A DNA stretch of 32,318 nt from Gammaproteobacteria bacterium. Its GTDB lineage: Bacteria > Pseudomonadota > Gammaproteobacteria > Ga0077554 > Ga007554. The notes beneath the pieces were generated by a model. It saw only the letters and a program-made list of their open reading frames with translations, had not been told where the DNA came from and made no database searches. The stretch's first letter is position 1. Every line of letters begins with the position of its first letter. Made by a program: the position numbers and the translations under genes. Location of the stretch: assembly GCA_021731145.1 (NCBI GenBank), contig JAKFXX010000020.1, positions 1 through 32,318 of the forward strand, given 5' to 3'. Shown piece after piece: positions 1-32,318 of the stretch.

Positions 1-52
1 GTTGGATGGCGATACGCATTACTTCAGAGTCGGCAATTTCCAGTTTTCGCAT
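1..52 (-). CDS. partial unknown gene at window edge (possibly transposase-like)
   Basis: Only the first 17 codons are in the window, reading MRKLEIADSEVMRIAIQ. The start is supported by a good Shine-Dalgarno sequence (AGAGGAG) about 8 bases upstream. The beginning resembles N-termini of HTH proteins of the IS630-like transposase type as I remember them, but 17 residues cannot establish this. It lies next to an abruptly truncated hsdR, so an insertion sequence at this edge would make sense. That is inference. Confidence 0.35.
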   Translation of the reverse strand, partial: MRKLEIADSEVMRIAIQ

Positions 53-93
53 GACGGCATCTCCTCTTCGTGGAAGAACCGTCAGTATAGACC

Positions 94-110
94 AATAATG
101 CGGCATTATT
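94..110. repeat. 17-bp palindrome at the hsdR truncation point
   Basis: An 8-bp inverted repeat (AATAATGC / GCATTATT) surrounds a single central G. It sits between the partial gene at the window edge and the point where the hsdR reading frame leaves its family. It could be the end of an inserted element or an operator. No second copy is visible in the window. Confidence 0.4.
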
Positions 111-481
111 TATGTCGCTATGTTTAGATCCCAGAAATGCGTTTCCAGTCCGTTGGTGTAAAAGCAGAATGGCAACTCACCGCCGAGTTGGTTCTGAATG
201 TTGTAGCAGTATTGTTTGGCCTGCTCGCGGCCGATGGCGGCATCCTTGCTGGACTTTTTGGCCTCAACGACGGCAAGGGGTTTGCGATCTTTTCCCAGCA
301 ATACGTAATCACTGAATTGGTGGCCCTCGTAGGGGGTGCGGGGCTCCGCAACACCTGGTGGCAAAGCCGTCAGAATGTCGAATTCTTCTATGACCTGCGT
401 AGGGTCTTTGACATTCCAGCCGGATTGCGCAAGTTGCTGGTCAATTAGCTCAGAACGGGTTTGTGCCTCGGATTTGCTCAT
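110..481 (-). pseudogene. hsdR: HsdR N-terminal remnant (type I restriction endonuclease)
   Basis: This frame encodes 123 residues that match the N-terminal nuclease domain of type I restriction subunits of the EcoEI-like group. The region FSDYVLLGKDRKPLAVVEAK shows the PD-(D/E)xK-like core, with D in SDY and the E-A-K of VVEAKK. Full HsdR proteins are about 750-1000 residues and go on into an SF2 helicase. Here the frame departs right after HFWD and stops a few codons later, so helicase and C-terminal domains are missing. The start overlaps the stop of the upstream HTH gene (ATGA), the usual coupling in this arrangement. The break lies next to the 94-110 palindrome and the possible transposase start, so insertion or recombination is the likely cause. 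The remnant is not close in sequence to the intact HsdR at 3592. Confidence 0.75.
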
Positions 482-711
482 GCTTTACCTGCCTCTGGCG
501 CAGCTGTGTGATCCACGTTTCTGCGTTCCGAATCTTCATCCGCACCTCCCGCACGCACCCACTCATCGACCTCGGACAACTGGAATTTCCACAGTCGACC
601 AATCTTGTGCGCAGGCAGGCCCTTGCGCTCGCGCCAGCGGTAGACGGTGTCTTTCACCACGCCCAGGTGCTGGGCAACTTGTTCGGCTGTGACCCACGGT
701 TCGGTATTCAT
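478..711 (-). CDS. excisionase-type helix-turn-helix DNA-binding protein
   Basis: A 77-residue protein with a MerR/excisionase-like HTH over roughly residues 5-55. The key stretch is WVTAEQVAQHLGVVKDTVYR, followed by the basic wing GLPAHKIGRLWKF and the helix EVDEWVR. Small proteins of this type are often encoded next to hsdR in type I RM operons, and the 3' end overlaps the hsdR-remnant start by four bases. The charged tail is poorly conserved. No clear Shine-Dalgarno sequence is seen before the ATG at 711. With its operon partner truncated, its present role is unknown; it may still bind DNA. Confidence 0.75.
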   Translation of the reverse strand: MNTEPWVTAEQVAQHLGVVKDTVYRWRERKGLPAHKIGRLWKFQLSEVDEWVRAGGADEDSERRNVDHTAAPEAGKA

Positions 712-879
712 GGCATTGGCGCTCAGGCGTTGACCTTCATAGTCGTCTTAAATCGTTTGAAGTCTAACAGGGTGGCGGCTTTGTGACCATGAAAACACCG
801 ATCTACGGTTCGGTGGCCGTTTTGCCTGTTTTCCGCGTCAAAATCGGTTTGGTGAGGGGTGGGGATTTCAGGCAAGAAA
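712..879. other. intergenic region without recognised genes
   Basis: This is the upstream region of the HTH gene. I see no convincing gene or strong promoter hexamers. The imperfect repetition around CACCGATCTACGGTTCGGTGGCC is too degenerate to call an operator. Confidence 0.3.
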
Positions 880-907
880 AAACCCCAACCGAAATCGGTT
901 GGGGTTT
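880..907 (-). terminator. Rho-independent terminator, probably the displaced ssrA terminator
   Basis: A perfect 13-bp stem (880-892 with 895-907) has a 2-base loop. On the minus strand it is followed by a run of six T, a classic intrinsic terminator. Reading the minus strand it comes directly after a 14-base copy of the ssrA end (907-920). That is where the native ssrA terminator would sit after island insertion. Confidence 0.7.
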
Positions 908-920
908 GGTTAAATGGTGG
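907..920. repeat. 14-bp copy of the ssrA 3' end (candidate distal att)
   Basis: The 14 bases TGGTTAAATGGTGG are identical to 19663-19676, which covers the tmRNA CCA end and its downstream flank, in the same orientation. A second block resembling the tmRNA T-arm follows at 1124-1145. Integrative elements in ssrA leave a direct repeat of the gene's 3' end at the far side, so this is a candidate distal attachment site. Confidence 0.55.
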
Positions 921-1123
921 TGGGGCAGCACCCCGCACCAAACGACTATTGAAAGTACGGAATCGAAGCGCTGCGGGCTGCTGCGAACCATTGCGAACTC
1001 AATCGAAAAGGCAGCCTGAACTCCGTCCGGCAGCGGACAATCAAGCAGGTTTTTCGCCGTGATTGGTCACCAGAAAGGCCGCTCAACCTCGTCTGCTTTC
1101 CAGGGCCAGTTCACTTCCCAAAC
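921..1123. other. 203-bp stretch separating two ssrA-like blocks
   Basis: No credible gene is seen. In ssrA the corresponding two blocks are separated by only about five bases, so this looks like sequence inserted into, or recombined within, an old attachment site. Confidence 0.3.
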
Positions 1124-1145
1124 GCGGAATCGAACCTGCGTCCGT
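1124..1145. repeat. decayed copy of the tmRNA T-arm
   Basis: These 22 bases align with ssrA 19682-19704 with one mismatch and one missing base. They include AATCGAACC and GCGTCCGT. The orientation relative to the 907-920 block is the same as in ssrA. Confidence 0.5.
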
Positions 1146-1153
1146 CCGGCGGC

Positions 1154-2449
1154 TCAGGCGGATGGTTCGGTGGCTGCTTCATTTTCGGCGGTGGGGTCGG
1201 TGAGCCGCCTAATCGTCAGCGCACAGCGTTGTTCAATCAAGGCAATGATTCGTTCAACCACTGCATTTCCGGCAAAGCCGAGTCCAGGGGCAGATTGGAG
1301 TTTGCGCGCGGTGGGTGGCAGTGACTTCGCCAACTCCAGAATGCGCCTCTTGGCCTGCGCCTTGGCAAGGCCTACACCTTCTACAAACTGATCCCAGTGT
1401 TGCGCCTGGACTTCACTGAACTTGTACTTGCTGCCGATTTTCATCGCCATCTTAGGCGTCAGTGTTGGATACACCGCCGTCGATAGTGTGTCGTAGAACG
1501 GCGCCAGAACGGGTGTCTTGCCTGAGTACAGCAGTGAGAAATTCTTGGCGTGCGCATCATGATTGCCGATCAGCGCATTGAAGATCACGTAATCGAACAA
1601 GCGTAGGATCTGCGGCGCGCTGGGGCGCGTCGCACGGCGCACCAGATCAAAGCATTGGGCCAGATCGGGGCCACCTTCATTTTGGTATTTCATTTCTGGC
1701 ACCACGCCAAGCGCCTGGCAGAAATCCTCTTGATGAAGGCGTTGCCGGTGCCCTTGGGCATCGATCAGTCGGTCGTAGCGCTCAATCAGCAGGAACGAGC
1801 GATCCAACACAAGGTGAACTTTTGACTTTGCCGGTTTGAGCTGCATAGCATCAGCCAGTGCCATGCAAAACCCCTCGTTGATCACACTGTCCTCAACGGC
1901 GTGGATAGCGGGCTTCAAGATGTGGGAACTGGGCGTGCCGTTGAGGGCCAGACCAATGCGGGCACCATCGAAAACCACCGGTAGTTTGTCTTGAGCACCC
2001 GCCAAGGAAAGTCGCAAGCCGTCTTTGCCCGCCAGCATGGGGCGGCGCGGCAATTCATCCAGGATGGCAACGACTTCGTCGTCACTCAGCCATTGAACGT
2101 CATCGTTGCGGGTAGGCACAGGCAAAGCATGCCCCGGCTCAAGGAACGTCACGGCCCCGGCGCATTCGCCACCGATGTGGTCCAGCAGCGCAAAGTCGTT
2201 CTGGCCAGAAACCTGGAACTGCTGCGCAATCAGCCGGCGCATCTGCCCCTCTGGCAGCAGACCGGCAAAGAAGGGGCGGGTTTTGTGGTCGTCGAACGTC
2301 TCTGATTGCAAGGGCAGCGAGGTGGACAATGCAACGGCGTTTGGCAGCGATAGCCAACCGGGGGCGTAACAAAAATTCAGCCGTCCTTCGACCAGCGTCA
2401 AGGTGCCTACGCGGTCAGCGAACAGCCAGACATCCAGCTCATGCACCAT
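1154..2449 (-). CDS. hipA: HipA family serine/threonine kinase toxin
   Basis: A 431-residue HipA-type kinase. Its N-terminal part has the HipA N1 region (DVWLFADRVGTLTL and PFFAGLLPEG). The C-terminal kinase part has the SLAGAQDK motif, LLIERYDR, the catalytic loop GNHDAHAKN (catalytic Asp about residue 298; E. coli HipA uses Asp309) and a YDTLS metal-binding motif. HipA of E. coli phosphorylates glutamyl-tRNA synthetase and induces dormancy; the target here is unknown. I start at MVHELDVW (2449), which overlaps the hipB end by 11 bases. A longer start at 2497 would add 16 unlike residues inside hipB. All key kinase residues are present, so the toxin appears intact. Confidence 0.93.
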   Translation of the reverse strand: MVHELDVWLFADRVGTLTLVEGRLNFCYAPGWLSLPNAVALSTSLPLQSETFDDHKTRPFFAGLLPEGQMRRLIAQQFQVSGQNDFALLDHIGGECAGAVTFLEPGHALPVPTRNDDVQWLSDDEVVAILDELPRRPMLAGKDGLRLSLAGAQDKLPVVFDGARIGLALNGTPSSHILKPAIHAVEDSVINEGFCMALADAMQLKPAKSKVHLVLDRSFLLIERYDRLIDAQGHRQRLHQEDFCQALGVVPEMKYQNEGGPDLAQCFDLVRRATRPSAPQILRLFDYVIFNALIGNHDAHAKNFSLLYSGKTPVLAPFYDTLSTAVYPTLTPKMAMKIGSKYKFSEVQAQHWDQFVEGVGLAKAQAKRRILELAKSLPPTARKLQSAPGLGFAGNAVVERIIALIEQRCALTIRRLTDPTAENEAATEPSA

Positions 2450-2699
2450 GGTCGTTGCCCTCGCGTTGGCCTTTGGTGACAGCGGATGGCAATCCACTCA
2501 GCTTGATCTCTCCGCCCAAGGCATCAATGACCCGCAGGACATTTTCAAGTCGCAAGGTGGGCTTGCCTGCTTCAAGGTCGACGATGAAGCGCACGCCAAC
2601 CCCTGCTGCCAGAGCCAACTGGGGCTGTGTCAGCCCGAGTTGCTTGCGAGCGGCACGCAGTGCATCGCCGAGTTGTTGAGGTGATCGAATGGATGTCAT
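2439..2699 (-). CDS. hipB: HipB-type HTH antitoxin / repressor
   Basis: An 86-residue Xre-family protein with its HTH across about residues 8-65 (LGDALRAARKQLGLTQPQLA, then GVGVRFIVDLEAGKPT). This matches the YgaT/HipB-like antitoxins encoded just before hipA. In the family it binds HipA to inactivate it and represses the operon through palindromic operators. Three TTCCCG-N2-CGGGAA-type palindromes lie within 125 bp upstream of this start, a convincing autoregulatory region. Its 3' end overlaps the hipA start, so the two are translationally coupled. Confidence 0.93.
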   Translation of the reverse strand: MTSIRSPQQLGDALRAARKQLGLTQPQLALAAGVGVRFIVDLEAGKPTLRLENVLRVIDALGGEIKLSGLPSAVTKGQREGNDHGA

Positions 2700-2710
2700 G
2701 GCCTGCTTGA

Positions 2711-2726
2711 TTTCCCGTTCGGGAAA
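2711..2726. promoter_or_regulatory. hip operator O1
   Basis: Perfect palindrome TTTCCCG-TT-CGGGAAA, 12 bases upstream of the hipB start. It is the best copy of three similar sites and probably the main HipB binding site, overlapping the 5' end of the transcript. Confidence 0.75.
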
Positions 2727-2761
2727 TTATCAACCAGAGCCCGCCTCGGCGCAAGTCATAT

Positions 2762-2775
2762 TTCCCGATCGGGAA
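2762..2775. promoter_or_regulatory. hip operator O2
   Basis: Palindrome TTCCCG-AT-CGGGAA, centred 50 bp upstream of O1. It has the same half-sites and the same 2-base spacer. Confidence 0.75.
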
Positions 2776-2811
2776 TATTTCTCAGTTTTGTGTGTCACCG
2801 TTAGGAAAATA

Positions 2812-2823
2812 TCCCGAACGGGA
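2812..2823. promoter_or_regulatory. hip operator O3
   Basis: Palindrome TCCCG-AA-CGGGA, centred 49 bp beyond O2. The near-equal spacing of the three sites suggests cooperative binding or DNA looping by HipB. Confidence 0.7.
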
Positions 2824-2984
2824 AGTTTTATGCAGGTGCGGTGAATGGACTGCCCAATCTCCGCAACATCTGCGGCGATTAGGTCGGCGCAGCGATCTCG
2901 CTTGGCTCGTGCGCGGAACAGCGCCTTCATGGACTCCTGCCAACTCATTCGCAAGGAAACCAAAATGGAAGTCGTTCACCTCAA

Positions 2985-3275
2985 TCAAAAGCAACTGGCC
3001 GCCGGGGTCTCGCGCAACCGCCAACGCACCTCGTCGAGGATAACCAGAAACCCCTTTTCGCAGCACAGGGCGGAGATGTCCCGAAGCTCGGCGTCCATCT
3101 CGTTGCGCTGGGCATCCGGCAGCGCCAGCCAGGCCGCGAAACAGCTCGTCCGGCTTGTCTTCCTTCATGGCGGAGAAGTCCGGGTTGTCGAAAAGCCCCC
3201 GCCCCTGAAAGTAACGGGCCAGCAGCGCATCGGTATCTGCCGGAAGAAGTCCTTGGTGGAGTAGTGCCGGGCCAT
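2985..3275 (-). pseudogene. frameshifted remnant of a mobile-element hypothetical protein
   Basis: From ATG at 3275, behind a strong GGGAGGGG ribosome site, the frame opens MARHYSTKDFFRQIP. A shift is then needed to reach ALLARYFQGRGLFDNPDFSA, and another near 3130 to reach WLALPDAQRNEMDAELRDIS and CCEKGFLVILDEVRW. Stitched together these match a conserved hypothetical family I know from plasmids and integrative elements, normally longer. The reconstructed frame stops at 2985, so it is also 3'-truncated. No function is known. I treat it as decayed. Confidence 0.6.
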
Positions 3276-3331
3276 GCATCCCCTCCCAATGGCCGTTTCT
3301 TGTTAATGGCTTGGATTGTATGGGACTTTAC

Positions 3332-3347
3332 TGTACATTGCAGTACA
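3332..3347. promoter_or_regulatory. inverted repeat upstream of the RHH gene
   Basis: TGTAC-N6-GTACA lies 29 bp upstream of the ribbon-helix-helix gene start. It is the size and position of an autoregulatory operator for a CopG-type dimer. It could also control the downstream hsd operon, since no other obvious promoter separates them. Confidence 0.5.
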
Positions 3348-3376
3348 TTCCCAGCATATCCACTGAGAGGGGAGCA

Positions 3377-3568
3377 ATGGCCACCGCCAAGACCACCACG
3401 CTGACCTTTCGCATCGAGCCAAATCTCAAAGAGGCCCTGCGCACCGCCGCTGCCCGCGAGCACCGTTCCATTGCCAATATGGTGGAGGTGTTGATTCGGG
3501 ATTATTGCCAGCAGCACAACATCGCACTTGGCCAGGAAAATGGACAATCCAAGTCGAGCGATCGGTGA
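3377..3568 (+). CDS. ribbon-helix-helix (CopG-like) regulator
   Basis: A 63-residue protein. The beta strand TTTLTFRIE is followed by two helices (LKEALRTAAAREHRSI and NMVEVLIRDYC), the RHH fold used by CopG/Arc-type repressors and many antitoxins. The start at 3377 follows a strong GAGAGGGGAG ribosome site; an upstream in-frame ATG at 3311 would read through the operator. It sits 23 bp before hsdR on the same strand, so it probably belongs to the same transcript. No toxin partner of the usual ParE/RelE kind is adjacent. I infer a regulator of the hsd operon rather than an orphan antitoxin, with modest confidence. Confidence 0.8.
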   Translation: MATAKTTTLTFRIEPNLKEALRTAAAREHRSIANMVEVLIRDYCQQHNIALGQENGQSKSSDR

Positions 3569-3591
3569 AATAGAAACAACAGGGCGAAAGC

Positions 3592-6582
3592 ATGACAACA
3601 GAAAACCAGATCGAACAAAGCCTGATCGACAAGCTAAAGGAGCTTAAATACACCTACCGCGACGACATCCGCGACAAGGCATCACTTGAGCAAAACTTCC
3701 GCCAGAAGTTTGAAGCATTAAACCGCGTCCACCTCACAGACGCCGAATTCGCCCGCCTGCGCGACGAGATCATCACCGCCGATGTCTTTACCGCTGCACA
3801 GGCTTTGCGCGAGAAGGGCAAATTCACCCGCGAAGATGGCACCCCGCTGGAATACATGCTGGTCAACATCCGTGACTGGTGCAAGAACGAGTTCGAGGTC
3901 ATCAACCAGCTCCGCATCAATACCGACAACAGCCACCACCGCTACGACGTTATCCTCCTGATCAACGGCTTGCCGATGGTGCAGATCGAGCTGAAATCTC
4001 TGCAAATCAGCCCGCGCCGCGCCATGGAGCAGATCGTCGACTACAAAAACGATCCCGGCAACGGCTACACCAACTCGCTGCTCTGTTTCATGCAGTTGTT
4101 CATCGTCAGCAACGAAGGCGATACCCGCTACTTCGCCAACAACCGCAACCAGCACTTCAGCTTTAACGCCGAAGAGCGCTTTTTGCCCATCTACCAGCAC
4201 GCCGACGATAAAAACAACAAAATCTCCCACTTGCACGACTTTGCCGACGACTTCCTCGAAAAGTGCAGCCTGGGCCGCTTGATCAGCCGCTACATGGTTC
4301 TGGTGCAAAGCGAGCAAAAAATCCTCATCATGCGCCCCTACCAAATCTATGCGGTCAAGGCCATTGTTGAATGTATTCACCAGAATCGTGGCAACGGCTA
4401 TATCTGGCACACCACCGGCAGCGGCAAGACGCTCACCTCGTTCAAGGCCTCCACCCTGCTGAAAGACAACCCCGACATTGAGAAATGCATGTTCGTGGTG
4501 GACCGTAAAGACCTCGACCGCCAGACCCGCGAGGAATTCAACAAATTCCAGGAAGGCTGTGTCGAGCACAACACCAACACCGAAGCCATGGTGCGCCGCA
4601 TGCTCTCGGACGACTATGCCGACAAGGTGATCGTCACCACCATCCAGAAGCTGGGCCTGGCGCTGGACGAAAACAGCAAACGCAACAAGGCAAAACAGAA
4701 AGAGGGCAAACAGACCTACAAGGAACGCCTCGAACCCCTGCGCGACAAGCGCGTGGTCTTTATCTTCGACGAATGCCACCGCTCCCAGTTTGGCGAGAAC
4801 CACAAGGCCATCAAAGAGTTCTTCCCCAGGGCGCAACTGTTCGGCTTTACCGGCACGCCCATCTTTGACGAAAACGCCACCTATCAGCAGATCGACGGCA
4901 ATGTCGGCTCATTCAAAACCACCAAAGACATCTTCGAAAAAGAGTTGCACACCTACACCATCACCCACGCCATTGATGACAAAAACGTGCTGAGTTTCCA
5001 CATCGACTATTTCGGCAAGGAGGGTGACAAGAAACCCAAAAAAGGCCAGACCCCGCCGCCCGAAGCCGTCATCAACGCCATACTGCAAAAGCACGACAGC
5101 GCCACCGACCATCGCCGCTTCAACGCGATACTGGCCACGGCCTCCATCAACAACGCCATTGAATACTACGAGCTATTCAAAACCATGCAGGCAACAAAAC
5201 AGCGTGAGGATGAAACCTTCGTGCCGCTGCACATCGCCTGTGTCTTCTCGCCACCAGCAGAAGGCAACACGGACGTACAGCAGCTACAGGAAGACCTGGC
5301 ACAGGAAAAAGAAGACAACAAGCAAGAGCCGGAGAAAAAGAAGGCCGCGCTCAAGACCATTATTGATGACTACAACCGCCAATACAGCAGCAATCACACC
5401 ATCAACGAATTCGACCTCTACTATCAGGACGTGCAACAGCGCATCAAGGATCAGAAATACAGCAACGCCGACTACCCGCGCAAAAACAAGATCGACATCA
5501 CCATCGTGGTGGATATGCTGCTCACCGGCTTCGACTCCAAATACCTCAACACCCTGTACGTGGATAAAAACCTCAAACACCACGGTCTGATCCAGGCCTT
5601 GTCGCGCACCAATCGCGTGCTCAACGACAGCAAGCCCTGGGGCAACATCCTCGACTTCCGCTATCAGGAGAGCGAAGTCGACGACGCCATCAAACTTTTT
5701 TCCGGCGCAGCCATAGACCGGGCGCGGGAAATCTGGCTGGTCGACCCCGCCCCCAAGGTGGTGGAGCAGTACCAAGCCGCTGTGGGCAAACTGGAAACCT
5801 TTATGACCGCCAAGGGGCTGGCCTGCGAGCCTTCGCAAGTGGTCAACCTCAAGGGCGACACCGCCAAGGCGGAATTCATCAACCACTTCAAAGAAGTGCA
5901 AAAGCTCAAGACCCAACTGGAGCAATACACCGACCTCGACGATCAGAGCAAACAGACCATCGAGCAGAAACTGCCCACCGACACCCTGCGCAGCTTCAAG
6001 GCCGCCTATCTGGACACCGCGCTGGAACTCAAACGCAAGCAGGGCAAAGGCGATGAGGCGGGGCCAGAGGTGCAGCAATTGGAATTTGACCTGGTGCTGT
6101 TCGCCTCCAGCCTCATCGACTACGACTACATCATGGGGCTGATTGCCAAATCCACCCAGAAAACCGGCAAGCAGAAGATGACCCGCGCCCAGCTCATCGA
6201 GCTGATCAGCGCCAACGCCAACCTCATGGAAGAGCGCGAAGAGATCATCGCCTATATCAACAGCCTGAAAACCGGCGAAGTGCTCAATGAAAAAGAGATC
6301 CGCGCAGGCTATCAGGCCTTCAAGGCACAAAAGGCCGCCGCAGACCTGGCCAACATCGCCAACAAACACGGCCTGCAAACCGCAGCCCTGCAAGCCTTCG
6401 TCGATGCCATCATGGGCCGCATGATCTTCGACGGCGAACAGCTCACCGACCTGCTTAGCCCCCTGGGGCTGGGCTGGAAAGCCCGTCGAGAAGCCGAGCT
6501 GGCCTTGATGGCAGACCTGCTGCCCTATCTGCAAAAACTCGCGGGTGGGCGTGAGATATCGGGGTTGAATGCGTATGAGTAA
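3592..6582 (+). CDS. hsdR: type I restriction endonuclease subunit R
   Basis: A 996-residue HsdR of the EcoR124I-like (type IC) group. The N-terminal PD-(D/E)xK nuclease has D119, E133 and K135, with the same spacing as EcoR124I D151/E165/K167. The SF2 translocase follows, with Walker A TTGSGKT (K279), DECH (393-396), GFTGTP and the motif VI-like QALSRTNR. The C-terminal helical region, which docks on the methylase core, is full length. HsdR translocates DNA past unmethylated sites using ATP and cuts at a distance. It is the first RM gene of a long same-strand operon and lies 23 bp after the RHH gene. The gene order R-S-M differs from the textbook M-S-R. No frame damage is seen. Confidence 0.97.
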   Translation: MTTENQIEQSLIDKLKELKYTYRDDIRDKASLEQNFRQKFEALNRVHLTDAEFARLRDEIITADVFTAAQALREKGKFTREDGTPLEYMLVNIRDWCKNEFEVINQLRINTDNSHHRYDVILLINGLPMVQIELKSLQISPRRAMEQIVDYKNDPGNGYTNSLLCFMQLFIVSNEGDTRYFANNRNQHFSFNAEERFLPIYQHADDKNNKISHLHDFADDFLEKCSLGRLISRYMVLVQSEQKILIMRPYQIYAVKAIVECIHQNRGNGYIWHTTGSGKTLTSFKASTLLKDNPDIEKCMFVVDRKDLDRQTREEFNKFQEGCVEHNTNTEAMVRRMLSDDYADKVIVTTIQKLGLALDENSKRNKAKQKEGKQTYKERLEPLRDKRVVFIFDECHRSQFGENHKAIKEFFPRAQLFGFTGTPIFDENATYQQIDGNVGSFKTTKDIFEKELHTYTITHAIDDKNVLSFHIDYFGKEGDKKPKKGQTPPPEAVINAILQKHDSATDHRRFNAILATASINNAIEYYELFKTMQATKQREDETFVPLHIACVFSPPAEGNTDVQQLQEDLAQEKEDNKQEPEKKKAALKTIIDDYNRQYSSNHTINEFDLYYQDVQQRIKDQKYSNADYPRKNKIDITIVVDMLLTGFDSKYLNTLYVDKNLKHHGLIQALSRTNRVLNDSKPWGNILDFRYQESEVDDAIKLFSGAAIDRAREIWLVDPAPKVVEQYQAAVGKLETFMTAKGLACEPSQVVNLKGDTAKAEFINHFKEVQKLKTQLEQYTDLDDQSKQTIEQKLPTDTLRSFKAAYLDTALELKRKQGKGDEAGPEVQQLEFDLVLFASSLIDYDYIMGLIAKSTQKTGKQKMTRAQLIELISANANLMEEREEIIAYINSLKTGEVLNEKEIRAGYQAFKAQKAAADLANIANKHGLQTAALQAFVDAIMGRMIFDGEQLTDLLSPLGLGWKARREAELALMADLLPYLQKLAGGREISGLNAYE

Positions 6583-6597
6583 GACAAGGAGGACAAC

Positions 6598-7203
6598 ATG
6601 ATTTTGCCCAATAAACTAAACATCACCAACCAGCTTGAACTGAACAAGACAGAAGAAAAAATCAGCAAGCAAAAAGCCAAGCAGATGTTTGAGAGCGGCG
6701 ACATTAATCGCATTGAGGTGGGCTCCTTTGCAGGGCTTGCACAGATTCATGCCTATTTGTTTGGTGATATCTATGATTTTGCGGGAAAGCTGCGTGAGGT
6801 AAACATCGCCAAAGGCAATTTCCGCTTTGCGCCTCTGATGTACCTGCCGCAATCGCTCAAGCATATCAGCGCCATGCCACAAAGCACTTTTGAGGAAATT
6901 ATTGAAAAATATGTGGAGATGAACATCGCCCACCCTTTCCGCGAAGGCAATGGCCGCGCCACGCGCATTTGGCTGGATTTGATGCTTAAAAGTGAAATCA
7001 ACCGCGTGATTGATTGGAATGCCGTGGACAAGGCCGAATATCTTTCGGCCATGGAGCGCAGCGTGGTGAAAGATCTGGAGATTAAGCATCTGCTAAGGGC
7101 TGCCCTCACAGATCAAGTCAATGACCGTGAACTGTTCATGAAGGGCATCGATATAAGCTATTACTACGAAGGCTATAGCGAATTCAAGGTTGAGGATTTG
7201 TAA
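6598..7203 (+). CDS. fic: Fic domain protein, class III (self-inhibited) type
   Basis: A 201-residue Fic protein with the catalytic motif HPFREGNGR (H112), which transfers AMP or another nucleotide to a target hydroxyl. The flap region [17 protein letters not shown] (64-80) lies upstream of it. Near the C-terminus, SYYYEG (S187, E191, G192) fits the S/T-x-x-x-E-G/N inhibitory-helix motif that defines class III Fic proteins such as NmFic (191 residues, E186). The neighbouring tyrosines parallel its self-modified tyrosine. So the toxin probably carries its own antitoxin and needs no partner gene. It has an AAGGAGG ribosome site and sits 15 bp after hsdR and 1 bp before hsdS. Placement inside an hsd operon suggests a defence or abortive-infection role; the target is unknown. 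Confidence 0.93.
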
Positions 7204-7204
7204 C

Positions 7205-8404
7205 ATGCCCTCATCAGTGAATAAACGCGGCTTGGTGCCAGCGTTGCGCTTTCCTGAGTTTCGGGATGCAGGAGCGTGGGTGCGAAAGAAGTTGGGTAAA
7301 GCCGCAATTTTCTACAATGGCAAGGCATATAGCCAAGAAGAACTACTAGAGCAGGGCAAATATAAAGTTCTTCGAGTAGGTAACTTCTTTACGAACAACA
7401 ATTGGTATTACTCCGATCTTGAGCTTGAAGAGACCAAGTACTGTGACCACGGTAATCTATTGTACGCATGGTCGGCATCTTTCGGACCAAGAATATGGGA
7501 AGGAGGTAAGGTTATTTACCATTACCATATCTGGAAGGTTGTTGAGCAAGAGGGAATTAACAAGGCGTTTCTTTTTGCAGTACTCAATTCTCAGACCGAG
7601 AGATTGAAAGCACAATCCGCCAACGGACTGGGCCTAATGCACATCACAAAGGGGGCCATAGAAGGCTGGGAGTGTGGATTTCCAAGTGAAGATGAACAGC
7701 AAAAAATCGCCGATTGCCTCACCTCCATCGACGAGCTAATCACCGCCCAATCCCAAAAACTCGACGCCCTCAAGACCCATAAAAAAGGCCTGATGCAGCA
7801 ACTCTTCCCCGCCGAAGGCGAAACCGTGCCCAAACGCCGCTTTCCTGAGTTTCAGGATGCGGGGGAGTGGGAGGCAAAGTTGCTCGGCGAAGTCGTTAAA
7901 AGCGTCAAGACTGGAAAACTTGATGCCAATGCTATGGTTAGAAATGGGCAGTATAGGTTCTACACCTGTGCCAAGAACTACTATCAAATAGACCATTACG
8001 CATTCGAAGGAGAGGCGTTACTAATCGCCGGAAATGGTGCTTACCTGGGATACATTCACCATTTCATCGGGAAATTTAACGCCTATCAGCGGACGTATGT
8101 CCTGCAAAATTTCGAGACCAATGTTGGTTTTCTTAAATGCCTATTAGACCGATACTTGCCATCTCGGATTCTTTTGGAAAAGAAGGATGGCAATACGCCT
8201 TACATTGTTTTGTCGACAATCACAGAGATGCCTCTTTTGATTCCGAAGAACGATGAGGAACAACAAAAAATCGCCGATTGCCTAGCGTCTGTCGACACGC
8301 TGATCACCGCCCAAGCCCAGAAAGTCGAATCCCTCAAGACCCATAAAAAAGGCCTGATGCAGCAGTTATTCCCCTCCGTTGGAGGGGTGGCAGGCGAAGC
8401 CTGA
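7205..8404 (+). CDS. hsdS: type I restriction specificity subunit S
   Basis: A 399-residue HsdS with two target recognition domains, each opened by RFPEF and closed by a conserved helical spacer: EQQKIADCLTSIDELITAQ about 165-185 and EQQKIADCLASVDTLITAQ about 353-371. HsdS sets the bipartite recognition sequence for both methylation and restriction. The start at 7205 comes just after the fic stop; the in-frame ATG at 7190 lies inside fic. The two spacers are encoded by 100-bp DNA repeats (7701-7800 and 8265-8364), including an identical 34-bp run, which could permit domain exchange. The last residues (SVGGVAGEA) are encoded by the invading DUF559-associated repeat, so the native C-terminus seems to have been replaced. 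Confidence 0.95.
   Translation: MPSSVNKRGLVPALRFPEFRDAGAWVRKKLGKAAIFYNGKAYSQEELLEQGKYKVLRVGNFFTNNNWYYSDLELEETKYCDHGNLLYAWSASFGPRIWEGGKVIYHYHIWKVVEQEGINKAFLFAVLNSQTERLKAQSANGLGLMHITKGAIEGWECGFPSEDEQQKIADCLTSIDELITAQSQKLDALKTHKKGLMQQLFPAEGETVPKRRFPEFQDAGEWEAKLLGEVVKSVKTGKLDANAMVRNGQYRFYTCAKNYYQIDHYAFEGEALLIAGNGAYLGYIHHFIGKFNAYQRTYVLQNFETNVGFLKCLLDRYLPSRILLEKKDGNTPYIVLSTITEMPLLIPKNDEEQQKIADCLASVDTLITAQAQKVESLKTHKKGLMQQLFPSVGGVAGEA
7701..7800 (+). repeat. hsdS spacer repeat, copy 1
   Basis: A 100-bp direct repeat with 8265-8364, encoding the conserved helical spacer after each recognition domain. The last 34 bases (7767-7800) are identical to 8331-8364. The copies lie 564 bp apart, a possible substrate for homologous recombination that would swap or delete one recognition domain. 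Confidence 0.75.
8265..8364 (+). repeat. hsdS spacer repeat, copy 2
   Basis: Second copy of the repeat described for 7701-7800. It ends six bases before the hairpin repeat cluster that begins at 8371. Confidence 0.75.
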
Positions 8405-8529
8405 CGGGGTGGTTAAATGACACAACGACACCTAAAAGCAACCACCCCCCGCCTACGGCGTACCCCTCCAGAGGAGGGGAATCAAAGCACCCCCCGCCTA
8501 CGGCGTACCCCTCCACAGGAGGGAAATCA
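8371..8529. repeat. hairpin/direct-repeat cluster linked to the DUF559 gene
   Basis: Four inverted repeats are packed here: CCCCTCC-GTT-GGAGGGG (8371-8387), GGGGTGGTT (8406-8414) with AACCACCCC (8440-8448), CCCCTCC-AGA-GGAGGGG (8464-8480) and CCCTCC-ACA-GGAGGG (8509-8523). Two 42-bp direct repeats (8443-8484 and 8488-8529) differ at two positions. Similar GGAGGGG/GGTGGTT repeats are, from memory, widespread beside DUF559 genes in many bacteria. The cluster overlaps the last codons of hsdS and ends just before the DUF559 start, so it looks like the flank of an inserted cassette. The RNA would form strong hairpins inside the operon transcript. Confidence 0.75.
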
Positions 8530-8549
8530 TGGTGCAACGAGGATTAGTG

Positions 8550-8939
8550 ATGCGGCACACTAAAGAATATCTGTCTTTACCGTACAACGCCCAGTTGAAA
8601 GAAAGGGCGAAAGCATTGCGCCATGCGGGCAATTTGTCTGAGGTATTGCTGTGGAATCAATTGAAAAAAGGGCAATTCAAAGGCTTGGACTTTGACCGCC
8701 AAAAAATCATCGGCAACTACATCGTAGATTTTTATTGTGCCGAAAAACAAGCGGTGCTTGAAGTTGATGGTAGCAGCCATGATAACAAAGCCGAATATGA
8801 TGCGCAGCGTGATGCATTTCTAATGGGCTTGGGTTTGTACGTCATCCACATTTTAGATGTAGATGTGAAACAAAACTTGGCGGGAGTGATGGACTTTTTG
8901 TCTCGTCATCCTGCATTTATGGACGAGGTGCGCGCATGA
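8550..8939 (+). CDS. DUF559 (endonuclease-like) protein
   Basis: A 129-residue DUF559 protein, a family with a PD-(D/E)xK/Vsr-like fold. Visible features are the early helix LKERAKALRHAGNLSEVLLW, the core FKGLDFDRQKIIGNYIVDFY and LEVDGSSHDN (conserved D and E on adjacent strands), followed by YDAQRDAFLMGLGLYVIHI. I prefer the ATG at 8550 with GAGG seven bases upstream, over the one at 8529 inside the repeat. The stop overlaps the prrC start by four bases (ATGA), so the two are translationally coupled. Biochemical function is not established in the family. Its association with terminal repeats suggests a small selfish or homing-type cassette; a role in defence is possible but only inferred. 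Confidence 0.85.
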   Translation: MRHTKEYLSLPYNAQLKERAKALRHAGNLSEVLLWNQLKKGQFKGLDFDRQKIIGNYIVDFYCAEKQAVLEVDGSSHDNKAEYDAQRDAFLMGLGLYVIHILDVDVKQNLAGVMDFLSRHPAFMDEVRA

Positions 8940-10048
8940 GCAGCAGCCTCGCCACCTTTGCCGACCTCAACGCCGTCGCCACCCACTTGCGCGAAAAGCT
9001 GGCAGAGAAGAAATACATTTTGCTATTCGCCTACAACGGCACAGGCAAGACCCGCCTGTCGATGGACTTCAAGGCTCTGGGCAAAAACGGCGACGCGCGG
9101 GACACGCTTTACTTCAATGCCTACACCGAAGACCTCTTTTACTGGGATAACGACCTGGAGAATGATGAGCGGCGCGTCATGCGCCTGAACCGCGACTCGC
9201 GTTTCTTTGGTGGGCTGCAAGAATTGGAAATGGAAAACCGGATCGGCCCGCTGCTGGCGCGCTATGCGGACTTTAATTTTTTCATCAATTATGGCGATTG
9301 GGAAATCACCTTCTTCCGCGACCGGGATGAAAACGGCGACCCCATACCGATCAAGGTATCGCGTGGCGAAGAGAATATCTTTGTCTGGTGCTTCTTTCTC
9401 GCGGTCGCCCAACTGGCCATAGACGGGCAGGAGGTCTATGCGTGGGTCAAATATATCTATATCGACGACCCAATCTCTTCGCTGGATGACAATAATGCCA
9501 TTGCCGTGGCAGCCCATTTGGCGCATCTGCTGCAAGGCTCCAACGGGAAAATCAAGGCCGTCATTTCATCCCACCATGCACTGTTTTTCAATGTGATGTG
9601 GAATGCGCTGAATGACAGAAAGGGAAACCCGCTTCAGTCTTATTTCCTCAGCAGCGATAAAGGTTCAGGCAGCTATACCCTGCGCTATACCAACGAGACG
9701 CCTTTTTTTCATCACGTTGCCTTGCTCAAGCAACTCCACGAAGCTGTTGAAACTGATCGCCTCTACACCTACCACTTCAATATCCTGCGGAGCGTTCTTG
9801 AAAAAACAGCCACCTTTCATGGTTTCAAGAATTTCTCTGCCTGTATCAAGCAGGATGCCGACGATGAAGACGGCATCCTGCATGCGCGCTTGATCAACGT
9901 GCTGAGCCACGGCAACTATTCGTTGTTTGAGCCCCGCGAGATGATGGAAGAGAACAAGCAGTATTTCAAAAAGATTTTGAACGACTTTATGGCGAACTAT
10001 CTATTCAATCCGGAGTTGTTTCCAACTATGGATGAGGTGGGCGCATGA
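8936..10048 (+). CDS. prrC: PrrC-type anticodon nuclease
   Basis: A 370-residue protein matching the PrrC anticodon nuclease of type I RM loci. The ATPase half has FAYNGTGKTRLS (Walker A, K38), the hallmark NAYTEDLFYWDNDL (61-74), the signature-like SRGEEN (142-147), Walker B with D-loop YIYIDDPISSLDD (173-185) and ISSHH (210-214). The nuclease half holds R285, E289 (LRSVLEKTA) and H325, corresponding to the PrrC triad R320-E324-H356. PrrC cuts tRNA-Lys at the anticodon; it is kept inactive by its type I RM partner and released when phage proteins block restriction. Here it lies between DUF559 and rhuM, not directly between hsdS and hsdR as in E. coli prr. No frame damage is visible, and all catalytic residues are kept. 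Confidence 0.92.
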   Translation: MSSSLATFADLNAVATHLREKLAEKKYILLFAYNGTGKTRLSMDFKALGKNGDARDTLYFNAYTEDLFYWDNDLENDERRVMRLNRDSRFFGGLQELEMENRIGPLLARYADFNFFINYGDWEITFFRDRDENGDPIPIKVSRGEENIFVWCFFLAVAQLAIDGQEVYAWVKYIYIDDPISSLDDNNAIAVAAHLAHLLQGSNGKIKAVISSHHALFFNVMWNALNDRKGNPLQSYFLSSDKGSGSYTLRYTNETPFFHHVALLKQLHEAVETDRLYTYHFNILRSVLEKTATFHGFKNFSACIKQDADDEDGILHARLINVLSHGNYSLFEPREMMEENKQYFKKILNDFMANYLFNPELFPTMDEVGA

Positions 10049-11049
10049 CGCAGCTCATTCTCTACACCAGCGAAGACGGGCAAGCCCAAGTGCAACTGCG
10101 CGCCGACCAGGGCACGGTCTGGCTTACCCAGTTGGAGATGGCGGAGCTATTCAACGCCAGCAAGCAGAACATCTCACTGCACCTGAAAAACCTGTTTCAG
10201 GATGGGGAGTTGCACGAGGATTCAGTTGTCAAGGAATCCTTGACAACTGCGGTGGACGGTAAGGCGTACCGGACAAAGCTCTACAACCTGGACGCGATCC
10301 TGGCTGTGGGCTACCGCGTGCGTTCGCCGCGCGGGGTGCAGTTTCGCCGCTGGGCCAGCACGGTGCTGGCGGAATACCTGAAAAAGGGTTTCGTCATGGA
10401 CGATGAGCGGCTCAAGAACCCCGATGGCCGCCCGGACTATTTCGACGAGATGCTGGCGCGCATCCGCGACATTCGCGCCTCGGAAAAGCGCTTCTACCAA
10501 AAGGTGCGCGAGCTGTTTGCGCTGGCGGCCGATTACGACAAGACCGATCAGGCCACCCAGCAATTCTTTGCCACGGTGCAAAACCTGCTGCTGTATGCGG
10601 TCACGCAGCAGACCGCCGCCGAAATCATCGTTTCCCGCGCTAACCCTGCCGATGCCCATTTTGGCTTGCTCACCTGGAAGGGTGCGCGGGTGCGCAAGCA
10701 GGACATCCTGGTGGCGAAGAACTACCTGACCGAAGATGAAATCGACACCCTCAACCGCCTGGTGGTCATCTTTCTGGAAACCGCCGAGTTGCGCGCCAAG
10801 CGGAAAACCATCACCAGCATGGCCTTCTGGCGCGAGAACGTGGGGCAAATCATCGCCACCAACGGCTTCCCTCTGCTGGCGGGTGCGGGCTCGGTCAGCC
10901 ATGCCCGTATGGAGCAGCAGATTACCCCGCTATTTCTGGATTACGACCAGCGCCGCAAGGCCCAGGAGGCGCAAGCGGCGGATGAGCAGGACGAGGCCGA
11001 GCTGAAGGCGCTGGAAGACAAGATCAAACACCGTAAAGGCCCGAAATAA
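10045..11049 (+). CDS. rhuM: RhuM family protein
   Basis: A 334-residue RhuM-type protein. The N-terminal HTH-like region TVWLTQLEMAELFNASKQNI (about 30-49) leads into the family core YNLDAILAVGYRVRSPRGVQ, FRRWASTVLAEYLKKGF, a long central helical part, then WRENVGQIIATNGFPLL and a charged coiled C-terminus. RhuM genes are frequent passengers in type I RM loci and pathogenicity islands; no biochemical activity is established. The start overlaps the prrC stop by four bases, and its stop codon shares one base with the hsdM start (TAATG). It is therefore tightly coupled on both sides, which argues for a functional link with the RM complex or PrrC. Confidence 0.9.
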   Translation: MTQLILYTSEDGQAQVQLRADQGTVWLTQLEMAELFNASKQNISLHLKNLFQDGELHEDSVVKESLTTAVDGKAYRTKLYNLDAILAVGYRVRSPRGVQFRRWASTVLAEYLKKGFVMDDERLKNPDGRPDYFDEMLARIRDIRASEKRFYQKVRELFALAADYDKTDQATQQFFATVQNLLLYAVTQQTAAEIIVSRANPADAHFGLLTWKGARVRKQDILVAKNYLTEDEIDTLNRLVVIFLETAELRAKRKTITSMAFWRENVGQIIATNGFPLLAGAGSVSHARMEQQITPLFLDYDQRRKAQEAQAADEQDEAELKALEDKIKHRKGPK

Positions 11050-12674
11050 TGACCAAAGAACAACTCAACCAACTTGGTAAAACCCTCTGGGCTATCGCTG
11101 ATGATCTGCGCGGCGCGATGAATGCCGACGACTTTCGCGACTATATGTTGTCGTTCCTGTTTTTGCGCTACCTCTCGGACAACTACGAAACGGCGGCGAA
11201 GAAGGAGTTGGGCAAAGACTATCCCATACCCCGAGAGGGAGACCGGCGCGCACCGCTGGCAATCTGGTACGAAGAGAACGCCGAAGATGCCGAAGACTTT
11301 GAAAAACAGATGCGCCTTAAGGTGCATTATGTGATCGAGCCGCCGCACCTGTGGAGCAGCGTTGCCGAGATGGCGCGGTCACAGCATCAAGATTTGCGCG
11401 AGACTTTGTGGACGGGTTTTAAATACATTGAAGAAAAATCGTTTGAAAGCACCTTTCAAGGTTTGTTTTCCGAAATTAATCTGTATTCGGAAAAGCTGGG
11501 TAAAACTGCAAAGGCGCAAAACGATAAACTTTGCACTGTCATCAAAAAAATCGCCGAAGGCATTGCCGAATTCGGCACCGATACCGATATCCTGGGCGAT
11601 GCCTATGAATACCTGATCGGCGAGTTCGCCGCTGGGTCGGGTAAAAAGGCGGGCGAGTTCTACACCCCGCAGCAAATCTCAACCATTCTTTCTTGCATCG
11701 TGACGCTGGACAGTCAGGAACCTAAAACAGGCCTTAAACAAAAACTGAATAAGGTATACGACTTTGCCTGTGGTTCCGGCTCGCTGCTCTTGAATGTGCG
11801 CAAGCAACTCGGCAAGGGCGGCATCGGCAAGATCTACGGCCAGGAAAAAAACATCACCACCTACAACCTGGCGCGCATGAACATGCTGCTGCACGGGGTC
11901 AAGGATACTGAGTTCGAGATTCACCACGGCGACTCGCTGCTCAACGAGTGGGAAATCCTCAAGGAAATGAACCCGGCGAAAAAGCTGAAATTCGATGCCG
12001 TGGTCGCCAACCCGCCTTTCAGCTACCGCTGGGAACCTACCGAAGCGCTAGGTGAAGATTTCCGCTTCAAAGACTACGGCCTCGCTCCCAAATCCGCCGC
12101 CGACTTCGCCTTTCTATTGCACGGCTTCCACTTCTTGAGCGATAGCGGCGTGATGGCAATTATTCTGCCCCACGGCGTGCTGTTCCGTGGCGGCGCGGAA
12201 GAGCGCATCCGTACCAAACTGCTAAAAGACGGCCATATCGACACCGTCATCGGCCTGCCCGCCAACCTTTTTTTCTCCACCGGCATCCCGGTTTGTATTC
12301 TTGTGCTGAAACGCTGCAAAAAACCGGATGATGTGCTGTTTATCAACGCCAGCTCTGAAGACAATTTCGAAAAGGGTAAACGGCAAAATCGCCTGTTGCC
12401 GGAACACATCGACAAGATCGTCAGTACCTACCAATACCGTAATGAGGAGGCACGCTACTCCCGGCGGGTGTCGATGGAGGAGATCGAGAAGAACGACTAC
12501 AACCTGAATATCTCGCGCTATGTCAGCACCGCCAAAACGGAGGAAGAGGTTAATTTGCAGGCGGTAAATACCAATTTGGTTGACCTTGAAAAGAGCATTG
12601 TTGAGAACACCAAAAAGCACAATGGATTCCTGAAGGAACTGGGGTTGCCACCATTACCTCTTGAGAATAAATAG
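11049..12674 (+). CDS. hsdM: type I restriction-modification methyltransferase subunit M
   Basis: A 541-residue HsdM. The N-terminal helical domain (LWAIADDLRGAMNADDFRDY) precedes the N6-adenine methyltransferase core, with SAM-binding motif DFACGSGSLLL (FACGSGS 239-245) and catalytic NPPF (321-324), followed by a C-terminal helical tail. It methylates adenine in the sequence chosen by HsdS and forms the M2S core to which HsdR binds. It is the last gene of the operon. Its stop falls exactly where the truncated integrase sequence on the opposite strand begins, so the recombination breakpoint lies at the end of this gene. Length is normal for the family. Confidence 0.97.
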   Translation: MTKEQLNQLGKTLWAIADDLRGAMNADDFRDYMLSFLFLRYLSDNYETAAKKELGKDYPIPREGDRRAPLAIWYEENAEDAEDFEKQMRLKVHYVIEPPHLWSSVAEMARSQHQDLRETLWTGFKYIEEKSFESTFQGLFSEINLYSEKLGKTAKAQNDKLCTVIKKIAEGIAEFGTDTDILGDAYEYLIGEFAAGSGKKAGEFYTPQQISTILSCIVTLDSQEPKTGLKQKLNKVYDFACGSGSLLLNVRKQLGKGGIGKIYGQEKNITTYNLARMNMLLHGVKDTEFEIHHGDSLLNEWEILKEMNPAKKLKFDAVVANPPFSYRWEPTEALGEDFRFKDYGLAPKSAADFAFLLHGFHFLSDSGVMAIILPHGVLFRGGAEERIRTKLLKDGHIDTVIGLPANLFFSTGIPVCILVLKRCKKPDDVLFINASSEDNFEKGKRQNRLLPEHIDKIVSTYQYRNEEARYSRRVSMEEIEKNDYNLNISRYVSTAKTEEEVNLQAVNTNLVDLEKSIVENTKKHNGFLKELGLPPLPLENK

Positions 12675-12874
12675 CGGTCGCGGGCATCCTTCAGGCCTAC
12701 GTCGGGGTACACGCCCAGCGACAGCCGTTTTTCCTTGCCGTCGAAGTGGTACTTCAGCCGCCACCACTTCCCGCCAATCGGCGAGATTTCCAGATACAGC
12801 CCGCGCTCGTCGAACAGCTTGACGGGCTTCTCGCCAGGCTCGGCATTACGGATCGCGGTATCGGTCAGCGGCAT
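12675..12874 (-). pseudogene. int: truncated P4-type tyrosine integrase (N-terminus only)
   Basis: The minus strand from ATG at 12874 encodes MPLTDTAIRNAEPGEKPVKL, then LSLGVYPDVGLKDARDR. This is the DUF4102 arm-binding N-terminus of P4-family integrases and is closely similar to the intact integrase at 18162-19424. About 67 residues remain. After ARDR the frame runs into antisense hsdM sequence. The SAM-like core-binding and catalytic domains are absent, so it cannot be active. It marks an older element whose body was replaced by, or joined to, the hsd operon. Confidence 0.88.
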
Positions 12875-12902
12875 GGGGCAACTCCTTGCGGGGGTAACTC
12901 AC

Positions 12903-12947
12903 TTGCCCCCAATGTTGCCCTCGGATGTCAATGGACAGCGTTGCCCC
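12903..12947. repeat. putative integrase arm sites of the older element (TTGCCC repeats)
   Basis: TTGCCCC at 12903, TTGCCCT at 12915 and TTGCCCC at 12941 form direct repeats in front of the truncated integrase. This is the position and size of arm-type binding sites for the DUF4102 domain. The other integrase has TTACCCC repeats in the same place. Confidence 0.45.
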
Positions 12948-12972
12948 TTTTCTGGGCGGAAAACCAAAGAAA

Positions 12973-12992
12973 AGCCCGCAGTTACGCGGGCT
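12973..12992 (-). terminator. intrinsic terminator next to the internal att-like site
   Basis: Stem AGCCCGC / GCGGGCT with a 6-base loop, followed on the minus strand by TTTTCTTT. It has the same architecture as the ssrA terminator at 19616-19635, suggesting this is a copy carried by the older element. Confidence 0.6.
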
Positions 12993-13000
12993 CTTGGATG

Positions 13001-13018
13001 TGGCGGCGACTACCGAAT
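13001..13018. other. degenerate ssrA-type attachment site between two elements
   Basis: The 18 bases GTGGCGGCGACTACCGAA (13000-13017 by alignment) match 13 of 18 positions of the tmRNA 3' end at 19676-19693, including GGCGGCG and CGAA. The site is flanked by a terminator on the left and by TTACCCC arm-like repeats on the right. That is what an attL/attR junction between tandem elements would look like. Confidence 0.4.
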
Positions 13019-13071
13019 AACTATTTCAAGACATTGATATTAAAAGAAAAAATAAAATGTGTTTTCGATAG

Positions 13072-13091
13072 TTACCCCGCAAAGTTACCCC
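13072..13091. repeat. left-end TTACCCC arm sites of the ssrA element
   Basis: Two TTACCCC direct repeats (13072-13078 and 13085-13091), 13 bp apart, repeat the motif found four times beside the intact integrase. They probably mark the left end of the element that runs to ssrA. Confidence 0.45.
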
Positions 13092-13098
13092 CGCCGGA

Positions 13099-13401
13099 TC
13101 AATGCTGCCCATCGCCAGGCCGCCTGATGACGAAGGTGAACTCGCCGGGGGTATCAGCTTCCCCAGCGATGGCCTGGGTCGGCTTGCCGTCCAGCCGGTC
13201 GGCAATCTCCCTGATCGCGGCCAGGTCGCCCTCTCCGGCCCGCATGACCAGGGCGCGGGCGATGCGCTCCAGGGAACCCTTGTCACGCGCCAGGACCTTA
13301 TGCAGGGCGTCGCGGAACATCGAGCCTTTCTTCGCGTTGCGGTTGCCTTTGGGTGCGCCTTTCCCGTTCATTTTATTTGATTTGGTTTGATTCAATTCCA
13401 T
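13099..13401 (-). CDS. small conserved hypothetical protein of the integrative element
   Basis: A 100-residue basic protein from ATG 13401 (AAGG four bases upstream); an alternative start is 13371. It begins with an Asn/Lys-rich segment, GAPKGNRNAKKGSMFRDALH, which resembles the start of some phage terminase-small-subunit or DUF5681-like proteins. It continues LERIARALVMRAGEGDLAAI and REIADRLDGKPTQAIAG. That pattern (small helical DNA-binding domain plus a GKPTQ motif) is common in prophage-like islands, but I cannot assign a function. It is the last gene of the element's minus-strand cluster, next to the left end. Confidence 0.6.
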   Translation of the reverse strand: MELNQTKSNKMNGKGAPKGNRNAKKGSMFRDALHKVLARDKGSLERIARALVMRAGEGDLAAIREIADRLDGKPTQAIAGEADTPGEFTFVIRRPGDGQH

Positions 13402-13492
13402 CACCTTGTTCCGGTTGAGATTATAGCACTCAAGCGCCAATACTGGGCTGGGACGGTGGGACGGATAAAAACGGGGAAACTGGCGATAATTT

Positions 13493-13824
13493 TTATGAGG
13501 CGGACAGTTCCGCCGCCGCTCGCCCGGTGAAGTAGTCCCGCGCATCCGCATCGTGTTGGCACTGGCCCAACACGCCGTCGATGATCTCTTGATCGGCCTC
13601 ACCGATATGTGCCAGCCATGCCCGGATTGCCCCTTCTCTTCGTCGGTGGTCAGGGGTGCTGGTAGTTGCCCTTCCTTGGGGTTTGCTACTGCTATTGTTG
13701 CTACTCTTGCTACTCTTGCTACTGTTCGCCCGTTTTCCCTCTCGGGTGTCGCAAAAGTCGCAGGTGTCGCAGTCGCAAACCTTGCGGGTTCGCTCTTCCC
13801 ACGGATCAGCTTCGACAGGCTCAT
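13493..13824 (-). pseudogene. frame-disrupted small protein of the integrative element
   Basis: From ATG 13824 the frame reads MSLSKLIRGKSEPARF, then a low-complexity Val-Ala-rich part (RTVARVARVATIAVANP). Near 13630-13633 (four G on the minus strand) a shift is needed to continue as AIRAWLAHIGEADQEIIDGV and CQHDADARDYFTGRAAAELS, stopping at 13493. From memory, this joined protein matches a conserved family found after the primase in similar islands, so the single unbroken 241-residue reading through this region is an artefact of the shift. Function is unknown. The start overlaps the stop of the preceding 20-codon frame (ATGA). Confidence 0.6.
13683..13724 (+). repeat. 9-bp tandem-like repeats (TTGCTACTC)
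   Basis: TTGCTACT units begin at 13683, 13698, 13707 and 13716; the last three are in strict 9-bp register. They encode the Val-Ala-Arg repeats of the overlapping gene on the minus strand. Confidence 0.7.
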
Positions 13825-13883
13825 AAGATTTGCCCTTCGTAGCGTTTGCTAACGCTAATCTTGCTAAAGTTGCTAATGTTCAT
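13821..13883 (-). CDS. 20-codon ORF between primase and the next gene
   Basis: ATG at 13883 overlaps the primase-gene stop, and its TGA overlaps the following gene's ATG (both ATGA type). It reads MNISNFSKISVSKRYEGQIL. The double overlap suggests a translational-coupling or leader peptide. Its coding sequence forms one arm of the 13845-13933 hairpin, and its start and a GGTGG ribosome-site-like sequence fall in the loop. I do not recognise the peptide, and it may only serve to carry ribosomes across. Confidence 0.35.
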   Translation of the reverse strand: MNISNFSKISVSKRYEGQIL

Positions 13884-13933
13884 GACTTTCCACCTGCTTC
13901 GTTAGCAGGATTAGCAGCTTTAGCATTAGCAAA
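13845..13933. repeat. inverted GCTAA iteron array / long imperfect hairpin
   Basis: Four GCTAA motifs (starting 13848, 13854, 13863, 13872) are mirrored by four TTAGC motifs (13902, 13911, 13920, 13926). The spacings are 6-9-9 and 9-9-6, an exact mirror. The two 34-base arms (13845-13878 and 13900-13933) match at 26 of 34 positions around a 21-base loop. The position directly after a primase gene suits a replication origin with iterons. Equally, the minus-strand RNA would fold as a long hairpin with the next start codon in its loop. Confidence 0.6.
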
Positions 13934-16049
13934 GTCTAAAAGCGCAGGATTGATAGCCAGCATGAACCGCTTGCCATCCTTGCGGACTTTCAGGTGGTCT
14001 AGCTCGGCCAGCTCGCGGATAGCGCCATCAAGGCTTTCCTTTTTGCGTAGTGGCCCGTATTGCAGCGCCACGCTTTTGCCGACAAGGTGCGTCCGCTCCC
14101 GCCTGCAATACTCGATCAGCCAGCTATCCAGCCGCGCCGCGTCCGCCAGTTCCGCCGGTAGCGCAAGCTCACCGAAAAAGCGCCGGGCTTCGTTCAGGTG
14201 CCATGCCGTGATTCTGCTTGCGCCCTCGAAAGCCGCCGCGCCGATTGCACCGCCCGCCGCGCCGCGTTGTCGGCGGACTTGCTCGCCACGTCCCGCACGT
14301 CGTAAAGCTTGCCGCCGCTCGCCAGTTCGCTTTCAATGGTGTCGTGATATTCCACCCATGCGGCTTTGGCTTCCGGGGTCAGGTGCAGCATGAGCGGGGT
14401 CAGCGCGCCATCGCCATCAATGGGAACAGGTTGTTCCAGTATCGCGGCAATGCGCCGATGGAATGCGGCAAGGTGCGGCCAGTTGGCGGGGGCTTCGGTG
14501 AAGGGTCGCAAGCCTTGGGTTGATTCAGGCCACGCCACAAGGAACCGGGCAAGAAAGCCCGTGCCACGCGCCAGCGCCCCGGATCGGGTGAAGAATTCCC
14601 GCAAGGTCGGTTCCTGAACCTGCAAGGCCACGGTCAGCCGCACACCGCGCACGGTGAAGGATTCCGAAGTCCTCCGGTCAATGGTCAGGCTGGCGCCGTC
14701 CCAAAGCAGATTCAGCAAACCAAGATTGCGCATGACTGAATCCTTGCCCATGCCATGCGAACCAAAAACAATCCCGGCCTCGGCAGATACCATGCCGCCC
14801 GATGGCCAATGCTTCGCCAGCCCATAGGCCAGCGCCTCGGGTGTTGCATCGGCATAGAGCAGGCGGGGGATTCTTAGCGCTTCCGGCTTGCCATGTTCCA
14901 GATTGCGCAAAGTTGATTCCGCGTTATGCGTCGGCTTCCCGGACTTGGCAAGCTGGCGGATATTCTCTTTGACGCCGCCGCGCTTGGATTCCCATGCCTC
15001 GATTGCTGCTTTGTTGTCTTTCAGGGTCGGCTTTGCGGCCTCGGCTTGCGCTGCCTCGGCTTGCGCTGCCTCATAGTCGCGTATCGGCTTGGTAAAAAAG
15101 ACGTCGCAGGTTGATTTGCGTTCACCGCTATCGGCAATGGTCATCAGGAACAGCCCGACAGGCCCATGAAGCTTTTCTGCCCGCTCCGCATCCGCATGGG
15201 GTTGGCAAGCCAGCGACAGCGCCGCCAGTGCCGACGATGCCACCATCGGCAGAGGCGCCTTGACGAAGCCCGCCACCTCTTCCACCGCCGCCCGGATAGT
15301 GTCGGGCAGCGCGGCCAGTGGGTAGGGTTCCGGGGCTACCTTCGCGGTCAGCGGTTGCGGTTCAGGCCAGCCGTTGCCGCCAGAATCGCCCTCTGGCGCG
15401 TTCCCTTCGTTGGCTTGATGTCTTGCCCTTCCCGGTGCGCTTGCGCCCGCTATGGCGCGTCCTGCGGTCGGCAGCGCGGCAATATCCGCCACCGTTGCGC
15501 CAGAGTTCGCCTTCAACCAGTTCACAGCGTCACCCTTGGGTGAAAGATTCAGCGCCGCCGTGTCGATCATCCGCACCGTGCAATTCATTGCCAACAGGAT
15601 GGAAGCCACCGCATCGGCATAGCGCCGCCCGGCTTCGTCGTTGTCGGGCCATATCGTCACGGTTCGCCCGGCCAGTGGTCGCCAGTCGGCTTTCCCTGCG
15701 GAATCCGCCGCGCCGCTGGTGGTGGTCAGCGCTCCGGCCTTCGCCAGCGCATCGGCGCACCATTCGCCTTCTACTACGATCACCGTATCATCGGGCCGGG
15801 TTGCCAGATCATGCAGGCGGTACAGCGGCTTGCCGTCTGGGTATTCCGGTTCGCCCAGTGTGTAGCCTGCGCCATTCAGCCTCATAGGGCGAATCCATTT
15901 GTCCCCTGTGGCGGGATGTTTCAGGCGGATGCGCCAGTGAAGCGGGGTGCCGTCGCGGCTGGTGTATTCATGCAGGGCTTGTGGTTTAAGCCTTCTCGAA
16001 GAGCAGCTGACGCAAGGCGCCGCGCGGCTTGTTGGGCTGTCTCGCTCAT
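13880..16049 (-). pseudogene. Toprim/DUF3987 primase-helicase of the element, frame-disrupted
   Basis: Start ATG 16049 (MSETAQQAARRLASAALREG) overlaps the upstream CHC2 gene stop. A missing base in an A run near 15986 shifts the frame before HEYTSRDGTPLHWRIRLKHP. There follow a Toprim-like domain (VIVVEGEWCADALAKAG, IWPDNDEAGRRYADA) and the DUF3987 helicase-like region with FGSHGMGKDS. A second shift, probably with a small deletion, occurs near 14245. The last part (AFEGASRITAWHLNEARRFF to NPALLDF) is in another frame and stops at 13880. Together with the CHC2 gene this is the replication module of P4-like integrative elements. As given it would not make a full protein. The rest of the sequence is well conserved, so either recent loss or sequencing error is possible. 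Confidence 0.75.
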
Positions 16050-16363
16050 GGTGTGACCTCCCACGCTCCCAACGCCTTGGCGGCGCCGATGAAACGCAGC
16101 CCATGACGCAGCATGTGAAATGCCAGCACATCGCCCCCATGCGCACCGCATACCATGCAGCGAAAACCGCCAGTGTCCAGCCGGACGCGCAGGCTGGGCT
16201 GGGTGTCGTTATGAAAGGGACAAAGAGCGTTTTTCCATTCGCCGCCGCCAGTCAGCTTCAAGCCCTGTTCGTGGTAATACTCGGCGGGGATGGGTAAAAG
16301 GTTGCGCTTGAATCCAAAGGGTTTGCGGGTGTGTTGTCCCCGCGTGGGGTTCGCGTGTCTCAT
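16046..16363 (-). CDS. CHC2 zinc-finger primase N-terminal protein
   Basis: A 105-residue protein with the CHC2 zinc-binding pattern of DnaG-like primases: CPFHNDTQPSLRV and GFRCMVCGAHGGDVLAFHM. The N-terminus (MRHANPTRGQHTRKPF) is basic. It would bind template DNA in primer synthesis, with the Toprim activity supplied by the next gene, whose start overlaps its stop by ATGA. A strong AAGGGGG ribosome site precedes ATG 16363. In many relatives the two parts are one protein; here they are coupled genes, and the ATGA overlap suggests the split is genuine. Confidence 0.8.
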   Translation of the reverse strand: MRHANPTRGQHTRKPFGFKRNLLPIPAEYYHEQGLKLTGGGEWKNALCPFHNDTQPSLRVRLDTGGFRCMVCGAHGGDVLAFHMLRHGLRFIGAAKALGAWEVTP

Positions 16364-16375
16364 GGTGGCGCCCCC

Positions 16376-16591
16376 TTAAACCGAGTCGATCAGGTTTCTG
16401 ATGTCTGCCACCCGCCAAAATGCCCCGCGCCCGTTACCGATTTTTACGGGTTTTGGGAAACGGCCCGTCTTTACTCCGGCCCAAAAACAGGACTTTTTAA
16501 CAGGGATGAGTGGGGGAATCGGCGGTTCTGCTTTGGGATTACCGATGATTTGACTTAGTTTGAGAAAGCCGGTTTCAGGAAGGTTGTTCAT
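16376..16591 (-). CDS. alpA: AlpA-family phage/island transcriptional regulator
   Basis: A 71-residue protein of the AlpA/excisionase group. Its pattern is FLKLSQIIGNPKAEP, then IPVKKSCFWAGVKTGRFPKP (HTH recognition with serine, W and GRFP), then the wing AFWRVADIRNLID. AlpA of CP4-57 activates the island's integrase and excision. Here it precedes the primase genes in the same direction, 12 bp upstream, so it may regulate the replication module as well as excision. The promoter region upstream contains a 9-bp inverted repeat. Confidence 0.85.
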   Translation of the reverse strand: MNNLPETGFLKLSQIIGNPKAEPPIPPLIPVKKSCFWAGVKTGRFPKPVKIGNGRGAFWRVADIRNLIDSV

Positions 16592-16710
16592 TATGGATGC
16601 TCCCGTTATTTGAAGGCCGAATTTGGCTAACGGGTTACATCATGTTTTATCAACTATGATGGTAGAAATATGTTTTTTCTACCAATGGAATATCCTACCA
16701 ATTACCAGTG
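16592..16710. promoter_or_regulatory. AlpA promoter/operator region with TACCA repeats
   Basis: A perfect 9-bp inverted repeat TGGTAGAAA / TTTCTACCA (16660-16668 and 16676-16684) with a 7-base loop is followed by two more TACCA motifs (around 16692 and 16700). The stretch is AT-rich compared with its surroundings. It is a likely control region for the minus-strand gene cluster. I do not see clear -35/-10 hexamers. Confidence 0.45.
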
Positions 16711-17322
16711 TCAACCGATCTTGTTTTTCGACTCGCGGATGAGCTGATAACAGCTTTTGGCCAGGGTATTAGAATCACGTGTGTTATATTCCGGCACCGT
16801 GGCAATGAGCAGTTCCGCCACGATACTCGATGCTTTACGCATTCCCGTAATACCCGCCGGATTGAGAACCTCCCACGTCGCGTGGACGCAGGCGCCCACC
16901 GGCGTTTGTACGTTCCCCTGCTTTAGCAGCTTGGGTCGATTAGAGTAATGCTCAGCTTTTTCATGGAGCGCATAGAGGATGTCCCTAGCCATGTCGGGGT
17001 GTTCCAGTTCATCAATGATGCCTTCGTAATTCAACCGAACGGCCACTTCTCTCAGGAGTTTGGCCAGTCGTTTCATATCCTTGGTGTGTGCTGTATGACC
17101 GTGGAGCCACGCACTGATTGGATTGTGATTTTCAATATGCAGATCCTGCTCGAACTCGAACACGATATCCGCGAGACTGGAAATAACGGCTGCCCTGTCC
17201 GCGTTGATGCCGGGCGGTAACAGTTCGCCAATGATGTCGCAAAGTACGCTTATTTGCTTCTCGTGCTCTTGCCGATTTTTATCAAATAAGTCTTCGAATT
17301 GCTGCCTGTTCATTGCCGCCAT
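16711..17322 (-). CDS. unknown protein, helical, possibly abortive-infection-like
   Basis: A 203-residue protein that I do not recognise. I chose ATG 17322 because GAGGGG lies about six bases upstream; a longer reading from 17364 has no such support. It is rich in helices, with a long charged N-terminal segment (QQFEDLFDKNRQEHEKQISV) and NPAGITGMRKASSIVAELLI near the C-terminus. The last third has the look of a HEPN- or Abi-type C-terminal domain (repeated pairs of helices), but no Rx4-6H motif is plain. It lies between the element's replication genes and its toxin-antitoxin pair, in the cargo position where satellite elements carry anti-phage genes. No function is claimed. Confidence 0.6.
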   Translation of the reverse strand: MAAMNRQQFEDLFDKNRQEHEKQISVLCDIIGELLPPGINADRAAVISSLADIVFEFEQDLHIENHNPISAWLHGHTAHTKDMKRLAKLLREVAVRLNYEGIIDELEHPDMARDILYALHEKAEHYSNRPKLLKQGNVQTPVGACVHATWEVLNPAGITGMRKASSIVAELLIATVPEYNTRDSNTLAKSCYQLIRESKNKIG

Positions 17323-17416
17323 ATCGCGCCCCTCGTGCGCCCCTTGAAGAAGGAGCCGCGCCAACCGGGCAGGGTGTCCCGGTGTTCGCCCCGTCGGGCT
17401 AGGCGCGGCAAACTCG

Positions 17417-17743
17417 TTATGCCGCGTTCCGCTCCGTGCTCACCTCAATCGAAATGCCTTCCGATGTTTGCAACACCTTCAGCACCTCAACGAAATGGCC
17501 GATGCTGGGATTGCCGCGTGTCCCCAGCATGCGGTGCAGGCTCTTTGCGGGTATGCCGGTGCGTTCTGCCAGTGCTTCAAAGCCGATAGTGGCGTTGATG
17601 TAATCACGCAACATGGCCTTGCCTGCGTTCAGGTCGCCTTCCAGGAAATGAGTGATAGCCTCGGAGAGCATGGCTTCCCGAAAGGCGCGGTCGCGTTGTG
17701 CGCGGGCCATTACGGTGTCTCGAAATGCTTTGGTCAGTGCCAT
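17417..17743 (-). CDS. HigA-like HTH antitoxin
   Basis: A 108-residue Xre-family antitoxin with the usual N-terminal helix (MALTKAFRDTVMARAQRDRA). The HTH GFEALAERTGIPAKSLHRML follows at about 54-73, then GNPSIGHFVEVLKVLQ. It corresponds to the antidote partner of addiction-module killer proteins of the HigB/RelE-like Gp49 group. The gene starts two bases after the toxin stop, so they form one operon in toxin-first order, as in higBA. Confidence 0.85.
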   Translation of the reverse strand: MALTKAFRDTVMARAQRDRAFREAMLSEAITHFLEGDLNAGKAMLRDYINATIGFEALAERTGIPAKSLHRMLGTRGNPSIGHFVEVLKVLQTSEGISIEVSTERNAA

Positions 17744-17745
17744 GG

Positions 17746-18075
17746 TTACCTCGTTTCGCGTTTGCGGTGCTTGTAGTCTTGCCAGCGGGCTTGCGCCTCG
17801 GCAATGTCTTTGTCTTGACGCTGCTTGGTTCCGCCAGCCAAGAGCAGGATGAACCGGTCGGCCTCGCGTCCGAAATAGAGGCGATATCCCTGCCCGAAGT
17901 GAATGCGGCGCTCGAACACGCCGCTGCCCACGCCTTTCACCTCAGACTGGTTTCCCTGTTCCAGTTGATAAAGGGCGGAGACCACTTTGGCGGCCGCGCG
18001 GGCATCCAGGTCATCAAACCAGCGGCCGAAGGGAGAGCAGCCGTGTTTGTCCAGGTATTCTTGAACCATGACCAT
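17746..18075 (-). CDS. RelE/HigB-like addiction-module toxin
   Basis: A 109-residue toxin of the phage Gp49-like RelE superfamily: FGRWFDDLDARAAAKVVSAL, then GSGVFERRIHFGQGYRLYFG, FILLLAGGTKQRQDKDI and ARWQDYKHR. These are the hallmark positions of the killer-protein group, including the basic residues and the C-terminal LLLAGGTKxxQ. Relatives cleave mRNA on the ribosome. Operon partner is the HigA-like gene two bases downstream. A GTAAC-N6-GTTAC palindrome lies just before the start and should be the operator. Confidence 0.88.
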   Translation of the reverse strand: MVMVQEYLDKHGCSPFGRWFDDLDARAAAKVVSALYQLEQGNQSEVKGVGSGVFERRIHFGQGYRLYFGREADRFILLLAGGTKQRQDKDIAEAQARWQDYKHRKRETR

Positions 18076-18081
18076 ATTATG

Positions 18082-18097
18082 GTAACTTATCGGTTAC
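18082..18097. promoter_or_regulatory. operator-like palindrome of the toxin-antitoxin operon
   Basis: GTAAC-TTATCG-GTTAC lies seven bases upstream of the toxin start. It is the expected place for autoregulation by the antitoxin. Confidence 0.55.
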
Positions 18098-18161
18098 TAA
18101 GCAACAAGCTGAAGGGGGGGGCGTGTTTTCTTCATCGCGCCCTTTATCTTGGCTAGCGCCG

Positions 18162-19424
18162 TCATGCCGCGTTGCCGTGCAGCGGAATCACTTCCGCCCC
18201 GGCTTTCAGCTTGTCCAGATAATCCGCCCACTGCTGCATCATCTTGCGCCGCTCGGGAAGGTGCGCCGTGCGATTGTAGGCGCGCCCGTTGGGGTCTTTT
18301 ACGGCATGGGCTAATTGGTGTTCGATCAGGTCAGGGCGTACCCCCAGCACTTCATCAAGAATCGTCCTGGCCATGGCGCGGAAGCCGTGCCCGCTCATTT
18401 CATCCTTGGCTATGCCCATGCGCCGCATTGCCGCAAGGATCGCGTTATCACTCATCGGTCGCCCGTTGCTGCGCGCCCCCGGAAATACAAAGCGCCCGGT
18501 GCCGGTCAAGGCGTGAAGCTCGCGCAGGATCGCCACCGCTTGAGTGGCCAGCGGGACAATGTGCGCCGTGCCGGTTTTGGTCACGGTGTACCGCCATTCC
18601 GCCGCGTCAAGATCAATATCCGCCCATTCCGCCGTGCGAAGTTCGCCGGGCCGGACAAATACCAGTGGCGCAAGACGCAGCGCACATGCCACGGTCAAGG
18701 TGCCTTGATAGCCGTCGAGCGTTCGCAGTAATGCCGCCGCCTGCTTCGGTTCTGTGGTCGCCGCGAAGTGGTCGCCCTTCGCCGGGGGCAGTGCCCCGCG
18801 CAAGTCGCCGGATGGGTCGCGCATTGCCCGCCCGGTCGCCACGGCGTAGCGGAATACCTGCCCGCAGTTGCCCAGCGCCCGGTGCGCGGTTTCCAGTGCG
18901 CCACGGTCTTCAATGCGGCGCACCACGGCCAGCAATTGGGGTGCGGTCACATCGGCAATTGGGGTGCCACCCATCCACGGGAAAATGTCGCGTTCCAAAC
19001 GCCTGATAATGCGGTCACCGTGATGCTCCACCCAGTTGGGGGCGTGTTTCGCGTACCACTCACGCGCCACCACTTCAAAGCTGTTTGCGGCTCGATCCTG
19101 TTTCTCTGCCTTTTTCGCCTTGCGGTTTTCGCCGGGGTCTATGCCTTGGGCGAGAAGTTCGCGTGCATCATCCCGCAGTTCCCGCGCCCCTTTGCTTTTT
19201 CGTGTCTTGCCTGTTTCTTCGTCTTTCTTGATTTGGCTGGCAAGTGGAACGTCAGGATAGACGCCGAGAGATAACAGCTTTTCCTTGTTGTCGAATTTGT
19301 AGCGGAATCGCCACCACTTGCCCCCGGAAGGGGTAACAATCAGAAACAGCCCGCGTTCATCAAATATCTTGTAAGGCTTTGTGCGGGGCTTGGCGTTGCG
19401 GATCGCGGTATCAGTTAGGGCCAT
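18162..19424 (-). CDS. int: P4-type tyrosine integrase of the ssrA element
   Basis: A 420-residue site-specific recombinase. The DUF4102 arm-binding domain (DTAIRNAKPRTKPYKIFDER) is followed by the core-binding region and the catalytic domain with R258 (FVRPGEL), H346 and R349 (SGHGFRA), H373 (HQLAHA) and the nucleophile Y383 (AYNRTAHL). All are present. An insertion of about 18 charged residues (QIKKDEETGKTRKSKG, 64-79) lies after the arm domain compared with the truncated relative at 12675. The gene is read away from ssrA, with 246 bp to the tmRNA end. That interval holds TTACCC repeats and a terminator, the usual arrangement of an element integrated in a tRNA-like gene. Confidence 0.95.
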   Translation of the reverse strand: MALTDTAIRNAKPRTKPYKIFDERGLFLIVTPSGGKWWRFRYKFDNKEKLLSLGVYPDVPLASQIKKDEETGKTRKSKGARELRDDARELLAQGIDPGENRKAKKAEKQDRAANSFEVVAREWYAKHAPNWVEHHGDRIIRRLERDIFPWMGGTPIADVTAPQLLAVVRRIEDRGALETAHRALGNCGQVFRYAVATGRAMRDPSGDLRGALPPAKGDHFAATTEPKQAAALLRTLDGYQGTLTVACALRLAPLVFVRPGELRTAEWADIDLDAAEWRYTVTKTGTAHIVPLATQAVAILRELHALTGTGRFVFPGARSNGRPMSDNAILAAMRRMGIAKDEMSGHGFRAMARTILDEVLGVRPDLIEHQLAHAVKDPNGRAYNRTAHLPERRKMMQQWADYLDKLKAGAEVIPLHGNAA

Positions 19425-19514
19425 GATTTTTCCTTCGGGCTAACGCCCAGCTTGGTAGGCTTCGCGCCGGGCTTAGTGTTTCTGATTCTTGGTGCTGTTA
19501 ATGCCATTGCTCAG

Positions 19515-19591
19515 TTACCCCTCGCCTTTTTGCTATTACCCCGGTTTTTTACCCCAATCTAAAGCCGGATGCTATTGGACGATATTACCCT
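19515..19591. repeat. TTACCC arm-type repeats before the integrase
   Basis: TTACCCC occurs at 19515, 19536 and 19549, and TTACCCT at 19585, all in the same orientation. Two more copies mark the opposite end of the element (13072 and 13085). Such repeats between integrase start and att core are typical arm-binding sites. Confidence 0.5.
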
Positions 19592-19615
19592 CTGCCGGAC
19601 AACAAGACAATAAAA

Positions 19616-19635
19616 AACCCGCACTTAGGCGGGTT
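19616..19635 (-). terminator. intrinsic terminator of ssrA
   Basis: Stem AACCCGC / GCGGGTT with a 6-base loop, followed on the minus strand by TTTT (AT-rich beyond). It lies 35 bases after the tmRNA 3' end. Being on the element side of the att site, it is the element-supplied substitute for the native terminator. Confidence 0.75.
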
Positions 19636-19662
19636 AGAAGGATGTTGCTGGATGTGTTTGGA

Positions 19663-19704
19663 TGGTTAAATGGTGGAGGCGGCGGGAATCGAACCCGCGT
19701 CCGT
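19663..19704. other. attR: integration site in the 3' end of ssrA
   Basis: The 3' end of tmRNA on the minus strand plus eight bases of flank. Blocks of this sequence recur at 907-920 (14/14), 1124-1145 (one mismatch, one gap) and, weakly, at 13000-13017. The integrase next to it completes the picture of integration into ssrA. Confidence 0.65.
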
Positions 19705-20039
19705 AAGCACTCTGCCGTTGGTTCTACATGCGTAGCCTGTCATTTATTTAACCGTATTCCACCCGACAGGCAGGGGAGATATACGGCGGGTCCAGTTAGG
19801 TTTTAGTGGATTGGCCCTGGACGAGCCGTTCCACGATCTTGTGAGGGTCGACCCCTGAGTGCCCTTGCGGGCTCTGGACGCACAAGCACGGCTCCAGTCA
19901 GAGGCTAGCCGTGATTAAGCGGCTAGGGCGTAGTTGTCGTCGTTGGCAACTATATTGCGTGCAGTTGGATTTACGAGGTACTCTGCCCCTCGGCATGCCC
20001 CTCAGGTTTTGCAACCCACGTCGAAACCAGGTCGCCCCC
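19671..20039 (-). ncRNA. ssrA: transfer-messenger RNA (tmRNA)
   Basis: The 369-nt tmRNA rescues stalled ribosomes. The 5' end GGGGGCG pairs with CGCCTCC before the encoded CCA (one G·U pair). The T-arm has GGGTTCGATTCCC, and the 5' part has the tRNA-like GGTTTCGACGTGGG element. The tag frame is at 19918-19947 on the minus strand: resume codon GCC, peptide ANDDNYALAA, then TAA (19915-19917). The tail LAA is the degradation signal for ClpXP. The 3' end is an integration site for the adjacent island, which rebuilds an intact gene end. Confidence 0.97.
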
Positions 20040-20112
20040 TTTTGGAAACTGTTAAGTAAGACAGTATAACGTTCTGAAAAGTTCCGTGCTTCTTTTTTAT
20101 GCCGGAAACTTG

Positions 20113-20598
20113 TCAGCGTTTTTCGCTCTTGAATAGTTGTTGCTTCTCGCGCTGCCAGTCACGGTCTTTCTCGGTGGCGCGTTTGTCGTGTTCTTTCTTA
20201 CCCTTGGCCAGACCGATCTCGATCTTGGCGCGCCCGCGTTTCCAGTACATTGCCAATGGCACGAGGGTATAACCCTTGCGTTCCACGGCGCCGATCAGCT
20301 TGCTCAGCTCTGCATGGTGCAGCAGCAGCTTCCGGGTGCGCAGCGGGTCGGGATGGATATGGGTGGATGCGGTGAGCAGTGGCGAGATGTGGGCGCCGAA
20401 CAGCCAGGCCTCGCCATCCTTGATGAGGACATAACTTTCTTTGATCTGCACCCGCCCGGCGCGCAGGCTTTTTACTTCCCAGCCTTCCAGGACCAATCCC
20501 GCCTCGAAACGTTCTTCGATGAAGTAGTCGTGACGGGCGGTTTTGTTGAGGGAGATGGTGCTGCTGCCATCGTCGGATTTTGATGTGTGTTTGGACAT
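20113..20598 (-). CDS. smpB: SsrA-binding protein SmpB
   Basis: A 161-residue SmpB, normal length. Seen in order: [95 protein letters not shown], and the basic Lys/Arg-rich tail needed in the ribosome's mRNA channel. It binds the tRNA-like end of tmRNA and directs trans-translation. The gene lies 73 bp upstream of ssrA in the same direction, a common arrangement. Confidence 0.97.
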
Positions 20599-20614
20599 GC
20601 GCTTTTTATGGTTT

Positions 20615-20647
20615 ATCCCGGAAGCGGCAGTTGGCCGCTTCCGGGAT
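20615..20647. terminator. strong hairpin after the epimerase gene
   Basis: A perfect 14-bp stem (20615-20628 with 20634-20647) has a 5-base loop and overlaps the epimerase stop. No T run follows on either strand, so it may act as a weak terminator or protect the 3' end of the mRNA. It separates the sugar genes from smpB. Confidence 0.6.
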
Positions 20648-21654
20648 TATACCTTGTAATACTCTTTATACCACGCCACAAACTGTGCAATGCCCTTTTC
20701 AATCGGGGTGGCAGGCTTGAAACCCACGTCCCGCATTAAGTCGTCGACATCCGCATAGGTGGCGGGCACGTCGCCGTTTTGCAGCGGCAGCAGGTTTTTC
20801 TGCGCTTTTTTACCCAGGCAATCTTCCAGTATTTCAATAAAGCGCAACAACTCTACCGGTTGATTGTTGCCTATGTTGTAGAGCTTGTAGGGGGCATAAC
20901 TGGAAGCGGAGTCCGGGGCATCGCCGGTCCACAGTGGGTTGGGTTCCGGTACTTTATCGAGCACCCGCACCACGCCTTCGACGATATCGTCGATGAAGGT
21001 GAAATCGCGGCGGTGATTGCCGTAGTTGAAGACATCAATCGGCTTTCCGGCCAGGATGCTTTTTGTGAACATGAACAGCGCCATGTCCGGGCGTCCCCAC
21101 GGGCCGTAGACAGTGAAAAAGCGCAGGCCGGTGGTTGGTGTTTTATACAGGTGGCTGTAGGTGTGGGCCATCAGCTCGTTGGCCTTTTTGCTGGCCGCGT
21201 AGAGGCTCACCGGATGATCCACGTTGTCATGCACGGAAAACGGCATCTTGGTGTTGGCGCCGTATACTGAGCTGCTGGAGGCATACACCAGGTGTTCGAC
21301 GTCATGGTGGCGGCAGCCCTCAAGGATGTTGAGAAAACCTACCAGATTGCTATCGACGTAAGCATGCGGATTGGTGATCGAATACCGCACCCCGGCCTGG
21401 GCAGCGAGATTTACCACGCGCTCAGGTTTGTATTTGGCAAACGTCTCTTCAATGGCGGCACGGTCTTCGAGACTGGCGCGCACGTCAGTGAATTTAGGGT
21501 GCGGTAAGGTCCGCGCCAAACGTGCCTGCTTCAGGTTGACATCGTAATAGTCGTTGAGGTTGTCGACGCCGATGACCTCATCGCCGCGCTCCAACAGCCG
21601 CATCGCCAGCGCGGAGCCGATAAAACCGGCGGTTCCGGTGATTAAGACTTTCAC
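20647..21654 (-). CDS. UDP-glucuronate 4-epimerase-type SDR
   Basis: A 335-residue extended short-chain dehydrogenase/reductase. NAD-binding GTAGFIG (7-13) is followed by the acidic DNLNDYYD (31-38) typical of the UDP-glucuronate epimerase (CapI/GAE) group, [13 protein letters not shown], Ser/Thr at YASSSSVYG and the catalytic Y152-x3-K156 ([10 protein letters not shown]). [20 protein letters not shown] is also characteristic. It would interconvert UDP-glucuronate and UDP-galacturonate, using the product of the UDP-glucose dehydrogenase encoded at 23145. It is the last of three same-strand nucleotide-sugar genes, 44 bp after the second. Capsule or EPS supply is the likely role. Confidence 0.9.
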
Positions 21655-21698
21655 TTGTTTTCTTGTTCCTTTAAGGGTGGATTAGCGGGGCGTATTGC

Positions 21699-22976
21699 CT
21701 ATAATCTGCCATCCACCTGGTCGGCAGGCAGGATGTACTTCACGTCGAACAGTATCGCATCCGGCTTGCCCAGCGCGCGGATTTTCTCTACGCCCATTTC
21801 GCGGAACTGGTGATGTGCCACGGCGAGGATAATCGCATCATATTTGCCGGGTTCGAGTGTCGTGACTGGCGTGATGCCGTATTCGTGCTGGGCCTCGGCG
21901 GGATTGATCCACGGGTCGTAGACATCGACATTGGCCGAATAGCTTTGCAGTTCGTTGATGATGTCGGTCACTTTGGTATTGCGCAGGTCCGGGCAATTCT
22001 CCTTGAAGGTCAGCCCCAGTACCAGCACATTGGAATTGGCGACATGGACACGGCGCTGGATCATCATCTTGATCACACGCTGTGCCACATAGGGGCCCAT
22101 GCCGTCGTTGATGCGGCGTCCAGCGAGGATGACTTCGGGCAGGTAGCCGATTTCCTGAGCTTTGTGGGTCAAATAATAGGGGTCGACGCCGATGCAGTGG
22201 CCGCCCACCAGGCCGGGGCGGAACGGCAGGAAATTCCATTTGGTGCCCGCCGCTTCCAGCACTTCCAGAGTGTCGATGCCGAGCCGGTTGAAGATCAGGG
22301 CCAGCTCATTGATCAGGGCAATATTCACATCGCGCTGGGTGTTTTCAATAACCTTGGCGGCCTCGGCGACGCGGATACTGCTCGCTTTGTGGGTGCCGGC
22401 CGTGATGATGCGTTTGTAGAGGTTGTCCACGAAATCAGCCACATCGGGTGTGGAGCCGGAGGTGACCTTGAGGATATTGACGACACGGTGCTGCTTGTCG
22501 CCAGGGTTGATGCGTTCCGGGCTATATCCGGCAAAGAAATCCTGGTTGTATTTCAGGCCGGAAAGGGACTCCATGATCGGCACGCATACTTCTTCGGTGG
22601 CGCCTGGATAAACCGTCGATTCAAAGATCGTGATGTCACCCTTTTTGAGCAGCTTGCCGAGGGTCTGGCTGGCCTTGACGAGCGGGGTGAGATCAGGGCG
22701 TTTGTGTTCGTCGACGGGCGTGGGCACAGTGACGATATAGACATTGCAAGCCGCCAGATCGGACGGGTTGGTGGTGTAGGTGAGCTGGCTGGCCTGCGCC
22801 AGCTCCTGGGAATCTACTTCCAGCGAGCTGTCTTTGCCCGCCTTGAGCTCGGCAATGCGTGCCGGGTTGATATCCAGCCCTACCGTCGGGAACTGTTTGC
22901 CGAACTCCACTGCGAGCGGCAGGCCGACATAGCCTAAGCCGATCATGCCAATTGTTGTCTGGTTCAGGTCAGGCAT
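21699..22976 (-). CDS. UDP-N-acetylhexosamine 6-dehydrogenase (TviB/WbpO type)
   Basis: A 425-residue UDP-sugar dehydrogenase. The Rossmann motif GLGYVGLP (13-20) is followed by [18 protein letters not shown] (typical of the TviB/WecC branch rather than Ugd) and the catalytic Cys261 in [34 protein letters not shown] lies in the C-terminal domain. This branch oxidises UDP-GlcNAc or UDP-GalNAc to the uronic acid with two NAD; which substrate is used here cannot be told. It lies 44 bp before the epimerase gene, so they are likely cotranscribed. Confidence 0.92.
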
Positions 22977-23022
22977 GCGATTGTCCTCAAATCATTTTTG
23001 AATGAAGAATTAATAATCTTGC

Positions 23023-23070
23023 AGGGTACGGCGTACCATCCGTTTTCATGTGGTACGTGCATTGTACCCT
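23023..23070. repeat. nested inverted repeat between the two dehydrogenase genes
   Basis: An outer pair AGGGTAC / GTACCCT (23023-23029, 23064-23070) encloses an inner pair GTACCA / TGGTAC (23033-23038, 23051-23056). A second hairpin-like element (TCACC-GTGAA-GGTGA) and an 11-bp direct repeat GGTGACAATG(A/T) (23090-23111) follow. It may be a processed RNA element, a terminator-like structure for the upstream gene, or a REP-like repeat. Confidence 0.5.
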
Positions 23071-23144
23071 TCACCGTAATCACCGTGAAGGTGACAATGA
23101 GGTGACAATGTCACGGGTAGGACGCATCCTGTGTTCTGTTTGGG

Positions 23145-24482
23145 TCACGACTGAATGCTTGCGCCGCGACCGATCCCGTAATAAGTGAATCCCTCTTTGG
23201 CCAGCATCTGCGGATCGTAAAGATTGCGGCCATCGAAGATTAGCGGTTGCTTGAGTGCCATTTTGATCTTGTTGAAGTCCGGGCTGCGGAATGACTTCCA
23301 CTCCGTGACCATTACCAGCGCATCGGCGCCTTCAAGTGCGGCGGCGGGGGATGTGCAAAGCACAAGATCAGCGCGTTCGCCATAGATGCGGCGCGCCTCG
23401 TCCATAGCCTCCGGGTCATGAGCCTGTACACGGGCGCCACGCGCCCACAAGGCCTCCATGAGCGTGCGGCTGGAGGCGGCGCGCATATCGTCGGTGTTGG
23501 GCTTGAAGGCCAGCCCCCACAGCGCAAAGGTGCGGCCTTGCAGGTTGCCGTTAAAGTGCTTCTCGATTTTCTGGAACAACACTTCTTTCTGGCGGTGGTT
23601 CACCGCTTCCACGGCGCGCAGCAGTTCGGCCTGATAGCCCGCTTGCGTGGCGGTGCGCTCCAGTGCCTGCACGTCCTTGGGGAAGCACGAGCCGCCATAA
23701 CCGCAGCCGGGATAGATGAAATGGTAGCCGATGCGCGGATCGGAGCCGATGCCGATGCGCACCTGTTCAATATCCGCACCCAGCCGTTCGGCGATATTTG
23801 CCAGTTCGTTCATGAAGCTGATTTTGGTTGCCAGCATGGCATTGGCAGCATACTTGGTCAGCTCCGCCGAGCGGATGTCCATCACCACCAGGCGCTCGTG
23901 GCTGCGATTGAAAGGTGCGTACAGGGCGCGCAACAGTTCCGTGGTGCGAGGATTGTCCGTGCCGATGACGATGCGGTCCGGCTTCATGAAGTCATCCACC
24001 GCCGCGCCTTCCTTCAGGAATTCGGGGTTGGAGACGACATCGAACTCGACGTTTTGGCCGCGCGCCGTCAAGGCGCTTTGGAGGGCGGCGCGCACCCTGT
24101 CCGCCGTCCCGACCGGAACAGTGGATTTGTTTACCACGACCCGGTAGCTATCCATGTGCTCGCCGATGCTTTTGGCGACCGCCAGCACGTATTGCATATC
24201 CGCGGAGCCGTCCTCATCGGGCGGCGTGCCGACGGCAATGAACTGGAACAGGCCGTGCGCCACACCCGCGGCAATATCGGTAGTGAAAGCCAGGCGGCCC
24301 GCCTGGGCGTTACTGTTCACCATGGCTTCCAGTCCAGGCTCGTAAATGGGCAGCTTGCCCTGTTTGAGCATGTCGATCTTGCGTGTGTCGATATCGACAC
24401 ACAACACGTCATTGCCGACATCCGCCAGACAGGCGCCGGTGACAAGGCCAACGTAGCCAGAACCGAAGATAGTGATTTTCAT
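23145..24482 (-). CDS. ugd: UDP-glucose 6-dehydrogenase
   Basis: A 445-residue Ugd. NAD motif [20 protein letters not shown] (7-26), [17 protein letters not shown], the [20 protein letters not shown] segment that holds the catalytic Glu/Lys region, and the nucleophile C266 in [11 protein letters not shown] (260-270). It makes UDP-glucuronate from UDP-glucose with two NAD. It is the first gene of the three-gene sugar-nucleotide set on the minus strand, and is divergent from the EPS sugar-transferase operon across a 360-bp control region. Confidence 0.95.
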
Positions 24483-24845
24483 GTTATTATGCCGATAGTT
24501 TAGGTTGTCAGGGCGTTACGATACCAAAGTAAAAGGCCGCCGTCATTTGCAAAACAACATCAGGCTTAATCTTACAGGGGGCGTAAGTTTCAGCTTACAA
24601 CCCGGCATCGTAAACACATTATAATCTACGCGGGATTATATACCCTGAAGGGTGCAAGTGGCACGGCACGATGTAAAAAAGCGTGCGCCATGTGCCATCG
24701 AGAGTGAAGTCTAAAAAAGACGTGCATATAGCTCAAGCGATAAGCTTGCTTGAAATGCAGAAACAACCATGGGTGGGTTCTGTCGTGAATTTTTCTTGAA
24801 ATGCCAAGCCCGCTTTTTTGAATAATGGACTAATGCACGGCGTCT
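24483..24845. promoter_or_regulatory. divergent control region between ugd and the EPS operon
   Basis: About 360 bases with no gene. A plausible plus-strand promoter is TTACAA (24595) and TATAAT (24620) with a long 19-base spacer. A large inverted repeat (TGGCACGGCACG / CGTGCGCCATGTGCCA) lies at about 24659-24700. CTTGAAATGC occurs twice (about 24749 and 24796). I searched by eye for a -24/-12 sigma-54 promoter, expected if PrsR regulates this operon, and found a TGGCAC without a matching -12 element. Confidence 0.4.
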
Positions 24846-24897
24846 ATGGTCAGATTATTTAGGCATTACGTGCCCCATACATTTCCTGCTGCTGGGG

Positions 24898-26241
24898 GTG
24901 ACCGAGGCCGCAATCCTGATGTTGTCGATTTACCTCGGCGCATCATTGCGTTCGGTCGTCGATGACGGGGCGCTTGGCGACATGCAACCGCTCATGCCCA
25001 AGGCGCTGCTGTTTGCCTTCGTGATGGTGAGCGTGATGACCGCAGTGGGCCTGTATAAGGCCAATCTCCGTGAAGGCATGGTGGGGATGCTGCTGCGGAT
25101 CGGCATCAGCATCCTGCTTGGCGTGGGGCTGATGAGCCTGATTTTCTATGTCTTTCCCTCACTGTTCCTGGGGCGCGGCGCGTTCGGCCTGTCGTTTGCC
25201 GTTGCGTTAACGGGTATCATCCTCGCCCGCATAACGTTTTTTAAAATTGTTGACCAGGATGCGCTGCAACGGCGCATTTTGGTGCTGGGTTCTGGCAAGC
25301 GTGCAGGACAAATCTCCCAGCAATTGCGCAGAAAGGTAGACCGGCGAGGATTCGCGATCATGGGTTATGTGCATATCGCGGGTGAACACAGCGCGATCGA
25401 TGCGCAACATGTGCTGCACCTCGACGTGCCGCTGCTGGAGTTTTGCGACCAGCATCAGATCGACGAAATCGTTGTCGCCGTCGAGGACCGGCGCAAGGGA
25501 TTTCCGGTGCATGAACTTCTGGATTGCAAGATGAGCGGCATCGAGGTTGTCGATATGCTGACCTTCTTCGAGCGCCAGTCGGGTAAGATCCGCCTGGATC
25601 TTCTGCACCCGAGCTGGCTGATCTTTTCCGATGGCTTCCTCACCAATTCTTTCCGAGAGTTAAACAAGCGGTTTTTTGACATAACAGCCAGCGTGCTGAT
25701 CCTGGTGTTGACATGGCCCATCATGATTCTGGCTGCCATTGCGATTTTGATGGAAAGCCGCGGCTGCGGGCCGGTTTTTTATCGTCAGGTGCGGGTGGGT
25801 CAGAACTGGGAATTGATCGAGGTTCTGAAGTTCCGCAGCATGTGCGTGGATGCGGAGAAGGGCGGTCCGCAATGGGCGGGCAAGAATGACAGCCGGATCA
25901 CGCGCGTTGGCGCTTTTATACGCAAGACACGCATCGACGAGCTGCCGCAATTGCTGGGTGTGCTGAAGGGTGATATGAGCTTCGTCGGCCCCCGTCCGGA
26001 GCGCCCGGTATTTGTCGAACAACTGTCCCAGTCGATTCCCTATTACGCCGAGCGCCATCGTGTCAAACCGGGCATCACCGGCTGGGCTCAGATCCGTTAT
26101 GCTTACGGCTCTTCAGAAGAAGACGCCATTGAAAAACTGCAATATGATTTGTACTACGTAAAAAATCACAGCCTGTTTCTGGATCTGATGATCCTGTTCC
26201 AGACTGTCGAGGTCATTCTCTGGGGCAGGGGCGCCCGTTAG
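24898..26241 (+). CDS. epsB: EpsB-type sugar transferase (PEP-CTERM/exosortase EPS)
   Basis: A 447-residue reading from GTG 24898. The N-terminal half has four or five membrane segments and a CoA-binding-like fold. The C-terminal half is the bacterial sugar-transferase domain: NKRFFDITASVLILVLTWPI, PVFYRQVRVGQNWELIEVLK, FRSM, TRVGAFIRKTRIDELPQLL, DMSFVGPRPERP and PGITGWAQI. It transfers a sugar phosphate to undecaprenyl phosphate, the first step of EPS repeat assembly. The family begins earlier, as MVRLFRHYVPHTF-LLLG. That stretch is present from ATG 24846 but in another frame: an extra base between 24861 and 24897 separates it. A 13-bp gap connects it to prsK. Confidence 0.88.
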   Translation: MTEAAILMLSIYLGASLRSVVDDGALGDMQPLMPKALLFAFVMVSVMTAVGLYKANLREGMVGMLLRIGISILLGVGLMSLIFYVFPSLFLGRGAFGLSFAVALTGIILARITFFKIVDQDALQRRILVLGSGKRAGQISQQLRRKVDRRGFAIMGYVHIAGEHSAIDAQHVLHLDVPLLEFCDQHQIDEIVVAVEDRRKGFPVHELLDCKMSGIEVVDMLTFFERQSGKIRLDLLHPSWLIFSDGFLTNSFRELNKRFFDITASVLILVLTWPIMILAAIAILMESRGCGPVFYRQVRVGQNWELIEVLKFRSMCVDAEKGGPQWAGKNDSRITRVGAFIRKTRIDELPQLLGVLKGDMSFVGPRPERPVFVEQLSQSIPYYAERHRVKPGITGWAQIRYAYGSSEEDAIEKLQYDLYYVKNHSLFLDLMILFQTVEVILWGRGAR

Positions 26242-26254
26242 CGGAGTATCCACA

Positions 26255-28387
26255 ATGCTCAACATTGGCGTGCTCAGCTACACTGCCGCCGCACTGATGT
26301 TTCTGGTGCTGTCGCTATTGCTGCTGACCAGTTGGCGCGGCCGGTTGCAAGGCGCCTTGCTGGTCTTTGCATCTTTGTCTACAGTGGCATGGGCGGCCAT
26401 GGCGGCCTATCACGCCGCTCTGGATTACCCGCCCTCCCTGACGCTTCCGGCAGCGGAGATAGCGCGCAATGCCGTCTGGCTTGCATTCCTGGTCAGGTTA
26501 CTACATCCCGCACAGCAGGCCGGTCCGATGTCCTTGCGGCTGCGCTGGCTTGCGGCAGGGCTGGCGGGGCTGTGCCTGGCGCTCCTGTCGATAGACATCT
26601 ACCCGCCCTTGACCGGTATTGACAGCGACGTGGATCTGCGCATGTTCGGCCACGTCTTGCTGGCCGTGGCTGGGCTGGGATTGGTCGAACAGGTGCTCCG
26701 CAACACACCCACTGAACAGCGCTGGGCCATCAAGTTTCTCTGTCTGGGCGTTGGCGGTATGTTTGCCTATGATTTTTTTCTGTACTCGGACGCGCTGCTT
26801 TTCAGGCATATCGACGCGCACCTGTGGGATGCACGGGGCATGATTACGGCACTGGCCGTGCCGCTGATCGCTGTCTCGGCGGCGCGCAATCCGCAGTGGT
26901 CGCTGGAAGTGACCGTCTCGCGCGGGTTCGTCTTCCATACTGCCGCGCTGATGGGGGCGGGGATCTATCTGCTGGTCATGGCGGCCGCCGGCTATTACAT
27001 CCGCATCTATGGCGGAAACTGGGGCGTGGTGGGGCAGGCGATTTTTCTGTTTGGCTCCGCCGTGGTGTTGCTGGCGATAGTCTCTTCCGGCCAGGTGCGC
27101 GCCCGCTGGAAGGTGCTTCTCAATAAGCATTTTTTCAGCCACAAATACGATTACCGTGAGGAATGGCTACGGTTTATCCGCACATTATCCAATGGTGAGC
27201 CAGGCCAACAGCAGTCTGCAGCCACCCAGGAACGCGCTATCCAGGCGCTGGCACAAATAGTCGATAGCCCAGCGGGCATGCTGTGGTGGCGAAGCAAGAC
27301 CGCTGGTGACACCGCAACTCACTTTACACCCTCGGCACGCTGGAACATGCCTGCAAGCGCAGGTGCCAGCGAGCCCGTGGAGGGTGTGCTGGCGCGCTTC
27401 CTGGAAGAGCGCCAGTGGATCATTGATCTCGGCGAATATGCACATCGCCCCGAATCCCACGAGGGACTGGTGATACCCCAATGGTTGCGTGATTTGCCGC
27501 AATGCTGGCTGGTAGTGCCACTGATTCTGGATCAACAATTAGTGGGTTTCATGATTCTCGCGCAGCCGCGCGCCGCGCGGCAGATCAACTGGGAAGACCG
27601 CGACCTGCTCAAGACCGCGGGCTATCAGGCAGCCAGTTTTCTGGCTCAACTGGAATCCGCCCAGCGCCTTTCGGAGGCGCGCCAGTTTGAGGCCTTCAAC
27701 CGGCTTTCCGCGTTTGTAGTGCATGACCTCAAGAACCTGGTGGCACAGCTTTCACTGGTGGTGTCGAATGCGCAAAAACATAAACACAATCCGGCATTCA
27801 TGGAGGATGCGATAAATACCGTGGAACATGCGGCGGCAAAAATGAATCGTATGCTTGCCCAGTTGCGCGCAGGAAATCTCCAGGCGCATACTGCCATCAA
27901 GTTTGACCTTGACACGCTATTGCGCGAAGTCATTGAGGCGCGGGCACACTCCAAGCCATCGCCATCGCTGGAAATAGCCGAAGCGGGCCTGCGCGTACAG
28001 GCGGATCGCGATCGTCTCGCCGCCGTTTTCGGTCATATTATCCAGAATGCACAGGAAGCAACCCCCGCAGATGGGCATGTGCGGGTACGGCTGAAACGTG
28101 AGGGCGCCCAGGCTATCCTGGAAGTGGAGGACAGCGGCCATGGCATGGACGCCGAGTTCATCCGCAAGCGCCTCTTTCAGCCGTTTGAAACCACCAAAGG
28201 CAATATGGGCATGGGTATTGGTGTCTATCAGAGCCGCGAACTGGTGCGTGAATTAGGTGGTGATATCGAGGTTGCCAGTCAGCCGGGCGAGGGCAGCCGG
28301 TTTCGTATTCTGCTCCCGTTGCTGTTTTTCCGGCAGGAAGATGCGCAATTCGAAGAAAAAAGCCGTACAAGGGAGGGTATGAGATGA
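26255..28387 (+). CDS. prsK: PrsK, membrane histidine kinase of PEP-CTERM EPS loci
   Basis: A 710-residue sensor kinase. An N-terminal domain with about eight membrane helices (first: VLSYTAAALMFLVLSLLLLT) is followed by a GAF-like region, the phosphoacceptor box FVVHDLKNLVAQL (H490), and an ATPase domain with N box IIQNAQEA, G1 EDSGHGMD and G2 GMGIGVYQS. This organisation is that of PrsK, which signals to PrsR in species with exosortase and PEP-CTERM proteins. Its stop overlaps the prsR start (ATGA). No external ligand is known. Confidence 0.92.
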   Translation: MLNIGVLSYTAAALMFLVLSLLLLTSWRGRLQGALLVFASLSTVAWAAMAAYHAALDYPPSLTLPAAEIARNAVWLAFLVRLLHPAQQAGPMSLRLRWLAAGLAGLCLALLSIDIYPPLTGIDSDVDLRMFGHVLLAVAGLGLVEQVLRNTPTEQRWAIKFLCLGVGGMFAYDFFLYSDALLFRHIDAHLWDARGMITALAVPLIAVSAARNPQWSLEVTVSRGFVFHTAALMGAGIYLLVMAAAGYYIRIYGGNWGVVGQAIFLFGSAVVLLAIVSSGQVRARWKVLLNKHFFSHKYDYREEWLRFIRTLSNGEPGQQQSAATQERAIQALAQIVDSPAGMLWWRSKTAGDTATHFTPSARWNMPASAGASEPVEGVLARFLEERQWIIDLGEYAHRPESHEGLVIPQWLRDLPQCWLVVPLILDQQLVGFMILAQPRAARQINWEDRDLLKTAGYQAASFLAQLESAQRLSEARQFEAFNRLSAFVVHDLKNLVAQLSLVVSNAQKHKHNPAFMEDAINTVEHAAAKMNRMLAQLRAGNLQAHTAIKFDLDTLLREVIEARAHSKPSPSLEIAEAGLRVQADRDRLAAVFGHIIQNAQEATPADGHVRVRLKREGAQAILEVEDSGHGMDAEFIRKRLFQPFETTKGNMGMGIGVYQSRELVRELGGDIEVASQPGEGSRFRILLPLLFFRQEDAQFEEKSRTREGMR

Positions 28388-29759
28388 GTCCGTCAAGCAA
28401 GACATTATTAATAGTCGAGGATGATCCAGGCTTGCAAAGCCAGTTGCGCTGGTGTTTCGATAATTTCGAAGTGGTGACCGCAGGCGATCGCGAGAACGCC
28501 CTGGCTCAGGTGCGCCACCATGAGCCGGCAGTGGTGACCCTGGATTTAGGGTTACCCCCCGACCCGGGCGGCGCCAGCGAAGGGCTGGCGGCGCTCAGGG
28601 ATATCCTTGTCATCGCGCCCGGCACCAAGGTGATTATGGTCACCGGCAATGATGACCGTGAAAACGCCGTGCGGGCGATAGGGTTGGGTGCTTATGATTT
28701 TTATCAAAAACCCATTGATCCAGAGATTCTCTCGCTGATTGTAAACCGCGCCTTTTCCTTGCACAGTCTGGAGGAGGAAAACCGCCAGTTGGTTGCTGCG
28801 CAGCAACAGAAAAACTCACCATTGCAAGGCATCCTCGCCTCCAGTCCCCAGATGCTCAAGGCGTGCAGCACCGTGGAAAAGGTCGCGCCCACCAATGTTA
28901 CTGTGCTGATACTGGGGGAAAGCGGCACCGGCAAGGAGCTGCTTGCCCGTGCCCTGCATGAACTCAGCCCCCGCGCTACGCAACGCTTTGTAGCCATCAA
29001 CTGTGCCGCAATACCCGAAGCCCTGCTGGAAAGCGAGCTGTTTGGTTACGAAAAAGGCGCATTCACCGGCGCCGCAAAACAAGTAAAAGGGAAGGTCGAG
29101 TATGCCGAAGGAGGAACGCTGTTCCTCGATGAGGTGGGTGATTTGCCCATGTCGTTACAGGCAAAACTGCTGCGCTTTTTGCAGGAGCGGGTGATTGAAC
29201 GGATCGGCGGGCGTGGAGAAATTGCAGTGGATGTGCGCGTGGTATGCGCTACGCACCAGAACGTTCCGGCGCTGGTGCGCGCGGGGAAATTCCGCGAGGA
29301 CTTGTATTACCGGATCAGTGAATTGACCATTACCATCCCCCCCTCAGAGAACGGGAGGGCGATGCCGTGCTGCTGGCGCATGCCTTTGTGGATAAATTCA
29401 GCCGCCAGCAGGGAAAGCCGCGGCGCACTTTGAGCAAAGAAGCGCTGGCAGCAGTCGAGGTCCACCCTTGGCCCGGCAACATCCGGGAATTGGAAAACCG
29501 CATCAAGCGCGCGGTGATTATGAGTGAAGGCCTTCAGATCGGAGTGGAAGATCTTGAGCTGGCGCCCAGCCTCGTCTCGAAAAATGAGGAGCCGATCACA
29601 CTCAATTTGCGCGAGGTGCGCGACAACGCGGAGCGCCAGGCATTGCAGCGGGCGCTGCGCTGGTTTGATGGGAATGTCTCGCATGCCGCAGAAGTGCTCG
29701 GCGTCAGCCGACCGACCTTGTATGACTTGATGAATAAATACCAGATAAAACTAAAGTAG
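28384..29759 (+). pseudogene. prsR: PrsR sigma-54 response regulator with a one-base frame break
   Basis: A receiver domain (phospho-Asp D54 in VTLDLGLPPD) is followed by the AAA+ sigma-54 activator domain with GESGTGKELLARALHELS, ELFGYEKGAFTGAAK (GAFTGA contacts sigma-54) and LFLDEVGDLP. At 29337-29343 a run of seven C replaces the eight needed to read IPPLREREGDAV; the given frame ends at 29433 with an unrelated tail. In the other frame the protein continues AHAFVDKFSRQQGKPRRTL, with the Fis-type HTH near the end (NVSHAAEVLGVSRPTLYDLM), to 29759. Repaired, it is about 458 residues, normal for PrsR. As written, it would lack the C-terminal part of AAA+ and the DNA-binding domain. A sequencing error at the C run is likely; phase variation is a less likely alternative. 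Confidence 0.88.
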
Positions 29760-30019
29760 TTGCAGGTCGGATCGAGCGAAGTGGATCCGGCATCACAGTC
29801 AAATGTAGGGTGGGTTAGCGTTTTTTGCGTAACCCACCAAGCGTTGCGTAGCAACACGACGCATTATTTGCGGGCTGGAGTAATGAGAAGTAGCCGTAGG
29901 GCGCGCCGTGCGCACCTTACATTTGAGTCGGGCGGGAAACAGTATGCTTATTAATAGCATTGCCCCGACGTTGGCTTAAGTTCAGTGCCATTCGAGTTAC
30001 CATAACAGAGATTAAGGCC
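29760..30019. repeat. intergenic region with REP-like hairpins
   Basis: A 9-bp stem GGTGGGTTA / TAACCCACC (29809-29817, 29830-29838) and a second hairpin GTTGC-GTA-GCAAC (29843-29855) form a repeat of the type scattered in many proteobacterial genomes (GTAGGGTGGGTTAGC...). The 90 bases before prsT should hold its promoter. I see no certain hexamers and no good -24/-12 element. Confidence 0.6.
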
Positions 30020-32318
30020 ATGAAAAAGCACAACAGAAAACGGAAAAGCGCGATTGTTTTGGGGCTGGCATTGATCGCGGCGGGGAATAACCTGGCATTT
30101 GCCGACGATAGCAAAAAACTGATTGGAGAAGCCCAAAGCTATCTGCAAAAAGGCGACACCAAGGCCGCGGTTATCCAGCTCAAAAATGCCCTTCAGGAAA
30201 ACCCTGACAATAAAGAAGCACGTTTCATGCTGGGCGAGGTTTACCTGAAACAGGGTGATGGCGCCTCCGCCGCGAAGGAGCTGAAACGCGCCAAAGACCT
30301 CGGCGTGGCGGAGGATAAGGTTCTCATCCCGCTGGGCAAGTCCTACCTGCTGCAGGGGCGCTACGAAGCGGTTCTGGATGAAATCAGACCACCTGCCGGA
30401 GCCTCGGCGGATCTCAAGGCCGGCATTGCAACCCTCCAGGGACATGCCCAGCTCGCCTTGGGCAAGGCGGTGCAAGGCAAGGAAAAGTACAATGAAGCAC
30501 TGCAAAATCACGCCGATTTCCCAGACGCTCTGCTAGGGCTGGCCCGCATTGCTGCCGTGGACAAAGATACGGCAGGTGCTGCAAGTCTTGTAGATCGGGC
30601 ACTCAAGGCCGATCCGCAAAACATCGACGCCTGGCTGATGAAGGGCGATCTGCAAAGAATCACTGGCCGCCATGCCGAATCCTTGCAAAGCTTTCAGAAG
30701 GTGCTACAGCTTGATTCGAATAATCTTCCCGCCTACCTGGGCCGCGCCATTGAACAAATCGCACTGGGCAAGCCCAATGAAGCGAAGAAGGATATCGACA
30801 CGGTACGCAAACGTGCGCCCAATCATCCGCTCGCCAATTATATGGCCGCAGCCATGGCATTTCAGGAAAAGAACCTCACCGCCGCCCAGGATTATTTGCA
30901 ACAGGTGCTGAAGATAGCGCCGGGGCATCTGCCCAGCCTGCTGCTCATGGGTAACATCCACTACGCCCAGAACCAGTTCGAGCAGGCAGAGGATGAGTTG
31001 TCGCGCTATGTGAAAGCACTGCCAGGCAATGTTGCCGCCCGCAAACTGCTCGCAGCCACCCTGATGAAGCTCAAGCGCCCGCAGGATGCAGTCAAGGCAC
31101 TCGAACCTGCGATCAAGGACAATGCCAAAGATCCGCAATTACTGGCCCTGCTCGGCAGCGCCTATTCACAGGGCGGCGATCTGAACAAAGGCACCGATTA
31201 TCTCGAACAGGCCGCCAAGCTCGCGCCCAATGCCGCAGTGATACGCACCCAATTGGCTGTAGGGCACCTCGCGGCGGGTGAGACCGAACTGGCCGTCAAG
31301 GAGCTGGAATCCATCGTCGACCTGGGCAAGGAACCCATGCAGGCGGATGTCCTGCTCGTGCTCGCGCATCTCCAGAAAAAGAACTTCGACAAGGCCCTCG
31401 CCGCCGCCCAGAACATGGTCAGGAAAGACGTCAATAACCCCGTACCCTATAACCTGATGGGCGCGGCGTATCTGGGCAAAAAGGACCTTGCCACGGCACG
31501 CAAGCAGTTCGAGCAGGCCATAAAGATTCAGCCAAAATTCAGTCCGGCCCAAATGAATCTGGCGCAGATCGACCTGCAACAGGGCAAGCCCCAGCAGGCT
31601 GAGCAGCGCTATAAGGAAATCCTCAAAAATGACGACAAAAATGTCGGCGCCATGGTGGCGCTGGCTGGCCTGTCGGCGCGCGCGGGCAAAGAGAAAGAGG
31701 CGTTTGCCTGGCTGGAAAAAGCCAGGGAAAAAAACCCCAAGGCATTGGAGCCTGCCCTGCTGCTGATCAATGCCTATCTACAACAGAACCAACCCCTCAA
31801 GGCCCTGAGCATCGCGCGCGATATCCAGGACGAGCACGCCGACAATCCAGTCGCTCTGCAAGCCTTGGCGCAGGCGCAACTGGCAGCGGGCGAAACCAGC
31901 AGCGCCTTGTCCAGTTACCGCAAGCTCACCGAGAAGCTGCCCAAATCACCCCAGGCCCAGTATCTGCTCGCGCAGGCCCAGATGAAGTCGAAAGACTCCA
32001 AAGCCGCCGCCGCCAGCCTGAACAAGGCTCTCAAAGTGGATCCCAACTTCCTGCCCGCCTCGATCGCCCTGGCTGAATTGGAGCTCCAGGATAATCGTCC
32101 TAAAGAAGCCCTGAGCATCGCCCGGCAGATCCAGAAACAACAGGACAAATCCCCGGCAGGGTACGAGTTGGAAGGCAACATCCACATGCGCACCCGTGCC
32201 TATGCCGATGCCGCCAAGGCCTATGCCGCCGCCTATCAGCGCGGCAAGAGTGGAGGGATGGCGGTGAAGCTGTCCGGCGCCCGCAAGCAGGCAGGCGACG
32301 CCGCCGGAGCCTATCAGG
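30020..32318 (+). CDS. prsT: PrsT-type TPR protein of PEP-CTERM EPS loci (partial)
   Basis: The open frame runs from ATG 30020 (AAGG five bases upstream) to the window end, 766 residues, 3'-incomplete; the family is about 900 residues. After a signal peptide (KSAIVLGLALIAAGNNLAFA) come many tetratricopeptide repeats, e.g. YLQKGDTKAAVIQLKNALQE and AAYLGKKDLATARKQFEQAI. It should be a periplasmic scaffold for EPS assembly or export. The family is described as a lipoprotein, but the signal region has no cysteine; the site AFA-DD suggests signal peptidase I cleavage instead. It follows prsR after 260 bases, probably with its own promoter. Confidence 0.9.
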   Translation, partial: MKKHNRKRKSAIVLGLALIAAGNNLAFADDSKKLIGEAQSYLQKGDTKAAVIQLKNALQENPDNKEARFMLGEVYLKQGDGASAAKELKRAKDLGVAEDKVLIPLGKSYLLQGRYEAVLDEIRPPAGASADLKAGIATLQGHAQLALGKAVQGKEKYNEALQNHADFPDALLGLARIAAVDKDTAGAASLVDRALKADPQNIDAWLMKGDLQRITGRHAESLQSFQKVLQLDSNNLPAYLGRAIEQIALGKPNEAKKDIDTVRKRAPNHPLANYMAAAMAFQEKNLTAAQDYLQQVLKIAPGHLPSLLLMGNIHYAQNQFEQAEDELSRYVKALPGNVAARKLLAATLMKLKRPQDAVKALEPAIKDNAKDPQLLALLGSAYSQGGDLNKGTDYLEQAAKLAPNAAVIRTQLAVGHLAAGETELAVKELESIVDLGKEPMQADVLLVLAHLQKKNFDKALAAAQNMVRKDVNNPVPYNLMGAAYLGKKDLATARKQFEQAIKIQPKFSPAQMNLAQIDLQQGKPQQAEQRYKEILKNDDKNVGAMVALAGLSARAGKEKEAFAWLEKAREKNPKALEPALLLINAYLQQNQPLKALSIARDIQDEHADNPVALQALAQAQLAAGETSSALSSYRKLTEKLPKSPQAQYLLAQAQMKSKDSKAAAASLNKALKVDPNFLPASIALAELELQDNRPKEALSIARQIQKQQDKSPAGYELEGNIHMRTRAYADAAKAYAAAYQRGKSGGMAVKLSGARKQAGDAAGAYQ

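Follow-up and report, generated by a model that had tools for sequence, protein, structure and literature searches.

The window, as we call the whole stretch of 32,318 nucleotides that was analyzed, carries an integrative element beside a tmRNA gene. The integrase, an int-alpA RNA, the primase, and the DUF3987 frame of this element are all encoded on the minus strand. The tyrosine integrase lies at 18162..19424, the int-alpA RNA (Rfam RF02996, 71.9 bits) at 17341..17409 between the integrase and the replication genes, the CHC2 zinc-finger part of the primase at 16046..16363, and a frame with a Toprim-like primase part and a DUF3987 AAA+ helicase domain at 14197..16251 (Pfam PF13148 at about 14251-15261). 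The C-terminal winged helix of the DUF3987 protein follows at 13946..14155 and includes, at 14057..14077, residues 52-58, among which S53 and Q57 track the letters of the repeat units described below. A 14-bp exact direct repeat, TGGTTAAATGGTGG, is found at the 3' end of the tmRNA (19663..19676, unstranded) and again at 907-920. Judged by its letters, this repeat is likely the att pair, which would make the element about 18.8 kb long within the tmRNA gene.

In the window copy, the winged helix and the ATPase part lie in different frames, the result of a 31-bp deletion relative to the related elements L035 and L037 (14257..14258, minus strand). The downstream gene (MSLSKLIRGK...AIRAWLAHIGE...; 13496..13824, minus strand) is frameshifted by a small insertion at about 13644. 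Since the deletion breaks the helicase frame and the next gene is frameshifted, the window copy may be dead, inactive, or misassembled. L035 and L037 share a gap of ~40 bp in the ATPase region, and this gap together with the frameshifts of the window indicates that decay or misassembly is frequent in the group. A search of PLSDB plasmids and INPHARED phages with the protein of the downstream gene returned zero matches.

Array 1 (13845..13933, unstranded) overlies the end of the reading frame encoding the C terminus of the DUF3987 protein. Its TGCTAA-type hexamers start at 13847, 13853 (CGCTAA), 13862, and 13871 on the plus strand, and its TTAGCA-type hexamers at 13902, 13911, 13920, and 13926, which gives four units spaced 6-9-9 in one arm, four units spaced 9-9-6 in the other, and a distance of 55 bp between arm starts. 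Measured against the single consensus TGCTAA, 47 of the 48 letters in the eight hexamers match, leaving one mismatch. The array forms a better fold than dinucleotide-shuffled sequence (z -3.55), and 0 of 200 shuffles did as well. The AT fraction rises from ~0.41 to 0.52 only at the array itself, and no clear AT-rich unwinding stretch was found. A sequence-only reading of this DNA had described the mirror array and its spacing; the spacing is exact, and the layout goes far beyond what chance would give. The same reading had placed the start of a 20-codon ORF in the loop, and the ORF is indeed there (13821..13883, minus strand), with its ATG at 13883-13881; it overlaps the start codon of the gene that follows (TATGA) and shows no sign of selection in its own right.

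Some 70 bp farther down the operon, within the start of the downstream gene, lies a mixed array of the same design that the earlier reading had missed (array 2, 13683..13778, unstranded). Its arms start 64 bp apart as against 55 bp, i.e., 9 bp more than in array 1. One arm is made of GCTAC-type units and the other of GTCGC-type units; read in the sense of the gene, the first arm is of GCGAC type and the second of GTAGC type. The GCGAC arm matches the array of L037, and the GTAGC arm resembles that of L035. We propose that array 2 is an older mixed array, the remnant of an earlier specificity. In relatives, the N terminus of the downstream protein is mostly encoded by the array, which usually lies inside that gene; in the window, it lies before the gene.

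The sequence-only reading had staked its claim on the layout being conserved in related elements, and it is. We searched 274 genomes of the class for relatives with the DUF3987 protein of the window, and mirror arrays were present at the corresponding place in several of the relatives found. The exact 30-base arm pattern gave eight matches in four of these genomes, compared with one match for the pattern reversed, and a DUF3987 homologue is present in all four, with 32 of the 274 genomes carrying one overall. Scanning 84,980 species genomes for three units per arm, with the loop free within 14-44, yielded 44 further loci, almost all directly behind a DUF3987 gene. Despite this freedom in the loop, 38 of the 47 distinct arrays have their arms at a distance of 55 bp. 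The array starts ~40-60 nt behind the DUF3987 frame at nearly all loci with the gene in the examined sequence, a placement that holds in beta-, gamma-, and alphaproteobacteria, Magnetococcales, and Desulfobulbus.

A test set blind to the array consisted of 54 DUF3987 loci picked by protein alone, in which any inverted pair of three 9-bp-spaced hexamers was scored over the 650 bp behind the ATPase domain. A score of at least 30 of 36 was reached at 24 of the 54 loci but in none of 540 dinucleotide shuffles and none of the 54 windows taken from the ATPase domain. The remaining 30 loci had no clear array at this threshold, so the array is common rather than universal among DUF3987 genes. The direct-repeat control was also elevated behind DUF3987 (10 of 54 at a score of at least 30) because each arm consists of direct repeats; mirror symmetry was judged by the inverted score, which was higher than the direct-repeat score. 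The units vary by family and include TGCTAC, TGCTAA, TGCGAC, GCTATT, TACGCA, TTCGCA, GCGCCA, TTAGCC, and AACCAT, among others. In arrays of the DUF3987 set, both arms share the unit, and their letters change together.

Across the phylum, 398 genomes were sampled, and DUF3987 itself scores above the family cutoff in 57 of them. In a single-arm scan of viral contigs, 2 of 33 were true mirror arrays (L090 and L094), the other matches being mostly low-complexity coding repeats without a mirror partner. Variant arrangements were also seen. At L042 (7558-7695), two full arms are direct, not inverted; they lie behind a DUF3987 gene in AT-rich intergenic DNA, at a distance of 108 bp from each other. 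An additional lone arm lies within the primase-helicase gene at L041 (4137-4166), L096 (1561-1590), and L123 (5906-5935), preceding the main array by 1.5-1.9 kb.

AlphaFold2 models of 24 relatives of the DUF3987 protein contain an AAA+ domain whose best solved matches, the top hits of Foldseek, are MCM helicases. By VIA, this domain matches MCM with a Z score of 17.1 and an rmsd of 4.0 over 265 residues, and all of the 50 matches listed are MCM proteins or MCM complexes, giving the AAA+ domain a fold like that of the MCM helicase family. The C-terminal domain of the window is predicted as a confident winged helix (pLDDT of about 94 over residues 31-90), and its Foldseek and VIA matches are likewise winged helices. 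DUF3987 is thus modeled as a helicase of the MCM-like AAA+ kind that has a winged helix at its C terminus. By sequence, we found neither a solved structure related to the DUF3987 protein nor a Pfam match to MCM; Pfam assigns DUF3987 alone to the helicase part and gives no SF3 (D5-like) helicase domain of the kind in P4 alpha. In PMC5862659, DUF3987 is proposed as a helicase by domain association, with the prediction that it replaces known helicases beside primases. The literature on DUF3987 is sparse, and the portions consulted assign no replication origin to it.

To relate the winged helix to the unit letters, we used a covariation set of 58 distinct winged-helix sequences in aligned columns, the window included. 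Residue 57 and base 4 of the unit combine as Q with T in 45 cases, R with G in 10, R with T in 1, and Q with G in 0; of the 48 TGC-T-A arrays, 45 go with Q at residue 57, all 10 TGC-G-A arrays go with R there, and residues 54 and 58 co-change with residue 57. For base 6, which is A or C, the best predictor is residue 53, with A, S, G, or I accompanying base A in 10 cases and N, R, or K accompanying C in 42, the single exception being S with C. On a tree built from the ATPase domain only, base 4 changed at least eight times, and six of seven supported independent contrasts between base 4 and residue 57 agree while none oppose (p = 0.03). For base 6 and residue 53, just three contrasts are supported, none of them opposing.

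Over all locus pairs, unit similarity follows winged-helix identity after ATPase identity is removed (partial correlation 0.32, permutation p = 0.002) and also ATPase-domain identity after the winged helix is removed (partial correlation 0.27); as both partials are positive, the pairwise measure alone cannot single out the winged helix. In the model, the covarying residues belong to the helix that precedes the usual recognition helix, so any direct contact with the unit would be putative. The winged helix may read the unit letters via residues 53 and 57. The S53/Q57 pair of the window predicts TGCTAA, which is the unit of array 1 and fits neither arm of array 2, and this fit to array 1 is not independent, since the window is one of the 58 covariation sequences.

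A comparison among close relatives bears on how the two arrays came to lie side by side. L035 and L037 are elements of one genome from the same genus as the window, and the units of the three are all different. DNA identity among them is mostly 82-98% through the ATPase domain, 48-70% over positions 14100-13950, which encode the second half of the winged helix, and back to 85-90% downstream of the arrays, which differ. Array 1 is a ~100-bp addition relative to both L035 and L037. By this identity profile, the recognition half of the winged helix together with the array is a swapped cassette. The simplest history suggested by these alignments is that a new winged helix and array replaced an older one and left the older array behind, a history that would explain why array 1 straddles two genes. 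A sister element, L034 (own genome, C7:62445-65144), has the same primase part and a DUF927 helicase replacing DUF3987; GTTACG/CGTAAC repeats lie behind this helicase, and the next gene shares the C-terminal tail AIRAWLAHIGE. Entire helicase-plus-repeat modules seem to be exchanged between elements.

We then considered on which molecule the array is under selection. In the usual frame, the base after GC in the units is the third base of Ala codons, and it is T or G in 187 of 188 units of one arm and A in 182 of 188 of the other, so that the Ala codons of one arm are GCT/GCG and those of its partner GCA. As the arms use opposite synonymous codons for Ala, protein selection cannot be the source of the pattern, and some arrays are non-coding or switch frame between arms (L107, L135, L137, L138, and L125). 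By its codons, the signal of the array is in the DNA rather than in the protein, and we agree with the earlier claim that codon bias is insufficient to explain it. A low-complexity peptide repeat in the downstream gene (ATATPATPAT...VARVATVAVAN) that is selected as protein would be in keeping with the array lying in frame inside this gene in most relatives and with differences in arm distance that are often multiples of three. However, the opposite synonymous codons contradict this reading, array copies occur in non-coding DNA and in other frames, and the letters change along with the upstream helicase, which leaves the peptide explanation hardly credible.

The earlier reading had offered either an origin or an RNA switch. 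An RNA hairpin acting on the downstream gene as an attenuator or translational switch draws support from the folding of the transcript above shuffles and from the loop, where the small ORF has its ribosome site and start codon, but the 3-nt spacers are complementary at a rate of 0.35, below the 0.48 of shuffled pairings. The unit letters agree as well within an arm as across arms, and the agreement of the hexamers is array-wide and not pair-specific, with the spacer columns unpaired, unlike covariation that preserves pairing. Together, the unpaired spacers and the within-arm agreement imply that the hexamers are conserved and not a stem. In addition, the arms of L042 are direct and lie in non-coding DNA, and the position of the array relative to the downstream start codon varies between the window and most relatives. 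Nor do the spacers and the direct arms of L042 fit an extended base-paired stem that is independent of sequence, as in pRN1. By its pairing pattern, the array is not primarily an RNA hairpin; we regard a switch as very unlikely, and this half of the claim was not borne out. The presence of two arrays in the window and the ~100-bp addition of array 1 could also point to a palindromic repeat resembling REP or the Rickettsia palindromes, which spreads by itself and inserts into genes, yet the position behind one gene family is near-fixed, copies per genome are few, and the unit letters fit the neighboring protein, making such a repeat extremely unlikely. A further explanation accepts the array as the cognate binding site of DUF3987 and gives it a use other than as an origin, i.e., autoregulation of the replication operon, partition, or copy-number handcuffing. 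The recognition evidence from covariation, contrasts, and the cassette applies to it equally, and winged helices are common folds of repressors and partition proteins. However, the array lies behind the helicase gene of the operon, away from the promoter, and in SaPI/SCC, according to PMC7581432, a ring helicase with a C-terminal DNA-binding domain and downstream repeats makes up an origin system. We therefore consider a non-origin use unlikely.

We favor the explanation that the element's initiator helicase recognizes array 1 as its own site and that this array most likely serves as the replication origin of the element, a reading that we hold to be probable because the unit letters change with specific residues of the DNA-binding domain. 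Against it count the 30 DUF3987 loci below the array threshold, the modest rise in AT, the link of the unit to the ATPase domain, the placement of the covarying residues, the three contrasts behind residue 53, and the broken helicase frame of the window copy. The origin half of the earlier claim is thus well supported, short of proof, by a site behind an MCM-like helicase gene, a layout kept in distant relatives, and covariation with the DNA-binding domain. The sequence shows the layout of the array, its place, constraint at the DNA level, covariation with the winged helix, and the cassette swap. From these we infer physical binding, loading as two opposed rings, and origin activity. The DUF3987 protein would combine a primase with a ring helicase of the MCM-like AAA+ type and end in the winged helix, which would recognize the hexamer TGCTAA. 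Four hexamers per arm, in opposed arms at a fixed distance, would form a seat for two facing helicase assemblies, which may open the DNA so that, once the element is excised, copying proceeds in both directions. The specificity of the helicase and its array would be inherited and exchanged between elements as a single cassette, and in the window, a cassette reading TGCTAA would stand in front of the remnants of an older GCGAC/GCTAC array.

A more general proposal, whose chances we judge to be evenly balanced, is that DUF3987 proteins are a class of self-loading, MCM-like replicative helicases of bacterial mobile elements, in which the C-terminal winged helix reads mirror hexamer arrays by a simple and swappable residue-to-base code and each half-array seats one ring of a head-to-head double ring. 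A widespread domain of "unknown function," seldom named in the literature, would gain a role and a testable origin. With origin specificity readable from sequence, one could foresee which integrated elements are able to share replication proteins or compete for them, and a ring helicase reading its own mirrored site, if true, would offer a simple model for the face-to-face placement of rings.

Iteron origins of the SaPI/SCC type have short repeated units directly downstream of an initiator helicase gene, a C-terminal DNA-binding domain on the helicase, and repeat letters that co-vary with this domain; all of these are found here, the domain being the predicted winged helix. An adjoining AT-rich unwinding region also belongs to this type, and here the AT-richer DNA is the array itself (0.52 against 0.41). 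As stated in PMC7581432, citing Ubeda 2007, SaPI Rep binds iterons directly downstream of its own gene via its C-terminal domain, and two hexamers are proposed for SaPI. Both are integrated elements with an initiator helicase and repeats directly behind it, whereas our array has a DUF3987-type helicase, two exact mirror arms at a fixed distance, usually inside the next gene, and mainly proteobacterial hosts. For SCCmec Cch2, the isolated C-terminal domain was biochemically tested and binds 5-nt AAGTG iterons downstream of the gene; direct repeats matter, and inverted repeats are dispensable (PMC7581432). The window array similarly has short repeats behind a helicase gene; the helicase families differ, and the window array has mirror arms while SCCmec needs direct repeats only.

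In pRN1, an essential inverted structure of about 100 bp starts 54 bp behind the primase-helicase gene ORF904 (PMC4234260). ORF904, like the DUF3987 protein, is a primase-helicase with a C-terminal winged helix. However, it has an archaeo-eukaryotic primase and an SF3 helicase, and pRN1 depends on stem integrity without iterons, whereas here hexamers are kept and spacers are unpaired. Phage P4 alpha combines a Toprim-type primase, a helicase, and a C-terminal DNA-binding domain in one protein that acts with ori and crr iterons. The lone arms of L041, L096, and L123 resemble the two-site layout of ori and crr, although P4 alpha is an SF3 helicase, and we know of no mirror array adjoining the alpha gene. 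MCM helicases share the AAA+ fold and the C-terminal winged helix with the DUF3987 protein, but they are loaded by other proteins, whereas DUF3987, which lies outside Pfam MCM, appears to read its site itself. By these comparisons, the array appears to belong with the SaPI/SCC/P4 kind of iteron origin, as a variant.

Outside the replication region, the window holds defence-like cargo between 1154 and 12674, including HipA with an HTH partner and a type I restriction system; genes for Fic, DUF559, AAA_13, and RhuM sit between the subunits of the latter. At 12518-12874 on the minus strand, an N-terminal fragment of a second integrase is fused to sequence overlapping hsdM and is possibly the scar of another element.
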